From assembly GCA_022825065.1 (NCBI GenBank), contig JAJDYR010000026.1, positions 1 to 64,000 on the forward strand: DNA of 64,000 nt, read 5' to 3'. Both the position numbers and the translations under genes were made by a program. Below are positions 1-64,000 of the stretch, in pieces (the first letter of the stretch is position 1; each line of letters begins with the position of its first letter). The notes under the pieces were generated by a model. It did not search any database, was not told the origin of the DNA, and saw only the letters and a program-made list of their open reading frames with translations. The stretch comes from a bacterium. Lineage in GTDB: Bacteria > UBA8248.

Positions 1-40
1 GGGGGTGAAAGTGAAGCTGTTCCGGTGTACAATGCGTGTC

Positions 41-113
41 CATGGGGCCTCTCTGTCGGACGGGTGTAAGTTATTGAGACAACTCACATTATCCGACAAT
101 CAGAGGCCCCATG
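41..113. repeat. 73-bp inverted repeat resembling two abutting IS ends
   Basis: The outer 12 bases (CATGGGGCCTCT at 41-52) are perfectly repeated in inverse at 102-113. The match continues inward imperfectly, with TGTCGGA on the left facing TCCGACA on the right, then GTAAGTT facing AACTCAC. The centre is about 20 bases and not symmetric. No transposase frame is attached. The structure fits a small non-autonomous element or a relic of two head-to-head insertion-sequence ends. It could also be a plain long hairpin; the class is inference. Confidence 0.55.
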
Positions 114-142
114 CCATTTGTCGGTGAAATATCCGGGTTAGA

Positions 143-482
143 GGGTTGTTGAAAAAGCCCCGCTCCTCAGGGGATAAAGGCAACCCCCCCTACCCCCCCC
201 TTGTCAGGGGGGCAAGAAAAATCAAAAACCCCCTCAGCCCGGCGGGGGCGCATCGCCTTTTTATACCCCCCTGACAAGGGGGGGTAGGGGGGGTTGCCTT
301 TCAACAAATGAGGGGGCAATCGAACCGACCGAGGAGGCGCCGCCCCGCAGGGACAGGCCTCCGTGCCTGTCCTGATTCGAACCATCCTGCAAAAGGACAA
401 CCACAGAGGGCAGGGACAACCCCAAAGGGTTGTCCCTGCTACAACCGCAACACCGACTGACGAGGACTTTTCCAACAACCCC
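143..482. mobile_element. MITE-like composite palindromic element, copy A
   Basis: The ends are GGGTTGTTGAAAAAG at 143-157 and its inverse with one mismatch at 467-481. Inside are two modules. The first is a long hairpin (176-301) whose arms read AAGGCAACCCCCCCTACC and its inverse, around a core with TTGTCAGGGGGGCAAG. The second is a palindromic stretch (349-373) containing GGGACAGGCCTCCGTGCCTG. A further perfect hairpin, GCAGGGACAACCC with its inverse, lies at about 410-440. The same modules recur near 26.0, 35.7 and 45.8 kb, so this is a dispersed repeat family. No coding frame inside is credible. The right end touches the 3' end of the RND pump gene. Confidence 0.75.
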
Positions 483-483
483 C

Positions 484-3400
484 TCAGGCTTCCTCTTCCT
501 CTTGTTCGATGAGGTTGATCGCTTTCCTGGGCCTTACGCGCTCAGAAGGTGGGCCGCTCGCCCCGCTCGGCGCGGCGGCCGCAGCGGCGAAGCTGGCCGG
601 CCGGATGAACGCCAGGAAATCCACCCACAACGAGAAGACGACCGGTATCAGCAGCAGGGTGAAGATCGTGGACATGGCCAGTCCGCCCAGGACGGCCGAG
701 CCCAGCCCCCGGTAGAGTTCGCTGCCCGCGCCGGAGGCGAGCACCAGCGGCAGCATGCCGAGAACGGTCGTCGTGGTCGTCATGAAGATGGGGCGCATCC
801 TGTCGCGCGCGCTCTCGAGAATCGCCTCGCGCATGGGAAGGCCCGCGCGGAAGTGGTTCAGCGCCTGGTGGACGAGCAGAATCGCGTTGTTCACCACGAT
901 GCCCGTCAGGATGATGAAGCCCAGCATGGTGAGCGTGTCCATCTTCACCGAGGGTTCTATCGAGTTCATGAAACTCACCATGAGTACCCCGCCCGTTGCG
1001 GCGAACGGCACGCTGAACATGATGATGAGCGGGTAGCTCCACGCCTCGAAGAGGGCCGCCATCAGCAGATAGGTGATCAGGACGGCGAGCACCAGCGACC
1101 ACTGGAGCGACGCCCAGGTTCGCTCCAGGTCTTTCGCCCGTCCGCTCACGTCCACCGAATAGCCGAGCGGAAGCGTCTGGCGCATCGGGTTGATGACCTC
1201 CCGCTTCATCTTGTCGATGGCGTCCTGGAGCGGGAGTTCCTCGCCGATGTTGACCGTGAGCGACACGGAGCGGTCGCGGTCGATGTGCTCGACTTTCGTC
1301 GGCCCGAGCGCCGCCCTGACGCTGGCGATGTCGCCGAGCGAAACGACCTGCCCCTCGGGCGTATGAACTTTCAGTTCCTCGATCCGCTGCGTCCTGGTGA
1401 AATCGGAAAGCGGCCCGCGCAGTACGATATCGAGTTCCTCCCCGCGGTCCCGGAAAAGACCGGCCTTGGTTCCGTTCACGAGCGTTTCCACGACGCTCCC
1501 GATCTCGGAGACCGACAACCCGAATTCCGCCGTTTTCTGGCGATCCACGTGCACCTGAAGCTCGGGATTTCCCAGGTCGAAGCTCGAATTCACGAAGCGC
1601 ACGCCCCCGAGACCGCGCGAGCGGGCGCCCACGTCGGCGGCGATGCGCTGGATCTCGCTCAGGCTGTCTCCGGTGATGTCGACCTGCAGGTTGATCCCGC
1701 CGATGAAGCCCGAACCCCGCCGCCTGAACAACGACGCCTGGGTGACGAACGCGCGCACCCCCGGTATGCCCTGCATCATTCCGAACAACTTGCCCACGAG
1801 CCGCCGCATGGATTCGAGATCCGAGTATTCCTTCTTGGCGATCATGCCGATGATGGGGTTCTGCGCGCGCGCCACGGCGAAAAACCGGTCGATTTCCTCC
1901 ACGCGGTCGAGCCGCGTCTCCAGAATTCGCACGATCCTGTCCATCTCGTCGAGGTTCAGGCCCGGCGGCGTGCGCATGAAGGCGAATATGAGATTGCGGT
2001 TGCCCTTGGGCAGATAGTCGATGGGCGGGAAGAACATCACCGCCAGGGCCAAGGCGCCCGCCGTGATGCCCGTGGCCACGAACAACCGCCTTGCCACCCC
2101 GCGCAACAGCCAGGAGAGGACGCCCACGTAGATTCTCCGGCAAAGCCTCCCCAGCGCGTATACCCCCAGGATGCGGAAAAAGTGGGTCAGCGGGGAGATC
2201 TTCCCCGCACCGCTCAGGATGCGTGAACTCAGCATGGGCACGACGGAGATCGACACCACGAGGGAGAGCGCCACGGCCACGCTGATGGCGATGGCGATGT
2301 CGCGGAAGAGTTGGCCCGATTCGTCCTGGACGAACACCACGGGAACGAAGACGGCCAGCGTGGTCAGCGTGGAGGCCAGCACCGCCCCCCAGACCTCCTG
2401 CGCGCCGTCCACGGCGGCGTCCCACTTGCTCTTTCCCATCTCGCGGTGTCGGAAGATGTTCTCCAGCACGACGACGGAGTTGTCCACCACCATGCCGACG
2501 GCGAACGCCATGCCTGCAAGCGAAATAATGTTGATGGAGCGATCCAGCACGAAGATCAGGATGAACGTGGAGACGACGGTGACCGGGATGGCGACGCCGA
2601 TAACCATCACGCTCGAAAGACTCCCCAGGAACAGGAGCAGCACGCCTATCGCAAGCGCGCCGCCTATGAAGATGTTGTTGATCACCAGGGAGCGTGACTG
2701 GTGGATGTAGTCCGTCTCGTCATAGACCTGCCTGAGTTTGATGCCGCGGCCCGCGTAGATTTCGTTGACTTCGGCGATCGCCTTCTTGACCCCCGCCATC
2801 ACCTCGATGGTGTTCGCGCCCGTCTTTCGCAAAACCCCGAAAGCCATGGTGGGCACGCGCCGGATGCGAATGTAGCGGGTGGGATCGCCATAGTCGAAGG
2901 AAACCTTCGCCACGTCGCGCAGGTAGACGGCCCCGCTCCCGTTTTGCGCGATGATGGTGTTGCGCAACTGGTCGAGGCGCGTGAAGTTGCCCACCGTTCG
3001 CACCGCGTAGCGGCGCTTGCCCTCGTCGATCCTGCCCGCTTTGGTGTTCTTGTTCTCGCGCCGCAGCGCCTCTCTCAAGGCGGAGACCGTGATGCCGCGC
3101 GCGCTCATGGCCGTGTAATCGAGCGTGACGCGCACCTCCCTGTCTCGGCCGCCGAACATCCAGACCTGGCCCACGCCTTCCACGCGCTCGAGCTTCGGCC
3201 GGATGACGGCGTCTCCCTCCACGCGAACATCGTTGATGGGTAATTTGGTCTCGACGATTATCCAGGCGATGGGGTTTTCAGAATCCGAGTTGAGCGCATT
3301 AACGGTGGAGCGGTCCGAATCATCCGGCAGGTCGCGCACGAGACCGAGTTTCTCCGAGACGTCGAGCCGGGCCACGTCCTTGTTCACGTCCCAGTCGAAT

Positions 3401-3681
3401 TCGAGAAAGACGCGGGATTTGCCCTCCTCGCTGCGCGAGGTCATCCGGTCGAGGCCCTCCACCGAGGTGAGTTTCTCCTCTTTGGGCTTCGTCACCTCCT
3501 CTTCCACCTCCAGAGGTGCTGCGCCGCTGTATTCGGTCTCCACCGTGATGACGGGCCTGTCGACCGTGGGCGTCATCTGCACCGGAATCCGGTAGAGGCT
3601 GATGGCGCCGAAGAGCACCGCCAGAATGACGCCGACGGTGGTCGTGACGGGGTATTTAACGCTCGCGCGGGGCAGATTCAT
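484..3681 (-). CDS. RND efflux pump inner-membrane transporter (AcrB/HAE1-type)
   Basis: At 1065 residues this is the normal length for the hydrophobe/amphiphile efflux branch of the RND superfamily. It shows the duplicated plan: a first membrane helix at about 12-32, a large periplasmic loop to about 335, a helix bundle at about 336-490, a second large loop, and a final helix bundle to about 1025. The proton-relay helix reads GMVVDNSVVVLENI around residues 396-408, with Asp-Asn where AcrB has Asp-Asp, as in many HAE1 relatives. A good Shine-Dalgarno (GAAGGAGAGGGG) precedes the ATG. The upstream gene on the same strand encodes its periplasmic adaptor. No TolC-type outer-membrane channel is in the window. 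Substrate is unknown. Confidence 0.93.
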   Translation of the reverse strand: MNLPRASVKYPVTTTVGVILAVLFGAISLYRIPVQMTPTVDRPVITVETEYSGAAPLEVEEEVTKPKEEKLTSVEGLDRMTSRSEEGKSRVFLEFDWDVNKDVARLDVSEKLGLVRDLPDDSDRSTVNALNSDSENPIAWIIVETKLPINDVRVEGDAVIRPKLERVEGVGQVWMFGGRDREVRVTLDYTAMSARGITVSALREALRRENKNTKAGRIDEGKRRYAVRTVGNFTRLDQLRNTIIAQNGSGAVYLRDVAKVSFDYGDPTRYIRIRRVPTMAFGVLRKTGANTIEVMAGVKKAIAEVNEIYAGRGIKLRQVYDETDYIHQSRSLVINNIFIGGALAIGVLLLFLGSLSSVMVIGVAIPVTVVSTFILIFVLDRSINIISLAGMAFAVGMVVDNSVVVLENIFRHREMGKSKWDAAVDGAQEVWGAVLASTLTTLAVFVPVVFVQDESGQLFRDIAIAISVAVALSLVVSISVVPMLSSRILSGAGKISPLTHFFRILGVYALGRLCRRIYVGVLSWLLRGVARRLFVATGITAGALALAVMFFPPIDYLPKGNRNLIFAFMRTPPGLNLDEMDRIVRILETRLDRVEEIDRFFAVARAQNPIIGMIAKKEYSDLESMRRLVGKLFGMMQGIPGVRAFVTQASLFRRRGSGFIGGINLQVDITGDSLSEIQRIAADVGARSRGLGGVRFVNSSFDLGNPELQVHVDRQKTAEFGLSVSEIGSVVETLVNGTKAGLFRDRGEELDIVLRGPLSDFTRTQRIEELKVHTPEGQVVSLGDIASVRAALGPTKVEHIDRDRSVSLTVNIGEELPLQDAIDKMKREVINPMRQTLPLGYSVDVSGRAKDLERTWASLQWSLVLAVLITYLLMAALFEAWSYPLIIMFSVPFAATGGVLMVSFMNSIEPSVKMDTLTMLGFIILTGIVVNNAILLVHQALNHFRAGLPMREAILESARDRMRPIFMTTTTTVLGMLPLVLASGAGSELYRGLGSAVLGGLAMSTIFTLLLIPVVFSLWVDFLAFIRPASFAAAAAAPSGASGPPSERVRPRKAINLIEQEEEEA

Positions 3682-3798
3682 CCCCTCTCCTTCAACAGCG
3701 GCTTTTGAATAAATCGCTCGTGCGTGAAGCTGTGCCCAGTTCCGTTACACCGCATTCATGTTTCTGCAGATATTCAACCAGTTTCAGCCAAATGCATA

Positions 3799-5142
3799 TC
3801 ATCCCCCGGCGCCGCGCCGGGAATCAGCGGCGGGCTTCCCGCCTCTTCGGGGGCCGCCTCTCGGGGGGCCGCCGCGCCCTCCGCCGGGCCGTCCACCCCG
3901 GCCCTGCACGCGGACGGGCATGCCGGATCTCAGGTTCTCGTTTCCCTTCACCACCACCTGCGTCCCGGCCCTGAGCGCGCCGCCCGGAACTTCCATGAAA
4001 GAATCCACGCTTCTGCCCTGCACGAAGGACACCTCGCGAACGCGCCCCTTCTCGAAGACGAAGACCGAAGGCCCGCGCGCTCTCAAGATCAGGGCGTCCT
4101 TGGGCACCAGAACCATTCTGGCCGCCTTTCCGTATTCGAGGCTCAGGCGGGCGAACATGCCTGCCTTGAGATCGTAGGACTCGGTGTTCGTTATCTCCAC
4201 TTCCACCGGGAAGGTCCGGCTCTTGGGGTCCGCCTTGGGGATGACGCCGCGCACCCGGCCCCTGAACGTCCGGCCCCCCAGGGCGTCGATGACGACGCGC
4301 GCCTCATCGCCCACCCGAACCAGCGATATGCGCCGCTCCGCAATCGGGGCCTGCACCAGCACCTTGTCGAGTTCGATGACTTCGGCCACGCGGCCCCCCT
4401 TGGTGAGCCACTGGCCGACCTCCACCCACTCCTGGGTGATGAAACCCGTGAGCGGGGAGCGAATTTTCGTCTTGGCCAGATCGTCGCGCACCCGGGCGAC
4501 GCGCGCCCGCACCCTGTCCACCTCCGCCTTGGCGCGGGCTTTCTCCTCCCTCCGGGGGCCGAGTCTGGCGATCTCCAGGTTGCGGGAGGCTTCCTCGAAC
4601 AACTGCCAACTGGCCTCGTAGGCGGCCTCGGCGCGATCGAGGCTGGCCTTGTCCAGAATTTTCTTCTCATACAGATCCCGCGCGCGATTGAGTTCGAGTT
4701 CGTTGTTCCTCATCTGCGCTTCGCGCTCGCGCACCTTGGCCTGGAGCGCCGCGATCTCCTCGGGGCGCTTTCCGCGCTCCAGGCGCAGGAGGTCCTGGCG
4801 CGCCTTCTCCAGTTCCGCCCGCAGGATGCGCAGATCAATCTGGAGACCCGAACGCCCCACCGTGGCGAGCACCGTCTCGTTCACGCGGACGAAATCGCCC
4901 ACTTTGATCGGGGCCGACTGCACCCGGCCTTCGAGTTCGCTGCTTACGACCGAGCGGCGGTAGGGCGCCACGCTGCCCACGGCGGTGAGGCGGTTCCTCA
5001 CCTGGCGCTCCACCACCTTCGCCACGGACACCAGCGGCGGGGGCCGCTTGCGCGGACGCCCGGCTTCGGAGGCGGCGATGTTCAAGCCGAAAGATGCAAG
5101 AATGATGAGAACGGAAATGGCTCGGGCGATGAGAGAGTTCAC
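3799..5142 (-). CDS. RND efflux periplasmic adaptor (membrane fusion protein) with Arg/Gly-rich tail
   Basis: 447 residues, GTG start with AGGAGA a few bases upstream. An N-terminal signal or anchor (about 1-26) is followed by a lipoyl-like half motif, a long alpha-helical hairpin (about 100-195, rich in Glu, Arg, Leu and Ala), the second lipoyl half, and beta-barrel and membrane-proximal domains ending near 400. This is the AcrA/MexA order. It lies 117 bases upstream of the RND pump gene and is probably co-transcribed with it. The oddity is the C-terminus: about 37 residues of Gly, Arg and Pro low complexity beginning near RVQGRGGRPGG, not normal for this family. Whether the tail is functional or a drifted 3' end is unknown. 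Confidence 0.92.
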   Translation of the reverse strand: MNSLIARAISVLIILASFGLNIAASEAGRPRKRPPPLVSVAKVVERQVRNRLTAVGSVAPYRRSVVSSELEGRVQSAPIKVGDFVRVNETVLATVGRSGLQIDLRILRAELEKARQDLLRLERGKRPEEIAALQAKVREREAQMRNNELELNRARDLYEKKILDKASLDRAEAAYEASWQLFEEASRNLEIARLGPRREEKARAKAEVDRVRARVARVRDDLAKTKIRSPLTGFITQEWVEVGQWLTKGGRVAEVIELDKVLVQAPIAERRISLVRVGDEARVVIDALGGRTFRGRVRGVIPKADPKSRTFPVEVEITNTESYDLKAGMFARLSLEYGKAARMVLVPKDALILRARGPSVFVFEKGRVREVSFVQGRSVDSFMEVPGGALRAGTQVVVKGNENLRSGMPVRVQGRGGRPGGGRGGPPRGGPRRGGKPAADSRRGAGG

Positions 5143-5296
5143 GAATCTCCTCTTTTCTCAAAAGGGCCACGCATTGCGCGTCGGCTCTTCAGCGGCATCA
5201 AAGAAAAATATCATCCCAAAACCCTTGAAAAATCGCAACTAAGGAGTGAAACCCCACGAGCAAACACCGCATGGGCGCCCCTCTGAAATTCGCCGC

Positions 5297-5325
5297 TTGT
5301 CCTTTCGGGGCCCAAGGTTCATAAT
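5297..5325 (+). promoter_or_regulatory. candidate sigma-70 promoter for the tandem ThyX gene
   Basis: TTGTCC (5297-5302), a 17-base spacer, then CATAAT (5320-5325). The -10 box matches consensus at five of six positions and the -35 at four of six. The predicted start lies about 55 bases before the ATG. Found by reading only. Confidence 0.45.
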
Positions 5326-5387
5326 AGCGCTTCCAAAAATTCAATGAACCGGAAGCAACGCCCGCCGCTCGGGAAACGGCCTTTCAC

Positions 5388-7004
5388 ATGCGCATCGTTC
5401 TCGCCGGTCACAACGTCGACGTCGACGTTCTCCGCCAGATGAAAAAAGAGATCATCGAGCCCGCCGCCCGCGGCTGGGAGGAAAACCGCCTCGACGCCAT
5501 GAGCGAGGCCGAACTGCGCGCGCAGACGGCGGAACTCCAGCGACGGGCCGCCGATTTCCTGGAACGCGACAACCTGACGCCCGAGCCCATCAGCGCGTCC
5601 TACGCGCGCATCAGCCGGGATCCGCGGCCCATCGACGAACTCCGCGCCATCGCGCGCGAAGAGGTGGAAAAGGCGAGAAAGAGCAACCAGACCATCATCT
5701 TCGGCTACGGGCACAGTTCCGTGGCCGAGCACGCGAGCTTCAACATCGACGTCATCGGCGTGAGCCGCTACGCGGTGGAGGAGATCCAGAAGTTCAGGCT
5801 CCTCGCCTACACGGAGAAGAGCCAGCGCTACATCCTGCTGGAAGACGATTTCGTGATTCCTGAGGAAATCGAAACAGCGGGCATGAAGGGCCTGTTCGTG
5901 CGGACGATAAAGGCCCAGAACGCCTGCTACCACGCGCTGTATGAAAAACTGAGGCCCTGGGTGTTCGACCAGAACCCCGAACTCGCCGCGAAGAAGAGAA
6001 ACCACAAGACGCTGGAGGGCTGGGCCAAGGAGGACGCGCGCTACATCGTCTCTTTCGCCACCGAATCGCAAATCGGCATGACGCTCAGCGCGAGGAGCCT
6101 CGAGCACGTCATCTGCCGCTGCGCCTCGCACCCCCTCGCGGAAATCAGGGAATACGCGCGCCGTCTGTATGAATGCGTCGAGGGCGTCGCGCCCTCGCTC
6201 GTGAAATACACCGACCCCACCGAATACAACATGCATACCCGCGCGGCGCTGCGCGAGGCGGCCTCCGACATCCTGGGGCGAGTGGACGAGGAGACCGAGC
6301 CGGTTCCGCCCATCGCCGAGGAGAAGGACGTCTCCCTCATCGACGTCACCCCGGACGCGGACGCGCTCATCGCCGCGGCGCTCCTCCACTCATCCTCAGG
6401 GAAACCGATGTCGCGGTGCAAGGCGGCGGCCCGGGAGATGAGCGCGGATGAGCGCGCGCGCTTCATCGCCTCCACCTTCCGGCTCATGCGCGGTCACGAC
6501 GCCGTGCTCCGCGAATTCGAGAACGTGCGCTGCGTGTTCGAGGTGACGCTCTCCGCCGCCTGTTTCGGGCAGCTCAAGCGCCACCGCATGTCCACCCTGA
6601 ACACCCAGCCCTACGACATCTCTCTGGGCGTGACGGTGCCCTCGTCAATCACAGAAGCGGGCGCAGAACTCGAGTTTCAGGCCGCCGTGGATGAAACCAA
6701 CGCCGCGTACGAGAAGATCGCCGCGCATACCCCGGCCGCCGCGCCCTACGTGCTCACGAACGCCCACAAACGCCGCGTGCTGTTCTCCTCGAACGCGCGC
6801 GAGCTCTACCACGTCTCGAGGCTCAGGGAAGACCCCCACGCCCAGTGGGACATCCGCGACAAGTCCACGCAGATGATCAGACTCGCCAAAAAGGTCATGC
6901 CCGCCACCATGCAACTCGCCGTCGGGAAGCACCTGTTCGAGGAAACCCACGCGGCGCTCTTCCCGCAGGAAGTCGAGGAAGCGAAAAAAGAAACCGTCAA
7001 GTAA
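5388..7004 (+). CDS. tandem (double-domain) ThyX-like protein
   Basis: 538 residues, about twice a normal flavin-dependent thymidylate synthase (ThyX, usually 210-250). Two ThyX-like halves are visible. The first has GHSSVAEHASF (108-118), a signature-like stretch KFRLLAYTEKSQRY (135-148) and LSARSLEHVICR...AEIREYA (about 232-257). The second has KRHRMSTLNTQPYD (397-410) and SSNARELYHVSRL...AQWDIR (about 467-490). The classical signature is RHRxxSxNExSxR. The first half keeps ExSxRY but has KFR for RHR. The second keeps RHR and Asn but has lost ExSxR. The family is clear, but whether it makes dTMP is not. Its 3' end overlaps the convergent TRAP permease gene by 8 bases. Confidence 0.85.
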   Translation: MRIVLAGHNVDVDVLRQMKKEIIEPAARGWEENRLDAMSEAELRAQTAELQRRAADFLERDNLTPEPISASYARISRDPRPIDELRAIAREEVEKARKSNQTIIFGYGHSSVAEHASFNIDVIGVSRYAVEEIQKFRLLAYTEKSQRYILLEDDFVIPEEIETAGMKGLFVRTIKAQNACYHALYEKLRPWVFDQNPELAAKKRNHKTLEGWAKEDARYIVSFATESQIGMTLSARSLEHVICRCASHPLAEIREYARRLYECVEGVAPSLVKYTDPTEYNMHTRAALREAASDILGRVDEETEPVPPIAEEKDVSLIDVTPDADALIAAALLHSSSGKPMSRCKAAAREMSADERARFIASTFRLMRGHDAVLREFENVRCVFEVTLSAACFGQLKRHRMSTLNTQPYDISLGVTVPSSITEAGAELEFQAAVDETNAAYEKIAAHTPAAAPYVLTNAHKRRVLFSSNARELYHVSRLREDPHAQWDIRDKSTQMIRLAKKVMPATMQLAVGKHLFEETHAALFPQEVEEAKKETVK

Positions 7005-9399
7005 CGCCCTCTCCATCCGCCTTCTGGCGGAACAGGACCGCGCCTCCCGCGGCCAGTCCCAGAACGTGCAGCCACGAAGGACCCAGGAACAGGAGGAGCG
7101 ACGCGCCCGTCATCACGGTCCGCAGCGCGTTGCTCATGGGCGCCCTGCCGAACCCCATCGTCGCCATCGAGAGCAGCGCGATGCCTGCGCAACTGACGGC
7201 CAGGCGGTAGGCCACCGTCCAGAACGTCCCTTCGAGCAAAAGGAGTTCGGGGTAGTAGACGAACAGGTAGGGCACGATGAAGGCGGTGACCGCCAGCCTG
7301 CAGGCGGTGAAACCCGTCTGCATCGGGTTCGCGCCCGATATGCCCGACGCGCCGTAGGCGGCGAGCGCCACCGGCGGCGTGAGGGAGCTGATGACCCCGA
7401 AGTAGAAGATGAAGAAGTGCGCGGCCACCAGCGGCGCGCCCAGATTCGTGACCGAGGGCGCCACCACGATGACCAGAAGCAGATAGGCGGCGATGGTCGG
7501 AAGCCCCATGCCCATGACGAGCGAGGCGATCATCACCAGGAAAAACGCCAGGAACAGGGACGTGGCCGCCATCTCCGTCACCAGGATCGATATGCGCACG
7601 CCGACCGCTGCGAGCACCAACAGGCCGACGATGAGGCCGATGGCCGACGTGGCGGCGACCAGCCCCAAAGAATTTTTCGCGCCCGCCTCCAGGCTCCTCA
7701 AAACGGCGCCGCCCAGATCACGCGCGCTCGCTTTCGCTTCGGGCGTCTCCCCCTTTCGAAACACGGGCAGCGCGATCAGAAAGGCCGCCACGCAACACAG
7801 CGCGATTGGCAGCAAAAGCCCGACGTAGGGAATCTGTCCGACCCACGCGAGTTCAGAGGGTATCTTCCAGCGCGCAAGTCCCAACGCGACGGGAAAGACG
7901 ATGGGAAGCCCCCGCCACCCCGGAACCACCGCGAAGCAGGCTCCGACCAAAACCAGCGCCAGCCTGTGGGGTTGGACTTCTCCCAAAACAGGCAGGGCGA
8001 AGTCTTGAGAGATGAAACCGGGGGCGCTTATTGGCCCGAAAGCGAAGAAGATGGCCGCCAGGATCAGAGCGGCCGCCAGACAGGCGCCCCGATTTCCCCA
8101 CCGCGCCCGTATGAATCTCAGCGAGCGCACCATGTCCACCATCACCAGGAGCGAGACCACCGCCTTGTATCCCGCCAGGCCCGGCGTCTCGCCGCTCACG
8201 ATGCTGGCCAGCAGGATAAGCACGGGGATCAGAAGGTAGCCCCCCTGCTGCACCTGCTCACGGGCGTCGGGTATTTCCGAAGCGTCCATCCTTTCCAGGC
8301 CGAGCCTGCGCGCTTCGAAATATATCGACGTCGAGAGGCTGAAGTAATACAGAAAGGCGGGAACCAGCCCGTAGAGCATCAGGTAGACGTAGGGGACTTC
8401 GATGATCTCGGACATGATGAAGACGCTCGCGCCCATGATGGGCGGCACGATTTGCCCGCCGCACGAGGCCACCGCCTCCACCGCGCCCGCGAACAGGCGG
8501 GAGAACCCGGTGCGGATCATGAGCGGTATCGTGAACGTGCCCGTGCTCACCACGTTGGCCATCGTGGAGCCCGAGACCATGCCGAACATCGAACTCGCGA
8601 CGACCGCCGCCTGGGCGGGTCCGCCCCGGAAACGGCCCGTGAGCGCGAAGGCCAGGTTGATGAGTATCTGCCCGGTTCCCGTCGCTTCCAGAAGGGCGGA
8701 GAACAGGATGAAGATAAAGATGAACTCGCTCATGATGGCCGAGATGGTTCCGAACGTGCCCTCGGAGGTGAGCCACAGATAGGCCGCCAGCCGGCTGTGC
8801 TCCTCCCCCTTGAACGTGTAGATGGCCGGGTCCAGAAAGCCGCGCCCGGGCCATAGCAGGAACAAGGCGGCGAGGGCGGCGAAGCCCACCGCGATCTTGA
8901 GACCCGCGTATCTCCTGAGTCCCGCGAATATGAGAACGCACGAGAAGAAGATGAGCGTCACGTCGCCCAGGTAGGCGTAGACCACGATGCACAGCGTCAC
9001 CAGGAACAGCGGGATGCCCGCAGCGCGGCGCACCATCTCGAGCAGCATGACGGGGCCGAGCCCGGCGACGATGAGGTCGAGCGCGGTCTCGGCCCCGCTT
9101 CTGTCCGCCAGGGCTTCTTCCTCGACCACGAGGTAGATGCAGGCATACAAAGCCAGGCCGATGAAAAGCGCGTCCCACCCGACCGCGAGCGCGCGGGCGG
9201 GGGGCGTCATGTCCTCGCGCTCTCGCCAGTCCAGCATGGGCTTCGTGAGGAAGACCAGCACGCTCGCGAAGGCGAGCATGGTCGCGCGCTGCGCGAACGG
9301 GGAGAGAATCCCGAATCCCACGGTGTAGAGTTCGAACAGGGAAAAACCCAGCGCGAGCGCCGTTACGATTTTGGCGTTTAGCCTGCGATAGGCGTCCAA
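6997..9399 (-). CDS. TRAP transporter fused permease (4TM/12TM, TAXI type)
   Basis: 800 residues, almost entirely hydrophobic helices. This matches the fused small (DctQ-like) plus large (DctM-like) membrane subunits that accompany TAXI-type binding proteins. The large-subunit region has motifs such as GMVSGSTMANVVSTGTFTIP and a late GMGLPTIAAYLLL, typical of DctM helices. The probable start is TTG with only a weak ribosome site. The TAXI binding-protein gene lies just upstream on the same strand, so the two form one uptake system driven by an ion gradient. The substrate is not predictable, though C4-dicarboxylate or amino-acid-like anions are usual. Length and neighbour both fit. Confidence 0.93.
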   Translation of the reverse strand: MDAYRRLNAKIVTALALGFSLFELYTVGFGILSPFAQRATMLAFASVLVFLTKPMLDWREREDMTPPARALAVGWDALFIGLALYACIYLVVEEEALADRSGAETALDLIVAGLGPVMLLEMVRRAAGIPLFLVTLCIVVYAYLGDVTLIFFSCVLIFAGLRRYAGLKIAVGFAALAALFLLWPGRGFLDPAIYTFKGEEHSRLAAYLWLTSEGTFGTISAIMSEFIFIFILFSALLEATGTGQILINLAFALTGRFRGGPAQAAVVASSMFGMVSGSTMANVVSTGTFTIPLMIRTGFSRLFAGAVEAVASCGGQIVPPIMGASVFIMSEIIEVPYVYLMLYGLVPAFLYYFSLSTSIYFEARRLGLERMDASEIPDAREQVQQGGYLLIPVLILLASIVSGETPGLAGYKAVVSLLVMVDMVRSLRFIRARWGNRGACLAAALILAAIFFAFGPISAPGFISQDFALPVLGEVQPHRLALVLVGACFAVVPGWRGLPIVFPVALGLARWKIPSELAWVGQIPYVGLLLPIALCCVAAFLIALPVFRKGETPEAKASARDLGGAVLRSLEAGAKNSLGLVAATSAIGLIVGLLVLAAVGVRISILVTEMAATSLFLAFFLVMIASLVMGMGLPTIAAYLLLVIVVAPSVTNLGAPLVAAHFFIFYFGVISSLTPPVALAAYGASGISGANPMQTGFTACRLAVTAFIVPYLFVYYPELLLLEGTFWTVAYRLAVSCAGIALLSMATMGFGRAPMSNALRTVMTGASLLLFLGPSWLHVLGLAAGGAVLFRQKADGEGVT

Positions 9400-9433
9400 T
9401 GCGGTTCACACCCTCGGAAATGAGGCCAAGAAT

Positions 9434-9475
9434 CCGCCCCCCTCGCGGATTTATTCGATTCCGTGAGGGGGGTCC
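9434..9475 (-). other. intercistronic hairpin between TAXI binding protein and permease
   Basis: CCGCCCCCCTCGCGGA (9434-9449) can pair, with two mismatches, with TCCGTGAGGGGGGTCC (9460-9475). No T-run follows on the minus strand, so it is less a terminator than a stabilising or attenuating hairpin. Such hairpins often let the binding protein be made in excess over the permease; that role is inference. Confidence 0.5.
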
Positions 9476-9500
9476 TGATTTTCAGAACGCGCAGAACGCC

Positions 9501-10469
9501 CTAGCAGCCCTTGGCGCCCACTTCCTTGTAGTAGCGCTTGGCGCCGTCGTGCAGCGGGAAGGAAAGCCCCTGGCAGGCGCCCGCGAGCGTGACGTTCTTC
9601 GCCGCCTTGGCCGTTCCGTAGAACTCCTTGAGATTGCTGAACAGGGTTTTCGTCACCTTGTAGACGGTGTCGGCGCTCACGTGGGTGCTGGTGGAAAAGC
9701 CGAAGTTGATGAAGATGGTGCGGACAGGCTTTTTGTTCACCTGGTTCTTGCCGTAGGTTCCCGGCGCGATGGTGGTCGGCGTGAGGCCGGGGCCATAGGT
9801 GGCGACCACGTGCTTCACGGCCGCCTCGTCCATGTCCACCAGGCGGATTTTCTTGAGCGCCGCCAACTCCTGCACGAGGCCCATCGGCGCCATGCCCATC
9901 GTGAGGTGGGCGGCGACGTTGCCGTTTCGCAACTGTCCGAAGCCGCCACGGAAGCCGGGCGTGCTCTCTTTATACTGGCCTTTCTTGAGGCCATGCGCGG
10001 GCAGGAAGTAGCGCGCATAGGTCTGCGTCGTGCTGGCGGCCGAACCCACCGATACCTTCTTGCCCTTGACGTCTTTGAGATTCATCACCCCTGAATCCGC
10101 CAGGGCCAGCCACTGGAACTGGCCGAAGGGATACGCCAGAACGGCGCGCAGGTTCTTCTTGGGGCCTTCTTTCTTGAAGCGCCGCTCTCCCTTGTAGGCC
10201 CACGCGCCCACAGGACCGCCCAGGCCCCAGGCGAACTGCGCCTGGCCCTTGGCGATGATGCGCGCCTGCGCCACCATGCCCTTGGCCGATTGCGGCGTGG
10301 CGCTGACGCCCGCCTTTGACTTGAGGATTTTGCTCAACCCCACGGCGAACTGATAGGGCTGGCCCTTGAGGCCGCCGCCCAGAATGGTGACGGATTGCGC
10401 CGAAGCGACGGCGGCGAAAACGAATACGACTCCAACTACCAGGACGATGCTCAAAAATGTGCGTCTCAT
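9501..10469 (-). CDS. TAXI-family TRAP transporter substrate-binding protein
   Basis: 322 residues from the ATG preceded by AGGAGG (complement of 10478-10483). Longer upstream extensions of the frame lack both a ribosome site and the signal peptide. Residues 1-23 are a classic signal peptide ending ASA-Q. The mature protein begins with the VTILGGG strand seen in TAXI proteins and has the GSAASTTQTYAR segment of the ligand site. It delivers a periplasmic solute to the fused permease encoded downstream. The family is secure from sequence and neighbour; the ligand is not known. Confidence 0.92.
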   Translation of the reverse strand: MRRTFLSIVLVVGVVFVFAAVASAQSVTILGGGLKGQPYQFAVGLSKILKSKAGVSATPQSAKGMVAQARIIAKGQAQFAWGLGGPVGAWAYKGERRFKKEGPKKNLRAVLAYPFGQFQWLALADSGVMNLKDVKGKKVSVGSAASTTQTYARYFLPAHGLKKGQYKESTPGFRGGFGQLRNGNVAAHLTMGMAPMGLVQELAALKKIRLVDMDEAAVKHVVATYGPGLTPTTIAPGTYGKNQVNKKPVRTIFINFGFSTSTHVSADTVYKVTKTLFSNLKEFYGTAKAAKNVTLAGACQGLSFPLHDGAKRYYKEVGAKGC

Positions 10470-10832
10470 CGAAATACCTCCTCGGGAATAAAGAAAAAGA
10501 CAGTTCCTGCCCTCTGTCGGGAGAAAAGCGCCTGGACGAAAAGCAAGTTTCTGAGAATCCATTTCATGCGGTGATGGGGAATGATAGCATAAAAAAGCAC
10601 GGCGCCCCAAAACGCGGGTTTCAGGGGAGGAGTCGCGCCCTCCGGCGCGGGAAACCGGACGGACATCTGCATATAGGGCGGCGGGGGCGAGGTTGTCCGT
10701 CTCGTTTCTTCCGTGCGAAAATGTTCCTCCAGACTCAAAATTGACGCAGGTCGGCAAAGGGCTTAGGCTGGCGGCGCATCTTCGGTCTTCAACGCAAATG
10801 CCGCCGGGAACTCAAGCTGTCGGGGAATCGAC
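10470..10832. other. divergent intergenic region
   Basis: This 363-base stretch separates the minus-strand TAXI operon from the plus-strand small-protein pair and should hold both promoters. On the plus strand there is TTGACG at 10741-10746, 17 bases, then TAGGCT, which is a weak match. For the minus strand I see no convincing box pair. Overlapping frames here have no family features and I treat them as non-coding. Confidence 0.4.
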
Positions 10833-11348
10833 ATGGTAACCTTCTTCCAGACGCTCATCCGTCCCGATCGGGAGGAAAGCGCCCAGCGCGCCGAAGTCGC
10901 CAAGGCGGCGAATCTGCTCCAGGTGGGGGAATTCCAGTTCCTCCAACTCGCCTACAGCGAATGGTACGGCGAGGAGATGTCCGAAGAACTCATCAACCAA
11001 CTCTTCATGGCCTATATGCTCTACGACCAGGTACCCTTCTGGGCGCGCCGCCATGCGCACCGGATACTGGCCCTCGATAAACAGGGTGAGCTGGATGAGA
11101 ACGACCCCGCCTATCACCGCTACGACAAGGATTACGGCAAAAAACTCCCCGCAGACATCAAGCGCTTCATCGTGACCGCCACCCTCATGGTGTCGATCAT
11201 GACCGGCATCGTCTGGCTGAGTCACCTCGTCGCCGGGGAGAGCACCTCTTTCCTGCCGCCCTACTTCGAGAAAAAAGAAATGAAGGCCATGTCGAAGGAG
11301 CGTAAAATCCAGGATACGTCCCTGGCGCCGGGCCGCTACAACAGATAG
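10833..11348 (+). CDS. conserved-looking small membrane protein of unknown function (171 aa)
   Basis: The soluble N-terminal part (about 1-108) is helical, acidic and aromatic, with QFLQLAYSEWYGEEM and MAYMLYDQVPFWARRH. A single membrane helix (about 109-132, VTATLMVSIMTGIVWLSHLV) and a short basic tail follow. The topology suggests a membrane-anchored cytoplasmic or periplasmic domain. I do not recognise a named family. A 66-residue two-helix protein gene follows 31 bases downstream and is probably co-transcribed. Two more small membrane proteins and an SSS symporter lie convergently to the right, suggesting a functional neighbourhood. Codon use resembles the surrounding genes, so it is likely real. 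Confidence 0.7.
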   Translation: MVTFFQTLIRPDREESAQRAEVAKAANLLQVGEFQFLQLAYSEWYGEEMSEELINQLFMAYMLYDQVPFWARRHAHRILALDKQGELDENDPAYHRYDKDYGKKLPADIKRFIVTATLMVSIMTGIVWLSHLVAGESTSFLPPYFEKKEMKAMSKERKIQDTSLAPGRYNR

Positions 11349-11379
11349 CGTGGATTAAACTTCCAAGCCGAGGTTGGTC

Positions 11380-11580
11380 ATGTTCGATTTCGCAGGCGAG
11401 AACCAGCAGGCCGTGAACTTCATCTTCCTGTTCGTCACGGGCTTCATCGCCATCAAGGCCATCCGCACGAAAAACCCCGATGGGGGAGCCGATTTCGTCC
11501 ACCTGCTCTTCGGCTGCATCGCCGCGGTGTTCTTCTTTCTGGTCCTGTTCCAGGACGTGCTCGGCATCGTGCGCTTCTAG
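11380..11580 (+). CDS. small two-helix membrane protein (66 aa)
   Basis: ATG at 11380 with GAGG six bases upstream; a TTG two codons earlier is also possible. Two hydrophobic helices are visible: NFIFLFVTGFIAIKAI, and LLFGCIAAVFFFLVLFQDVL near the C-terminus, joined by a charged turn (RTKNPDGGAD). No known family is recognised. It is probably in one transcript with the 171-residue gene just before it. Confidence 0.65.
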   Translation: MFDFAGENQQAVNFIFLFVTGFIAIKAIRTKNPDGGADFVHLLFGCIAAVFFFLVLFQDVLGIVRF

Positions 11581-11623
11581 AGCGTCACGCCCGCTGAATC
11601 GCCAAATCGTTTCCGTATAGACT

Positions 11624-12235
11624 TCAGGGTTTGTGCATTCGCTGTTCCGCGTCGATCTCGGGCACGCGCAACAGGCGTTTTTCCGGCGGGAGGGCGAGTT
11701 GCTCCTTGATGTATACCGCGCGCTTGCGCACCGTGGACGGGTTCGGCGTGCCGTAGATCACCTTGTCGATGATCCCGGGTCCGTCCAGCGCCCCTTCGTC
11801 GGTCCTGAGCGCCTCGATGTAATCGGCGAGCGCTTCCTTGTAGCGGCCTTTCGTGTCGTGGACGATGCCCCGGTTGGCGTATGCCGCCGCCATGACGCCT
11901 GCGCCCGTCGGGTCGTCGGGCTCCAGGTTTTTCCTGAGATAGTCGATGAGGTAGGTGAGTTCAGCAGTAGCCTCCTCGTATTTCTTCGTCTTGATGAACA
12001 CCAGCGCGCGGCCCATCAGCGCGCCCCGGTGGTTGGGCCGCTCACGCAGCGCCTGGTTGAAGCTCGCGAGCGCTTCCTCGTAGTTCCCCTCGGTGAGCCG
12101 GATGTCGCCCTCGCGGGTGGCGTAATCCCCCGGCGCTTCTTTCGCATACATCTCCCACAGCGCCCACGCGGAGAACATGACGAAAATGAGGATCGCCATG
12201 TTCTTGATGAAGCGCTTGAGCACGCGCGGATTCAT
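11624..12235 (-). CDS. membrane-anchored TPR-repeat protein
   Basis: 203 residues from the ATG beginning MNPRVLKRF. A single N-terminal membrane helix (about 11-28) is followed by tetratricopeptide-like repeats: GDIRLTEGNYEEALASFNQA, a second around ALMGRALVFIKTKKYEEA, and a third around YANRGIVHDTKGRYKEAL. TPR repeats mediate protein-protein contacts, so a scaffold or assembly role for a neighbouring membrane complex is plausible. It lies 5 bases downstream of the 77-residue membrane protein gene on the same strand, so they are translationally linked. The specific partner is unknown. Confidence 0.75.
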   Translation of the reverse strand: MNPRVLKRFIKNMAILIFVMFSAWALWEMYAKEAPGDYATREGDIRLTEGNYEEALASFNQALRERPNHRGALMGRALVFIKTKKYEEATAELTYLIDYLRKNLEPDDPTGAGVMAAAYANRGIVHDTKGRYKEALADYIEALRTDEGALDGPGIIDKVIYGTPNPSTVRKRAVYIKEQLALPPEKRLLRVPEIDAEQRMHKP

Positions 12236-12240
12236 CAGGG

Positions 12241-12474
12241 CTACCTGAAAAGATGGTTCATATAGAAATAGGAAAACACGAAGCAGAGCAGCACCGCCGT
12301 CATCCCGGCGCGCTTTTTGAGTGCGAGGCGTTCCTCGTCCGAGGTTTCGGAACCGTCTCTCTCCGCCCGCCTGACGTAGAGCACCCAGATGAGCTGGCGC
12401 ACCGGCAGGAACAGCGCCGCGCCCAGCGCGAGAACCCACAGCAGCATGTACTTTGCGGTGAACAATTCAGCCAC
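12241..12474 (-). CDS. small membrane protein (77 aa) near SSS symporter
   Basis: GTG start, 77 residues, with two hydrophobic stretches (about 9-31 and 58-75) around a conserved-looking basic and acidic linker (LPVRQLIWVLYVRRAERDG, then SDEERLALKKRAG). Residue pattern and codon use look coding. It sits downstream of the SSS symporter gene, separated by a terminator-like hairpin, and is followed after 5 bases by the TPR gene. I do not recognise a named family. A role as an accessory subunit of the symporter is inference from position only. Confidence 0.65.
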   Translation of the reverse strand: MAELFTAKYMLLWVLALGAALFLPVRQLIWVLYVRRAERDGSETSDEERLALKKRAGMTAVLLCFVFSYFYMNHLFR

Positions 12475-12500
12475 GGCGTCACTCAGCCATCAGGGCGGCG

Positions 12501-12540
12501 GAAAAACAACGCGGGGGAGGGACACATACCCCTCCCCCGC
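12501..12540 (-). terminator. rho-independent terminator after the SSS symporter gene
   Basis: GCGGGGGAGG (12511-12520) pairs perfectly with CCTCCCCCGC (12531-12540) around a 10-base loop. On the minus strand the stem is followed by GTTGTTTTTC. It is placed 30 bases past the symporter stop codon. Confidence 0.8.
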
Positions 12541-12570
12541 ATGGTGATACCTACATCATTGCGGTCCCGT

Positions 12571-14544
12571 CTAGGACGATCCCGCCTGCTGCGCGGCCAC
12601 GTCGCCGATGTCCTCCACGAGCGCCTCGATCTCCGTTTCGGGCACCGTCGACATCTCCATCTTGTAGGCGAGCAGCCACATCATGCCGACGCCGAGAGCC
12701 CAGAAGAGAATCTGCCAGGCCCAGATGGAGGGTATGCCGAAAGTCCATCCTGCGTAACCGGCGTTCGGTGCGCCGAAAATCCAGTTGCCGATAACGGCGC
12801 CCGGGCCGATCCCGAAGAACATCCAGGCCAGCGTAACGCCCCACGCCATCGGGACGAGGCCCTGTTTCTCCGGCGAGAGCGAAGCGTGCTCGGCCAGGAA
12901 GTCGTGGTACTTCTGACGGTGCGCCGACGACGCCGCGTCCTGCGTTTGCGCGGAGACGATCCAGCAGATCGCCACGTTGAAGATGATGCCCCAGCCGGCG
13001 GAGTGAATCGTCCACGGCCAGCGGCCCCAGGCGTCGATGCCGATTCCCTTGAGAATCGTGAGGCCGAAGTTCTCCGTGAAGATAACGGCCAAAAGACCGG
13101 CCGCCAGGCCCCACGTGGCGCCTTGCCTCGTGATTTTCGGCATCCAGCACACCGCCGCCAGCGCCGGCCACATCTGGAAGCCGAAGGCGACGGCGAGTCC
13201 TCCAAGCAACACGAGCGCGTCTCTCGAAAACGTCGCCACAAGGAGCGCGGAGACCACGATGATCAAAACGCCTATCCGGCCCGCCACCTTCTGGGTTTCA
13301 TGCGAGGCGCCGGGGTTCAGATACCTCTTGTAGAGATCGCGGGTGAGCATGCCGCCCGCCGTGGACATGTACGCCGCACCCGTAGACTGCATGGCGGCCA
13401 GGGCGCAGACGGCCAGTAGTCCGACCAGCCACGGCGCCGCATCCGCAATGTAGTTGAAGTAGTACGGCACCAGCGAGTCGGGCTTTTTCGCGATGGACGC
13501 GGCCAGCACGTCCGATATCGCAAGCCCCGCTTTGGTCACCGCCGGGTTCGCGCCGAGAAGGTGCGCGCCCATTCCCTGGGACGCGGTGAAGAAGAACAGG
13601 ATGAACCCGATGCCCGCCGAGGACGCCCAGACCTGCTGGGGCGCGAAGGGGCGCGGGTTGTTGTTCGAGAACGCCCACATGGAAAACGCCGGGGAGGACT
13701 GAATCCCCATGAGCGCGAACATGTAGGTCAGGCACATGATGCCCGTCCACAGACCGCCAACGGGCGTCTGCTTGCCCAGACCGGCCGTGAACTGGATGAC
13801 GCCGGGGATGGCGAAGTAGGCGTTGTAGTCGCCGCCGCCGTATCCCTTCGTCGTCCCCCACTTGCCCACCGGAGAGGCCGCCAGCTTGGCGAGGCCCTCG
13901 TTCAGCGCGCCCCATCCTCCGGCGATGCTCAGCGCGATGAAGCCCGTGATGACGATGCCCAGCGCGAGCAGAATGCACTGGAGCGTATCCACGTAGGCGA
14001 CGGCGCGCAGACCCCCGGCTGCCACGTAGATGAGCACGACCGCCGAGAGCAGCCACATGCCCACGTTGACGCTGAAAGCGCCGTCGGTCAGCACGTTGAA
14101 CAGGAAGCCCGAAGCCCCGAGCTGAACGCCGAGGTAGGGAATCGAGAACAACATGGCCACGATCACCGTGAGGATGCGGATGGCGTCGCCCTGGAAGTAG
14201 TCGGCGAACATTTCACCGGGCGTGACGTATCCGTAGCGTTTGCCCAGCATCCACTGGCGCTTCAGGAATATCACCCCGGTAAAGGGAATGGTGATGGTGT
14301 AGAAAGATGCGTAGGCGTACTGGAACCCGTCTCGATAGATGAGTCCCGGGTGTCCCATGAACGTCCACCCGGAAAACGACGTCGCCGTCGCCGCCAGGAC
14401 GAACACCCACATGGATAGCTGGCGACCCGCAATGAAGTAGTCGCCGGCCGTTCTCGCCATCCTCGCGCACTTGATGCCCCAGAAAATGCAGTAGGCCCAA
14501 TAGAGCACGACGAAGGCGAACAACCAGAAGATCTTCGCATTCAT
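12571..14544 (-). CDS. sodium:solute symporter (SSS family)
   Basis: 657 residues with about 13 hydrophobic segments. The N-terminal pattern GDYFIAGRQLSMWVFVLA followed by SFSGWTFMGHPGLIYRDG is typical of the SSS/PanF-ActP group. The Na+ site region SAVVLIYVAAGGLRAVAYVD (helix 5) is well conserved. It imports a small organic solute with Na+; which one cannot be read from sequence. The ATG is preceded by AAGGAGGC. The roughly 110-residue C-terminal extension beyond the usual core carries additional helices and an acidic tail. It is flanked by four small uncharacterised membrane proteins. Confidence 0.9.
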   Translation of the reverse strand: MNAKIFWLFAFVVLYWAYCIFWGIKCARMARTAGDYFIAGRQLSMWVFVLAATATSFSGWTFMGHPGLIYRDGFQYAYASFYTITIPFTGVIFLKRQWMLGKRYGYVTPGEMFADYFQGDAIRILTVIVAMLFSIPYLGVQLGASGFLFNVLTDGAFSVNVGMWLLSAVVLIYVAAGGLRAVAYVDTLQCILLALGIVITGFIALSIAGGWGALNEGLAKLAASPVGKWGTTKGYGGGDYNAYFAIPGVIQFTAGLGKQTPVGGLWTGIMCLTYMFALMGIQSSPAFSMWAFSNNNPRPFAPQQVWASSAGIGFILFFFTASQGMGAHLLGANPAVTKAGLAISDVLAASIAKKPDSLVPYYFNYIADAAPWLVGLLAVCALAAMQSTGAAYMSTAGGMLTRDLYKRYLNPGASHETQKVAGRIGVLIIVVSALLVATFSRDALVLLGGLAVAFGFQMWPALAAVCWMPKITRQGATWGLAAGLLAVIFTENFGLTILKGIGIDAWGRWPWTIHSAGWGIIFNVAICWIVSAQTQDAASSAHRQKYHDFLAEHASLSPEKQGLVPMAWGVTLAWMFFGIGPGAVIGNWIFGAPNAGYAGWTFGIPSIWAWQILFWALGVGMMWLLAYKMEMSTVPETEIEALVEDIGDVAAQQAGSS

Positions 14545-15212
14545 ACAAGCGCCTCCTTATTGTTAGGATACAACCCAATTATGCCGCACATCCTGAACGC
14601 GAGACCCAAGCCTCGCCTCACGCCGCAAACATTGAGCATCCTCCGATAAAGATTCCTCCCTTGTAACGATAATGCGGAACTTCCACAGGGCGAAATTTTT
14701 ATTGGCGCATATATCAATGCAGTTTCAAATATATCGCGTATTGTAACCTTTCCGTAACAAAATGCAAAACATAAAAAAACGGGGCATTTCCCCGGAATCC
14801 CCCATATAGCGTTATTTCCAGCAAAAACAACCCTCTCGCGAGGGGGTGGCCGGTGGAGGAATTCCCGGCGGTCGGCTTCTTTTATCCGGGTGGATTTGGT
14901 GAAAATCCTTGCAAGAACGAGGGGGGCGAGACGCGGAGCAAGGAGGTTCACGAAAGAGAACACGAAAGACCATGAAGAAAATAGAGAGGCATTCCGCCAT
15001 GAGAGATATGAGGGGATTGGGGGGAGCGATGAGCATAGGTTTTTCTATCTGGTCATGGAATTATCCAATGCAGCGGCGCGCCTGTTTATGTGATTACCTT
15101 TGGGGTCATTCATCCAATATGAATTCGCCCCCAAACACCTTGGTTGCTTCGCTAGATACTTCAAGCTAGATTCCGGGCAGGTTTTGATTCGCCGCCAATT
15201 ACAGGAGAGTTA
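14545..15212. other. gene-free region with two minus-strand hairpins
   Basis: The left part (14650-14790) is AT-rich and likely holds the symporter promoter. CGGGGCATTTCCCCG near 14780 followed on the minus strand by a T-run, and ACCCTCTCGCGAGGGGGT near 14832 followed by TTGTTTTTG, both look like minus-strand terminators, although no minus-strand gene lies immediately upstream. A degenerate AC-GAAAG stretch at about 14950-14975 (TTCACGAAAGAGAACACGAAAG) resembles common non-coding repeats. Short frames of 140 residues or less here lack any family or codon signal. Confidence 0.5.
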
Positions 15213-15641
15213 ATGGCGAGCGTTCACGACGTAAGCAAATACATCCTGAAAAAAAGCGGACCGATGACCACCTGGAAGCTGCAAAAGCTCGTTTATTATT
15301 GCCAGGCGTGGTCATTGGTATGGGACGAGGCTCCCTTGTTCCAAGCGAGAATCGAGGCCTGGGCGAACGGCCCCGTCGCGCCCGAACTGTATCGCTTTCA
15401 TAAAGGGAATTTTCGGGTTTCCAGTTGGCCGCGCGGGAAAATCGGCAATCTCACGAAGGATGAAAAAGAAACGATAGACGCCGTTCTTGCGTATTACGGC
15501 GACAAATCCTCTCAATGGCTCAAGGATTTGACCCACCTCGAAGCGCCGTGGAAGGACGCCAGAAAAGGCGTTCCACCGGGTGCGCGCAGCATGAACACGA
15601 TTTCCCACGCATCAATGTTCGAATACTACGATAGTCTCTAG
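15213..15641 (+). CDS. Panacea-domain (DUF4065, SocA/GepA-like) antitoxin
   Basis: 142 residues, ATG preceded by CAGGAGAG. The family core is clear: VSKYILKKSGPMTTWKLQKL, then YYCQAWSLVWDEAPLF, then IEAWANGPVAPELYR and the late LTKDEKETIDAVLAYYGDKS. The Panacea domain is known as an antitoxin domain paired with many unrelated toxins and, in SocA, as a proteolysis adaptor. The partner frame begins 17 bases downstream and is broken (next entry). It is likely an accessory gene, sitting immediately before a tRNA-Arg gene, a typical landing site. Confidence 0.85.
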   Translation: MASVHDVSKYILKKSGPMTTWKLQKLVYYCQAWSLVWDEAPLFQARIEAWANGPVAPELYRFHKGNFRVSSWPRGKIGNLTKDEKETIDAVLAYYGDKSSQWLKDLTHLEAPWKDARKGVPPGARSMNTISHASMFEYYDSL

Positions 15642-15657
15642 TTTGGCCATTTCATAG

Positions 15658-16099
15658 ATGCCCAAGTCGAAACGGGTGCACCGACGCGAGCGACCACCTG
15701 CGGAACCAGTTCCCAAGTCCGCCGAAAGCCCGGACTTTGGAGGTTCGAACCCCTCCTGGCAAATTCACATCCTCCAAACCCAGGGGCCTTTCGGTTGGGA
15801 CGTTCTCGACAAAGAAAAGCTGGAGCGGATCAGGCAAAGGCTTGCGAACTTTGAAACAATGACCTGGAATGAGATTCTCGTAAAAGGCAAAACGAAATCA
15901 CACGATTCAGGTTGAAGACCTTCCCAGCGAAAACCAAAAACGCCTCAGAGAGATCGGCCAACAGGACGTAGACCAGTTGGTGTCGTTGTCCGTGAGTGGC
16001 CGCGAGCGCATATTCGGCATTCTGGACAAGGCGGTTTTGCGATTGCTGTGGTGGGACCCCGAACACCAGGTGTATCCATCCTCCAAAAAGCACACGTAA
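15658..16099 (+). pseudogene. partner (candidate toxin) of the Panacea antitoxin, frameshifted
   Basis: The first frame starts at the ATG and reads a basic N-terminus, then SPDFGGSNPSWQIHILQTQG, GPFGWDVLDKEKL and NFETMTWNEILVKG, ending at a TGA at 15913-15915. The +1 frame (base mod 3 changes from 1 to 2) then continues without a stop: QKRLREIGQQDVDQLVSLSV, then SGRERIFGILDKAVLRLLWW and DPEHQVYPSSKKHT, to TAA at 16097. Together they make one protein of about 146 residues. From memory, proteins with GPFGW, NFE-MTW-EI and WWDP-H-V motifs sit next to Panacea genes, so I read this as one gene with a shift inside about 15881-15898, where A-runs occur. It could be a true mutation, a sequencing error, or less likely programmed frameshifting. 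Biochemical function is unknown. Confidence 0.7.
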
Positions 16100-16125
16100 A
16101 AAAGACCGGGGCCGCATGGCCCCGG
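16097..16125 (-). terminator. rho-independent terminator of tRNA-Arg
   Basis: A perfect 8-bp stem (CCGGGGCC at 16106-16113 with GGCCCCGG at 16118-16125), loop GCAT, followed on the minus strand by a run of T (complement of 16098-16103). It lies 15 bases past the tRNA 3' end and overlaps the last codons of the convergent broken toxin gene. Confidence 0.88.
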
Positions 16126-16140
16126 CCTTCTCGTATCAGG

Positions 16141-16217
<77 letters not shown>

Positions 16218-16511
16218 GCTCTTTCTTTATAGCCCGCAAGACGCGCATCTTGCAAACAAAACGGGGAAACTACCCCCACCGGGAAGCAAGGTCAACAGGG
16301 CGACGGGTGCGCAGCGCACATCACCCCTTTCGGGACGAGAATGCCCTGCCCTCAATGCAAATTATTTTCCCGCGCGCGCTTGAAAACTCTCTCGCTTATC
16401 CTTTAGACTCCCTCTGCGGTTAAAAGGAAACCATACATTTTTTCGCGGTTTCGGGGGTTGCGGTTGTGCGCTTCGCCCTGTCGCGGCATGGCCCGGAGGA
16501 TACGCTTCATC

Positions 16512-17180
16512 ATGATGAGTTGGCTCCCGGAGAACATCTCCATCGAAGGAGAGGAAATCGACTTTCTCTTCTATGTGTCCTACTACCTGACGGTGGTCGT
16601 CTTCATCGGCGTCGCCGTCGCCATGGCGTATTTCATCATCAAGTACCGCGCCAAGCCGGGCGTGAAGGCGAAATACACGCACGGCAACAACACGCTGGAA
16701 ATACTCTGGACGGTGATCCCCACCTTCATCCTGCTCGTCTTCATCCTGATGACGCAGACCTCCTGGGCGAAGCTGAAACTGGCGATACCCCAGAACCCCC
16801 ACGTGCGCGTGGAGGTGACCGGCAAGCAGTTCAACTGGATCATCCGCTATCCCGGAGACGACGGGAAATTCGGCACCAAGGACGATCTGGTGCTCGACAA
16901 CCAGTTGAACGTGCCCGTGAACAAGCAGGTGCTCATCTCGCTCAAGGGCGCGGACGTCATCCACAGCTTCTTCATTCCCCAGACCCGCATGAAACAGGAC
17001 GTGGTGCCCGGCCGCACGATTCCGCTGTGGTTCACGCCGACCAAGGTGGGCAAATACGAAATCCCCTGCGCGGAGCTTTGCGGCTTCGGGCATTCGGGCA
17101 TGAACGGGGAGATGATTGTCCACTCCGAGGCGGACTACGCGAAGTGGCGCAAGAAAGCCTGGGAAGAGAAAGACAAATAA
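16512..17180 (+). CDS. ctaC: cytochrome c oxidase subunit II
   Basis: 222 residues from the ATG at 16512, which has CGGAGGA about 11 bases upstream; upstream in-frame ATGs at 16458 and 16488 are alternatives. Two membrane helices (YVSYYLTVVVFIGVAVAMAY, and LWTVIPTFILLVFILM) precede a periplasmic cupredoxin domain. The CuA site is visible: His in DVIHSFFIPQ and CAELCGFGHSGM, giving both Cys, the second His and Met. There is no C-terminal cytochrome c domain, so this is aa3-type rather than caa3-type. It lacks a lipoprotein signal. It is the first gene of the oxidase run, 90-100 bases before subunit I. Confidence 0.95.
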   Translation: MMSWLPENISIEGEEIDFLFYVSYYLTVVVFIGVAVAMAYFIIKYRAKPGVKAKYTHGNNTLEILWTVIPTFILLVFILMTQTSWAKLKLAIPQNPHVRVEVTGKQFNWIIRYPGDDGKFGTKDDLVLDNQLNVPVNKQVLISLKGADVIHSFFIPQTRMKQDVVPGRTIPLWFTPTKVGKYEIPCAELCGFGHSGMNGEMIVHSEADYAKWRKKAWEEKDK

Positions 17181-17194
17181 ACGGCCGTATTCAT

Positions 17195-17212
17195 GAGGGC
17201 GCGCGCGCCCTC
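17195..17212 (+). other. strong hairpin between oxidase subunits II and I
   Basis: GAGGGCGCGCGCGCCCTC is a perfect 18-base palindrome followed by TTTCATATTTT. It looks like a rho-independent terminator or attenuator, yet lies inside an evident operon. Partial termination or protection of the subunit II message is the likely effect (inference). Confidence 0.6.
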
Positions 17213-17282
17213 TTTCATATTTTGAACGTGTCGGCGGGAGTTTTCCTCCGGTAAACCAAACTTACGAGGGATGCAGGAAACC

Positions 17283-19244
17283 ATGAGCGAAACCACGGCA
17301 GACGCACACGGCGCTCACGACCACCACGAGGGTGGATTCTGGAGCACATACGTCTTCTCGCTGGATCACAAGATGATCGCCAGGCAGTTCCTCTGGCTCG
17401 GCCTCATCATGATGGTCGTCGGCGGAATTCTCGCCCTGATCTTCCGCTGGCAGCTCGCCTGGCCGGAGACCCAGGTCTGGGGCTTCGAGTGGATATCGGA
17501 CGAGAGCGAGGGCATGCCCGAGGGCTACGTCACGCCGAACTTCTACAACATGGCGGTCACCATGCACGCGACCATCATGGTGTTCCTCGTCGTGATGCCG
17601 ATTCTGGTGGGCTGTTTCGGGAACTTCCTCATCCCGCTGATGATCGGGGCGCGCGACATGGCGTTCCCTGTGCTGAACATGCTCTCGTTCTGGGTCGCCG
17701 TTCTGGGCGCCGTCATCATGACCGCCGGATTTTTCGTCGAGGGGGGACACGCCGCCTCCGGCTGGACAGGCTACGCGCCGTTATCCACCGTGCCGGAATA
17801 CACCGGCGTCTTCATGGGGCAGACGTTATGGGCGTTAAGCCTGTTCGTGCTGAGCTTCTCCTCGCTCATGGGCTCGATCAACTACATCACGACGCTCATC
17901 AACATGCGCACGGAGGGCATGACCTGGTTCCGGGTGCCGCTCGTCGTGTGGTCCCTGTTCGTCACCGCCATCCTGGGTCTGCTGGCCCTGCCTATCCTGG
18001 GCTCCGCCGGCGCCATGATGATTTTCGACCGCGTGTTCGAGACAAACTTCTTCAACCCCGCGAAGGGGGGCGAACCCCTCCTGTGGCAGCATCTGTTCTG
18101 GTATTTCGGCCACCCGGAAGTCTACATCCTCATCCTTCCGGGCATGGGCATCGCCTCGGAGTTGCTGCCCGTTTTCTGCAGAAAACCGATCTTCGGCTAC
18201 CGGGCCATGGTGTACGCCATGCTCGCCATCGCCTTCCTGTCCTGGATCGTCTGGGGCCACCACATGTTCCAGTCCGGCATGAACCCCGCGCTGGGCTCGG
18301 CCTTCATGATGACGACGCTCGTAATCGCGATACCATCGGCGATCAAGACCTTCAACTGGCTGGGCACCCTGTGGGGGGGCTCGATTCGCTTCACCGTGCC
18401 GATGCTCCACGCCCTGGCCTTCGTCATCCTGTTCGTCATCGGCGGGCTGAGCGGCATCTTCATGGCGTCGAACGTGGTGGACATCTACATTCACGACACC
18501 TACTTCATCGTGGCGCATTTCCACTACGTCATCTTCGGCGGCAGCGTGTTCGCGCTGTTCGGCGGCATTCAATACTGGTTCCCGAAAATGTTCGGGAGGG
18601 CCATGGACGAGGCGCTGGGCAAGGTGCATTTCTGGCTCACGTTCATCTTCTTCAACATGGTGTTCTTCCCGATGCACATCCTGGGCGTGGGCGGCCACAT
18701 GCGGCGCATCTACAACCCCATGCAGTATGAGTTCCTGCAGGGGATGCAGCCGATCAACGTGATGATCACCCTCTCCGCGCTTGCGCTGGGGCTCTCGCAG
18801 ATTCCCTTCGTGTTCAACTTCTTCGCCACCGTCTTCCGCTGGAACGCGAAATGGTTCCGCGTGCTCATTCAGGCGGTCTCGGCCCTCGTGGTCGGCTTCA
18901 TCGGCTACAAGAGCGTGGCGGTGATGTTCGAGGGCATGATGGAGCCCGAGCCCTCGACGGGCGCGCGCATCGCGGGCACGGTCGTCGCGGTCGCGCTTGC
19001 GGTGTGGATCTACCGCTATCTCGAGAAGAGCATGGCTCCGCTGGGCGCCGACGCGCCCCAGAATCCCTGGGACGCCAACACGCTCGAGTGGGTGGCGCCC
19101 ACGCCGGCGCCTCACGGGAACTTCGGCCCCACGCTTCCGGTGGTCCGGCGCGGACCCTATGAGTACAGCGTCCCCGGCGAGGAAGCGGACTGGGCGCCGC
19201 AGACCGAAACCATCGACCCCAAGTACGCCGAAGCCGGACACTAG
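17283..19244 (+). CDS. ctaD: cytochrome c oxidase subunit I
   Basis: 653 residues from the ATG at 17283 (AGGAAA just upstream). An ATG at 17271 adds four residues but has its GAGGG directly against it. It is the catalytic heme-copper subunit that reduces O2 to water and pumps protons. Ligands are visible in order: low-spin heme His in TMHATIM (about 95), CuB His and cross-linked Tyr in GHPEVYILILPGMG (277, 281), the His pair in WGHHMF (326-327), and heme a3/a His in AHFHYV (412, 414). The HPEVY glutamate marks an A1-type D channel. About 12 core helices are followed by an extra pair and a hydrophilic tail of roughly 70 residues. Confidence 0.97.
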   Translation: MSETTADAHGAHDHHEGGFWSTYVFSLDHKMIARQFLWLGLIMMVVGGILALIFRWQLAWPETQVWGFEWISDESEGMPEGYVTPNFYNMAVTMHATIMVFLVVMPILVGCFGNFLIPLMIGARDMAFPVLNMLSFWVAVLGAVIMTAGFFVEGGHAASGWTGYAPLSTVPEYTGVFMGQTLWALSLFVLSFSSLMGSINYITTLINMRTEGMTWFRVPLVVWSLFVTAILGLLALPILGSAGAMMIFDRVFETNFFNPAKGGEPLLWQHLFWYFGHPEVYILILPGMGIASELLPVFCRKPIFGYRAMVYAMLAIAFLSWIVWGHHMFQSGMNPALGSAFMMTTLVIAIPSAIKTFNWLGTLWGGSIRFTVPMLHALAFVILFVIGGLSGIFMASNVVDIYIHDTYFIVAHFHYVIFGGSVFALFGGIQYWFPKMFGRAMDEALGKVHFWLTFIFFNMVFFPMHILGVGGHMRRIYNPMQYEFLQGMQPINVMITLSALALGLSQIPFVFNFFATVFRWNAKWFRVLIQAVSALVVGFIGYKSVAVMFEGMMEPEPSTGARIAGTVVAVALAVWIYRYLEKSMAPLGADAPQNPWDANTLEWVAPTPAPHGNFGPTLPVVRRGPYEYSVPGEEADWAPQTETIDPKYAEAGH

Positions 19245-19280
19245 CGCCGCCGACGCAAACTACCCCGGGAGAGAACGCGC

Positions 19281-20225
19281 ATGGCATCTGACCGCCGTGC
19301 CGGCCTTCCCGCCGTGAAAGGGGGGGGCTGGCCCCATCGTTTCGCCCTGCTGACCTGCGTCTTCACCGTCGTGCTCATCCTCGCCGGCGGTCTGGTGACG
19401 AGCACGGGTTCGGGTCTCGCCGTTCCCGACTGGCCCACCACGTTCGGCTACAACATGTTCCTCTTTCCCTGGTCGAAGATGGTGGGCGGCGTTTTCATCG
19501 AACACTCACACCGCCTGCTCGGCTCGCTGGTGGGCATTCTCACCATCCTGACGGCCGCCGCTATCTGGAAGACCGATGAGCGCAAATGGATGCGCCGGCT
19601 GGGTGCGTTCGCGGTCGGCCTGGTGATTTTACAGGGCGTGCTCGGCGGCATGCGGGTGGTGCTCATCAAGCTCAACCTGGCCATCGTCCACGCCTGCGTC
19701 GCGCAGGTTTTCTTCGGCCTCATGGTGAGCATGGCGCTGTTCACCTCCCGAGGCTGGCATGAGGAGACAGACACCGTTGACGACAGACGGCTGGCCAGGC
19801 TGAGCCTCATCACGGTGTTGCTGCTCTACACGCAGATCATCTTCGGCGCGGTGCTGCGCCACACCGGGAACAGGCTCGACGCCCATCTGCTCTTCGCGGC
19901 GCTGAGCACCATCCACGTCATCCTGCTCTCTTACAAGATACTGAAGCTGCCGAACGCGGGCGCCCTCGCCAGAGAGGCGAACTTCCTGTGGGTCCTGCTG
20001 CTCGTTCAGCTCGCGCTCGGCGTCGCCTCGTGGATCGGCAAATACGCAGCCATGGGCGAGGCCTTTAGTCCCGGATTTATCATCGTGATGACTTCCGCCC
20101 ACGTCGTGGTGGGCGCGATGCTCTTCGCGGCCTCACTCGTCGTGGCCCTTCGTCTCAATAAAGACGGCCCCTTCGCCTTCAAGGCCGCCGAAACGCCCGT
20201 TGCGGCGGGAGGCGCGCGCGCATGA
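19281..20225 (+). CDS. ctaA: heme A synthase (CtaA/Cox15)
   Basis: 314 residues and about eight membrane helices in two similar halves. The first half has LVTSTGSGLAVPDWPTTFG and the heme ligand segment IEHSHRLLGSLVG. The second has LRHTGNRLDAHL and TSAHVVVGAM. The enzyme hydroxylates the C8 methyl of heme O to make heme A for the oxidase. It starts 36 bases after subunit I, with GGGAGAG before the ATG, and overlaps the next gene (ctaB) by four bases. Confidence 0.95.
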   Translation: MASDRRAGLPAVKGGGWPHRFALLTCVFTVVLILAGGLVTSTGSGLAVPDWPTTFGYNMFLFPWSKMVGGVFIEHSHRLLGSLVGILTILTAAAIWKTDERKWMRRLGAFAVGLVILQGVLGGMRVVLIKLNLAIVHACVAQVFFGLMVSMALFTSRGWHEETDTVDDRRLARLSLITVLLLYTQIIFGAVLRHTGNRLDAHLLFAALSTIHVILLSYKILKLPNAGALAREANFLWVLLLVQLALGVASWIGKYAAMGEAFSPGFIIVMTSAHVVVGAMLFAASLVVALRLNKDGPFAFKAAETPVAAGGARA

Positions 20226-21112
20226 CGAATCTTCGCACAGAGGCGATCAATCTCGACGCCGCCAAAAGAAGAGCGGTGGACTACCTGGAACTCACCAAAC
20301 CGCGCATTCTGCCGATGGTGCTCGTCGTCACCGCCGCGGGCTTCTACCTCGCCTCGGGCGCAGGCCTCGATATGATCCTGCTCATCCACACGCTCATCGG
20401 CTCGGCTCTTGCGACGGGCGGCGCGCTGGCGCTCAACCAGGCGTCCGAGGAAGACCTTGACGCCCGGATGATCCGCACGCAAAAACGCCCGCTGCCCGAC
20501 GGCCGCCTCCTGAAATTCGACGCGCTCCTGTTCGGCTCCGCCGTCATGCTGCTCGGCGTGGCCTATCTGGCCGTTCTCGTGAACCCCTTCACCGCGCTCC
20601 TCATCGCGGCCACCGGTGGGCTTTACCTGTTCCTGTATACGCCGCTCAAGCGCACGACCTCGCTGAACAGCGTGGTGGGCGCGGTTCCGGGCGCCATGCC
20701 GCCGGTCATCGGCTGGGCGGCGGCCACGGGCGCGCTCTCGATCGAGGCGTTCGTGGTGTTCTGCATCATGTTCCTCTGGCAGATCCCCCACGCGCTGGCG
20801 ATCGCCGTGATGTACCGCGAGGATTTCGCGAGAGCGGACATCAAGCTCCTGCCCGTCGAGGACCCCGGCGGCGCGAGCACGGGCAGGCAGGTCATCTCCT
20901 ATTGCCTGGCGCTCATTCCCGCCGGCATGGCGCCTGCGCTCATCGGCATGGCGGGTCCCCTTTATTTCACGATCTCCATCATCCTGGGGTTCGCCTATCT
21001 CGGTTATGGCGTCCACATGGCCAGAGAAAAAAGCCCCGTATCCGCGAGGCGTCTGTTCTACTACTCGCTGACTTACCTGCCGGCGCTGCTGCTGGCCATG
21101 ATTTTCGGATGA
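20222..21112 (+). CDS. ctaB: protoheme IX farnesyltransferase (heme O synthase)
   Basis: 296 residues, nine predicted helices, UbiA prenyltransferase superfamily. The first prenyl-diphosphate motif reads NQASEEDLDARMIRTQKRPL, in the usual N-x3-D-x3-D-RT-RPL register. A second Asp-rich region lies near YREDFARADIKLLP. It attaches farnesyl to heme B, making heme O, the substrate of CtaA encoded just before. Start and stop overlap with ctaA (ATGA), indicating translational coupling. Confidence 0.95.
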   Translation: MTNLRTEAINLDAAKRRAVDYLELTKPRILPMVLVVTAAGFYLASGAGLDMILLIHTLIGSALATGGALALNQASEEDLDARMIRTQKRPLPDGRLLKFDALLFGSAVMLLGVAYLAVLVNPFTALLIAATGGLYLFLYTPLKRTTSLNSVVGAVPGAMPPVIGWAAATGALSIEAFVVFCIMFLWQIPHALAIAVMYREDFARADIKLLPVEDPGGASTGRQVISYCLALIPAGMAPALIGMAGPLYFTISIILGFAYLGYGVHMAREKSPVSARRLFYYSLTYLPALLLAMIFG

Positions 21113-21120
21113 ACGGAGCG

Positions 21121-21231
21121 ATGGACAAGACACAAAAGAAGAACAAGATCCGACTTACCGGGATTTTGCTGTTTCTCTTCATCGTATGTCTGGCCGCCTT
21201 CGCGTGGACAGTAGCCATCGTCAAGAACTAG
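21121..21231 (+). CDS. small single-helix protein in the oxidase operon (36 aa)
   Basis: A basic N-terminus (MDKTQKKNKIR) and one membrane helix (LTGILLFLFIVCLAAFAWTV) with a short tail. An ATG at 21109 overlapping the ctaB stop would add four residues. It is placed between ctaB and the first subunit III with tight spacing, as are tiny oxidase accessory proteins in other bacteria. The family is not assignable with confidence. Confidence 0.6.
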   Translation: MDKTQKKNKIRLTGILLFLFIVCLAAFAWTVAIVKN

Positions 21232-21246
21232 GCGGGAGGAGTCTCG

Positions 21247-21948
21247 TTGAATCCGGTACTCGAAGCGCCGCCGAAAAAAAGCACGGAGCGATGGGAAGAC
21301 GCGCCGCCACCTCCGCCGCCGGAACCGCCCGACGATAACGGGGGCAACGGAAATGGCGGAGGAGACGAATCCCAGGGTTCGTCTCCCGCCGGAAAACCCG
21401 TGCTCGGAAACACCCAGCTCGCCATGCTGGTCCTGATCGCGGCCGAAATCATGTTCTTCTCGGGCCTGATCGGGGCCTTCCTGGTCTTCCGCTTCAGCGG
21501 GAAGCCCTGGCCGCCGCCCTTTCAGCCGCGCCTGCCCGTGGAAGTGACCGCCGTCAACACGGCCTTCTTGCTGCTGAGCAGCTACACGATGGTCCGCGCG
21601 CAGCTTGCGCTCAAAAGAGGCGACGCGAAGGCCCTGCCGCGCCTGCTCACGGTCACGGGCGTTCTGGGCGTCGTATTCCTCGCCATCCAGGGATATGAAT
21701 GGGTGCGGCTGGTCAGCTTCGGACTCACCGCGTCGGCGAACGTGTACGGCTCGCTCTTCTACTCCATCATCGGAACGCACGGGTTTCACGTGCTGAGCGC
21801 GGTCGTCTGGCTGGTCGCCGTTCTCGTTCGCGCGCATCTGGGAAAATACTCCGCCCGCAACTCGGGCGGGGTGGTCGCATGCGCGATGTACTGGCATCTC
21901 GTGGTGGGGCTTTGGCCGATTCTGTTCTACCTGGTCTACCTGCTCTGA
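21247..21948 (+). CDS. heme-copper oxidase subunit III-like protein, first copy
   Basis: 233 residues from a TTG with GGGAGGA 6 bases upstream. Residues 1-55 are a Pro/Gly/Asn-rich, hydrophilic extension. About five helices of the CtaE/COX3 fold follow, with ITQ-like start NTQLAMLVLIAAEIMFFSGL, GTHGFHVLSAVVWLV and a final YWHLVVGLWPILFYLVYL. In the canonical family the last motif is YWHFVDxVW; the Asp is Val here, whereas the second copy downstream keeps it. It may be a second structural subunit or belong to a variant group such as quinol or NO reductase-linked COX3 proteins. Confidence 0.85.
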   Translation: MNPVLEAPPKKSTERWEDAPPPPPPEPPDDNGGNGNGGGDESQGSSPAGKPVLGNTQLAMLVLIAAEIMFFSGLIGAFLVFRFSGKPWPPPFQPRLPVEVTAVNTAFLLLSSYTMVRAQLALKRGDAKALPRLLTVTGVLGVVFLAIQGYEWVRLVSFGLTASANVYGSLFYSIIGTHGFHVLSAVVWLVAVLVRAHLGKYSARNSGGVVACAMYWHLVVGLWPILFYLVYLL

Positions 21949-21971
21949 TGACGCAGGAAAGGCTTGAAACG

Positions 21972-22001
21972 TTGACACTTTCGCGAAGCGGGTGGCATAC
22001 T
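21972..22001 (+). promoter_or_regulatory. possible internal promoter in the oxidase run
   Basis: TTGACA (21972-21977), 18 bases, CATACT (21996-22001). The -35 box is perfect, but the implied leader is only about 12 bases and would start at the ribosome site of the next gene. Weak support. Confidence 0.25.
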
Positions 22002-22019
22002 CGCCTCAAGGAGATTCAG

Positions 22020-22256
22020 GTGAAACCAGTCGTTGCCATTCTCATCGCCGCAGCTTTGGGCCTCGTCCTGTCCGTGCAGGATTACGCCTTCGCCTGCGCG
22101 GTTTGCGGAGTGGACAGCGAACCCGGTTTTCTCTGGAGCATGGGTTTCCTGATCAGCATGCCGTTCGTGATCGCCACGGTCACGGGCGGTTATTTCGTAT
22201 ACAATTCCCGGCGCGCGAAAAGAGCGCCGGCGAACAAAGGCATTTTTACCGATTAA
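22020..22256 (+). CDS. small CxxC membrane protein in the oxidase operon (78 aa)
   Basis: The GTG start is chosen because AAGGAG sits 6 bases upstream; an ATG at 21948 overlapping the previous stop would add 24 residues. A first hydrophobic helix or signal (about 3-24) is followed by FACAVCGVDSEPG with a CxxC pair, then a second helix (GFLISMPFVIATVTGGYFVY) and a basic tail. The CxxC just outside a helix suggests metal or thiol chemistry, for example copper handling during oxidase assembly; this is inference. It lies between the two subunit III genes. Confidence 0.7.
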   Translation: MKPVVAILIAAALGLVLSVQDYAFACAVCGVDSEPGFLWSMGFLISMPFVIATVTGGYFVYNSRRAKRAPANKGIFTD

Positions 22257-22271
22257 GAAGGAGAAGGCGCA

Positions 22272-22895
22272 GTGAGTGAAGCCGCCGCCGTGGATCACGC
22301 CCACGGAGTGGAACCAGCGGAAACCCCGCTTACCCCCGAAAGTTGGGGCAAGTTGGGGATGTGGGTATTTCTGGCGGGCGACGCCATGTCGTTCGGAACC
22401 TTGCTGGCGGGCTACGCCATCATGCGGGGCAACAGCGCGAACTGGCCGAACCCCACCGAGGTGCTGGGCATCTCGCTCACCGCGTTCATGACGTTCCTGC
22501 TCATATGCAGCAGCGTGACGATGGTGAAGGGCCTGGACGCCATCAAGAAAGGCGATCAGGAGGGGCTGGTCAAGTACATGTGGCTCACCGTAGGCGGCGG
22601 CCTTATCTTCCTGGCATTGCAGGCCTACGAGTGGACCCACCTGATCAACCTGGGGTTGGGCCTCGCCGAGAACAAGTGGGGCGACAGCCTCTTCGGCACC
22701 ACCTTCTACATCATCACGGGCTTCCACGGCATGCACGTGACCGGCGGCGTCATCTATCTGGCCGTCATCGCGATGCGCGGCAAAAAGGGCGTTTATTCGG
22801 CGACGAACTGGAACGAGGTGGAAATCGCGGGCCTCTACTGGCACTTCGTGGACCTCGTCTGGATTCTCGTGTTCACGTTCATCTATCTGCTGTAA
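22272..22895 (+). CDS. ctaE: cytochrome c oxidase subunit III
   Basis: 207 residues, GTG start with AAGGAGAAGG upstream, five helices as in caa3-type subunit III. Diagnostic stretches: GMWVFLAGDAMSFGTLLAG, ALQAYEWTHL, GFHGMHVTGGVIYL and the final YWHFVDLVWILVF. This copy keeps the canonical Asp in YWHFVD. It stabilises subunit I and its proton pathway. The following gene is subunit IV. Confidence 0.94.
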   Translation: MSEAAAVDHAHGVEPAETPLTPESWGKLGMWVFLAGDAMSFGTLLAGYAIMRGNSANWPNPTEVLGISLTAFMTFLLICSSVTMVKGLDAIKKGDQEGLVKYMWLTVGGGLIFLALQAYEWTHLINLGLGLAENKWGDSLFGTTFYIITGFHGMHVTGGVIYLAVIAMRGKKGVYSATNWNEVEIAGLYWHFVDLVWILVFTFIYLL

Positions 22896-22951
22896 CCATC
22901 CCGGGCGCGTCCCCGGCGCGCCCGGTTCGTTCGAGGGAGAGCACATACATC

Positions 22952-23248
22952 ATGGCAAGCGAAAGCCACGCGCAACACGACGATCACCACGTGAGCTACA
23001 TGGCCATCTTCTGGTGGCTCCTGGCGCTCACGATTCTCGAGGTTCTGGCAGGCATACCCGAGGCGAGCCCCGCCTATCCGCAACTCCTGAAGGGCGCGCT
23101 CCTCGTCATCATGGCCGTTGCCAAGGCGGCGCTCGTGGCGCTTTACTTCATGCACCTGAAGTTCGAGAAAGTGGCGCTGGGCTTCATCGCCATGATACCG
23201 CTCGTGCTGTGCGTGTTCGTGGTGCTGATGGTGCTGCCGGATTTCTAG
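22952..23248 (+). CDS. ctaF: cytochrome c oxidase subunit IV (prokaryotic, CtaF-like)
   Basis: 98 residues: a His-rich N-terminus (SHAQHDDHHVSYM), then three helices with the family hallmark LLKGALLVIMAVAKAALVAL followed by YFMHLKFE. It is the small membrane subunit of bacterial caa3/aa3 oxidases. The ATG is preceded by GAGGGAGAG. Position directly after subunit III is the standard order. Confidence 0.92.
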   Translation: MASESHAQHDDHHVSYMAIFWWLLALTILEVLAGIPEASPAYPQLLKGALLVIMAVAKAALVALYFMHLKFEKVALGFIAMIPLVLCVFVVLMVLPDF

Positions 23249-23293
23249 GCCGCTCCCGACCGCCGCCAGACTCTTCAAAAAAACCAAAAATTC

Positions 23294-23719
23294 ATGTCGC
23301 TTCGAGATCTGCCCACCCTGAACGCCTTGTTGAACGCCACCAGCGCTTTTCTCCTCATGGCGGGGGTCAGGCGCATCTACGTGAAAAACGTGGAGGCTCA
23401 CAAGCGCTGCATGGTGAGCGCGTTCATCGTCTCCACCCTGTTCCTGATCTCCTACCTCATCTACCACTACAACGTGGGCTCGGTCGGTTTCACCGGTGAG
23501 GGCTGGATTCGCCCGGTCTATTTCACCATTCTCATCACGCATTCGGTCCTGGCCGTCCTGGTGCCGCCCATGGCGGTCATCACCCTCTACAGGGCGTGGC
23601 GGGGGGATTTCGAGCGGCACCGCCGCATCGCCCGCTGGACGTACCCCATCTGGCTCTATGTCTCGTTCACCGGAGTCGCGGTCTATCTGCTCCTCTACGT
23701 GTTCTACCCGAGGGCATGA
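23294..23719 (+). CDS. ctaM: DUF420 / CtaM-type oxidase assembly protein
   Basis: 141 residues with four helices. Typical DUF420 features are LNALLNATSAFLLMAGVRRI, KRCMVSAFIVSTLFLISYL, and conserved His in YHYNVGSV, TILITHSVLAV and the late RHRRIARWTYPIWLY. In Bacillus and Staphylococcus the CtaM family is needed for aa3 oxidase maturation, probably heme a3 insertion. The stop codon overlaps the next start (ATGA). Confidence 0.88.
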   Translation: MSLRDLPTLNALLNATSAFLLMAGVRRIYVKNVEAHKRCMVSAFIVSTLFLISYLIYHYNVGSVGFTGEGWIRPVYFTILITHSVLAVLVPPMAVITLYRAWRGDFERHRRIARWTYPIWLYVSFTGVAVYLLLYVFYPRA

Positions 23720-24084
23720 GAGGATTCCTGCGCGCCCTCAGGCGCGGGTGCGCCCTGATGTGCCCGAGATGCCCCGAGCCCCTTTTCACGGGGCCATTCC
23801 GCATGCACGAGCGATGCCCGGGCTGCGGCTACCTGATCGAGCGTGAGCAGGGCTATTTCGTCGGCGCCATCTACATCAACTACGCCATCACGGTCATCAT
23901 CTGCCTGGGCGGCTATCTGCTCACCGAAACCTACTTCGCGCCGGGCCTTACGACGCACCTCATCGTCTGGGGTGGGCTTTGCATCCTGATTCCGCTATTC
24001 TCGTTTCGCTACTCCCGCGCCATCTGGCTGAACGCGGATTACTTTTTCAACCGGAAATTCTCACCCGAAGATGATGGGGACTGA
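23716..24084 (+). CDS. DUF983 family protein with zinc-ribbon motif
   Basis: 122 residues. The N-terminus has RRGCALMCPRCPEPLF and ERCPGCGYLIEREQGYFVGA, i.e. two CxxC knuckles and the signature QGYF-GA, then two membrane helices. DUF983 genes are commonly found next to cytochrome oxidase genes, but the biochemical role is not established. It is translationally coupled to the CtaM gene. Confidence 0.85.
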   Translation: MRGFLRALRRGCALMCPRCPEPLFTGPFRMHERCPGCGYLIEREQGYFVGAIYINYAITVIICLGGYLLTETYFAPGLTTHLIVWGGLCILIPLFSFRYSRAIWLNADYFFNRKFSPEDDGD

Positions 24085-24089
24085 TTGAA

Positions 24090-25061
24090 TTGAACCAGAA
24101 CCCCGGCCCCGCCCTGGACGTCCAGGGCGTCACCCACCGCTACGGGAGCCGCACAGCGCTCAAGGACGTGCGCTTCGAGGTTTCGGAGGGCGAGATCTTC
24201 GCGCTCCTGGGCCCGAACGGCGGCGGCAAGACGACTCTCTTCCGCATCATCACCACCCTCATGCGCCCCACCGCGGGCGACGCGCAAGTCTTCGGCCATT
24301 CGGTGCGCGACGCGCCCCATGCGGTGCGCAGGAAAATCGGCGTCGTCTTCCAGCAGCCCGGCCTGGACCCCAAGCTCACCGTGTTCGAGAACATGATCCA
24401 CCACGGGAGGCTCCACGGCATGTTGGGCGCTCCGCTGCGAAACGCGGCCGACGCGCTCCTCGCGCAATTCGGAATCAGCGACAGGAAAAAGGATTACGTC
24501 GAGACCCTCTCGGGCGGGCTCCAGCGCAGGGTGGAGCTCGCCAAGGCGCTCCTGCCCCGGCCCGAGATATTGTTCCTCGACGAGCCCAGCACCGGCCTCG
24601 ACCCCGGGGCCAGGATCGATTTCAGAAACGAGCTCAAGCGCCTGCGAAGCGAGACGAACACCACGGTCGTACTCACCACGCACTTCATCGGGGAGGCCGA
24701 CCACGCGGATCGGGTGGGCGTCATCCACGAGGGGGACCTCGTCGCCATCGGCGCGCCAGACGCGCTCAAAAAGGAAGTGGGCGGCGAGGTGCTGAGCATC
24801 GAGGCGGGAGACCCCGAATCCCTGCGCGTGAAGCTGGAAGCGATGTTCTCGTGTGAGGTCAGGAGCGTGGACGGCTCCCTGCGCGCTGAGATGCGCGACG
24901 CGCACGCCGCCATCCCCAGAATCGCAGAGGCGTTTCCCGGCGAGGTGCGCTCCATCACGCTCGGCAAGCCCACGCTCGAGGACGTGTTCATAGGCAAGAC
25001 GGGCAAACGCTTCATCGACGCGGATGCGGACCTCCCCGCCGCGGATGCGAGAAAATCATGA
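24090..25061 (+). CDS. ABC transporter ATP-binding protein (DrrA/NatA-like)
   Basis: 323 residues from a TTG; GGGGA lies about 10 bases upstream. Walker A GPNGGGKTT, a Q-loop, signature LSGGLQRRVELAKALL, Walker B ILFLDEPSTGLD and the H-loop TTHF are all present. About 90 C-terminal residues end in LEDVFIGKTGKRF, typical of the ABC-2 exporter subfamily. It pairs with the permease gene overlapping its 3' end. Located at the end of the oxidase run, it may export something needed for oxidase assembly, such as heme or copper, but that is inference. Confidence 0.93.
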   Translation: MNQNPGPALDVQGVTHRYGSRTALKDVRFEVSEGEIFALLGPNGGGKTTLFRIITTLMRPTAGDAQVFGHSVRDAPHAVRRKIGVVFQQPGLDPKLTVFENMIHHGRLHGMLGAPLRNAADALLAQFGISDRKKDYVETLSGGLQRRVELAKALLPRPEILFLDEPSTGLDPGARIDFRNELKRLRSETNTTVVLTTHFIGEADHADRVGVIHEGDLVAIGAPDALKKEVGGEVLSIEAGDPESLRVKLEAMFSCEVRSVDGSLRAEMRDAHAAIPRIAEAFPGEVRSITLGKPTLEDVFIGKTGKRFIDADADLPAADARKS

Positions 25062-25837
25062 CCCCCTATCTCCTTTGCGCGGGAACGATCTGGCAGCGCG
25101 AGATCGTGCGCTTCGTGCGCCAGCGCAGCCGCATCATCGGCGCGTTCGGCCAGCCCGTCCTGTTCTGGCTGCTGCTGGGCAGCGGCTTCGGAAAAAACTT
25201 CCGCTACGCGGGCGGAGGGGGGGAGGGGTATCTGGAATACTTCTACCCGGGCATCATCGCCATGGTGGTGCTCTTCACGGCGATTTTCTCCACCTTCGCC
25301 GTGGTGGACGACAGAAAGGCGCGCTTCTTACAGGGCGTGCTCGCGGCCCCCGTTCCGCGCTCGGCCATCGTGCTGGGGCAGGTGCTGGGCGGAACGACGC
25401 TCGCGCTGCTGCAAGGCGTCCTCCTGCTCGCCGCCACCCCCCTGGCGGGCGTTCCGCTCAATCTGGAGGCCGCCCTCGCCTCGGTGCTGGTGATGGGCCT
25501 GATCGGCTTCGCGCTGACCGCGCTCGGCCTTCTGCTCGCCTGGCGAATCGAATCCACCCAGGGGTTCCACTCCATCATGAACCTCCTGCTCATCCCCTTG
25601 TGGCTGCTCTCGGGCGCGGTGTTCCCGGTCGCGGGCGCGCACCCGCTCATCGGCCTCGTCATGCAGGTGAACCCGCTCACCTACGGCGTGGCGGCCCTGA
25701 GGAGAACGCTCTACCTGAGCGCGCCGGACGCCGTGGCCAACCTGCCGGGGCTCTGGATGTCCCTCATCATCATGCTCGTCTTCAGCGGCGTCTGCTTCTC
25801 GTTCGCGGTGAGGACCGCCGAGCGAAGCGAGGGGTGA
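25058..25837 (+). CDS. ABC-2 type transporter permease
   Basis: 259 residues and six membrane helices. It begins with a cytoplasmic amphipathic segment (IWQREIVRFVRQRSR), the short loop PVLFWLLLGSGFG, and the conserved YLEYFYPGIIAMVVLF. The ABC-2 signature lies around IPLWLLSGAVFPVAGAHP and MQVNPLTYGVAALR. It overlaps the ATPase gene by four bases (ATGA). Together they form an exporter. Confidence 0.92.
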   Translation: MTPYLLCAGTIWQREIVRFVRQRSRIIGAFGQPVLFWLLLGSGFGKNFRYAGGGGEGYLEYFYPGIIAMVVLFTAIFSTFAVVDDRKARFLQGVLAAPVPRSAIVLGQVLGGTTLALLQGVLLLAATPLAGVPLNLEAALASVLVMGLIGFALTALGLLLAWRIESTQGFHSIMNLLLIPLWLLSGAVFPVAGAHPLIGLVMQVNPLTYGVAALRRTLYLSAPDAVANLPGLWMSLIIMLVFSGVCFSFAVRTAERSEG

Positions 25838-25941
25838 TTTCCGGCGCAAGAGGTTGAGGATGGAGAGGGGGGTTGGATTACCCCTTACGGATTAGCTACC
25901 TTGAAAATACCCTCGTTGACAAGAAATCACTACACCTTGAG

Positions 25942-26233
25942 GGGTTGTTGAAAAAGTCCTGATTTCGTGATTCGGGGCATGGAGCCGACGAGGGAGGAGG
26001 TCGTGTCTCTCTTGCTTTTCGCCGCCTCAGGCAACCCCCCCTACCCCCCCTTGTCAGGGGGGCAAGAAAAAACAAAAGCCCCTCTACCGGTGGCGGGTGC
26101 CGCCTTTTTTACCCCCCTGACAAGGGGGGGTAGGGGGGGTTGCCTTTATCCCCTGAAAAGGGAGACTTTTTCAAAAGCGCCTTGCCAGGGGGTAAAATCG
26201 ACGCCCCCCGGTGAGGGCATTTTCAACAACTCC
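25942..26233. mobile_element. MITE-like composite palindromic element, copy B
   Basis: The left end GGGTTGTTGAAAAAG (25942-25956) is identical to copy A. The right end ATTTTCAACAACTCC (26219-26233) is degenerate. It contains the long hairpin module (26029-26147), whose arms match those of copies A and C over about 35 bases, but lacks the GGGACAGGCCTCC module. It lies between the ABC permease and the convergent cytochrome c gene. The rest of 25838-26280 shows nothing else, and frames crossing it are not credible. Confidence 0.75.
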
Positions 26234-26280
26234 GAAGGCGACGCATCATCATCGCCGTGGTTCACGCCCTGCCATCAGAT

Positions 26281-26604
26281 TCACGGCAGGCGATTCACGT
26301 ATCTCGCCACGTTCTCGAGCGCCTCGCCCCGGATGTGGGGCAGGGCGGGCATCCTGTTCCTGCCCCGCCTGATAACCTCTTTCGTATAGGCGAGAGGAAG
26401 CGCGCGGCCGCGCAGGGGGTTTCCCAGTTCGCGCCTGCCCTCGCCGCGCTCCCCGTGGCAGGCGGCGCAGGTCTGCGCGAAGATCACCGCACCTTCGCCC
26501 GTGGTGAGGAGCGCTTCTTCCTGTTTGGGGTTCCGGAAGATGAATAAAAAGACGACGAGCGCGCCGCCCAGGACGAGGAACGAAGCGGCGACCCACTTGC
26601 CCAA
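26281..26604 (-). CDS. membrane-anchored monoheme cytochrome c
   Basis: 107 residues: an N-terminal helix (about 4-23) acting as uncleaved anchor, then a class I cytochrome c domain with the heme motif CAACH, a distal region NRMPALPHIRG carrying the axial Met, and a final amphipathic helix (ALENVARYVNRLP). It could carry electrons to the nearby aa3 oxidase, whose subunit II lacks its own heme c domain; this is inference from proximity. It lies 22 bases after proA on the same strand and is probably co-transcribed with it. Confidence 0.9.
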   Translation of the reverse strand: MGKWVAASFLVLGGALVVFLFIFRNPKQEEALLTTGEGAVIFAQTCAACHGERGEGRRELGNPLRGRALPLAYTKEVIRRGRNRMPALPHIRGEALENVARYVNRLP

Positions 26605-26626
26605 GTTCCAAGGCGTCCCGAGCGCT

Positions 26627-27940
26627 CTATTCGTTCAAGGGAATCGGCCTGTGGAGAAACGCCCGCGCGTCCGCTCCCTCGTAGTCCGAGACGAGGTGGC
26701 CGTTTCCCTCGATCTGGTACTTGTAGGTCACCAGGCCTTCGAGACCCACGGGGCCGCGGGCGTGAATCTTGTCCGTGGCGATCCCCACCTCGGCGCCGAA
26801 GCCGTAGCGGAAGCCATCCGCCAGGCGCGTGGACGCGTTCCACATGACGCTGGCGGCGTCGACTCTGGAGAGAAACGTCCGCGCCGCCGCCTCGTCGGAA
26901 GTCACGATGGCGTCGGTGTGGCGCGAGCCGTAGCGGTTGATGTGGTCGACGGCCTCTTCGAGTGATTCCACCACCCGGACGGAGAGGATCAAGTCCAGAT
27001 ACTCCGTCTCCCAGTCTTCCTCCGTCGCCGCGCCCGCATTCTTCAGAATCGCCCGCGTGGCGTCGCAGCCCCGGATGGCGACTCCCTTCTCCTTTAACGC
27101 CTCGGCGGCCCGTGGGAGGAACTCGCCCGCTTTGTTCTCGTGCACCAGGAGCGTCTCGATGGCGTTGCAGACGGCGGGGTATTGCGTCTTGGCGTCGAAC
27201 GCGAGGCGCACGGCCATCTCCGTCTCCGCCGCCTCGTCCACGTAGAGATGACAGATGCCGTCCGCGTGGCCGAGCACCGGGATGTTCGAGTGCTCCTTGA
27301 TGTAGCGGACGAACTCGTTGCTCCCGCGCGGGATGAGCAGGTCGACCGCGTCATCTCGCGATAAAAGCGCCTGCACGTCCTCGCGCGCCTCGACGAGCTG
27401 CAGCGCGTCTGCGGGAACCTCGCCCGTCGATGACGCCGCGTCTCTTAAAAGTTCGGTCATCAGGCGGTTCGTGTGCGCGGCCTCGCGCCCCCCTTTCAGG
27501 ATGGCGGCGTTGCCGGATTTGAGGCAGAGCGAGGCGATCTGCACCAGCGCGTCGGGCCGGGACTCGAACACGGCGGCGACCACGCCCAAAGGACAGGTGA
27601 CCCGCCTGAGCGTCAACTCCTCATCGAGCAGCGTCGCCATGCGCGCCACGCCCAGCGGATCGGGCAGGGCGGCCACCGCGCGCACGCCTTCGGCCATCTG
27701 CGCGACTTTGCGCTCGCTGAGTTCCAGGCGCCTCAGCAAGGGCTCGGACATCTCCCCGCTCGCAACGAGGGGCTCCGCCGCGGCGGCGTCTCGCGCGTTC
27801 GCTTCGAGGATAGCTCCTGAGTTTTCGTCAATCGCATCCGCCATGGCGGCCAGGACGCGATTCCGCACCCCATCGCCCAGGGGCGCGAGTGCGAGCGCGG
27901 CGCTCCTCGCCGCAAGGCATATGGCGTCGATGTCGCTCAA
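26627..27940 (-). CDS. proA: gamma-glutamyl phosphate reductase
   Basis: 437 residues, full length for ProA, second step of proline synthesis (NADPH reduction of gamma-glutamyl phosphate to the semialdehyde). The aldehyde-dehydrogenase fold is evident; the catalytic Cys is in YPAVCNAIETLLVH, and GRE-type segments such as KGGREAAHTN and the late GFGAEVGIATDKIHARGPVG are conserved. The start appears to be TTG (AGGGAGACTCGAA upstream). ProB is not adjacent. Downstream in the same direction lies a cytochrome c gene. Confidence 0.96.
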   Translation of the reverse strand: MSDIDAICLAARSAALALAPLGDGVRNRVLAAMADAIDENSGAILEANARDAAAAEPLVASGEMSEPLLRRLELSERKVAQMAEGVRAVAALPDPLGVARMATLLDEELTLRRVTCPLGVVAAVFESRPDALVQIASLCLKSGNAAILKGGREAAHTNRLMTELLRDAASSTGEVPADALQLVEAREDVQALLSRDDAVDLLIPRGSNEFVRYIKEHSNIPVLGHADGICHLYVDEAAETEMAVRLAFDAKTQYPAVCNAIETLLVHENKAGEFLPRAAEALKEKGVAIRGCDATRAILKNAGAATEEDWETEYLDLILSVRVVESLEEAVDHINRYGSRHTDAIVTSDEAAARTFLSRVDAASVMWNASTRLADGFRYGFGAEVGIATDKIHARGPVGLEGLVTYKYQIEGNGHLVSDYEGADARAFLHRPIPLNE

Positions 27941-28013
27941 TTCGAGTCTCCCTCATCAATCCTTCAAGACCGGCTGTGGATTATAGGCCGGGGCGAAACG
28001 ACCGGCAAACGAT

Positions 28014-28910
28014 TCACCCCTTTTTCTTCTTCCATTCCTCAAAACGCCGCTCGACGTGATCGAGGATGACGGGCGCCACTTCGGGACCGCCCGCGCGCTC
28101 CACGCCCTCGAAACCGGGGGCGGCGTTCACCTCCAGAACCAACGGCCCCCTTTTCGTCTCCAGCAGGTCCACGCCCGCGATTTCCAGGCCGCACAACTCC
28201 GCGGCGCTTTTCGCCAGCTCAGAGGCGCGCCTGGTCGGGGTGATTTTACGGACCGAACCGCCGCGGTGCAGGTTCGTGCGAAACTCATCCCGCGAGGCGC
28301 GTCTTCTCACGGCGGCCGCCACTTCACCGCCCACGACGATGATCCGCAAATCCCCACGCCTTGCTTCTTCGACGTATTCCTGGACGATGGCGTCGCGCTG
28401 TAAGTTCCACATCACCTCGGAGATGGCCTGCGCTTCTTCGACGTCGCGGGCGCGCATGACGCCCTTGCCCTGCGTGCCGCGAGGCAGCTTCATGACGACG
28501 GGCGCGCCGCCCACGCTACCCAGCGCCGCGCGCAGATACGCCGGATCGGGCGCGAACGCCGTCTTCGGCACCGGAAGTCCTTCCTGCGCCAGAAGCTGCA
28601 GGGTGCGCAGCTTGTCCCGCGCCGTCTCGATCGCGCGCGCGTTGTTGACGACCAACGCGCCTGAGGCTTCCAGGTGGCGGATGAGCGCCAGGGAATGCTC
28701 GGAGATGTTCGCCCCCAGGCGCGGGAGATATACGTCCGCCCCCGGGAAAGGCTTCCCCCTGAATTCGAGCGATATCTCCCCCTCGCTGAGTTTCAGCAGG
28801 AAGCGGTACGGATCGAGTACGCGCACCCGGTGCTTTCTGCGCCTGCCGCACTCGGAGATTCTCCGCACGCCGTGCAAGGTGGCATCGCGACACAGGATTC
28901 CGATTCTCAC
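28014..28910 (-). CDS. RimK-like ATP-grasp ligase
   Basis: 298 residues, GTG start with AAGGAG about 6 bases upstream. An N-terminal pre-ATP-grasp domain (to about 100, with LPRLGANISEHSLALIRHLE) is followed by the ATP-grasp fold: VVMKLPRGTQGKGVMRA for nucleotide binding, then QEYVEEARRGDLRIIVVGG and LLETKRGPLVLEVNAAPGFEG for Mg/ATP ligands. This is the RimK/CofF group of alpha-L-glutamate or amino-acid ligases. The acceptor (ribosomal protein S6, coenzyme F420 or other) cannot be told from sequence alone. It lies 73 bases upstream of proA on the same strand. Confidence 0.88.
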   Translation of the reverse strand: MRIGILCRDATLHGVRRISECGRRRKHRVRVLDPYRFLLKLSEGEISLEFRGKPFPGADVYLPRLGANISEHSLALIRHLEASGALVVNNARAIETARDKLRTLQLLAQEGLPVPKTAFAPDPAYLRAALGSVGGAPVVMKLPRGTQGKGVMRARDVEEAQAISEVMWNLQRDAIVQEYVEEARRGDLRIIVVGGEVAAAVRRRASRDEFRTNLHRGGSVRKITPTRRASELAKSAAELCGLEIAGVDLLETKRGPLVLEVNAAPGFEGVERAGGPEVAPVILDHVERRFEEWKKKKG

Positions 28911-29001
28911 CCCTCACTCCTTACGCAATTCGTGGATGAGGCGAGATTCTAGCATCCGGGCCCTGGCTTCGGAACGACTCTAATGGTGTAAAGTGAGGAT
29001 T

Positions 29002-29050
29002 CCCCTCCCGGCGGCCCCTTGCCGGATGGCGCGGGCCGCCGAGGGGGAGG
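29002..29050 (-). terminator. GC-rich hairpin after the universal stress protein gene
   Basis: CCCCTCCCGGCGGCCC pairs with GGGCCGCCGAGGGGGAGG with minor mismatch. No T-run follows, so termination would be imperfect; it may be a 3' stabilising structure. Confidence 0.45.
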
Positions 29051-29092
29051 TATGTGGGGCGCGGCCCAGTGGTTGGGCCACGGCAGGATTTT

Positions 29093-29563
29093 CTATGCGG
29101 CTCTCTGAAGAGCCACTTCCGGTTTCATCAGTCCCTGAACCAGCAGGACGTGGGCTTTCACTTTCTTCGCGAGACGCGGGGCGATGCGCGCCAGTCCGAG
29201 GCTCCGTCTCAGCCACCCGCCCTCTCCGGCGCCCAGGAGAATGAGGTCGGCGTCCAGTTTCTCCGCCGCCTCGGCCACCTCATGGAGCGGGTCGCCGTTC
29301 GTCACGGAAGTCTCCACGTGCAGACCCTTGTCTCCCAACATTCTCCGCAAGGGCTGCAGATACTCCTCTCCGCACCGCGTGCGCGCATCCTGAATCTGAT
29401 CGGCGTACATCGTGTAGCCTTCCAGCTGTCTCGACTGCATGACGCCGTTTTCCACCAATTGCAGATGAACAACCTCCGGATTCATCGAGAGGTGAACCAC
29501 CTCATGGGCGGCGGCTTCCGCCTCTTGAGAACCGTCCAGGGGAATCAGTATTCGCTCATACAT
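29093..29563 (-). CDS. universal stress protein (UspA family)
   Basis: 156 residues, ATG with GGAGAG upstream. It begins MYERILIPLDGSQEAEAA, the standard UspA strand and loop. The nucleotide-binding pattern G-x2-G-x9-G(S/T) is present only in altered form: GAGEGGWLRRSLGLARIAP, with LGLARI where ATP-binding members have GSVS/T. It may therefore not bind ATP. It follows a 66-residue membrane protein gene in the same direction. Confidence 0.9.
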   Translation of the reverse strand: MYERILIPLDGSQEAEAAAHEVVHLSMNPEVVHLQLVENGVMQSRQLEGYTMYADQIQDARTRCGEEYLQPLRRMLGDKGLHVETSVTNGDPLHEVAEAAEKLDADLILLGAGEGGWLRRSLGLARIAPRLAKKVKAHVLLVQGLMKPEVALQRAA

Positions 29564-29600
29564 GGTTTCTCTCCGTTTCCCGAATTCCTGAGCCGTGTTT

Positions 29601-29801
29601 CTAAGCGGCTTTCCGCAATTCCGATTGTGGGTCGATGGCGTCCAGCAATTTCGTTTCGACCAGGGCTATCCTGGCGTCATTCGTCTGCGCTGTTTTCGCC
29701 GGAGGCTGATGGATGATGCTGGAGGTCATGAACCGCCAAATCGCGGCGAATACGAACAAAACCGGAAGACCCGCCACCACGTACATCTTGATGAATTCCA
29801 T
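29601..29801 (-). CDS. small single-pass membrane protein (66 aa)
   Basis: ATG preceded by AAGGAGGCGCGAG. One helix at about 7-25 (YVVAGLPVLFVFAAIWRFM), then a hydrophilic tail ending KLLDAIDPQSELRKAA. No family is recognised. It is 37 bases upstream of the universal stress protein gene, likely the same transcript. Confidence 0.65.
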   Translation of the reverse strand: MEFIKMYVVAGLPVLFVFAAIWRFMTSSIIHQPPAKTAQTNDARIALVETKLLDAIDPQSELRKAA

Positions 29802-30066
29802 CTCGCGCCTCCTTTCCCTCATACTGCGGTACTCAGGAAACTGCTTTCCCTATATTACAAGCAACAATCGTGCCAAAACACGGAAATCTAACGAACCATC
29901 AAACTTACAAGGCTTTACAACGCGATATGCGCGATGAGAAGCATCCGGAGAAAGCCCACAAAATGACGATATATCATAATTTTACCATTTACCGTCATAC
30001 CTGAAGATGCCTTTCGCCGGAGATGGCGGCGAACGGCGAAGACGACCGGACCAAAGCGACCAGGGG

Positions 30067-30095
30067 TTGCCGCCGCTTCGCGCTTCTCCTACAAT
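30067..30095 (+). promoter_or_regulatory. candidate promoter for the heptad-repeat protein
   Basis: TTGCCG (30067-30072), a 17-base spacer and TACAAT (30090-30095). It lies about 35 bases before the start codon. The rest of the 29802-30136 gap is AT-rich in its middle part (29890-30000) and shows no gene. Confidence 0.45.
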
Positions 30096-30136
30096 TCAGG
30101 TGCCGTCATTTACACGAGGGAAAGGACAGGGAAACC

Positions 30137-30628
30137 ATGGGCGTCCCCAACGACGTCACCATCCTCGAAGTGCTGGGCGTATTCCTGACGCCTCTGGCCA
30201 TCTTGTTCGCCGCCTTTGCGCAGTGCTATTTCATCCGGGCCGGATTGATACAGATGCGGGAGGCGTCGAAGGAAAGAAACCGCCACCTCGATAATCTGGA
30301 GGAAATGATCCGGCAACAGGGGGAAACGCTTCGGCAACAGGGAGAAGCGTTCAGAGAGGATTCCAAACGCCAGGAAGAGGCGCTCCGGCAACAAGGGGAA
30401 GCGCTTCGGCAAGAAAGAGAGGCGTCCAGAGAGGCGCTCCGACAGCAAGGAGAGGCGTTCCGGCAGCAAGGAGAAGCGTTCCGGCAGCAAGGAGAAGCGT
30501 TCAGACAACAAGGCGAAATGCTCGCGGACATCGGCGCCGGCATTCGCGAAGCGTCCGCCGGCATTCGCGAGGCCTCCGCCGGCATCAGGCATCTCATCGA
30601 AAAACAAAACCAGGCGCCCCCTCCCTAA
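30137..30628 (+). CDS. membrane-anchored heptad-repeat coiled-coil protein
   Basis: 163 residues from an ATG with GGACAGGG upstream. An N-terminal helix (about 9-36, VLGVFLTPLAILFAAFAQCY) is followed by QMREASKERNRHLDNLEEM, then a long run of seven-residue units close to FRQQGEA (about residues 60-135), and three copies of GIREASA near the end. The heptads predict a continuous coiled coil. A paralogue is encoded at 46071-46628: its post-helix segment NQMRDASKNRDKALDDQ lines up with this one, but its repeat unit is 14 residues. Function unknown; a cell-envelope or scaffold role is speculation. Confidence 0.75.
   Translation: MGVPNDVTILEVLGVFLTPLAILFAAFAQCYFIRAGLIQMREASKERNRHLDNLEEMIRQQGETLRQQGEAFREDSKRQEEALRQQGEALRQEREASREALRQQGEAFRQQGEAFRQQGEAFRQQGEMLADIGAGIREASAGIREASAGIRHLIEKQNQAPPP
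30434..30517 (+). repeat. 21-bp coding tandem repeat (four units)
   Basis: Units start at 30434, 30455, 30476 and 30497. Units two and three are identical (GCGTTCCGGCAGCAAGGAGA plus A). The near identity at third codon positions implies recent duplication or active repeat expansion rather than protein-level selection alone. Confidence 0.85.
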
Positions 30629-30744
30629 AACGCCCCGGCTTCGGTCGCGGCTTCTCCGAAGATTCCTCGGCGAGCGTCCCGGCGTTCGGGGAGGAATCCA
30701 CGGAGGGGGCCGGATTTATCGGCCGCTCCGGCATTCAAATCGAA

Positions 30745-31404
30745 TTATTCCCCCTTCAGACGGTTGAAGAAATAGCCCGCGCAAAGGCCCAGGACGACCC
30801 AGAAGGCGGCCGAGGCCATGAGCGCCGTGAGGATGAACCTCTCGAGAAGCGCCTGGGGGACCAGTCCGCCGCCCGTATCGGAGTGAGGGGCGCCGACCGC
30901 GTGCGGCAAGACGATGAGGACGACCCCCAGCGCCTTGAAGGACACTCCCGGCTTGAAGGCCAGAAGGGCCAGGCCCGCCGCTGTAGACACGACCGTGAGA
31001 ACCCACCAGAGTTGCCTGTGGGGCAAAGGGGCCGCGTCGACGCCGGGGAGTTCCGGCGGCAATCCGATGGCGGGCGCGAGAGAGAAGACGACGAATCCGC
31101 CCACGCCCCAGAGAATTCCCCGCCGCCAGTCCACATCCCCGCGCAGGGCGATGCAACCGACGAGCAAGAGCGCGAAACCGACGCCCGAGACGACGTTCGA
31201 GACGAGGGTGAGCGCCAGGCGCGAGGAATCCCCGCCCTCTTCCGGGTGATCCTCATGGGTTTGCGGGAGGGGGACGGGTTCTCGCTTCTCGTATTTTTCG
31301 GCTTCGTATATCAGGGGGATGACCTGGGTCGACTGGACCGCGGTGGCGAAAAGCCCCGCTATCACGCCCGAGACGACGGCCGCGAAAAAGATTCTCTGAA
31401 ACAT
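30745..31404 (-). CDS. cbtA: CbtA-family membrane protein (cobalt transporter subunit)
   Basis: 219 residues and five to six helices. It starts MFQRIFFAAVVSGVIAGLFA, the CbtA N-terminus, with YEAEKYE after the first helix. A conserved segment SLAPAIGLPPELPGVDAAPL and late PHAVGAPHSD supply likely metal-binding His/Asp. CbtA is a predicted B12-regulated cobalt transporter component usually encoded next to the tiny His-rich CbtB, which I do not find here. No cobalamin riboswitch fits in the 48-base gap upstream. Assignment rests on family resemblance recalled, not searched. Confidence 0.82.
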   Translation of the reverse strand: MFQRIFFAAVVSGVIAGLFATAVQSTQVIPLIYEAEKYEKREPVPLPQTHEDHPEEGGDSSRLALTLVSNVVSGVGFALLLVGCIALRGDVDWRRGILWGVGGFVVFSLAPAIGLPPELPGVDAAPLPHRQLWWVLTVVSTAAGLALLAFKPGVSFKALGVVLIVLPHAVGAPHSDTGGGLVPQALLERFILTALMASAAFWVVLGLCAGYFFNRLKGE

Positions 31405-31452
31405 GCCGGGTGTCCCTCTCGTCCGCAGCCGCGGGGCGCGGTTTGCAGTCTC

Positions 31453-31836
31453 TTACTTCATCTCCATCAGTTCGACGACGACGCCGTCGGGGCCTTCCAC
31501 GTAGGCGAACCAGAGCTCGTCCGCCTCGCCTTCGGCGACGACGTTTCCGCCGTTCGCGCGGACCTCGGCGACGGCATCGGCGAGTTTGCCCTCCACGCAG
31601 AACGCGTAGTGATCGATGCTGTAGCGCGGCCAGCCGCCCGGCCCCGCCGCGAGTTCCTCGCCGTCGCGCTTGCCGCGAATGATGACGCTCGTCCCGTGCA
31701 CGTCGAGATAGACCTGCGGCGCGCCGCCCCTGTCGATGCGGTTGGTCTCGGTCGCTCCGAAAACGTTCACGTAAAAGCCTACCGCCTCGTCCACGTCGGT
31801 GTGCACGCAATGAATGTGATCGTACGTCAGTTTCAT
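31453..31836 (-). CDS. VOC (glyoxalase/bleomycin-resistance fold) family protein
   Basis: 127 residues, one VOC module pair: MKLTYDHIHCVHTDVDEAVG begins the first beta-alpha-beta unit with a metal-ligand His (DHIH). The second unit begins SIDHYAFCVEGKLADAV and ends with GPDGVVVELMEM, whose Glu is a typical ligand. Enzymatic activity is not predictable (isomerase, dioxygenase or lyase). ATG has AGGAGATAAG upstream. A second, unrelated VOC gene precedes it by 55 bases on the same strand. Confidence 0.88.
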   Translation of the reverse strand: MKLTYDHIHCVHTDVDEAVGFYVNVFGATETNRIDRGGAPQVYLDVHGTSVIIRGKRDGEELAAGPGGWPRYSIDHYAFCVEGKLADAVAEVRANGGNVVAEGEADELWFAYVEGPDGVVVELMEMK

Positions 31837-31891
31837 CCTTTCTTATCTCCTGTCAGGTATGGATTGAAAAAGCCTGTGCATTCGTATTACC

Positions 31892-32332
31892 TCAAACCGC
31901 CGGGTCCACCCAGTTGAGTTCGAGCAGGTTGCCGTCGGGGTCTTTGAAGAAGATCGTCTTTCGCTCGGGCACGCGGGACAGGATGCCGGAGAGCAGTTCC
32001 ACGCCCGCGTCTTGCAAGTGCGCCACGGCGGCCTCCATGTCCTTCACCCAGAAGGTGAGGTAGCGGAACCCGGCGGCCGAATCCGCCAGCGGGTCGCTCC
32101 CGGTGGCGGGGCTTTCGGGGAATTCGAGAAGCTTTATCAAAACCTCGCCCGATTTCAGGGCGTGGAGCTTCACGCCCTCTTGCGCGAAGCCCGCCGCGCG
32201 CACGAAATCGCCCGGCACGTCGATGACCGCCGCTTCTTCCAGACCCAGAACCTCGGTGTAGAACTTCTTCATTGCGGCGGTGTTCCTCGTGGAAAGTCCC
32301 ACGTCCACGGCGCCGCGCGTGGTCTCGAACAT
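31892..32332 (-). CDS. VOC family protein
   Basis: 146 residues from the ATG with AGAGGGAT upstream; the frame extends further 5' without a ribosome site. The first half begins GAVDVGLSTRNTAAMKKFYT, the second GFRYLTFWVKDMEAAVAHLQ, and the protein ends FFKDPDGNLLELNWVDPAV, with the usual DPDGN turn and ligand Glu. It lacks the first-strand His of many VOC metal sites (VGLST instead of xHxxx), so metal binding may differ. It is divergent from the TTT transporter operon. Confidence 0.87.
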   Translation of the reverse strand: MFETTRGAVDVGLSTRNTAAMKKFYTEVLGLEEAAVIDVPGDFVRAAGFAQEGVKLHALKSGEVLIKLLEFPESPATGSDPLADSAAGFRYLTFWVKDMEAAVAHLQDAGVELLSGILSRVPERKTIFFKDPDGNLLELNWVDPAV

Positions 32333-32536
32333 ATCCCTCTCCTCAAAGACGCAAGCCGAAAAGGAGCCGACCCCCTCATCTCGATTGCGCGAAATGAGCA
32401 ATGAAGATACATTATTTCCCATAAAGAGAAAATCTACCGGAAGGCGAGCGCCGCTCGAACGTGAACGATCCATGAGCGGTTGCCCGCAGCGCCGGGCGGT
32501 TCGAACGCCTACGGCGCGAAGAGAACGGGACCAGGC

Positions 32537-33013
32537 ATGCGCAAGGCCGATCTGATAACGGGCGTCGCTTTTCTCGTGTTCACCATCGCGGCATTCACGT
32601 ATATCATCCCCTACCAGATCGTCTCCTCCATCCCCATCGACGAATCCACGCCCGCCGTTCTGCGGCCCGAGTTCTTCCCGCAGTTCACCATGGCGCTCTT
32701 CGCCGTGACCTGTGTGCTGATGATGGGCGCCGCGCTCAAGAATTTTTCCGGCGAACGGTTGTGGGACGACGCCAGGGGCTCGCTCACCCGGGTCTGCGCC
32801 GTCCTCGTCCTCACATTCCTCTACGTGCAGGCGCTCAAGCTCTTCGGGTTCTCTTATACCTCACCCTTTTTCATGGCCGCCATTATCTACATGCTCGGAA
32901 TCAGGAACTGGCGCCTGCTCGTCTCGGCCGCCATTCTGTTCCCGCTGTTCCTCACCTATTTCTTCTGGTTCAGCTTTCAGGTCGTCCTGCCCGAGGGGAG
33001 CCTGTTCCCGTGA
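32537..33013 (+). CDS. tctB: tripartite tricarboxylate transporter small subunit (TctB)
   Basis: 158 residues with four hydrophobic helices. The start is MRKADLITGVAFLVFTIAAF, typical of TctB, and PEFFPQFTMALFAVTCVLMM is in the second helix. It partners with TctA in secondary uptake of carboxylates. Its stop overlaps the GTG start of tctA. Confidence 0.9.
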   Translation: MRKADLITGVAFLVFTIAAFTYIIPYQIVSSIPIDESTPAVLRPEFFPQFTMALFAVTCVLMMGAALKNFSGERLWDDARGSLTRVCAVLVLTFLYVQALKLFGFSYTSPFFMAAIIYMLGIRNWRLLVSAAILFPLFLTYFFWFSFQVVLPEGSLFP

Positions 33014-34506
33014 TCGAACAGATCCTGGAGGGCATCTCGATCGCGCTCACCTTCGAGGCGCTGGGCATGGTGGCGGTCGGCGTCTTCGCAGGCATCACCG
33101 TCGGCGCGATTCCCGGCCTCACCGGCGTGATGGCGACGGCGATTCTCGTACCGTTTTCCTTCTTCATGGCGCCCACGCTGGGGATTCCCTTCCTGCTGGG
33201 CGTTCACAAGGGCGCGCTTTTCGGCGGCTCGATTCCGGCGATCCTCGTCAACACGCCCGGCACGCCGCCGGCGGCGGCCACCTGTCTCGACGGATACCCC
33301 CTCGCCCAGAAGGGCGAGGCGAAAAGCGCGATCCAGATGTCGCTCTACTCCTCCACCCTGGGCGACACGTTCAGCGACATCGCGCTCATCGTCGCGGCCA
33401 TCCCGCTCGCGGCGATGGCGCTCAAGTTCGGGCCGGCGGATTTCTTCGGGCTGCTCGTCATGGGCCTCACCGTCATATCGAGCGTCACGGGCGCATCGGT
33501 ATCGAAGGGCATCCTCTCCGCCCTCATCGGGCTGATGTTCGGCCTCGTGGGACTCGACGCCATCTCGGGCGCGGAGCGGTTCACCTTCGGCCTGCCCACG
33601 CTCGAGGGCGGCATCGGCCTCGTTCCCCTGCTCATCGGCCTGTTCGCGGTGAGCGAGGTGCTCATACAGGCGGAGAAGAAGATATCCCAACTCGCCGAAA
33701 AACCGCCGACCTCACACTTAAGGGGCGGACGCTCGCTCAAGCTGGAGGAATTCACCGCCTCGGGCAGGACGATCTTCCGCTCCTCGATCATCGGCACCAT
33801 CGTCGGCGCGATCCCGGGGACGGGTTCATCCATCGCCACCTTCATCGGCTACGGCGCGGCGAAGCGGGCTTCGAAGAAACCAGAGGAATTCGGCAAAGGC
33901 AGCTACGAGGGCGTGGCGGCGGCCGAAGCCGCCAACAGCGCCGTTGCGGGGGCGGACCTCATCCCCACCCTCACGCTCGGAATCCCCGGCGGGGGGACGG
34001 CGGCCATCCTGATGGGGGCGTTCATCGCGCAGGGCTTAAGGCCCGGGCCGTCGCTGTTCGAAGAAAACGCCACGACGATGTACGCCATCTTCACCCTGCT
34101 CCTCATCGGAAACCCCATCATGCTCGTCCAGGGCTGGCTGCTCACCGGCATATTCGCCTGGGTGGTCACCATCCGGCAGTCGCTGCTGCTGCCGTGCATC
34201 ATCATGTTCTGCGTGGTGGGGGGCTACATCTTCCAGAACAACCTGGGCGACGTGGAACTCTCCCTCATCGCGGGCGTGTTCGGCTACCTTCTCCGGAAGA
34301 TGAACTACCCGCTCGCGCCCCTGGTCATCGCCTACATCATCACGCCGATGGCGGAGCGCTCCTTCAAGCAGGCCCTTCTGCTCTCGCAAGGCGATTACTC
34401 GGTGTTCTTCACGCGCCCGATATCGCTGTTCTTCATCCTTCTGGCCGCACTGATTCTTTTCATGAGCATCTGGAAGCGGCCCTGGGCGACGCCCGGGGGC
34501 GAATAG
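33010..34506 (+). CDS. tctA: tripartite tricarboxylate transporter large permease (TctA)
   Basis: 498 residues from a GTG that overlaps the tctB stop by four bases. The family hallmarks are all present: GAIPGLTGVMATAILVPFSF, GGSIPAILVNTPGTPPAAAT, then in the second half GAIPGTGSSIATFIGYGAAK and LTLGIPGGGTAAILMGAFI. Around 11-12 helices. It imports citrate-like or other organic acids delivered by the TctC/Bug protein encoded next, using an ion gradient. Confidence 0.96.
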   Translation: MIEQILEGISIALTFEALGMVAVGVFAGITVGAIPGLTGVMATAILVPFSFFMAPTLGIPFLLGVHKGALFGGSIPAILVNTPGTPPAAATCLDGYPLAQKGEAKSAIQMSLYSSTLGDTFSDIALIVAAIPLAAMALKFGPADFFGLLVMGLTVISSVTGASVSKGILSALIGLMFGLVGLDAISGAERFTFGLPTLEGGIGLVPLLIGLFAVSEVLIQAEKKISQLAEKPPTSHLRGGRSLKLEEFTASGRTIFRSSIIGTIVGAIPGTGSSIATFIGYGAAKRASKKPEEFGKGSYEGVAAAEAANSAVAGADLIPTLTLGIPGGGTAAILMGAFIAQGLRPGPSLFEENATTMYAIFTLLLIGNPIMLVQGWLLTGIFAWVVTIRQSLLLPCIIMFCVVGGYIFQNNLGDVELSLIAGVFGYLLRKMNYPLAPLVIAYIITPMAERSFKQALLLSQGDYSVFFTRPISLFFILLAALILFMSIWKRPWATPGGE

Positions 34507-34530
34507 ATGCCTACCCAAAGGAGACCGGAC

Positions 34531-35520
34531 ATGAAAACCACCAAATTGCTCCCGGCAGGACTCGCGCTTGCGCTCGCACTCGTATTCGTGGCGAGCGCGA
34601 CGCCTGCGGAGGCCGCCAGAAAGTTTCCCTGGAAACCCATCCGCGTCATCGTGGCCCTGGGCGCGGGCGGTTCGCACGACATGAACTCCCGCGCCGTGGC
34701 GAGCGTCGCCAACGACTATTTCGGCCAGCCGATGATCGTGCAGCTCATGCCGGGCGGCGGCGGAAAAATCGGGATGACGGCGCTCAAGCGCGCGAAGCCC
34801 GACGGCCACACCATCATGCTGGCCTCCGCCTCCCATCTCACCATCGGCCCGCACGTGCGCAACATGGGCTTCGACCCGCTCAAGGACTTCGTGCCGATTT
34901 TCATGATCAACAAGGCGGACTACATGATGGTCTCCCCGGCGTCGAAGCCCTGGAAGAATTTCAAGGAGTTCGCCGCGGCGGCCAGGAAAAACCCCGGCAA
35001 GGTGAGCTACGGCTCCTCGGGCGTCTACGGCACGGGGCACCTGATGATCCTCAAGATCATGGCCGACACGGGCATCAAGCTGAACCACGTTCCCTTCAAG
35101 GGCGGCGGCCCCGCCTTCCGCGCCATGCTCGGCGGCCACGTGGACAGCGCGGGCGCGCTTCCCGCCACGGGCGGCACGCTGGGACGCTACAGGCGCGGGC
35201 AGTTGAACATCCTGGGCGTCTGCTCGGAGAAACGGGTGAAATTGTTCCCCAAGGTCCCGACGATGAAGGAGAACGGGGTGGACTTCCTGCTGGCGTCGAA
35301 GCGTTTCTACATCGGGCCCAAGGGTATCCCGCAGGACCGCGTCGACTTCCTCGTGGAGGGTTTCAAGAAGCTGCTCAAGAACAAGTCCTACTTGAGACTC
35401 ATCAGCAAAATGGGCGAAGTGCCCACGCCGCTCTACGGCGAGGCGCTCAAAAAAGACATCGCGGACGAGTATGAACGCTTCGGAAAAATTTTCGCCAGCA
35501 TCGGCGTGAAGAAAAAATAG
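34531..35520 (+). CDS. tctC: TctC/Bug-family periplasmic binding protein
   Basis: 329 residues from the ATG with AAAGGAGA upstream. Signal peptide 1-30 ending near TPAEA-A. The mature start KFPWKPIRVIVALGAGGSHD is the Bug-family ligand loop, followed by VQLMPGGGGKIGM. The carboxylate-binding pattern also includes SYGSSGVYGTGHLM. It completes the TctBAC system; the ligand is unknown. A strong terminator follows. Confidence 0.93.
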   Translation: MKTTKLLPAGLALALALVFVASATPAEAARKFPWKPIRVIVALGAGGSHDMNSRAVASVANDYFGQPMIVQLMPGGGGKIGMTALKRAKPDGHTIMLASASHLTIGPHVRNMGFDPLKDFVPIFMINKADYMMVSPASKPWKNFKEFAAAARKNPGKVSYGSSGVYGTGHLMILKIMADTGIKLNHVPFKGGGPAFRAMLGGHVDSAGALPATGGTLGRYRRGQLNILGVCSEKRVKLFPKVPTMKENGVDFLLASKRFYIGPKGIPQDRVDFLVEGFKKLLKNKSYLRLISKMGEVPTPLYGEALKKDIADEYERFGKIFASIGVKKK

Positions 35521-35533
35521 GCTTCACAGAAAA

Positions 35534-35570
35534 AACCGCCGGGGTCTCACGCGAGGCCCCGGCGGTTTCA
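35534..35570 (+). terminator. rho-independent terminator of the tctBAC operon
   Basis: AACCGCCGGGG (35534-35544) pairs with CCCCGGCGGTT (35557-35567), followed by TTCATT. The 11-bp perfect stem lies 14 bases past the tctC stop. Confidence 0.85.
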
Positions 35571-35627
35571 TTCTAAGACTTCAGGAATCCGCCACGGGGG
35601 CCATTAAAAAGTCCCCCTTGTCGGGGG

Positions 35628-35753
35628 ATAAAGGCAACCCCCCCTACCCCCCCTTGTCAGGGGGGCAAGAAAAAGCAAAACCCCCGCAGCCCGGCGGGGG
35701 CGCATCGCCTCTTTATACCCCCCTGACAAGGGGGGGTAGGGGGGGTTGGTTTT
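35628..35753. repeat. dispersed long-hairpin repeat, copy C
   Basis: It has the same module as at 176-301 and 26029-26147: left arm AGGCAACCCCCCCTACCCCC, TTGTCAGGGGGGCAAG, a central CCCGGCGGGGGCGCATCGCC shared with copy A, and an inverse right arm. The GGGTTGTTGAAAAA ends are missing; only TTAAAAAGTCCCC remains on the left. Nothing else occupies 35571-35781. Confidence 0.75.
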
Positions 35754-35781
35754 CAAGCCGGGGAATTCCAGGCAGCGCCCC

Positions 35782-36516
35782 TCAAGGCGAATCGACAGGC
35801 GGCCAGATGCGCTTTCCGGTGCTGGGCGAGCCGGGCGCGTGCACGAGGCTGCCCACCATCTCGCGCGACCAGTCCTCGCTCTCCAGTTCCTTCTGGAAAT
35901 AATGCTCGACGGAAGTGTTCAGGTCGAACTCATAGAGCACGGCGTGCTTGGCCCAGCCGCAGACCGAAACCAGCTTGCGCATGCCCACGCAGCCCTCCAG
36001 GGTCTGCATGCGCGGAAAGCGGAGCTGGACGTACCATGCGCCCATGCCCTCTTCATTCGCGAGCGCGTTGCTGTTGAAGCTCCCCATCTGGATTCTGGGC
36101 CCCGGCGTGATGCCCGGGGCGCGCTGCCCTATCTCGGGGCCGTCGATACGCCCCGTCTCCACGAAAACGCACTCGCGCACACCCCCGCGCAATCCCAGCA
36201 TCTCGCGCTCGTCCGGCCCCCGGCCTTCGGCCAACTGCGCAGGAGAGGGATTCAGGAAGGTGTGGACGCTCTCCGCGCCGAACAGCATCAGATACCCGTT
36301 GCCGGCCGGAACGGAAGGGTCGTTGGTGTGCGTGAGGCGCCGGTTCACGTTCTCTTTTCGCTCTTCGCTCTTGTCGTTGTCCACGTGCGCCGCCCACAGG
36401 TAGCCGGATCGTTCCAGCATCTCGGGCAGATGCACCTCGTGCAGCCAGGAAATAAATTCGTTCGCCCCGTCGGCGGGCAAGTCGTACCACGTCGCCCAAA
36501 TCGCCCTGTCCATCAA
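35782..36516 (-). CDS. conserved hypothetical protein, possible dimeric alpha-beta barrel
   Basis: 244 residues (243 if the second Met is used). No signal peptide or helix. The N-terminal segment AIWATWYDLPADGANEFISW then HEVHLPEMLERSGYLWAAHV, and a later WYVQLRFPRMQTLEGCVGMR, look like two ferredoxin-like (EthD/antibiotic monooxygenase-type) modules in which a conserved His follows a Trp-Leu-His-Glu helix. The fold suggestion is inference; no specific enzyme is recognised. The gene lies 34 bases downstream of the sigma-54 activator gene on the same strand and may be co-transcribed with it. Confidence 0.72.
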   Translation of the reverse strand: MMDRAIWATWYDLPADGANEFISWLHEVHLPEMLERSGYLWAAHVDNDKSEERKENVNRRLTHTNDPSVPAGNGYLMLFGAESVHTFLNPSPAQLAEGRGPDEREMLGLRGGVRECVFVETGRIDGPEIGQRAPGITPGPRIQMGSFNSNALANEEGMGAWYVQLRFPRMQTLEGCVGMRKLVSVCGWAKHAVLYEFDLNTSVEHYFQKELESEDWSREMVGSLVHAPGSPSTGKRIWPPVDSP

Positions 36517-36550
36517 ATCTCTCCTTGCGCCTCAGGTCCTTCGTAATGAT

Positions 36551-38161
36551 TCATCCCGCCTGGCCGTTCGCTCTCCTGAACTCGCGGCGGGGTTCGATGC
36601 CCAGCTTCTTCATCCGGCTCTGGAGCGTCGTGGGCTTCATCCCCAGTATGCGGGCGGCGCCCCGCTCTCCGGAAACCCGCCCGCCCGCATGCTCGAGCAC
36701 CCGCAGGATATAGCGTCTTTCGTATTCCTCGAGCGAGGTGAACTCGCTCTCCCTCGCCGACGGGGGCGCCTCGCCCAGAAGCTGCCTGTCGAACCGGAGA
36801 ACGCGGCCGCGCCCCAGAACGAGCCCGCGCTCCACCACGTTCTCGAGTTCACGGATGTTGCCGGGCCAGTCGTACCGCATGAGCCGCTCGATCGCCCGGG
36901 GATCCACCGATTCGATGCGCCGGTTCATCCGCGGCCCGTGTTTTCTCACGAAATAATCGACGAGTTCGGGAATGTCTTCCTTGCGCTCCCTGAGCGGCGG
37001 CGTTTCGATGGGTATCACGTTCAGGCGGAAGTAGAGATCGTCGCGAAACCGGCCCCGGCGGACTTCTTCCTCCAGGTCCCTGTTCGTGGCGGCGATGATC
37101 CGCACGTCCACCTTCAGCGTCTCGGTGCCGCCCACTCTCTCGAATTCCTTCTCCTGCATGACCCTCAGGATTTTCACCTGCGCCTCGGGGGAGATTTCGC
37201 CGATCTCGTCGAGAAAAATCGTGCCCTTGTCCGCAATCTCGAAGCGGCCCTGCTTTCTCCTCACCGCCCCCGTAAACGCGCCCTTCTCGTAGCCGAACAA
37301 CTCGCTCAGCAGCAGCGTCTCCTGCAGCGCCGCGCAGTTCACCTTCACCAGCACGCGGTTTCGCCGTTCGCTCAGATGGTGAATGCCGCGCGCGACCAGC
37401 TCCTTGCCGGTTCCCGTCTCGCCCAGGATGAGCACCGTGGCTTCCGTCGGCGCGACCTGGGCGATCAGCTCCCGGACGTCTTCCACCGCCTGGCTCGAAC
37501 CGATGAGCTTGTCCGAACTGTGTATCTCCTGGATCTGATCCCGAAGATGGAGCGTCTCCCGGTGAAAACCGTCCTTGATGCCTTCGAGTTCGGCGTACGC
37601 CTGCGCATTCGCCACCGCCGTGGCGATGGCCGGCGTGAGTTCGCAGAGAAACTCCGCCATCTCCTCGGTGAACTGGTCGGGCATGGCGCTGGCCACGGCG
37701 ATTTCGCCGAAAACCTCTTCGCCGATAACGAGCGGCGCGCGAATGCCGCTCCTGAGGCCGCGCCGGAAAACGCTTTCATCCTCGGCGAAGGGGCGCTGCC
37801 TGTCCAAGTCCTTGTAAATCATATACGGTGCTTCCCGGTGCTCGATGAGCCAGCCCAGCGTGCCGCCCTCGAGCGGGATGTCCTCTTGAGGCGCTTCGAG
37901 TATCTCATCGCCCGAGGCGAGCACACGGATGGTGTAGGTCTTCTTGTCCGGGTTGACGAGATAGAGCACGAAATGATCCAGCGGGAAGATCGCCTTCGCC
38001 TCGTGCGCCACGCGGCTGAAGACGACTTCCATGTCCAAACTCGAATTGAGCACGTGCCCCACCCGCTGGATGACGCGCAGTCTCTCCTCGGTGGATAGCG
38101 TGTGAACGACCACCTCTGCTCCCCTTCGGCTTTCCAAAATGATGGAAAGGAAGGGTATCAT
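36551..38161 (-). CDS. sigma-54-dependent transcriptional activator (GAF-AAA+-Fis)
   Basis: 536 residues; a GTG at 38113 with GGGGAGCAGAG upstream would give 520 and is a good alternative start. Order: N-terminal GAF sensor (about 35-190), AAA+ domain with Walker A GETGTGKE, the sigma-54 contact loop GAFTGA, Walker B IFLDEIGE and the arginine fingers in RFRDDLYFRLNV, then a Fis-type helix-turn-helix (ARILGMKPTTLQSRMKKLGI). The layout is that of FhlA/NorR-like activators. No receiver domain, so it responds to a ligand or redox signal. Its target promoter was not found. Confidence 0.95.
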   Translation of the reverse strand: MIPFLSIILESRRGAEVVVHTLSTEERLRVIQRVGHVLNSSLDMEVVFSRVAHEAKAIFPLDHFVLYLVNPDKKTYTIRVLASGDEILEAPQEDIPLEGGTLGWLIEHREAPYMIYKDLDRQRPFAEDESVFRRGLRSGIRAPLVIGEEVFGEIAVASAMPDQFTEEMAEFLCELTPAIATAVANAQAYAELEGIKDGFHRETLHLRDQIQEIHSSDKLIGSSQAVEDVRELIAQVAPTEATVLILGETGTGKELVARGIHHLSERRNRVLVKVNCAALQETLLLSELFGYEKGAFTGAVRRKQGRFEIADKGTIFLDEIGEISPEAQVKILRVMQEKEFERVGGTETLKVDVRIIAATNRDLEEEVRRGRFRDDLYFRLNVIPIETPPLRERKEDIPELVDYFVRKHGPRMNRRIESVDPRAIERLMRYDWPGNIRELENVVERGLVLGRGRVLRFDRQLLGEAPPSARESEFTSLEEYERRYILRVLEHAGGRVSGERGAARILGMKPTTLQSRMKKLGIEPRREFRRANGQAG

Positions 38162-38209
38162 AGAAAAAAGGGTTTGGGGCTTTTATTTCACGGACAAAAA
38201 GAAAACGCC

Positions 38210-39373
38210 ATGAAACCGCTATCGCTTTACATCCACATCCCCTTCTGCATCGCCAAGTGCGGGTATTGCGATTTCAACTCCTACGCCCTGGACACCCTGC
38301 TGGAAAAAGGCCATGCCGAAGAGGACTGGGCGCGCCGCTACGCGGACGCGCTGACCGAGGAAATCAAAAGCCGCACCGAGGCGTTTTCTCTGGAGGGCCG
38401 GGAGGTCGGCACGATATTCTTCGGCGGGGGAACGCCCTCGCTGTTCCCGGCGGAAGAAACGAGGCGGATTCTGGACCTCATCGCCGCGACGTTCGATTCA
38501 GGCCCGGATTGCGAGATCACCCTGGAGGCGAATCCCGGGGCGGCGGAGGCCGAGCGCTTCGGCGCGCTGAGAGAAGCGGGCGTCAACCGGATCAGCATCG
38601 GCGTCCAGACGTTCGACGACGAAGCGCTCAAGAGGCTCGACCGGGTCCATACGGGCGACGACGCTGAACGCGCCTTCCGCTCCGCGCGCGAGGCGGGCTT
38701 CGCCAACGTCTCGCTCGACCTCATGTTCGGCATCCCGTATCAGACCATCGAGGCGGCGGCGCATGACATCGAATGCGCTCTCGGCCTCGGCCCCGAGCAT
38801 CTCTCCGCCTATGAGCTGACCATCGAGCCGGGCACGGCGTTTCATGCGAGGCAGGCGCGGGGGGAGTTGAACGGCCTGCCCGACGAGGAGACGGCGCTCC
38901 GCATGTGGGAACTCAGGGATTCGGCTCTCGGTGACGCCGGCTACGAGCGTTACGAGATCAGCAATTTCGCAAAGCCCGGCTTCGCGTGCAGGCACAACCT
39001 GAACTACTGGCGGCGGGGAGACTACCTGGGCCTGGGCGCAGGCGCGCATTCCCTCATGGCCGGGAAGCGGCTGTGGAACCACGCCAGGCCCGACGTCTAC
39101 GCGCAAAACGCGGCCGACCCCACCGTCGGCAAAGAGCGCGTGGACGACCCCCAAAAAGCGCTCGGCGAGGCCCTGATGCTCGGCCTTCGGGTGAAAGAGG
39201 GCGTCTCGCTGGGGCGCCTCGCGCAAGAATGCGGCGCGGACCCCGAAGAGGCGTTCGGGGAACTGTTCCGTGAACTCGAGAATTCCGGCCTGGTGGCGAG
39301 AGAGAACGGCCGGCTTCGCCTGTCCGACAAGGGAACCCTTCTGGCCAATCAGGTCCTGGCGAAATTCATATAA
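38210..39373 (+). CDS. hemW: HemW-like radical SAM protein
   Basis: 387 residues from the ATG beginning MKPLSLYIHIPFC. The HemN/HemW radical-SAM motif reads CIAKCGYCDFNS, i.e. CxxxCxxC; Phe rather than Cys follows Asp, which is the HemW rather than HemN pattern. FFGGGTPSL and GVQTFDDEALKRL, plus ISNFAKPGFACRHNLNYW in the HemN_C-like part, complete the signature. HemW acts as a heme chaperone rather than coproporphyrinogen dehydrogenase in studied species. It may serve heme delivery to respiratory enzymes. Confidence 0.92.
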   Translation: MKPLSLYIHIPFCIAKCGYCDFNSYALDTLLEKGHAEEDWARRYADALTEEIKSRTEAFSLEGREVGTIFFGGGTPSLFPAEETRRILDLIAATFDSGPDCEITLEANPGAAEAERFGALREAGVNRISIGVQTFDDEALKRLDRVHTGDDAERAFRSAREAGFANVSLDLMFGIPYQTIEAAAHDIECALGLGPEHLSAYELTIEPGTAFHARQARGELNGLPDEETALRMWELRDSALGDAGYERYEISNFAKPGFACRHNLNYWRRGDYLGLGAGAHSLMAGKRLWNHARPDVYAQNAADPTVGKERVDDPQKALGEALMLGLRVKEGVSLGRLAQECGADPEEAFGELFRELENSGLVARENGRLRLSDKGTLLANQVLAKFI

Positions 39374-39385
39374 AGGAGAACGCTT

Positions 39386-39805
39386 ATGCCTCCCGTGGCT
39401 GTCATCGAGAAAATACGCGCTCCCGCCGAGAAAGTCTTCGACTTCATCGGCCACGTGGAGACGCATCCGCAAATCGCGGACTTCAGCCAGAGCGTGAAAA
39501 TCATTTCCGAGCAGAAAACAGGCGTGGGCGCCCGGTTCCACCAGGTCTATACGAACGGGGCCGAGCACGTCTCGGAGATGATGGTATGGGAGCCGTATAA
39601 ACAGATCGTCTGGCACAATTTCGAGGGCGACTCGAAAACGCCCGTCATGATCATCAGCTACTATTTCGAGGAAGAAGGCCCCTACACCCACATCCTCCAC
39701 ACGGTCGAGTGCGATGAATACGAAAACCAGGCCAGACACCGCGACGGAACGCTCAGGAACATCCGCGAACTGGCGAACCTGAAGAAGATTCTGGAGGGAG
39801 GTTAG
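39386..39805 (+). CDS. SRPBCC (START/polyketide-cyclase fold) protein
   Basis: 139 residues, ATG with AAAGGAGAAC upstream. The pattern VIEKIRAPAEKVFDFIGHVE followed by ADFSQSVKIISEQKTGVGAR and a C-terminal long helix (HRDGTLRNIRELANLKKIL) is that of Polyketide_cyc2-type lipid or ligand-binding proteins. The ligand is unknown. It lies 12 bases after hemW, likely the same transcript. Confidence 0.85.
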   Translation: MPPVAVIEKIRAPAEKVFDFIGHVETHPQIADFSQSVKIISEQKTGVGARFHQVYTNGAEHVSEMMVWEPYKQIVWHNFEGDSKTPVMIISYYFEEEGPYTHILHTVECDEYENQARHRDGTLRNIRELANLKKILEGG

Positions 39806-39862
39806 GCCGCTATGATTACAGTTCCTTGGGAGATGACTCGTAGAATCTGAGAACTCTTGGCG

Positions 39863-40054
39863 TTATAGCTTCCTTCTAATTTCTGCCCTTTGGAGATCGT
39901 GTTCGTTCGGTGGCCATTGTTCTTCCGGGAGTAACTGGCTAAACCCGTGATCCATCATGTTCTTCACTTCTTCAAACCCTTCATCCATTTTCGATTCCAA
40001 GCTGTCGAACCGATCATGAATCTTTTTGAAAGCCTGCCTGGTTTCATTGTCCAT
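39863..40054 (-). CDS. small coiled-coil protein of unknown function (63 aa)
   Basis: The ATG is chosen because GGGGAGGAGCCAG lies directly upstream. The sequence is charged and helical (FKKIHDRFDSLESKMDEGFE) with heptad-like spacing, then a Pro-containing, Trp-containing tail. No family is recognised. Upstream, the 230-base gap to the NFACT gene is moderately AT-rich. Confidence 0.55.
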   Translation of the reverse strand: MDNETRQAFKKIHDRFDSLESKMDEGFEEVKNMMDHGFSQLLPEEQWPPNEHDLQRAEIRRKL

Positions 40055-40230
40055 CTGGCTCCTCCCCACAGGCAATTTTACCATACGTATAATAGCAGAA
40101 CCTGTAGCGAAAAGTAAATCTATCGACCAGGAGTCAGATGCGCAACTCTGCTCCTCTTTGTAGCCGGGTTGTATCTGCACCAATATGTGAACGGAACCTA
40201 TGCGCCAAAACGGATGGTTCAAATAGTCGT

Positions 40231-40254
40231 AGGGGCGGTTCGCGAACCGCCCCT
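40231..40254. repeat. perfect 24-bp palindrome
   Basis: AGGGGCGGTTCG followed immediately by CGAACCGCCCCT. This resembles REP-like palindromes scattered in other genomes. It lies 30 bases past the 3' end of the NFACT gene and could act as its transcript end structure. Confidence 0.65.
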
Positions 40255-40284
40255 TCAGGCCGGAAAGACATTCGATAACCTTCC

Positions 40285-42054
40285 TCAGCCGACCTCCTCC
40301 CATTCCTCGCAGAGCCGTTTCCCTGTGTCCGGGTCGACGAGTATCGTCTCGTGCGCGCCGAGCAGGACCTGGCCGGGCCGCCGCCCCTTGGGTTTCCTCA
40401 AGCGCGAGAACGGGAGATAGGCGACTTGGAGCTTGGAGTCCGTCCGGCCCCGGCTGAAATACGCCGCGAACGCCGCCGCCTGTGCGAGCGTTTCAGGATC
40501 CGGCTCCGAAGGCGGCCCGTCGCCGCTGCGGCGCAGGAGAACGTGGCTGCCCGGAACCCCGCGCGCGTGAAGCCAGGTGTCGCCCGCCCGGCCCACGCTT
40601 TTCAGCATCTCGTCGTTGCCCATCGCGTTCTTGCCGACGACCACCTCCCACCCCGCGGGGGAGACGAACCGCCTGTAGGGCCTGGCGCGCGCCGCCTGCC
40701 TGCCCTTCGTGCGCGCGTCTTTTGCCTTTTTCTCCCGCCCGCGCCCGGCGTAGCCCGCCTGCGCCAGCGCTTCTTCCACACCCAGGAGGTCTTCCGTTTC
40801 CTCCGCCGTTTCGAGATCGAACGCCAGCGCGCCGATGAACCTCTCCTCTTCTTCCATCTCCTGGAGACGCGCCAGCCCGGTCGAGGCGCGGCGCTTGAGC
40901 TTCTTGTAGCGGCGGAAATACTTCTGCGCGTTCTCCGAGGGCGTGAACCTGGGGTCGAGCGCGATCTCTACAGGGCCGCTCTCCGAAGAAACCGATACAG
41001 CATTCGCCTTCTCCTCCACCTCGTCCAGATGCGCGAGCAGGAGTTCCCCTTTCCTGAGCACGTCTTCCGCCTCCCCGGCGGAGGCCAGGTCCCTCCGCAC
41101 CGCCTCGATGGAAGAGCGCACCCGCTCCCCCGCGCGGCGGAGCGTTCTGGCGACTCTTTTTTTCCGCTCACCAAGGCGGGAGCCTTTCACGAGCCGCCCG
41201 TAAAACGCATCCGCCGCCTCGTTCATGGAATCGAACGCGCGGTATGAGGCCGCATCCACCCCGGGAATTCTGGCCGCGCTCAGGCTGACGGGTTCGCCGT
41301 CCGCTCCCAGCAACCATGCGGGGGAGAATTCTTTCTTCTGATAGCTCTCGACGACGCTCATCAGCGTATCCGCCGCCCCGGTCCAGCCCTCATTTGCGCC
41401 CGAAGCGCGCGCAAGCGCACGCGCCAGGGCCGGGCTCACGCCCGCGACCGAACGAACCAGCCACCTGGCGAATTCCTCCCGGCCGGCGGATGAAAGGTCC
41501 GCTTCGTGAATCATCCCCTGGATCGCCTCTCTGGTGAGATCGCCCGGATTCGCCTTTTTCTGTTCGGGCGGCAGCCGGTACCTGCCCCCTCTCTCAAGAG
41601 GCCTCGGCGTGTGGGGACCGGGCGGGACGAATCTCCTGGCTTCGAGTATCTCGCCCGTCGCGCCGCTCAGGAGCACGAGGTTGCTCCAGCGGCCCATCAC
41701 CTCCGCCATGAGCGCGAAGGAATCGCCGCTGCCGCCCCCCCGCTCGAAGGAGAACTGGAGCACGCGCTCCCACTCTCCGGCCGCCGCGCGGGTGAGGCGA
41801 AGACCGCCCAAGTGCTTCCTGAGCGCGCGGCAAAAGGTGGGCGCTTCGGGCAGGCTCGGGGGAGGGTCCACCGTCAGGTGAACGCGCGGGTGCGCGGGGT
41901 CCGTGCTCATGAGCAGGGCGCGCTTTCGTTTTTTCGCGCCTGGGAAAAAGAGGACGATTGTGTGCGCGTCGGTCTGGGAGATTCTCTCCAGGCGCGCGCC
42001 CAGAAGATCCCCGCTCAATTCCTCCGCTATCGCCTGAAGCACGAAAGTATCCAT
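40285..42054 (-). CDS. NFACT-family protein (Rqc2/FbpA-like)
   Basis: 589 residues from the ATG beginning MDTFVLQAI; a longer upstream extension has no family similarity. NFACT-N (about 1-200) contains MGRWSNLVLLSGATGEILEA. A central coiled coil (about 280-430) is rich in Glu, Arg and Lys. The NFACT-R domain has GKNAMGNDEMLKSVGRAGDT and DTWLHARGVPGSHVLL. Bacterial Rqc2/RqcH binds stalled large ribosomal subunits and adds alanine tails. Divergent from yicC. It ends with an intact R domain (VDPDTGKRLCEEWEEVG). Confidence 0.92.
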   Translation of the reverse strand: MDTFVLQAIAEELSGDLLGARLERISQTDAHTIVLFFPGAKKRKRALLMSTDPAHPRVHLTVDPPPSLPEAPTFCRALRKHLGGLRLTRAAAGEWERVLQFSFERGGGSGDSFALMAEVMGRWSNLVLLSGATGEILEARRFVPPGPHTPRPLERGGRYRLPPEQKKANPGDLTREAIQGMIHEADLSSAGREEFARWLVRSVAGVSPALARALARASGANEGWTGAADTLMSVVESYQKKEFSPAWLLGADGEPVSLSAARIPGVDAASYRAFDSMNEAADAFYGRLVKGSRLGERKKRVARTLRRAGERVRSSIEAVRRDLASAGEAEDVLRKGELLLAHLDEVEEKANAVSVSSESGPVEIALDPRFTPSENAQKYFRRYKKLKRRASTGLARLQEMEEEERFIGALAFDLETAEETEDLLGVEEALAQAGYAGRGREKKAKDARTKGRQAARARPYRRFVSPAGWEVVVGKNAMGNDEMLKSVGRAGDTWLHARGVPGSHVLLRRSGDGPPSEPDPETLAQAAAFAAYFSRGRTDSKLQVAYLPFSRLRKPKGRRPGQVLLGAHETILVDPDTGKRLCEEWEEVG

Positions 42055-42094
42055 ATACCACCCGAATTCGCTGTTTTCCCTGAGATTACATAAA

Positions 42095-42123
42095 TTGACA
42101 GGCCCTGATCGGAAAATTATTGT
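42095..42123 (+). promoter_or_regulatory. sigma-70 promoter for yicC-gmk-coaBC
   Basis: A perfect TTGACA (42095-42100), a 17-base spacer and TATTGT (42118-42123). It is located in the AT-rich divergent gap, about 40 bases before the yicC ATG. Confidence 0.6.
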
Positions 42124-42168
42124 AGACTCTTTCCGGTGGACTGTTAACAACGCATCAAGGGGCGGAAT

Positions 42169-43041
42169 ATGATAGACAGCATGACGGGTTACGGCGCGGG
42201 AGAAAGGCCGCTGGGCGAGGCTTCCATAAGCGTGGAGGCGCGCTCGGTGAACCACCGCTATCTGGAGGTCTCCTGCCGGGGCCCGCGCTGGTCGCTCGCT
42301 CTCGAGAATGAGGTGCGCGAGGCGGTGAAAAAACGCTTCTCCCGGGGACGTTTCGACATCTATATCCGCTCGGGCGAGGAGGGGAACCACGCGTCGCCCA
42401 TCGACGCCGAAGCCGCGAAATCCCTTCTCGCCACCCTGAAATCGCTCAAAAGCGAACTGGGAATCGCGGGCGAGGTCGACCTTTCGATACTCACCGGCTT
42501 CCGCGACCTGCTCAAGAGCGAGGAACCCGAACCCGACAAGGACGACCTCCGCGCCGTCCTGATGGAATCCCTCGGCGACGCGCTGGGCGCCCTAGGCCTC
42601 ATGCGTGAAAAAGAGGGCGGCGCGCTCGCGAAAGACATCCGCGATCACCTCGCCGCGGTGAAGCAGGGGTGCGAAGAGATACGCGAACGCCTGCCCGAGG
42701 CGCGCAGGCTCCTCACCGAGCGGATGCGCGAGCGGGTTCGAGAAATCGCAGGAGGCGTCGAGGTGGACGAGGGGAGGCTCGAGCAGGAGATGATCTACGC
42801 CGCCGAGCGCGGGGACATCAGCGAGGAACTCAGCCGTCTCGACAGCCACGTCGTCCAGTTTCGCGAGATGCTCGAGAGCGAAGGCCCCATCGGCCGCAAG
42901 CTCGATTTCCTCACCCAGGAGATGAACCGCGAGGCCAACACGATCTCGTCGAAATCCATCGATCTCGTCCTCACCCAGAGCGCAGTCGAGGTGAAGAGCG
43001 CCATCGAGAAAATCCGCGAACAAGTACAGAACGTGGAATGA
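42169..43041 (+). CDS. yicC: YicC/YloC family endoribonuclease
   Basis: 290 residues. It begins IDSMTGYGAGERPLGEASIS with VEARSVNHRYLEVSCRGPR, the YicC_N signature. The C-terminal DUF1732 has HVVQFREMLESEGPIGRKLD then FLTQEMNREANTISSKS, with the conserved Glu/His set. YicC proteins were shown to be RNases. The neighbour gmk is the standard partner; the stop overlaps the gmk start. RBS AAGGGGCGG. Confidence 0.95.
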   Translation: MIDSMTGYGAGERPLGEASISVEARSVNHRYLEVSCRGPRWSLALENEVREAVKKRFSRGRFDIYIRSGEEGNHASPIDAEAAKSLLATLKSLKSELGIAGEVDLSILTGFRDLLKSEEPEPDKDDLRAVLMESLGDALGALGLMREKEGGALAKDIRDHLAAVKQGCEEIRERLPEARRLLTERMRERVREIAGGVEVDEGRLEQEMIYAAERGDISEELSRLDSHVVQFREMLESEGPIGRKLDFLTQEMNREANTISSKSIDLVLTQSAVEVKSAIEKIREQVQNVE

Positions 43042-43619
43042 TGGGAAGCCGCGGCCATCTCTTCGTTCTCTCGGCGCCCTCGGGGGCGGGCAAATCCACG
43101 CTCATCGACCGCGCATGCCGGGAACTTCCCGACATCTGGCACTCGATCAGCGCGACGACGCGCCCAAGGCGCGATTATGAAGAAGACGGGATTCATTATT
43201 TTTTCCTGGAAAAACCCGATTTCGAGGAGATGATCGCCAGAAACGAATTTCTCGAATGGGCGCGGGTTTTCGAGGAATGCTACGGAACGCCCGCCGAGGC
43301 GGTCGACGCGCATCTGGCCGGGGGAGACGACGTCATCATGGACCTGGACGTCCAGGGCGCCCTGCAGGTCAAGCGGAAGCGTGCGGAAGCGAGCCTCGTT
43401 TTCGTCATGCCGCCCTCGCTGGACGAGTTGGCCAAGCGCCTCGAGTACCGGGCGTCGGAGACCGGCGAGGACGTCCGCTTCCGGCTCTCAAGAGCCGAAG
43501 AAGAGATGGCGCAGAACCACCGCTACGACCACGTCATCATCAACGACGACCTGGACGCCGCATTCTGCGAACTCAAAAAAATCATCCTTTTGCATCGCGG
43601 GGAGGTCGATTCCCCGTGA
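43038..43619 (+). CDS. gmk: guanylate kinase
   Basis: 193 residues (or 192 from the second ATG). P-loop SAPSGAGKSTL, then SISATTRPRRDYEEDGIHYF for GMP binding and DLDVQGALQVKRK. It phosphorylates GMP to GDP. The start overlaps the yicC stop and the stop overlaps the coaBC GTG. The omega subunit gene rpoZ, often placed between gmk and coaBC, is absent here. Confidence 0.96.
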   Translation: MMGSRGHLFVLSAPSGAGKSTLIDRACRELPDIWHSISATTRPRRDYEEDGIHYFFLEKPDFEEMIARNEFLEWARVFEECYGTPAEAVDAHLAGGDDVIMDLDVQGALQVKRKRAEASLVFVMPPSLDELAKRLEYRASETGEDVRFRLSRAEEEMAQNHRYDHVIINDDLDAAFCELKKIILLHRGEVDSP

Positions 43620-44854
43620 GCGAAAACGCCCCGGCCCCCCTCAGCGGCAAGAAAACCGTCCTCGGCGTATCGGGCGGCATCGCCTCGTATAAATCGATCG
43701 ACCTGGCGCGCCTGCTCGCCCTCGACGGCGCCGAGGTGCAGACGGTGCTGACCGAGAGCGCCGCCTCGTTCGTGCAGCCGCTGCCATTCGAGGTGCTCAC
43801 GGGCCAAACGCCCATCCGGAGAATGTTCCCGCTCGAAGGGGGCAAATCCACGGGCGACATGCCGCACATCTCCCTGACGGAGGACGCAGACCTCATCATC
43901 ATCGCCCCGGCCACGGCGAACATCATCGGGAAATTCGCGCAAGGGGTGGGGGATGATTTTCTCTCCACGCTCCTGCTCTCCGCAAAGCCGCCCGCCCTCG
44001 TCGCTCCCGCCATGAACCCGCGCATGTGGGCCTCCCCGGCCCTTCAGGAAAACGTATCCTCCTTGCGCGAGAGGGGCCACGTCGTCATGGAGCCGGGCGT
44101 GGGACGCATGGCCCGCGCGGAGGAGGGCCTCGGCCGGGGGCGCATGCCCGAGCCGGGGGATATCCTGCTGGCCGCGCGCAAGATTCTGCTGCCTGACCCC
44201 GATCTTTCGGGCATGAAGCTCGTGGTCACCGCAGGTCCTACGCGGGAGAAGTGGGACGCCGTGCGTTATCTCTCGAACCGATCGAGCGGCAAGATGGGCT
44301 TCGCCCTGGCGGGAGAAGCCGCAAAACGCGGGGCGGACGCCGTGCTCGTGAGCGGCCCCGCCGCTCTCGCAGACCCGCCGGGGGTGCGCGTCGTGCGCGT
44401 GGAATCGGCCGCCCAGATGTATGAGGCGGTGAAGAACGAATGGGCGGACGCGCACGCCCTCGTCATGGCCGCCGCCGTGGCGGACTACCGCCCGGTCGAT
44501 CCATCGGCCCGAAAACACAAAAAAGGCGACGCTACCCTCGCGGTCGAACTCGAGCGGACGACGGACATACTCGCCGAGCTTTCCATCGAAAAGGGAGACA
44601 GAATCCTCGTCGGCTTCGCCGCCGAAACGGACGAGGTGACAGAGCGCGCGAAGGAAAAACGCGAACGAAAGGGGCTGGACTTCATCGTGGCGAACAGGGT
44701 CTCTGGCGATGAGGACGCGATGGGCGCTGACGCCTCGCGCGCCTGGATCATCGACTCAAACGCGACAGAAGCGCTCCCCGTCCTCGAAAAAGGGATTCTG
44801 GCGGGGCGCATCCTCGACCGACTCGCCAAAATGTGGCAAAACATCATCACCTGA
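43616..44854 (+). CDS. coaBC: bifunctional phosphopantothenoylcysteine decarboxylase / synthase
   Basis: 412 residues from GTG overlapping the gmk stop. The CoaC flavoprotein half has VLGVSGGIASYKSIDLARLL, the active-site His in MPHISLTEDADLIIIAPATA and the PAMNPRMW substrate loop. The CoaB half has VTAGPTREKWDAVRYLSNRS, SGKMGFALAGEAAKRGA and AAAVADYRP. The two catalyse consecutive steps of coenzyme A synthesis. Confidence 0.96.
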   Translation: MSENAPAPLSGKKTVLGVSGGIASYKSIDLARLLALDGAEVQTVLTESAASFVQPLPFEVLTGQTPIRRMFPLEGGKSTGDMPHISLTEDADLIIIAPATANIIGKFAQGVGDDFLSTLLLSAKPPALVAPAMNPRMWASPALQENVSSLRERGHVVMEPGVGRMARAEEGLGRGRMPEPGDILLAARKILLPDPDLSGMKLVVTAGPTREKWDAVRYLSNRSSGKMGFALAGEAAKRGADAVLVSGPAALADPPGVRVVRVESAAQMYEAVKNEWADAHALVMAAAVADYRPVDPSARKHKKGDATLAVELERTTDILAELSIEKGDRILVGFAAETDEVTERAKEKRERKGLDFIVANRVSGDEDAMGADASRAWIIDSNATEALPVLEKGILAGRILDRLAKMWQNIIT

Positions 44855-44888
44855 ACACTTTTTTCAAAACGCCCGCCGGTCCAAGACG

Positions 44889-45758
44889 ATGAACCGCGCA
44901 GAACTGGCCAGAGAAATACTCGGACACCTGAGAAACCAGAGAGCCGCAGGTATCGGTTACGTGAGCCTGGGAACTCCGCAGGAGACGGTTCCCCAGGCGG
45001 CGCTGCCCACGCAAAACCCACCCACACGGACGCCTGAACCCGCAGCCGCGTCCAATTCCGAGCAGCAGGCCCTGATTCCTGAAGCAGCACCCGTATCTTC
45101 TCCTACCCTGGCCCCCATGGCGAAGCGCAGAGACCCCGGCCCCGAGCCGCCGCCGCTTCCCTTCGACCCGGACGCGGAGATGTCGCTCGCAGAACTCGAA
45201 GCCGCCGTGGACGGCTGTTTGCGGTGCAAGCTGGGGCCGGGCCGGACGAACCTCGTGTTCGGCGTGGGGAACCCGGCGGCGAACCTCGTCATCGTCGGCG
45301 AAGCGCCGGGAGCGAACGAAGACGCGGAGGGGATCCCCTTCGTGGGCCGCGCGGGCCAGATGCTGACCAAGATGATCGAAAACGTCATCGAGGTCCCCCG
45401 CCAGGAGGTCTACATCTGCAACATCCTGAAGTGCCGTCCGCCGGGCAACCGAAACCCCGAACCGGACGAGATCGACTGCTGCGAGCCTTACCTCCACAAG
45501 CAACTCGCCGTCATCCAGCCCAGGCTCATCCTGGCTTTGGGTAAATTCGCCGCGCAGTGGCTCCTCCAGACGAAGACGCCCATCGGCAGGCTCAGGGGCA
45601 AGTTCGGGCGCTACCAGGGCATTCCCTGCCTCTCGACCTATCACCCGGCCTATCTGCTCAGAAACCCGCGCGACAAGCGACTGGTGCTCGACGATCTGCT
45701 CAAGGCAAAGGCCGTCTACCACGGAGAGGCGGAAGCCGATATCGAGCTGTTTGGCTAG
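44889..45758 (+). CDS. type 4/5 uracil-DNA glycosylase (Fe-S family)
   Basis: 289 residues. About 100 N-terminal residues are a Pro/Ala-rich linker of low complexity after a short helix. The UDG domain then follows: a first Fe-S Cys pair in CLRCKLG, motif 1 VGEAPGANEDAEGIPFVGRA, the second cluster Cys in CNILKCRPPGNRNPEPDEI and a final Cys, and the motif STYHPAYLLRNP (His-Pro). The type 4 family removes uracil from DNA. It lies 34 bases after coaBC in the same direction. The stop codon abuts repeat element D. Confidence 0.92.
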   Translation: MNRAELAREILGHLRNQRAAGIGYVSLGTPQETVPQAALPTQNPPTRTPEPAAASNSEQQALIPEAAPVSSPTLAPMAKRRDPGPEPPPLPFDPDAEMSLAELEAAVDGCLRCKLGPGRTNLVFGVGNPAANLVIVGEAPGANEDAEGIPFVGRAGQMLTKMIENVIEVPRQEVYICNILKCRPPGNRNPEPDEIDCCEPYLHKQLAVIQPRLILALGKFAAQWLLQTKTPIGRLRGKFGRYQGIPCLSTYHPAYLLRNPRDKRLVLDDLLKAKAVYHGEAEADIELFG

Positions 45759-45896
45759 GGGTTGTTGAAAAACCCCTCTCAAGCGGTGGGGGGTACGATG
45801 GTTTTGTAGGGACAGGCCTCCGTGCCTGTCCCTACGGTAAACAATTCGATGATCGGGATGCCCTCCCTTCCTCAGGAGGGCTTTTTCAACAACCCC
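45759..45896. mobile_element. MITE-like element, short copy D
   Basis: It is flanked by GGGTTGTTGAAAAA (45759-45772) and its exact inverse at 45882-45895. The centre carries the TAGGGACAGGCCTCCGTGCC palindromic module (45807-45834) also found in copy A, and no long C-rich hairpin. At 138 bp it is a compact member of the same family. Its left edge starts directly after the glycosylase stop codon. Confidence 0.8.
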
Positions 45897-45993
45897 GCTA
45901 AGGGGAAATTACGGGGGAGCCGGTTTTCATCATCGCCCCGGAACGGCCGCGTACCCGAAAAAACGCCGTTCTCCCCGTCGGGCCGGGCGGACA

Positions 45994-46024
45994 TTGACAG
46001 ACGACGAACGGATCGGAATATAAT
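45994..46024 (+). promoter_or_regulatory. candidate promoter for the 14-residue-repeat protein
   Basis: TTGACA (45994-45999) and a perfect TATAAT (46019-46024) separated by 19 bases, slightly longer than optimal. It ends 46 bases before the ATG. Confidence 0.5.
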
Positions 46025-46070
46025 TCCTTGAGGGCCCAACGACTTGTTCATTCGGCTCTGGAGGAAACTC

Positions 46071-46628
46071 ATGACCACGTACGAAGCGCTGAACCTCGTC
46101 ATCGGCACGTCCCAATGCGCTCTCATCTGGTATGGCCTCAATCAAATGCGTGATGCCTCGAAAAATCGGGACAAGGCGCTGGACGATCAAAGAGCGGCGC
46201 TGGATGCGTTGATTGAACGCACGGCGGCAAGCTCGAAATCGTTGGAGGCAACGCTCGAACGCACGGCGGCAAGCTCGAAATCGCTGGAGGCGACGCTCGA
46301 ACGCACAGCGGGCAACTCGAAGTCGCTGGAGGCGATGCTCGAACGTACGGCGGGCAACTCGAAGTCGCTGGAGAATCAGTCGAAGGCGCTCGAAGCCATG
46401 CTTCAACGCACGGAAGGCAACTCGGAGGCGCTGGGCGATCAGAGAATCGCACTAGATGCCTTGATTGAACGCACGGCGGCAAGTTCGAAGTCGCTGGAGG
46501 CGACGCTCGAACGTACGGCGGGCAACTCGAAATCGTTGGAGAATCAGTCGAAGGTGTTGGAAGAACTCATCAAAGGACAAGAAGAAAGCAGGATGGCGTT
46601 CAGGGCTTTCATCGAACGCATGCGCTAG
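46071..46628 (+). CDS. membrane-anchored 14-residue-repeat coiled-coil protein
   Basis: 185 residues from the ATG with TGGAGGAAAC upstream. A short hydrophobic N-terminus (YEALNLVIGTSQCALIWYGL) runs into NQMRDASKNRDKALDDQ, matching the equivalent segment of the protein encoded at 30137-30628. Then come units close to LERTAASSKSLEAT, 14 residues each, with an insertion LENQSKALEAM, repeated to about residue 165, and a charged end. A continuous coiled coil is predicted. It is a likely paralogue with a different, recently expanded repeat. Function unknown. Confidence 0.75.
   Translation: MTTYEALNLVIGTSQCALIWYGLNQMRDASKNRDKALDDQRAALDALIERTAASSKSLEATLERTAASSKSLEATLERTAGNSKSLEAMLERTAGNSKSLENQSKALEAMLQRTEGNSEALGDQRIALDALIERTAASSKSLEATLERTAGNSKSLENQSKVLEELIKGQEESRMAFRAFIERMR
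46215..46550 (+). repeat. 42-bp coding tandem repeat in two blocks
   Basis: Full units begin at 46215, 46257, 46299, 46341, then again at 46467 and 46509, with a diverged stretch between. Units share GAACGCACGGCGGCAAGCTC or GAACGTACGGCGGGCAACTC starts. The second block repeats the last-unit ending (GAGAATCAGTCG), so a larger segmental duplication of about 126 x 2 bp also seems to have occurred. Confidence 0.8.
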
Positions 46629-46707
46629 AAAGTCCGGATCCCGCTTCCGCGTCTTCCGGTGCAGACAGGGGCTGCTCCCCCGAAACTTTCCTTACGCGAG
46701 AGGCGGG

Positions 46708-47100
46708 CTATTCCGTCTCCCCCGGATAGTTGGACACCTCGATCAGGTTGCCGTCCGGATCGCGGAAATAAAATGAGCGGATCGGCCCCACCGCGCCGCT
46801 CTTGTCACTTGGGCCTTCGATGATCTCCACGCCGCAAGCGCGCACGTGGGCCATCGCTTCCTCCAAATCCGTTTTCGCGATGAGGCACACGTCCTCGGAA
46901 CCCGGAACGGGCGGGTCGGCCTTTGGCTCGAACTCCGCTCCCGCCTGATGCAGGTTTATCTTCTGCTCACCGAACCGGAGCGCGCGGCGACCCCCCTCGA
47001 AGATGATGACCTCCATGCCGAGAACCTTGGCGTAGAATTCACAGGTGCGCTCCACGTCGCGCACGGTGAACACCATGTGGTCGAAGCGGTCGATCTCCAA
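46708..47100 (-). CDS. VOC family protein (glyoxalase-like dioxygenase fold)
   Basis: 130 residues from a TTG with AGGAGA 5 bases upstream; an in-frame ATG at 47142 has no ribosome site. [20 protein letters not shown] starts module one with the ligand His. [20 protein letters not shown] starts module two. [14 protein letters not shown] supplies the last Glu ligand. It is distinct in sequence from the two VOC proteins at 31.4-32.3 kb. Confidence 0.87.
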
Positions 47101-47335
47101 GGGACTCTCCTGAGCAAAGGGGTTGCACGCCAAATCGCCCAAAAAACTTTTCGGGGATTGTTTTCCCGATTTTCAGGCAATCCCGCTGTCGGGGGCAACC
47201 CCCGGTGAGGGCCTCCCCACCTTCCATAGCACAGGGATGCGCGTTTGATTTCCCACGGGAAATATACGATAAGGACTTTGCGTTTTCGCCCGCAAATCAA
47301 CGCAATCACCCGCCCGAGAAACAGGAGGAGCGTCG

Positions 47336-48115
47336 ATGGGGGAAAGGCCCGCGGCGAACCTGAGCGGCAAGGATCGCCTCATCGTTGCCCTGGACGTGCC
47401 GACGCACGAGGAAGCGCTCGGGCTGGTTGAAAAACTCGAGAACGTCTCGTTTTTCAAGGTCGGGCTAGAGCTCTTTCTGGCGGGGGACCTGCTCGGGTTC
47501 ATCAACGAGCTTCAGGACCGCCGCTCAGGCGAAGGCGGGGTGTTCGTCGATCTCAAGCTCTCGGGAGACATCGGCAACACGATCGCCAGGTTCATCGAGA
47601 GCTGCATGGCGCTTAACGTCAGGTTCGTCACGCTCACCGAGTCCATGCCCTACGTGATGACGACCAGGACCATGGAAACCGCGCTCAAAACCCGAGGCGT
47701 TGCGGCGCACCCCAGACTCCTGATGGTGCCGCTGCTTTCGAGCCTGAGCGATGACGATTTGCGAAGCGAAGGAATAAAAGGAGCGGATTCGACGCAATAC
47801 ATTCTCGACCGGGGAGAGAAGCTGCTCGCAGAGGGGTGTGACGGGCTGATCGTTTCAGGCGACGCCATCAGGGCCTGCCGTGAGAAATTCCCGGATGCCG
47901 ACATCGTAAGCCCCGGAGTCCGGCCTCCGTGGGCCGCATCGGACGATCACAAACGAATCACCACGCCGGCGGAAGCCATCCGCATGGGTTCGGACTATCT
48001 CGTCGTGGGCAGGCCCATCACGAAAAGCGAGGATCCGTTCGGCGCGGCCAAGGCGATCATCGAAGAGATGGACGAAGCGCTCGAATCCAGGAGTTCCGTT
48101 GCCACGGCGGGATAA
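47336..48115 (+). CDS. pyrF: orotidine 5'-phosphate decarboxylase
   Basis: 259 residues, ATG with AGGAGGAG upstream. DRLIVALDVPTHEEALGLVE, then FFKVGLELFLAGD, the catalytic region FVDLKLSGDIGNTI, and VSPGVRPPW and DYLVVGRPITKSEDPF. It makes UMP. The catalytic array is usually DxKxxDI, but here it reads DLKLSGDI with one extra residue between Lys and Asp. All other landmarks are normal, so the enzyme is probably active, perhaps in a variant subgroup. Confidence 0.9.
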   Translation: MGERPAANLSGKDRLIVALDVPTHEEALGLVEKLENVSFFKVGLELFLAGDLLGFINELQDRRSGEGGVFVDLKLSGDIGNTIARFIESCMALNVRFVTLTESMPYVMTTRTMETALKTRGVAAHPRLLMVPLLSSLSDDDLRSEGIKGADSTQYILDRGEKLLAEGCDGLIVSGDAIRACREKFPDADIVSPGVRPPWAASDDHKRITTPAEAIRMGSDYLVVGRPITKSEDPFGAAKAIIEEMDEALESRSSVATAG

Positions 48116-48249
48116 CCCACGTTGCCATAGCTAATATGTGAACTAATATACTTGCTACCAAGTAAAAGGATCATTTTTCTTAAACTTAACCCTTAAAGTG
48201 ATACTATAACAATAAGATTAGGAGTGAACGTATTTGGAAGGATTTAAAA

Positions 48250-48945
48250 ATGGCTATGATTCCTGAGCCGACGAAAATGGCAGCTTATACAATTTACGAA
48301 GTGTCACGTTATATTTCCGTCCCATATTCTACACTTTACCATTGGTCTATTGGTCGTGGGGCTAAGGGTTGTTTTGTGAATATCCCCTCCAGAAGACCAA
48401 ATCTTATGTCATTTATAAACCTCACGGAGTTGCACTTATTGCGCACTATAAGGAGCAAATACAAAATATCGGCGCAAAAAATTTATAACGCGATACGGTA
48501 TTTGAAAAAATATGCAGAAAGTGAGCAAGAAAAAGAATACCCCTTGGCATGCGCGAAAATGCTTGTAGATATCGATCGGAGAAGTATATTCGTAAAGCAG
48601 TCGGGAATTCTCATAGATGCAAGTGGTCATGGCCAAACCACTATGCACGAGCTCATAGGTTTGGCCCTTGATAGAATTGAAAAAGATAATGCCGGAATTC
48701 CTATTAAGCTCTACCCTTTCACCACGCCTGAAGCGGAAAAAAATTCTCCCAAAAAAATAGTAATTGACCCCAGGATATCTTTTGGTCGACCAATCATATC
48801 TGAATTTGGCATTTCTACGAGCATAATTGCTGGAAGACATAAATATGGGGAGTCAATTGATTCGCTTTGTGAAGATTATGGATGTTCAAGAGAAGATATT
48901 GAAGAAGCAATAAGATTTGAGTTCTCATCGCCCATTTCCGACTGA
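48250..48945 (+). CDS. DUF433-domain antitoxin-like protein
   Basis: 231 residues. An N-terminal MerR/helix-turn-helix-like part (AAYTIYEVSRYISVPYSTLY HWS region) is followed by a middle domain and a C-terminal DUF433 module (about 168-226): IVIDPRISFGRPIISEFGIS, then LCEDYGCSREDIEEAIRFE. Such proteins pair with PIN-like toxins. The AT-rich gap before it has TATAAC at 48205-48210 as a possible -10. Base composition is far more AT-rich than neighbours (18 G/C in 48481-48540), indicating horizontal gain. It overlaps the toxin start by 29 bases. Confidence 0.85.
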   Translation: MAMIPEPTKMAAYTIYEVSRYISVPYSTLYHWSIGRGAKGCFVNIPSRRPNLMSFINLTELHLLRTIRSKYKISAQKIYNAIRYLKKYAESEQEKEYPLACAKMLVDIDRRSIFVKQSGILIDASGHGQTTMHELIGLALDRIEKDNAGIPIKLYPFTTPEAEKNSPKKIVIDPRISFGRPIISEFGISTSIIAGRHKYGESIDSLCEDYGCSREDIEEAIRFEFSSPISD

Positions 48946-49333
48946 AACCCCAGTCTTTTTCTTGGATAGAAGTCTTGGCAGGAGAAAGATCGCACAAGCC
49001 TTGCGCGAAGAGGGGATGCAATGTGAGGTTCACGATGATTATCTCTCTCCGAAGGCATCCGATGAAGAATGGCTGAAGTTCGCATCCGAAAAAGGCTGGA
49101 TTGCCATTACCAAAGACAAAGGAATAAAACGCAGAAAACTATTTCTTCATTACTTAAAAGAATATTCAGGCCGCGTTCTGGTTATCACAACAAAGAAGCA
49201 AAAAGCCTAGAATATGATCGAATGTCTCTTGAAAGGGAAAAACAGAATTGAAAATTTCATCAAGAAAAATGATGCGCCCTTCATTGTCAGCATTTCTCTA
49301 AACGGAATGCTAACAGTATACGATCTAAAATAA
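48917..49333 (+). pseudogene. PIN-like (VapC45/DUF5615-type) toxin interrupted by an in-frame TAG
   Basis: TTG start inside the antitoxin gene. The reading PVFFLDRSLGRRKIAQALRE, then VHDDYLSPKASDEEWLKFA and WIAITKDKGIKRRKLF, has the acidic residues of the PIN-like active site (Asp in FLDRS, Asp-Glu-Glu, Asp in TKDK). A TAG stop falls at 49208-49210 after 97 codons. The same frame then continues without a shift: NMIECLLKGKNRIENFIKK, then DAPFIVSISLNGMLTVYDLK, to TAA at 49331. The family normally continues with a helix and a PPFIA-V-like strand, so the downstream part looks like the genuine C-terminus. Nonsense mutation is the simplest reading; the truncated 97-residue form might still act. Confidence 0.75.
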
Positions 49334-49410
49334 GCCAATACCTTCCGATTCAATCCCTAGAAGATTTCTTGTTCCACCTTACCATTGTAGCTTTTTGCGC
49401 AATTCCCCCC

Positions 49411-50862
49411 TCACTTATCCTTCCGTCGCGCCCTTCTTCCCGGCATGGCGGGGTCGGAGGGGCGGCGGTCGTCCATGGACTTCTCATCGGGCACGTTCAG
49501 GCGCTCGCCGAGGCGCTCGTTCAGTATCTCCTCGCGGGTGGCGAGCCTCTTCCGGACCTCCGCCTCGAATCCCCGGGAGGTGGGGTGGTAAAACCGCGTC
49601 CCCTGCAGGCCTTCGGGCATGCCCTCCATCTCGACGACCGCGTCGTCGAACTCGTGCGCGTGCTTGTAGCCCGCGCCGTAGCCGAGGTCGCGCATGAGGC
49701 CGGTGGGCGCGTTCCTCAGGTGATGCGGAACGGGCGCGGCGTCCTGCTCGCGCACGGCGCGTTCCGCCGCCCCGAAGCCCCGGTAGACCGCGTCGCTCTT
49801 GGGCGCCTGGGCGAGATAGACCACCGCCTGCGCGATGGCGAGCTTCCCCTCGGGGAGGCCGATGAAGTGAAACGCCCCCTGGGCGGCGGTCGCCACGGCG
49901 AGCGCATTCGGGTCCGCCATGCCGACGTCTTCCGAAGCGAAGCGCACGAGACGCCGCAGGATGTACATGGGGTCTTCGCCCCCCTCCAGCATGCGCGCGA
50001 GCCAGTAGAGGGCGGCGTCGGGGTCGGAAGCCCGCAGGGTCTTGTGAAGGGCGGAGATGAGGTTGTAGTGCTCCTCGCCCGACTTGTCGTAGAGCAGCGT
50101 CTTGCGCTGGGCGGCCTCGCCCACCAGCTTCGCGTCGACCCGGCGGTTCTCGCCGGCGAGGGCGGCTGCGGCTTCGAGGATGTTCAAGGCCGAGCGCGCA
50201 TCCCCGCTGCTGAGCACCGCGACGCGGCGCAGGGCGTCTTCTTCCGCATCCAGCTTCAAGGCCCCGAGGCCGCGTTCTTTGTCCTCCAGGGCGCGGCGGA
50301 GAAGCGCCACGACGTGCTCTTCCTTCAGTCCCTCCAGCACGAACACGCGCGCGCGGGAGAGCAGGGGCGCTATGACCTCGAATGAGGGGTTTTCCGTCGT
50401 GGCGCCGATGAGGGTGAGCGCGCCGTTTTCCACGTGCGGGAGGAGGCCGTCCTGCTGGGCCTTGTTGAAGCGGTGAATCTCGTCAATGAACAGAATCGTG
50501 CGGACGTTTCTGCGCCGCATCTGCTTCGCCTCGTCCACGGCGGCTCGCAACTCCTTCACACCGTGGAGCACCGCGCTCAGCGTGATGAAGTGCGCGTTCG
50601 TTTTCCCCGCGATGATGCGCGCGAGCGTCGTCTTGCCCGTGCCGGGCGGCCCCCAGAAGATGAGCGGACGCAAGGAATCTTCCTCCACGGCGCGCCTCAG
50701 CACGCGGCCCGGGCCGATCAGGTGATCCTGTCCCAAAACCTCATCGAGCGTCCGGGGCCGCATGCGCTCGGCCAGGGGCGCCCCCGGATCGACCCGGGGC
50801 GTTTGTGATTCACCGTCGCCGCTGTCACCGTCTTCCGTCTGATCGAACAGGCTTCTTTCCAA
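49411..50862 (-). CDS. rarA: replication-associated recombination protein RarA (MgsA)
   Basis: 483 residues from a TTG with AAGGAG upstream; the open frame extends 13 codons further. [20 protein letters not shown], Walker [10 protein letters not shown], Walker [21 protein letters not shown], sensor 1 [10 protein letters not shown] and the C-terminal tetramerisation region ([48 protein letters not shown]) are all present. A AAA+ ATPase acting at stalled forks. Confidence 0.95.
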
Positions 50863-51916
50863 GGCGCGCTCCTTTTCCAGAGAAACAACGCATTGTAGCA
50901 CCCGTTTTTCAGCTTATCGAAACATATTTTCACTCCGCGCTGGGGGAACGAGCGCCTTTCACGCACAACCTGACGAATCTGCGCCGCAGACGTGAACGCC
51001 TCCTCGCTCGAAAACCCGTTTTCCAAACCCGGGCGCGGACGCGTCAACCACTCCCCCACCAGCCGCGTCAAACGCCGTTCCTCCTTCCCCGGTCGGCAAA
51101 CCCGCTCTCTTCGGTGCTGTTGAAAAACCCTGCAAAGCCAGGACTGCCGTCATTCCGGTGTCGGAGCCGACAAATGCGGGAGGATTCGACGGAATCCGGA
51201 GCCGATGCGAATACCCGGGGCCGAGGGGAACCCGCCATCCGTATCGGACGCCGCATTTTCGCCTTCTTCCACTCCCGCCCGCCCGGATTCCGGGCAATCC
51301 CTCCCTCCTCGGTCGGTATGGATTGCCGGAATGACGAACGAAAGCGGATTCAGCACACCCTCCCTGATCGCTCGGGTCAGGCTCTCCTCCACCAGTCGAA
51401 TTTCACCTTCGGGCACCGGGGCGCGCTCCGCATTTTCCCGCATTTGCCGTCGTGGCGAAGGCCCGGGAGCGCGGTAGAATCACGCCGCGGACCGGCTTGT
51501 CGAGCCGGGAGGGAATTTCCGAAAAATTCGATAAAATCAGATAAATTCACGGGGTTTTTCGATAAATTTCTGAAAATTAATTTCTTGGGAAATGACGCCG
51601 CCGGAATCCGGGCGCAGGGGAATTCTGCCATGGCCCGCTACACCTGCAATAACGGCAAATGCGCGCAAATGCGGGGGCGAAAATCCCCCTCCCGCAGAGG
51701 CATTGCGAGGACACCACGGCTCCGGAGGCGTGCGCGCAGCGGCAGAGGCGGGGACTCGCGTGGCGCCGCGCTCCCACAGGGCGAACGGGAAACGTCTGCA
51801 AGTATTTGATAAAGAATAATTTATCGTACGGCCCTCGAAGTATGCCGCGAAAGATACCCAAGGGCCTCGTTTTGTGTTTTGATGGGGCATTACGCGTCAA
51901 GCGCGCAGGAGGCCAT
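50863..51916. other. 1-kb non-coding region with degenerate inverted repeats
   Basis: Long frames here are Arg/Pro/Ser-rich in all readings and have no family signal. Visible items: TGTTGAAAAACCCTGC at about 51118, resembling an end of the MITE family; inverted arms CGTCATTCCGG (51148-51158) and CCGGAATGACG (51326-51336) about 170 bases apart; related GACGCCGCCGGAATCCGGGC near 51595; and an AT-rich patch at 51520-51585. It probably contains the ridA promoter near 51800-51900 and decayed mobile DNA. It also marks the change from high to lower G+C to the right. Confidence 0.5.
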
Positions 51917-52306
51917 ATGGAAAAAAGAGTCGTTCATACCGATAAGGCCGCATCGGGCAAGGTGCCGCTCTCCCAGGCGGTTCAGGTGGGGGAGTGGCTT
52001 CACTGCTCGGGGCAGCTGCCCCTCGACCCCAGGACGGGAGAACTCGTCCCGGGCGGCGTCGCCGAGCAGACGCGGCAGATCATCGAGAATCTCAAGGCGG
52101 TGTGCGAGGCGGGCGGCACGTCGCTCGAAAACGCCGTAAAAGTGACCATTTTCATGGAAGATCTGGCGGATCTGGGAGAAATGAACGCCGTATTCGAGGA
52201 GTACTTCGGGATAGAAGACCCTCCGGCGCGAACGACGTTTCAGGCGGCGAAAATCATCGCGGGCGCGAAACTCGAAATCGAACTGCTCGCGTTCATCCCC
52301 CAATAA
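51917..52306 (+). CDS. ridA: RidA family protein (enamine/imine deaminase)
   Basis: 129 residues from the ATG with AGGAGGCC upstream. VPLSQAVQVGEWLHCSGQLP, QTRQIIENLKAVCEAGGTSL, KVTIFMEDLADLGEMNAVF and RTTFQAAKI follow the YjgF/RidA pattern; the Arg that binds the carboxylate is in PPARTTFQ. RidA hydrolyses reactive 2-aminoacrylate. It lies 15 bases before purE. Confidence 0.93.
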   Translation: MEKRVVHTDKAASGKVPLSQAVQVGEWLHCSGQLPLDPRTGELVPGGVAEQTRQIIENLKAVCEAGGTSLENAVKVTIFMEDLADLGEMNAVFEEYFGIEDPPARTTFQAAKIIAGAKLEIELLAFIPQ

Positions 52307-52321
52307 AACTAGGAGAACCTT

Positions 52322-52951
52322 TTGGCCACACGAGCACCCCTGGTCGGGATACTGATGGGAAGCGCATCGGATATACCGGTGATGGAAGAAGCCACGAAGG
52401 CGCTGGAAGCCTTCAACATTCCCTCCGAGATGAGAGTATTATCGGCTCACCGCACGCCCGACGCCGTTCATGAATACGTCAAAACGGCGCCCGAGCGCGG
52501 AATCCGGGTGCTGATCGCGGGCGCGGGCATGTCGGCGCATCTGGCGGGCGTCGTCGGAGCCGCTACGGATCTGCCCGTAATTGGCGTTCCCATCGACAGT
52601 TCCTCACTCGGCGGCCTCGACTCTCTTCTCTCGACAGTGCAGATGCCCCCCGGCATACCCGTGGCGACGATGGGAATCGGCGGCCCCGGCGCCAGGAACG
52701 CGGCCCTGCACGCCGCCCGGATCCTCGCCTTGACCGATCCGAAGCTGGCGAAGGAATACCGGCGTTTCGCGCAACAACAAACCGAGAAGGTTCTGGCCGC
52801 GGACGCCGAACTGCAGAAAGAAATTTCTCCGCCACCCACCCGAACGCAAAAAGACGGTTCGAAACAACCACAAAATGACGCCGGAAAAAGTTCGGGGCAA
52901 AAAACAAGATCCAAGCGGAGTCGCGCCAAAAGGACTTACCGGAAAAAATAG
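52322..52951 (+). CDS. purE: N5-carboxyaminoimidazole ribonucleotide mutase with basic C-terminal tail
   Basis: TTG start after AGGAGAACC. 209 residues, whereas class I PurE is about 160-170. GILMGSASDIPVMEEATKAL, the catalytic His in SAHRTPDAVHEYV, then GAGMSAHLAGVVGAATDLPV and GLDSLLSTVQMPPGIPVATM are canonical. From about residue 160 there is a Lys/Arg/Gln/Ser-rich low-complexity tail (SKRSRAKRTYRKK at the end). PurK is not adjacent. The tail may bind nucleic acid or be a drifted end. Confidence 0.93.
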   Translation: MATRAPLVGILMGSASDIPVMEEATKALEAFNIPSEMRVLSAHRTPDAVHEYVKTAPERGIRVLIAGAGMSAHLAGVVGAATDLPVIGVPIDSSSLGGLDSLLSTVQMPPGIPVATMGIGGPGARNAALHAARILALTDPKLAKEYRRFAQQQTEKVLAADAELQKEISPPPTRTQKDGSKQPQNDAGKSSGQKTRSKRSRAKRTYRKK

Positions 52952-52954
52952 ACG

Positions 52955-53590
52955 GTGAGCAAAATCCTCCCGGTGAATCCTGATTCACCAGAAGAAGAAG
53001 TCATTCGACAGGCCCGCGAAGAACTGAGGTCGGGAAACATCGTCGCCTTGCCCACGGATACGATTTACGGGCTGTGCGCCTACGCTTTCGACCATGAAGC
53101 CATCGAGAAACTCTACGAAACCAAGGGGAGAAAAGACGAGAAAGGCGCGCCCGTACTCATCGGGGGCCAATCCCAGTTAAATGGACTGATCCGCGACATC
53201 TCTCCACACGCTTCAAGCCTGATGGATTCTTTATGGCCCTCGGGCCTGACTTTGGTCCTGCCGGCATTTCCAAAACTGTCTCCCTTGCTGGGAGAAGGCG
53301 GTTCGTCCGTCGCCGTTCGCATGCCCGCTCAAGCGCTATGCCGCACCCTAGCCATGCGGGTCGGCCCGTTCGTGGCGACGAGCGCAAACGCATCCGGCGA
53401 GCCTCCTCTCCAAAGCGCACAGGAAATTCTATCCCGATTTCAAAACGAGGTAGGGCTGGTTCTGGACGGCGGAAGACTTGAAAACACACGGCCTTCCACC
53501 GTCGTGGACGCGAGGGGTGCGAAGCCAAAACTCTTGCGAGAGGGTATGGTTGATTTCGATTCGGTGGTTCGCGCATGGAACAAAACTTGA
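52955..53590 (+). CDS. tsaC: L-threonylcarbamoyladenylate synthase (Sua5/YrdC/TsaC)
   Basis: 211 residues, GTG start three bases after purE stop. GNIVALPTDTIYGLCAYAFD, KGRKDEKGAPVLIGG, WPSGLTLVLPA, SVAVRMPAQALCRTLA and the SANASGEPP motif are the YrdC-domain landmarks. It makes threonylcarbamoyl-AMP for tRNA t6A. No C-terminal Sua5 domain, so the short TsaC form. Confidence 0.94.
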   Translation: MSKILPVNPDSPEEEVIRQAREELRSGNIVALPTDTIYGLCAYAFDHEAIEKLYETKGRKDEKGAPVLIGGQSQLNGLIRDISPHASSLMDSLWPSGLTLVLPAFPKLSPLLGEGGSSVAVRMPAQALCRTLAMRVGPFVATSANASGEPPLQSAQEILSRFQNEVGLVLDGGRLENTRPSTVVDARGAKPKLLREGMVDFDSVVRAWNKT

Positions 53591-53608
53591 GAACCGACGC
53601 ACTGAATT

Positions 53609-53908
53609 TTATTCGGGTTCAGGCATATTCAATACGATCCGGCCCTCTCCTTCGACGACACATTGACAAGCCAGGCGATATTCATCCGGATTCCATCCGT
53701 AGGCATCCAGCGTATCTTTTTCGTCTTCCTGTTGCGAAGAGAGAAACTCGGCCCCGGAAATCACGATCACCTTGCAGGTAGAACAGGCGCAATTGCCGCC
53801 GCAATCGCAGGTATGATCGACACCATTTTCCAAATCCGCATCCAGAATGGAATCTCCAAGCTCCATCTCATATTCGACATCGAGATTTTCATATCGAATA
53901 ATGCTCAA
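53609..53908 (-). CDS. [2Fe-2S] ferredoxin (adrenodoxin/Isc type)
   Basis: 99 residues from a TTG with AGGAGG 7 bases upstream. The cluster loop CGGNCACSTC follows the C-x5-C-x2-C spacing of the ISC ferredoxins, with the fourth Cys in LACQCVV; the extra Cys just before (TCDCGG) is also notable. It ends with MPEPE after VEGEGRIVLN. An electron carrier for Fe-S assembly or an oxygenase. It is 205 bases downstream of the SDR gene. Confidence 0.92.
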   Translation of the reverse strand: MSIIRYENLDVEYEMELGDSILDADLENGVDHTCDCGGNCACSTCKVIVISGAEFLSSQQEDEKDTLDAYGWNPDEYRLACQCVVEGEGRIVLNMPEPE

Positions 53909-54113
53909 CGACCAACCTCCTGAAGAAATGATGAAAAAAATTTCGAGATCGCACACTCACTGGAAATGCTGCGAACTCCCATTCGCCAAGCGACAGCGGC
54001 AAATTTATTACCCTTTTTCACCCCGTTAAACAAGCACCTCCGACACTCTTTGTGTTGCATTTTGGACGATGCCCGGCGCAGACTAACAGATTCCCAGGAA
54101 AAGGGGGAATTGG

Positions 54114-54845
54114 CTAAACCGTGCCCTTGGGGGGAAGAACCACCATCGATTCCGTCCAGGCCCTACGGGACTGAGAGAGCAAAAACTCTATGGCTTCCGC
54201 CACCAGTTCAGGAGGAATCATCGCCTCGAAATCAAACTCCCCCGGGATGGATTTCCACATGTCCGTTGCGCAGGCTCCGGGCCGGAGGATGGTAAGACGT
54301 ATACCCTTGGGTCTCAATTCTTCCACTAATGCTCTGGACAGACCTTCAAGACCGGCTTTTGCGGCGCAATAAGCCGAAGCTCCCGGAAAACCCGACACCG
54401 CACTAATCGAAGAGATGTTGATGACCTCGCCATTCGCCTCCGCAAGCAAGGGACAAAGGGCTCGTGTCAGCATGAAAGGGGCTGTGAGACACACCGAGAC
54501 CGTAGCATTGAACTCATCCAACGAGAGGTTTTCGATATCCTTGAAAACACCTGAGCCCGCATTGTTTATCAGCGTATCCACGCCTTCCAGTCTTTTTTCA
54601 GCCATTTCGCTAAGCGCTTCCACCTCATCGGCTTTCGTCACATCGCAACTGTGCGGAAAAATATGACCCACGTACCCTTTCGAATCAAAAGCCAGTTTCG
54701 CCAGGGCATCGGCATCTCTCGAAACGGCAAAAACCTTTGCGCCCGCTTTTGCGAGACGAAGCGCGCTCACACGGCCTATTCCCCGAGAAGCACCGGTGAG
54801 AACGATTCGTCTTTTCTCCAGATTTTTGGGCTCACCGAACGCCAT
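54114..54845 (-). CDS. short-chain dehydrogenase/reductase (possible pterin reductase)
   Basis: 243 residues from the ATG with GGAGAAAGTCCCG upstream; further upstream ATGs overlap the PTPS gene more deeply. TGASRGIG for NAD(P) binding, NNAGSG, catalytic Ser in ISSISAVSG and YxxxK in YCAAK. Generic SDR. It overlaps the preceding PTPS gene by 14 bases, so translational coupling to a pterin-forming enzyme suggests a sepiapterin- or 6-pyruvoyl-tetrahydropterin-reductase-like role; this is context-based inference. Confidence 0.9.
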   Translation of the reverse strand: MAFGEPKNLEKRRIVLTGASRGIGRVSALRLAKAGAKVFAVSRDADALAKLAFDSKGYVGHIFPHSCDVTKADEVEALSEMAEKRLEGVDTLINNAGSGVFKDIENLSLDEFNATVSVCLTAPFMLTRALCPLLAEANGEVINISSISAVSGFPGASAYCAAKAGLEGLSRALVEELRPKGIRLTILRPGACATDMWKSIPGEFDFEAMIPPELVAEAIEFLLSQSRRAWTESMVVLPPKGTV

Positions 54846-55260
54846 CGGGACTTTCTCCATAATAATCCACGAAATTCCGCTCGTTTTCATACAAGCGGAC
54901 GCGAAAAAGAATCTCTGTGTCTATATATTCCGCCAAAGATTCCCAAATCGAAATCGCGATGTTCTCCGCCGTGGGGATCCTGTTCTTCATGAATTCCGCC
55001 GCATCTTCATTCAAATTCTTGTGATCAAGCGCCTCTACGACTTGTCGCTTCATGACTTCCTTGAGATCAGCGAGATTATAAGCCATTCCCGTTTCAAGGT
55101 TTACGGAACCTCGCAATGTCACTTCAAAAACGTAATTATGCCCATGATAGTGCGGATTAGCGCATTTCCCGTACATGGCCTCATTTTGCTCATCGCTCCA
55201 GTCGGGTCGAAACAAACGATGCGCTGCGGAGAATTCTTCTTGCCTTGTTATCTCAATCAT
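54832..55260 (-). CDS. 6-pyruvoyl-tetrahydropterin synthase (PTPS-II type)
   Basis: 142 residues. Zinc ligands His14 (SAAHRL) and His39/His41 (HGHNY); catalytic Cys33 in GKCANPHYHGHNY. The spacing C-x5-HGH is that reported for biopterin-forming PTPS, whereas QueD has C-x3-HGH. Further matches to animal PTPS are MAYNLADLKEVM, EALDHKNLNED, PTAENIAISIW and VRLYENERN. It converts dihydroneopterin triphosphate to 6-pyruvoyl-tetrahydropterin. The partner SDR follows; GTP cyclohydrolase I is not in the window. It starts 12 bases after the threonine synthase stop. Confidence 0.88.
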   Translation of the reverse strand: MIEITRQEEFSAAHRLFRPDWSDEQNEAMYGKCANPHYHGHNYVFEVTLRGSVNLETGMAYNLADLKEVMKRQVVEALDHKNLNEDAAEFMKNRIPTAENIAISIWESLAEYIDTEILFRVRLYENERNFVDYYGESPDGVR

Positions 55261-55272
55261 CCACCTTTCATC

Positions 55273-56478
55273 CTACGCTTGAATCGGATCAATCATAGAA
55301 ACATTGGTTTCTACCATATCCGCATATTTTAAGCCCGTGGCCGTATTAAACGTCACGATGCGCTCATCGCGCCCGATATCACCCCTTTTGAGCAAAATCT
55401 CCAATGCCGCAATACACGCCCCGCCTTCAGGACAAATGAGAATCCCCTCGGAAGCACCTGCTTTTCTTTGCGCGTCGAACATCATCTCGTCTGAAACGGC
55501 AATAGCCGTGCCCCCGCTTTCCCGAATCGCCTGGAGACACAAAAAATCCGCCAGAACCTTGGGCGCGCGCAAGCCGGATACCATCGTCGTAGGGTTGTCC
55601 CATAATGACGAGACGTCGTCGTTGTTCTCGTATGCCCGAACGAGAGGTGCACAGCCCTCGGCCTGAACGCAAATCATGCGCGGCCTTTTCTCGCCAATCC
55701 AGCCCAAAGCCTCAAGCTCTCCGAAAGCACGCCACATCGCCACCAATCCCGTCCCGCCACCGGTTGGATAGAGAATCACGTCCGGAATATCGCCGCCGAA
55801 TTGTTCGACGAGCTCATAGGCCATCGTTTTTTTACCCTCGGCCCGATACGGCTCCTTAAACGTAGACAACTCGAACCAGCCTTCCGCCGGTGTTCTTTGC
55901 GCCACAATTTCCGCGCAATGGTGGATATAGCCGCGAACAACGGTCACATCTGCTCCCGCCAGCGCACATTCCACTTTGTGTACGCTCGGCGCTTTTTCCG
56001 GGACAAACACAGACGCCTCGATTCCTGCTCGCGAGGCGTAGGCGGCCGCCGCGCCGCCTGCGTTTCCGGCCGTGGGAATGGCGATCTTTTTCGCTCCCAG
56101 ATGCCGGGCCATCGTGATGGCTGCGGACAACCCCCTAGACTTGAAACTTCCCGTCGGATTCAGGCCTTCATCTTTCACGAACAGGTTCGAAAACCCCAAA
56201 ACCTTTCCCAGGCGAGGCGCCCGCAACAAGGGAGTCATGCCTTCGCCGAGCGTAACGATGGCACCTTCATCGGGAGCCGGAAGCATTTCATGATAGCGCC
56301 ACATGGAATGAGCGCGACCCGCCATATTTTTGATGTCCAAAGTTCGCACGGCGGCTTCGGTGTCATACCGCGCCAGCAACGGAGCGCCACAGGGGCTTAG
56401 ATTCATCAAACCGCCGGGTGCGAATTGTTCTCCGGTTTTTGAACATTCAAGCCCTGCGAATGCAGAATAAGAATTCAT
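55273..56478 (-). CDS. thrC: threonine synthase
   Basis: 401 residues, fold-type II PLP enzyme. The PLP Lys motif NPTGSFKSRGLSAAI, the phosphate loop TAGNAGGAAAAY and the GGGTGLVAMW stretch fit ThrC (EC 4.2.3.1). The N-terminal ECSKTGEQF...LSPCG pair of Cys occurs in the long form of the enzyme. It converts O-phosphohomoserine to threonine. First of a tight minus-strand group with PTPS and SDR, which is an unexpected partnership. A closely related 2,3-diaminopropionate- or cysteate-type synthase cannot be ruled out. Confidence 0.85.
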   Translation of the reverse strand: MNSYSAFAGLECSKTGEQFAPGGLMNLSPCGAPLLARYDTEAAVRTLDIKNMAGRAHSMWRYHEMLPAPDEGAIVTLGEGMTPLLRAPRLGKVLGFSNLFVKDEGLNPTGSFKSRGLSAAITMARHLGAKKIAIPTAGNAGGAAAAYASRAGIEASVFVPEKAPSVHKVECALAGADVTVVRGYIHHCAEIVAQRTPAEGWFELSTFKEPYRAEGKKTMAYELVEQFGGDIPDVILYPTGGGTGLVAMWRAFGELEALGWIGEKRPRMICVQAEGCAPLVRAYENNDDVSSLWDNPTTMVSGLRAPKVLADFLCLQAIRESGGTAIAVSDEMMFDAQRKAGASEGILICPEGGACIAALEILLKRGDIGRDERIVTFNTATGLKYADMVETNVSMIDPIQA

Positions 56479-56557
56479 CTCGGGACTCTCATATATGAAG
56501 TTTTCATTCTCGACATTGTTGCTTCAAAAGCACTTTGGTACCTTTTCATTGATTCTC

Positions 56558-56573
56558 ATAACGATATCGTTAT
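56558..56573. promoter_or_regulatory. perfect 16-bp palindrome, candidate operator
   Basis: ATAACGATATCGTTAT lies in the divergent gap between thrC and the metallo-hydrolase gene, 27 bases before the latter ATG. It overlaps where a promoter or leader for the metallo-hydrolase would be, so it may bind a regulator. No adjacent regulator gene is evident. Confidence 0.5.
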
Positions 56574-56600
56574 CATCGCTGCCCCCGCAAGGAGAAACCA

Positions 56601-57479
56601 ATGGCACGCAGAGTAAAGGCATTGCCAGGCCCGGCAAAAACCCAAGGATTTGTTGAAATCGCAGATGGGGTACATATATTCATTGGTGGAGATGGCGGGA
56701 CGAACTTCGGCCTCGTGCTTACGGACGAAAAACCCGTTATCGTTGATAACGATATCCGGATACGAAAACCTTTTGTGTCCGGCATGAAAGAAATCATCCG
56801 AAAATCACCTGGTCTGGTGCTCAATACCCACCACAATTTCGACCACACCTCCGACAATGGTTACTACCATAATCGAGGGGCCGTTTCCGTTGGCCAGGAA
56901 AACGCGCGCCTGGAGATGGAACGAGAAGAGAACGAGGGCATCTGGGTGAAGCAAATGGCGGGCAGGCCACAAAAAGTGGAGCACCTGATTGGCAAACTTC
57001 ACATTGCGCCGCCCATGGTAACGTTCGAAAGCGAAATTTCCATCCGCTATGGCGGGCGGCTATTCGAGATGGTTCACATTGGTCATTGTCACACCAAAGG
57101 AGACACCGTCGTTTGGATGCCGGAGGAAAAAATTCTGTTCACCGGAGATCTGCTCGATTATCGAACGCATCCGGTAGCCAGGCTGGGGAATTTCGGCAAC
57201 TGGATAGATGCGATTCCCAAATTAAAGAAATTTCCCGCCAAATTCCTTATCCCCGGCCATGGACCGATTCCTGCTCAACCCGCTTCCAAGGTATGGGATG
57301 AATTCAGGGGTTATATGACGAAACTGCGCTCCCGCACCGCCACGGCCCTGAAAAAACACAAAACTCCAGCAAGAGCGGTTCCGAGCGTTCACATGGATGA
57401 ATACCGAAATTGGTTCCGCTCAAACCTCGTTCCGCAAAATGCGACGTTAATGGCGAAGGAATTAAGAAAAAGAAGGTGA
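56601..57479 (+). CDS. MBL-fold metallo-hydrolase with altered metal motif
   Basis: 292 residues, ATG with AAGGAG upstream. The metallo-beta-lactamase fold is clear: TNFGLVLTDEKPVIVDN, then THHNFDHTSDN, HIGHCHTKGDTVVW, LFTGDLLDYRTHP and IPGHGP. The first metal motif is normally HxHxDH; here it is HHNFDH, with Asn in place of the second His. Zinc-site occupancy or specificity may therefore differ. The C-terminal region (about 225-292) is helical and basic. Substrate unknown. Confidence 0.88.
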   Translation: MARRVKALPGPAKTQGFVEIADGVHIFIGGDGGTNFGLVLTDEKPVIVDNDIRIRKPFVSGMKEIIRKSPGLVLNTHHNFDHTSDNGYYHNRGAVSVGQENARLEMEREENEGIWVKQMAGRPQKVEHLIGKLHIAPPMVTFESEISIRYGGRLFEMVHIGHCHTKGDTVVWMPEEKILFTGDLLDYRTHPVARLGNFGNWIDAIPKLKKFPAKFLIPGHGPIPAQPASKVWDEFRGYMTKLRSRTATALKKHKTPARAVPSVHMDEYRNWFRSNLVPQNATLMAKELRKRR

Positions 57480-57484
57480 AAACC

Positions 57485-58126
57485 TCACACCCATTCGGTT
57501 GGCGGCACTTCTCCCTGGAAATAACCAGGGGGAACATCCCCCCGCACACGGCGGGCGATCAAACGCTTGTCCATCAATGAAAAGCGGCTTTCCACTTCAG
57601 CCGATGAAGACCACGGCTCTTCATCCTGAAAACCACCCACCCGAATTTCTCCTTCCACGATCAAGACGCCATCCTCTACCCTGGGGGTACTTCTCACTAC
57701 CCCTGATTTTTCATCCCAAAACTGTACGGCGCCATCGTTTTCGCCGAAAGCATAGACCGCACCTTCTCTCTTCCAGTCTACGGTCGCAAATGGGCCTCCT
57801 TTTTCTTCTCTCTTCATCGCCACACTGCTTGTACCCACGATGTATAACCCTCCCCAGATGAGAGGGGGGGCTATCACCCAGCCTGCCGTGTTCTCCACTC
57901 GCCAACGGAAATTACCGCTTTCGCGATCCACCGCAAAAAAATGGCCCTTTTCCTGGTCATTCAGGACGGCGAAAATTCCTTTTTCATCCGCTGCATACAG
58001 CGAGGTATGCACACCAAGGCGTTCAAGAAGTTCGTCGGGTGGAATCGTCACGATACCTGCCTCTCCATCGGTGGTCATCGGTAAAGGTTGCTCACTATCT
58101 TTCAGCCGCAGAATACCCGAAGACAC
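57485..58126 (-). CDS. PQQ-like beta-propeller fragment protein
   Basis: 213 residues, GTG start with GAGGTGCAAG upstream. YAADEKGIFAVLNDQEKGHF then FAVDRESGNFRWRVENTAGW and VIAPPLIWGGLYIVGTSS look like one to two PQQ-dehydrogenase-type blades (strand-turn-AVDRESGxFRW). A full propeller needs more blades, so this is either a small binding module or a truncated gene. No signal peptide. It is convergent with the metallo-hydrolase gene, with 5 bases between stops. Confidence 0.65.
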   Translation of the reverse strand: MSSGILRLKDSEQPLPMTTDGEAGIVTIPPDELLERLGVHTSLYAADEKGIFAVLNDQEKGHFFAVDRESGNFRWRVENTAGWVIAPPLIWGGLYIVGTSSVAMKREEKGGPFATVDWKREGAVYAFGENDGAVQFWDEKSGVVRSTPRVEDGVLIVEGEIRVGGFQDEEPWSSSAEVESRFSLMDKRLIARRVRGDVPPGYFQGEVPPTEWV

Positions 58127-58258
58127 CTTGCACCTCTATCTCGCGAGATGAGATAGAACAACGCGCTGTTCATCAAGGTCGAACGCTATGATTATTTTTG
58201 ATAAGATTAGCAAAATAATTCGTATTGAAAATAGAGATCATCAATAAGGAGATTTCAC

Positions 58259-58831
58259 ATGGCCGTCGTCACCATTTCACGTCAATACGGGACAGGTGGA
58301 ATTTTCATTGCGCGCAATCTTGCGGAAAAATTGAATTATGCGTTTCTGGGACGTGATGAACTCGTCGAAATTTGCGAACAACGAGGTTTAACCCTGGATT
58401 TGGAAAAAATAGAAGGCCGCGCGCCAACAATCCTGGAGCGGACTTTCGGCGTGAGGCGAGACAGCTTGCGAGGCGTTTTATCTGGATGCATGAACGAGGC
58501 GGCGGACAAAGGGAACGTGGTTATCGGCGGATGGGGAGGTCAAGTACTTCTCAAGGATCGGCCCGATGCCCTTCATCTACGAATCGTCGGCAGCCTGGAA
58601 GCCCGCATCCGCCACTTCATGGAATCATCAGGCGTGACGAGAACGGCCGCGGAAGAAACCATCAAGAGATCAGACCGGGATCAGGGTTTGTTTTCCCAGT
58701 ATTTCTTTCATGTAGATTTCGCCGATTCCACTCTTTATCACGGCACATTGAACATCGAGCAAACATCGGCTGAGGATATGATTTCCATCATCGAATCGAT
58801 GATGGCCGAAAAAGAAAAAACGGCCTCCTGA
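58259..58831 (+). CDS. cytidylate kinase-like family protein (Cytidylate_kin2)
   Basis: 190 residues, ATG with AAGGAGATTTC upstream. It begins AVVTISRQYGTGGIFIARNL, the SRQYGSGG pattern of the family, which replaces the canonical GxxxxGK(S/T) P-loop; no Lys follows the glycines. GRDELVEICEQRGLTL, then GGWGGQVLLKDRPDALHLRI and RSDRDQGLFSQYFFHVDFAD are the usual later segments. Kinase activity on nucleotides is not established for the group. Confidence 0.88.
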   Translation: MAVVTISRQYGTGGIFIARNLAEKLNYAFLGRDELVEICEQRGLTLDLEKIEGRAPTILERTFGVRRDSLRGVLSGCMNEAADKGNVVIGGWGGQVLLKDRPDALHLRIVGSLEARIRHFMESSGVTRTAAEETIKRSDRDQGLFSQYFFHVDFADSTLYHGTLNIEQTSAEDMISIIESMMAEKEKTAS

Positions 58832-58847
58832 AAATTGCCACGGACAA

Positions 58848-60083
58848 TCATTCTTTTCTTCTATGTGCTTTCGATGATGCCGCCGCCACTGCAGTCAGCG
58901 ATAACACTTGAACAGCCAGCACGAGAATAAACGCCCAGTAATAGCTTTTCCATAAATCAAAAAAATATCCCGCAATCCAAGGCCCGACGGCTGAGGCCAA
59001 TCCTCCTCCCGTTTGGCTGAAACCCAGGATTCGGCCAAAACTTTTGCCGGCGAAAATGTCCGCCTTGATCGATACGAAGATCGCGCCCCGGGCACCGGCG
59101 CCGATCCCATACACCAAAACATAAGCATATCCCATCCAGGAGCGGTGCTCAGATAAATTCATCAACAAAAAGACTCCTGACATGGCAACCAGGCTGAGCA
59201 GATAAAAAGTTCGGGTGCGTCCAATTCTATCCCCCACCCATCCGCCTAAAATACCTCCCAAGGCCCTGACTACGGCCAGACCTCCTATCAGAGAGGCGGC
59301 TCTCATCGTGCTCATTCCAACATCAACCATGTGCGCGGCCTGATGAACGCCGACCACGCTGAAGCCAACGCCATTAAAGATCCCGGCCAGAAACAATAGC
59401 CAAAAAACCGAATCAGACAGGGCGTCTTTCAAGGTCCGGTCCGATCCGAGGTCGTCCACTGCTTTTCTTTCCGTTATGACAGCTCGGCTGGGATGCAAAA
59501 AAACATTCAAGGGAACCAATAAAACGACGATGCCAATCGCCAGCAATACATACGCTGCGCGCCATCCGAAAGTCGCGATCAGGTAGGCGGAAAACGGAAC
59601 CATGATGATGCCACCACAGCTCCTTCCCGATAAAGATATCCCCATCGCCACGGAGCGGCGTTGCGTAAACCATTGGCTAACGATTGTGCTCGTGGGAATG
59701 AACCCGAACATGGTAACGCCTAACGCTACGACGCCTCCGTAGAAAAAATACAAGGTGGGCAAGCTGGAAACCTTTGACATCAAGGCAAGGCCGATACCCA
59801 GAATCGTGATTCCGGTGGGAATGATCACCCTCGGACCCCAACGATCCACCATCGCCCCGATAAAGCCTGCGGAAATCGCAAAAGTGGCCATGGAAAAAGA
59901 AAACGCCAGGGCGGTGTCCGCCCGGGACCACCCAAATTCATTGAGAAAAGCTACATAAAAAACGGGAAACGTTCCGACGATGGAACCACCGACAGCCATG
60001 GTGAAAAAGGTGAGCCCCACTATCACCCAGCCGTAATAGCGGCTTGAATTTTCACTCGCCTTCTCTGAAAAGTGGAATTTCAT
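58848..60083 (-). CDS. MFS transporter (monocarboxylate/OFA-like)
   Basis: 411 residues and 12 helices. The cytoplasmic loop 2-3 motif is GAMVDRWGPRVI and the second-half equivalent GGWVGDRIGRTRT. Early segment YYGWVIVGLTFFTMAVGGSI and FGWSRADTALAFSFSMA are common in the oxalate:formate/monocarboxylate porters. The substrate is unknown. It is convergent to the kinase-like gene and downstream of dnaN after a terminator. Confidence 0.9.
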   Translation of the reverse strand: MKFHFSEKASENSSRYYGWVIVGLTFFTMAVGGSIVGTFPVFYVAFLNEFGWSRADTALAFSFSMATFAISAGFIGAMVDRWGPRVIIPTGITILGIGLALMSKVSSLPTLYFFYGGVVALGVTMFGFIPTSTIVSQWFTQRRSVAMGISLSGRSCGGIIMVPFSAYLIATFGWRAAYVLLAIGIVVLLVPLNVFLHPSRAVITERKAVDDLGSDRTLKDALSDSVFWLLFLAGIFNGVGFSVVGVHQAAHMVDVGMSTMRAASLIGGLAVVRALGGILGGWVGDRIGRTRTFYLLSLVAMSGVFLLMNLSEHRSWMGYAYVLVYGIGAGARGAIFVSIKADIFAGKSFGRILGFSQTGGGLASAVGPWIAGYFFDLWKSYYWAFILVLAVQVLSLTAVAAASSKAHRRKE

Positions 60084-60100
60084 TTAGCTGAATCCGATAC

Positions 60101-60135
60101 AGAAAAAATACAGGCGCCCCACCAAAGAGGCGCCT
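60101..60135 (-). terminator. rho-independent terminator after dnaN
   Basis: AGGCGCC (60112-60118) pairs with GGCGCCT (60129-60135); on the minus strand the stem is followed by GTATTTTTTC. A second hairpin (CCCCC...GGGGG around 60147-60170) precedes it. Both lie between dnaN and the MFS gene. Confidence 0.8.
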
Positions 60136-60216
60136 AAGAAATCATGATCCCCCAATTTTTCTTTCGGGGGCATACTTGCAGCATCAATTGAACCTTTGGG
60201 AAAACCGAATGGCTGG

Positions 60217-61374
60217 TCAGACACGCATCGGCATTACAACATATGTATAACCATCCGAATCTTTGGGAGAGAGTACCCCGGGACTCAGCGAATCCTTTAA
60301 CTCCATGCTGATCTGCTCTTCGTCCAATATAGAGAGCGCATCAAGACAATACCTTGAATTAAACCCAATCGTGATGTCAGTCTGCGCGTTCGATTCTATG
60401 ACTTCCTCGGCTTCTCCCGCTTCTGAGCCATTCGTCGTCAGTTTCAACTTGCCCGGGGTGAACTCAAACTTCACCATGCGCGTTTCGTTCGTAAAAAGAG
60501 AAACCCGCCTGAGCGCCTGCGTTAAACTTTCCCGGTTCATCAAAATGGAATGCTCATTATTATCTGGAATTACTTGCCTGTATTTCGGAAATTCGCCATC
60601 TATCAGCCGGGCCGATAACGCAATATTCTCCATTTGAAAAATGATGTGGTTTGGAGTGAGAGAGGCGGGCGCCTCATCCCCTGAAAGAGACAAGCCCTGG
60701 CCGCTTGAAACGTGGGTGAGAGAAACGGATACGTCACCCTCGACGCCCTGCATGAGCTTGACGAGTTCTCCCAAAGCTTTTTTGTGGACAATCACTCCTT
60801 CTTCAAGTACCAACCCTTCGCTCGCTCGCTCAATCATCGCCAACCGATGGCCATCCGTAGCGACGAGGCGCAGGGTGTCGGCTTCGGTCTCCATGAAAAC
60901 GCCATTGTAAGTATAGCGCGTCTCATCCTGGGATATCGCAAACATCGTCTTTCGAATCATTTCCGATAAAACCGAAGCAGATATTGTATGTGCGTCTGAC
61001 TCTCTCGACTCAGGAAGCGCGGGAAATTCTGCAGGCGGCAATCCCGGAAAACGGAATCTCGAGCGCTCACAGCGCATTTCAATCCACTGTCCATCTTCTT
61101 CCGTGAAACGGACCTCCGACTCAGGAAGTTCCCTGACAATATCAAACAATTTCCTTGCATTCAGCGTGACTTTTCCTGCTTTCTCTACTTCAGCCTCGAA
61201 CATTCCCCGCATGCTGATATCAAGATTCGTACCCAACAAACGGATATTCTTATTGCCTTCGGTCTCGACAAGCACGTTTTGTAATATTGGCATTGCGCTG
61301 CTTCTATTTTCGACGACACCTTGTATCGTCTGCAGGGCCCTGAGTAACGTATCCCTTGAAATGGCTAACTCCAC
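60217..61374 (-). CDS. dnaN: DNA polymerase III beta subunit (sliding clamp)
   Basis: 385 residues from the GTG with AAGGAG about 9 bases upstream; the frame can be opened 17 codons further but those residues are not conserved. It begins VELAISRDTLLRALQTIQGV, then VENRSSAMPILQNVLVE, and ends YTYVVMPMRV, the standard DnaN termini. It forms the ring that tethers the replicase. dnaA is not next to it, and the divergent neighbour encodes a deacetylase, so this is not the classic oriC arrangement. Confidence 0.96.
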   Translation of the reverse strand: MELAISRDTLLRALQTIQGVVENRSSAMPILQNVLVETEGNKNIRLLGTNLDISMRGMFEAEVEKAGKVTLNARKLFDIVRELPESEVRFTEEDGQWIEMRCERSRFRFPGLPPAEFPALPESRESDAHTISASVLSEMIRKTMFAISQDETRYTYNGVFMETEADTLRLVATDGHRLAMIERASEGLVLEEGVIVHKKALGELVKLMQGVEGDVSVSLTHVSSGQGLSLSGDEAPASLTPNHIIFQMENIALSARLIDGEFPKYRQVIPDNNEHSILMNRESLTQALRRVSLFTNETRMVKFEFTPGKLKLTTNGSEAGEAEEVIESNAQTDITIGFNSRYCLDALSILDEEQISMELKDSLSPGVLSPKDSDGYTYVVMPMRV

Positions 61375-61746
61375 AATACTGGCTCCTTGTAATGGAACAG
61401 GGTTGTACGAATCATTGAGCAGCATGAACCCGATATTGGTTTGATGATAACAAATTTCAGGGTCTCGTGGGCACCCGTTTCATATAAACCAAAGAAAGAG
61501 ACAGGGCAAGAGGACGGATTTTGAAAACCCATTTACCATTCAGTGAAATTTGATTCCATAAATTGCGGGCGCAAACCATCATGGCGCTGACGTCGATGCC
61601 CGGCAGGAGAAGAAATACCGCGACCAAAAACACCACAAATCAAGTCGCAAAAGAAAAAAAGCGAAGGACACAATCCTTGAATCATTGAGTTGAAATGGTA
61701 ATATGGAAGCCTTGTTAATGTGAAATATCTTCAACTATTCTGTGTT
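61375..61746. other. divergent intergenic region upstream of dnaN
   Basis: AT-rich sequence without a gene. I looked for DnaA boxes (TTATCCACA-like) and saw none convincing. It should hold the promoters of dnaN (minus) and the deacetylase gene (plus). Confidence 0.4.
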
Positions 61747-62499
61747 ATGAATAAATCAATCTCCCAACGCTCAATATTGCACATCTACGCACATCCGGAT
61801 GATGAATCCTTTGGAAATCCTGCCACAATCACACTCTACGCAAACCAGGGTGTGCGAATGGGTCTGCTTACCTTTACACGTGGAGAGGCAGGTCTGACAA
61901 ACGGCGTATGCAAGCCTGATGAGTTAGGCGATGTCCGCGCAGCGGAACTGAAAGACGCCTGCCATGTGCTTGGCGTGAAAGATATGACGCTCTGGAACTA
62001 CCCGGACGGCGGATTGAAATCCATTGACGAATCGGAAATTATACCCCGCATCGAAGTATTCATCCGGAACTTTTCTCCCGAAGTGGTCGTGACGTACGGT
62101 GAGGACGGCGTTACCGGACATCCTGACCACATTACCGTCGGCGGCTGGGTCACAAAGGCTTTCTATCGACTTGTGAAGGAAAATCCTGGAGCTGCTCCCA
62201 AACGCCTGTACCACCGAATATCGCCTGTGAAAAGGCGCGCCTTATACAATCGCTCCGATCTCGTTTATCGAGATGACTACACAACCATTGTCGATGGGAG
62301 AAGATTTCCGCATGCGAGATTCAAAGCGCACGCATGCCACCGTTCACAGAAACAAATTACAGATTACACTCAACCAAAAGTGTTTGAGGCAGGGTTGGTA
62401 GATTATTATGTCAGGCATTATCCCGCCTGGTGCGGAGGTCCGCTCGAGGCCGATCTGTTCGGGGATTCCCACCATGCCGATGAAACCATATTGCCCTGA
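61747..62499 (+). CDS. PIG-L family N-deacetylase (LmbE/BshB-like)
   Basis: 250 residues from ATG 61747; a GTG at 61720 adds nine, and neither has a clear ribosome site. The zinc motif is HIYAHPDDESFGNPA (AHPDDE), and the third ligand lies in VTGHPDHITVG. It hydrolyses N-acetyl groups from sugar conjugates in mycothiol or bacillithiol synthesis and related paths, but no thiol pathway genes are nearby. Normal length for the family. Confidence 0.9.
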   Translation: MNKSISQRSILHIYAHPDDESFGNPATITLYANQGVRMGLLTFTRGEAGLTNGVCKPDELGDVRAAELKDACHVLGVKDMTLWNYPDGGLKSIDESEIIPRIEVFIRNFSPEVVVTYGEDGVTGHPDHITVGGWVTKAFYRLVKENPGAAPKRLYHRISPVKRRALYNRSDLVYRDDYTTIVDGRRFPHARFKAHACHRSQKQITDYTQPKVFEAGLVDYYVRHYPAWCGGPLEADLFGDSHHADETILP

Positions 62500-62500
62500 A

Positions 62501-63145
62501 TTACACTACTCTTCCATACGCGAGCCGCACATTTTTTACTGAAAGAGACTTGGTCCATTCTGGTATGTGAGTGCTCACGACCAAGGTGATCCCAGAGGCG
62601 GCCAATTCTTGAATGATTCCGACAATCACTTCGCTGTTTTCTTCGTCTACGTGGGAAATGGGCTCATCCAGAAGAAGGGTTTCCGCTCCCGCCGCTAACG
62701 CCCTGGCAAGCGCCACGCGCTTCTTTTCTCCCCCGGAAAGTTGAGCAGCATCTCGTTGAATGAGACCCTCGCATCGCGTTTTAAGGATAGCCTCTTCAGC
62801 CTTTTTGTTCGCCTGCGATATATTCATTCCGCGCGCGCGGGGACCATAAGAGACATTCAACAGAACATTTCCCCGAAAAAGATATGGCTCCTGGACGAGG
62901 AGGGTAACCTGCCTCCTGTGCTTGAGCCCCGGCTTGCCGAAAATGATAGCCTCATCCTTGTAGTTGATGATGCCGGTCTCAGGCGTAAGCAGGCCCGCCA
63001 TCATACGCAACAGCGTTGTTTTTCCGGAACCATTTGCTCCGGTGAGCAAAGTCACCTCGCCGGTCGAAACTGTCATTCTTTCAATGTCCAGAACCAAATC
63101 GGTCTCATACCGAAATTTCACGTTTTCCAGAAAAAACACATCCAT
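62501..63145 (-). CDS. tupC: tungstate ABC transporter ATP-binding protein
   Basis: 214 residues. Walker A GANGSGKTT, signature LSGGEKKRVALARALA, Walker B TLLLDEPISHVD and the H-loop STH. A short single-domain ATPase lacking the C-terminal MOP domain of ModC. It follows tupB with one base between, and tupA lies upstream. It energises tungstate (or molybdate) import. Confidence 0.88.
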   Translation of the reverse strand: MDVFFLENVKFRYETDLVLDIERMTVSTGEVTLLTGANGSGKTTLLRMMAGLLTPETGIINYKDEAIIFGKPGLKHRRQVTLLVQEPYLFRGNVLLNVSYGPRARGMNISQANKKAEEAILKTRCEGLIQRDAAQLSGGEKKRVALARALAAGAETLLLDEPISHVDEENSEVIVGIIQELAASGITLVVSTHIPEWTKSLSVKNVRLAYGRVV

Positions 63146-63146
63146 A

Positions 63147-63833
63147 TCAGGACCTTTGGATATAGCGGGAAAGAAAATTCGTCACGAAAATGATCGCCAA
63201 GAGCACAACGCCCAAGGCAATTCCGAAGCCGAATTCTCCTTTCATGCTTTCAAGCGCTATGGCTGTAGTCAGCGTTCGTGTATATCCCTCGATATTCCCT
63301 CCAAGCATCATGGCGATACCCACTTCCGAGGATACGCGGCCAAACGCCGCCAACACCGCCGCCACCATCCCAAAACGGGCTTCGCGCAGCACGGTCCACG
63401 CCACAAGGCCATTGGATGCGCCCAATGTCAGGGCTGTTTCCCGTACTCTGTCATCAACGGATGCGACGGACGTCATGGAGAATACCGCCACGAGAGGAAT
63501 CGCCAACACGACCAACCCGATAATGATAGCCGAGGGAGTGAACAACAAGTCGGCGAACCCCAAAGGCCCTCGTCTGGAGATAAAGCCATATACGAGTAAC
63601 CCGATGACGACGGTTGGCAATCCAAGCGATGTTTGAAGCACCGTGATGGCGAATCCGCGCCCATGAAAGCGTGCCGTCGCCAACAGAAAACCAACGGGCA
63701 GGCCAATGAGAGACGCCAGAATCGTAGCCCAAAAACCTACCTTGACAGTTACCCATGCGGCGCGCATCACTTCCGGGTCTGCTCTAAGCACCCGTATCAA
63801 TCCATCGGCAAACCCATCAAGCAAATATTCCAA
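63147..63833 (-). CDS. tupB: tungstate ABC transporter permease
   Basis: 228 residues with five to six helices. WVTVKVGFWATILASLIGLP, then LPTVVIGLLVYGFISRRGPL and the EAA loop region ETALTLGASNGLVAWTVLRE followed by FGRVSSEVGIAMMLGGNIEG are typical of TupB. It is the membrane channel partner of TupC and TupA. Confidence 0.9.
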   Translation of the reverse strand: MEYLLDGFADGLIRVLRADPEVMRAAWVTVKVGFWATILASLIGLPVGFLLATARFHGRGFAITVLQTSLGLPTVVIGLLVYGFISRRGPLGFADLLFTPSAIIIGLVVLAIPLVAVFSMTSVASVDDRVRETALTLGASNGLVAWTVLREARFGMVAAVLAAFGRVSSEVGIAMMLGGNIEGYTRTLTTAIALESMKGEFGFGIALGVVLLAIIFVTNFLSRYIQRS

Positions 63834-63858
63834 AACGCTTACCCTCTATAGAAATTTG

Positions 63859-64000
63859 TCAATGTGTTCTTTTCGCGTTTGGATAAAAAAGCTGTTTTCC
63901 CATGAGTCGAAAATCCCGGATGATTTTTTGCCCCTGACCGGAAGTAAGAAAATCGATATATTTCACCGCCAAGCCGAACTTCACATGGGGATGACGCTTT
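63859..64000 (-). CDS. tupA: tungstate-binding protein TupA, C-terminal part (runs off the window)
   Basis: Read on the minus strand from the window edge: KRHPHVKFGLAVKYIDFLTS, then GQGQKIIRDFRLMGKQLFYP and a stop at 63859-63861. This is the end of a TupA-like periplasmic binding protein (KHP-VN--LA--FI-WLTS--GQ--I--F pattern). The stop is 25 bases before tupB, giving the order tupA-tupB-tupC. The N-terminal part lies outside the window. Confidence 0.85.
   Translation of the reverse strand, partial: KRHPHVKFGLAVKYIDFLTSGQGQKIIRDFRLMGKQLFYPNAKRTH

Follow-up and report, generated by a model that had tools for sequence, protein, structure and literature searches.

A tandem ThyX protein with complementary loss of active-site residues in its two fused halves

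Results

The tandem thyX gene and its surroundings

The window, i.e. the whole stretch of DNA that was analyzed (64,000 nucleotides; contig JAJDYR010000026.1 of assembly GCA_022825065.1), carries at 5388-7004 on the forward strand an open reading frame of 538 aa, which starts with ATG and has no internal stop. It holds two Thy1 domains, referred to as half 1 and half 2:

5388..7004, + strand: tandem thyX gene, 538 aa (open reading frame, two Thy1 matches, TIGR02170, AlphaFold model)
5577..6197, + strand: half 1, Thy1 domain 1 with the dUMP-side residues (Pfam Thy1 127 bits, 1.0e-36; half-1 clade 100/99)
6336..6905, + strand: half 2, Thy1 domain 2 with the RHR flavin side (Pfam Thy1 102 bits, 9.1e-29; half-2 clade 100/99)

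Both halves exceed the Pfam Thy1 cut-off of 24.8 bits, and the entire protein is accepted by the NCBI thyX equivalog TIGR02170 (141.6 bits vs a cut-off of 87.9), with no match to PF00303 (ThyA) in the Pfam scan of the protein. The sequence of half 1 is SRYAVEEIQKFRLLAYTEKSQRY and that of half 2 is FGQLKRHRMSTLNTQPYDI. Both neighbours are encoded on the strand opposite to thyX: upstream an AcrB-family pump and a HlyD-type adaptor (484-5142, −), downstream a TRAP DctM transporter (6997-9399, −), whose end overlaps the thyX stop by 8 bases.

Distribution of the active-site residues

Canonical ThyX is a homotetramer in which each of the four identical active sites is built from three subunits (PMC6514825). 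For the M. tuberculosis enzyme, subunit A provides RHR (95-97) and Arg199, subunit B Ser71 and Arg190, and subunit C Arg87, the Gln103 backbone, Ser105, Arg107 and the lid Tyr108 (PMC6514825); work on T. maritima ThyX added Ser30 and His53 to the active-site set (PMC11940539). After the residue numbering of the cited ThyX structures had been checked against the sequences, the equivalent positions were located in the window protein:

5613..5615, + strand: Ser76, corresponding to Ser30 of T. maritima ThyX (contact to flavin O4; role from PMC11940539), invariant in 69 diverse tandem proteins
5718..5720, + strand: Ser111, corresponding to Ser71 of M. tuberculosis ThyX (through which the third subunit contacts FAD phosphate/ribityl; role from PMC6514825)
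5766..5768, + strand: Arg127, equivalent of M. tuberculosis Arg87 (dUMP contact), R in 79/106 half 1s
5790..5798, + strand: KFR, aa 135-137, where half 1 has a degenerate RHR (Arg78 equivalent, the first Arg, still R in 3/106 half 1s)
5814..5831, + strand: EKSQRY, aa 143-148, the half-1 counterpart of ExSxRY (loop for dUMP and tyrosine lid)
6039..6041, + strand: Arg218, equivalent of T. maritima Arg147, 106/106 half 1s
6579..6587, + strand: RHR, aa 398-400, the intact flavin/dUMP motif of half 2
6600..6620, + strand: NTQPYDI, the half-2 loop that replaces the lost ExSxRY (SxR[YFHWL] in 0/106 half 2s)
6825..6827, + strand: Arg480, equivalent of T. maritima Arg174 and M. tuberculosis Arg199 (dUMP uracil), 106/106 half 2s

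The initial annotation had described half 1 as keeping the ExSxRY end with KFR in place of RHR, which proved right in sequence and position, the loop reading TEKSQRY up to Y148. For half 2 it had reported a retained RHR and Asn and a lost ExSxR. Here the RHR and the loss hold, TQPYDI following where ExSxRY is expected, but the Asn, which opens the loop as Asn405, is no family feature, since it is T in L013. The R-L-H...EIR helix claimed for each half is also present (R...H...EIR/DIR, aa 244-254 and aa 480-490); just before the position equivalent to Arg480, the half-1 helix is one residue shorter in all representatives shown. No R was found at the half-2 equivalents of Arg127 and Arg218 among the residues listed.

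Sorted by the subunit that supplies them in the solved tetramers, the residues fall apart cleanly. All residues of the A role lie in half 2 (R398, H399, R400, R480) and all residues of the C role in half 1 (R127, E143, S145, R147, Y148, R218), so that neither role is missing from the polypeptide. In T. maritima numbering, half 1 keeps E86, S88, R90, Y91 and R147 and half 2 keeps RHR and R174; the Ser71 and Ser30 equivalents (S111 and S76) belong to half 1. The complete RHRxxSxNxxSxR signature occurs in neither domain by itself, each half carrying one end, yet the FAD- and dUMP-binding residues are all present within one polypeptide (E143, S145, R147, Y148 and R218 in half 1; R398, H399, R400 and R480 in half 2). 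As judged from the sequence, each half has evidently lost what the other half supplies.

Conservation of the partition among homologues

In order to follow these positions through the family, tandem homologues were collected from the host phylum, Saganbacteria, plasmids, phages, viral contigs and further genomes (n = 106, 81 at <70% identity). The open reading frames were picked by profile and not by motif, and residues were taken at the columns of the window protein. The partition was found in 106/106 homologues, apart from two intermediates (L172 and L210) and one change of Y to K (L064). In half 1, S145 and R147 are conserved in 106/106 and Y148 in 105/106 proteins, the Ser111 position is S in 92/106 and T in 13/106, and the Arg80 equivalent, a point against the composite reading, is R in 70/106; main-group half 2s lack a Ser at the Ser111 position. 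RHR occurs in half 1 of only 2/106 proteins, again L172 and L210. In half 2, R398 and H399 are conserved in 106/106 and R400 in 91/106, the other 15 reading RHNR with the Arg one residue later. The MAFFT placement within the half-2 loop is uncertain, but this leaves the finding that SxRY is lost unaffected. For comparison, all single ThyX controls (74/74) carry the full motif inside one domain.

Among the 69 diverse proteins, whose mean column identity is 26%, 17 columns are invariant; 11 of these are predicted composite-site residues and 0 are the reciprocal positions. The corresponding hypergeometric value of 4e-17 is descriptive and not blind, because the window protein and its relatives themselves served to define the half expected for each role. 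To judge by these counts, the complementary motif pattern goes far beyond chance.

The alignment shows no complete catalytic set in either half of the window protein. In L172 and L210, half 1 has RHR and ExSxRY together and half 2 lacks ExSxRY; these two proteins are possible intermediates in the division of labour. Several further variants were noted. Tyr454 (6747-6749), directly after the canonical Arg147 position, is invariant in half 2s (106/106). A group of 13 tandem proteins (L215-L217, L219-L222, L224-L229) shows the half-1 motif SEQVSQRY and the half-2 motif QRHRxxPxxRP, with Cys/Thr at the Ser30/Ser71 positions and an unchanged partition. Two viral contigs (L059 486-3194, +; L061 585-3275, +) encode a tandem ThyX with a LAGLIDADG intein-like insert between GYGHS and SVAEHA, adjoining the active-site serine equivalent to Ser71. 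Finally, a Bacteroidota/actinobacterial/chlamydia-like branch (L043, L040, L042, L183) has Asp for His53 in half 1 (GDDS), the same change as in the solved T. maritima H53D mutant 4kar.

Structure prediction

An AlphaFold2 model of the window protein was obtained from an alignment of 62 diverse rows, i.e. the 69 after plasmid and phage rows had been left out, and reached a pLDDT of 95.9 and a pTM of 0.91; a run on 8 close homologues (pLDDT 47) was discarded. The monomer model shows the ThyX fold. Its best PDB matches are single ThyX chains, which cover about one half each with TM-scores up to 0.70 (target length), and no tandem ThyX structure was found among the matches listed.

Origin and spread

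A tree was built from 16 tandem proteins and 24 single ThyX, with long branches flagged. In it, the half 1s form one clade and the half 2s another, each with support of 100/99. Both clades are present in every bootstrap tree tested, and the main sub-groups are the same within the two. This pattern points to one duplication and fusion, followed by wide spread; on the tree evidence the tandem type is the product of one ancient fusion with a single origin.

Within the host phylum the tandem gene was found in 14/18 genomes, one of these being a contig-end fragment, and the window reading frame is conserved at 68-96% identity in separate assemblies. In one genome of the host's family (G012) the tandem gene is replaced by a short single ThyX (L014) with KHQ for RHR and the motif NEVSRRY. 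Outside the phylum, 55 genomes from 35 families in an automatically chosen sample of 368 genomes carry the full tandem gene; in three families, some genomes have tandem thyX and others thyA. A scan of viral sequences with the protein of Tunturiibacter phage Tunturi_5, itself a tandem ThyX, gave no match.

Thymidylate supply in the host and in other genomes

The host is a marine bacterium, whose genome (G000) comprises 3.83 Mb. The initial annotation had raised the matter of a separate thyA or canonical thyX, and a profile search of the genome revealed no second ThyX, ThyA (PF00303), Tdk, dNK or FolA; thymidylate kinase is present. Tandem thyX is the only detected thymidylate source and, with neither a second ThyX nor ThyA, the sole thymidylate synthase found in this genome, which is 93.8% complete, so that another source could sit in the missing part. 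Likewise, thyA, tdk and folA were found in 0/18 genomes of the host phylum. One genome of the host's family (G011, 95% complete) gave no ThyX, ThyA or Tdk match at all.

Outside the phylum, thyA occurs in 0/55 tandem genomes vs 92/313 others (Fisher 4e-8; 0.002 at family level), a value that overstates independence because the sampled genomes are related to varying degrees. Furthermore, 0/55 of these tandem genomes have more than two Thy1 matches, i.e. there is no third Thy1 domain.

Discussion

Proposed enzyme and alternative readings

Each half lacks catalytic residues that the other keeps, and the two halves therefore very probably share one working site. This composite site was one of two possibilities put forward in the initial annotation, and it is strongly supported: the kept residues sort exactly by the supplying subunit of the solved ThyX tetramers, and no other thymidylate synthase gene was detected in the host genome. 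We consider it highly likely that the window protein is a genuine flavin-dependent thymidylate synthase, which would act as a homodimer, i.e. a pseudo-tetramer in which two composite sites are live and the other two sites dead. It would convert dUMP, CH2-THF and NADPH to dTMP and THF via FAD, and would be the cell's only de novo route to dTMP. According to this proposal, an ancestral ThyX was duplicated, fused and then specialised, half 2 becoming a permanent A subunit and half 1 a permanent C subunit and probably B as well. With half 2 fixed as A and half 1 as C/B, two chains of 538 aa would yield two composite sites that are complete (half 2 + half 1 + half 1'); the other two sites of the pseudo-tetramer, having neither RHR nor ExSxRY, could not work. 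Each 538-aa chain, i.e. each pair of Thy1 domains, is predicted to offer one FAD and one dUMP site. We infer the dimeric assembly, the half that plays B, the stoichiometry and the activity of this particular protein; the domain structure, the residue partition and its conservation, the single origin and the lack of another detectable thymidylate source were obtained directly by computation.

The weakest step is the assignment of B, because both halves often retain the Arg165/190 equivalent: it is found in both in most members and in half 2 alone in a few. In a composite enzyme of other geometry, the B subunit would be a second half 2 instead of a second half 1. This arrangement is possible, if doubtful. 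It would fit with R471 (the Arg165/190 equivalent), which is kept in half 2 of 69/106 proteins, and with a small clade whose half 1 has lost this equivalent and has Asp at the His53 position; the Ser71 and Ser30 equivalents argue against it, as they are kept in half 1 and absent from main-group half 2s.

The other possibility of the initial annotation, a new flavin or nucleotide function, is improbable. A neofunctionalised enzyme acting on a new substrate (e.g. methylation of UMP or dCMP) instead of making dTMP would be in line with the absence of a complete motif in either half alone, and PolB, reportedly a UMP C5-methylase of nucleoside-antibiotic biosynthesis, the paper on which is said to mention ThyX heavily, would likewise speak for it. 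However, the two halves taken together conserve the canonical dUMP/FAD residues as a complete set, no other thymidylate source was detected in the host genome, and the 55 other tandem genomes lack thyA and a third Thy1 match; on residue conservation and genome content this reading was rejected. Still less credit is due to the idea of an ordinary homotetramer in which one half does the catalysis and the other is only a scaffold. The higher Thy1 score of half 1 and the presence of both RHR and ExSxRY in half 1 of L172 and L210 would speak for it, but in the window protein half 1 is without RHR and half 2 without ExSxRY, and the equivalents of RHR and Arg174, which a mere scaffold would not need, are found in 106/106 half 2s. 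Both signature motifs look damaged, but a degenerate pseudogene or an assembly artefact can be dismissed as a negligible prospect, already refuted by residue conservation and genome content, given an intact reading frame at 68-96% identity in separate assemblies of the phylum and an architecture that recurs on plasmids, in phages and in many further bacteria.

Returning to the composite dTMP synthase, we see about even chances for a wider claim, namely that tandem ThyX constitutes an ancient, obligately asymmetric class of single origin, spread over dozens of bacterial families as well as plasmids and phages, with the three-subunit site irreversibly split between the fused halves, the dead sites perhaps serving as structural or regulatory pockets, and the strict partition being a rule not yet described. 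Such proteins would provide a clear natural example of how fusion with complementary loss turns a homo-oligomer into an obligate pseudo-hetero-oligomer. The proposal makes exact predictions, i.e. one FAD per 538 aa and which mutations kill which role. It also bears on annotation, as each half taken by itself would wrongly imply an inactive protein, and the tandem type apparently extends to Chlamydia and to a considerable fraction of the bacteria that have ThyX.

Comparison with known systems

T. maritima TM0449 (PDB 1o26) and M. tuberculosis ThyX (3gwc) share with tandem ThyX the fold, the FAD/dUMP residues and the three-subunit site. In contrast to the two specialised halves, however, canonical ThyX is a single short chain with the full motif and four equivalent sites. 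When the model was compared with predicted viral proteins, the thymidylate synthase of Microcystis phage LMM01 aligned over 489 columns, a likeness by fold only. The tandem proteins of Bacillus licheniformis pSCDB14 and of phage Tunturi_5 show the same half 1/half 2 partition as the window protein but lie on mobile elements, with 20-26% identity to it.

The initial annotation knew of no described activity for such long ThyX-like proteins, which is probably wrong with respect to C. trachomatis. The C. trachomatis ThyX (CT632) appears to have about 530 aa in two Thy1 halves of the tandem type, and presumably carries EKSTRY in half 1 only and RHR with the Arg174-type Arg in half 2 only. The sequence taken for this enzyme matches L183 at 71% over 528 aa without gaps, and the genome from which L183 comes (1.0 Mb, 99% complete) is without thyA. 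C. trachomatis ThyX thus appears to be of the same tandem type as the window protein. The chlamydial branch is distant, however: the window protein is only about 21-22% identical to the L183 protein, and half 1 of that branch has Asp for His53 and other changes. The C. trachomatis enzyme has been the subject of work by Griffin et al. (2005, J Biol Chem 280:5456), cited in PMC2386288; after purification it was active in an NADPH-oxidation assay (PMC3498832), and it was reported to produce THF (PMC12584634), and C. trachomatis is listed without ThyA or Tdk (PMC4913046). An active tandem ThyX thus very probably exists already.

For Chloroflexi, a ThyX with domain duplication was noted in 2009 and called uncharacterised (Valas and Bourne, PMC3224940); in the passages of that account that were found, neither the residue partition nor a composite site comes up. 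No account of the partition was found in the open-licence literature on ThyX duplication, fusion and composite sites. The window protein shares the features of this chlamydial/Chloroflexi tandem type, i.e. two fused halves, complementary motifs and a single origin. Its proposed function, dTMP synthesis, is ordinary and its architecture unusual, in a wider family that has already been glimpsed in print.
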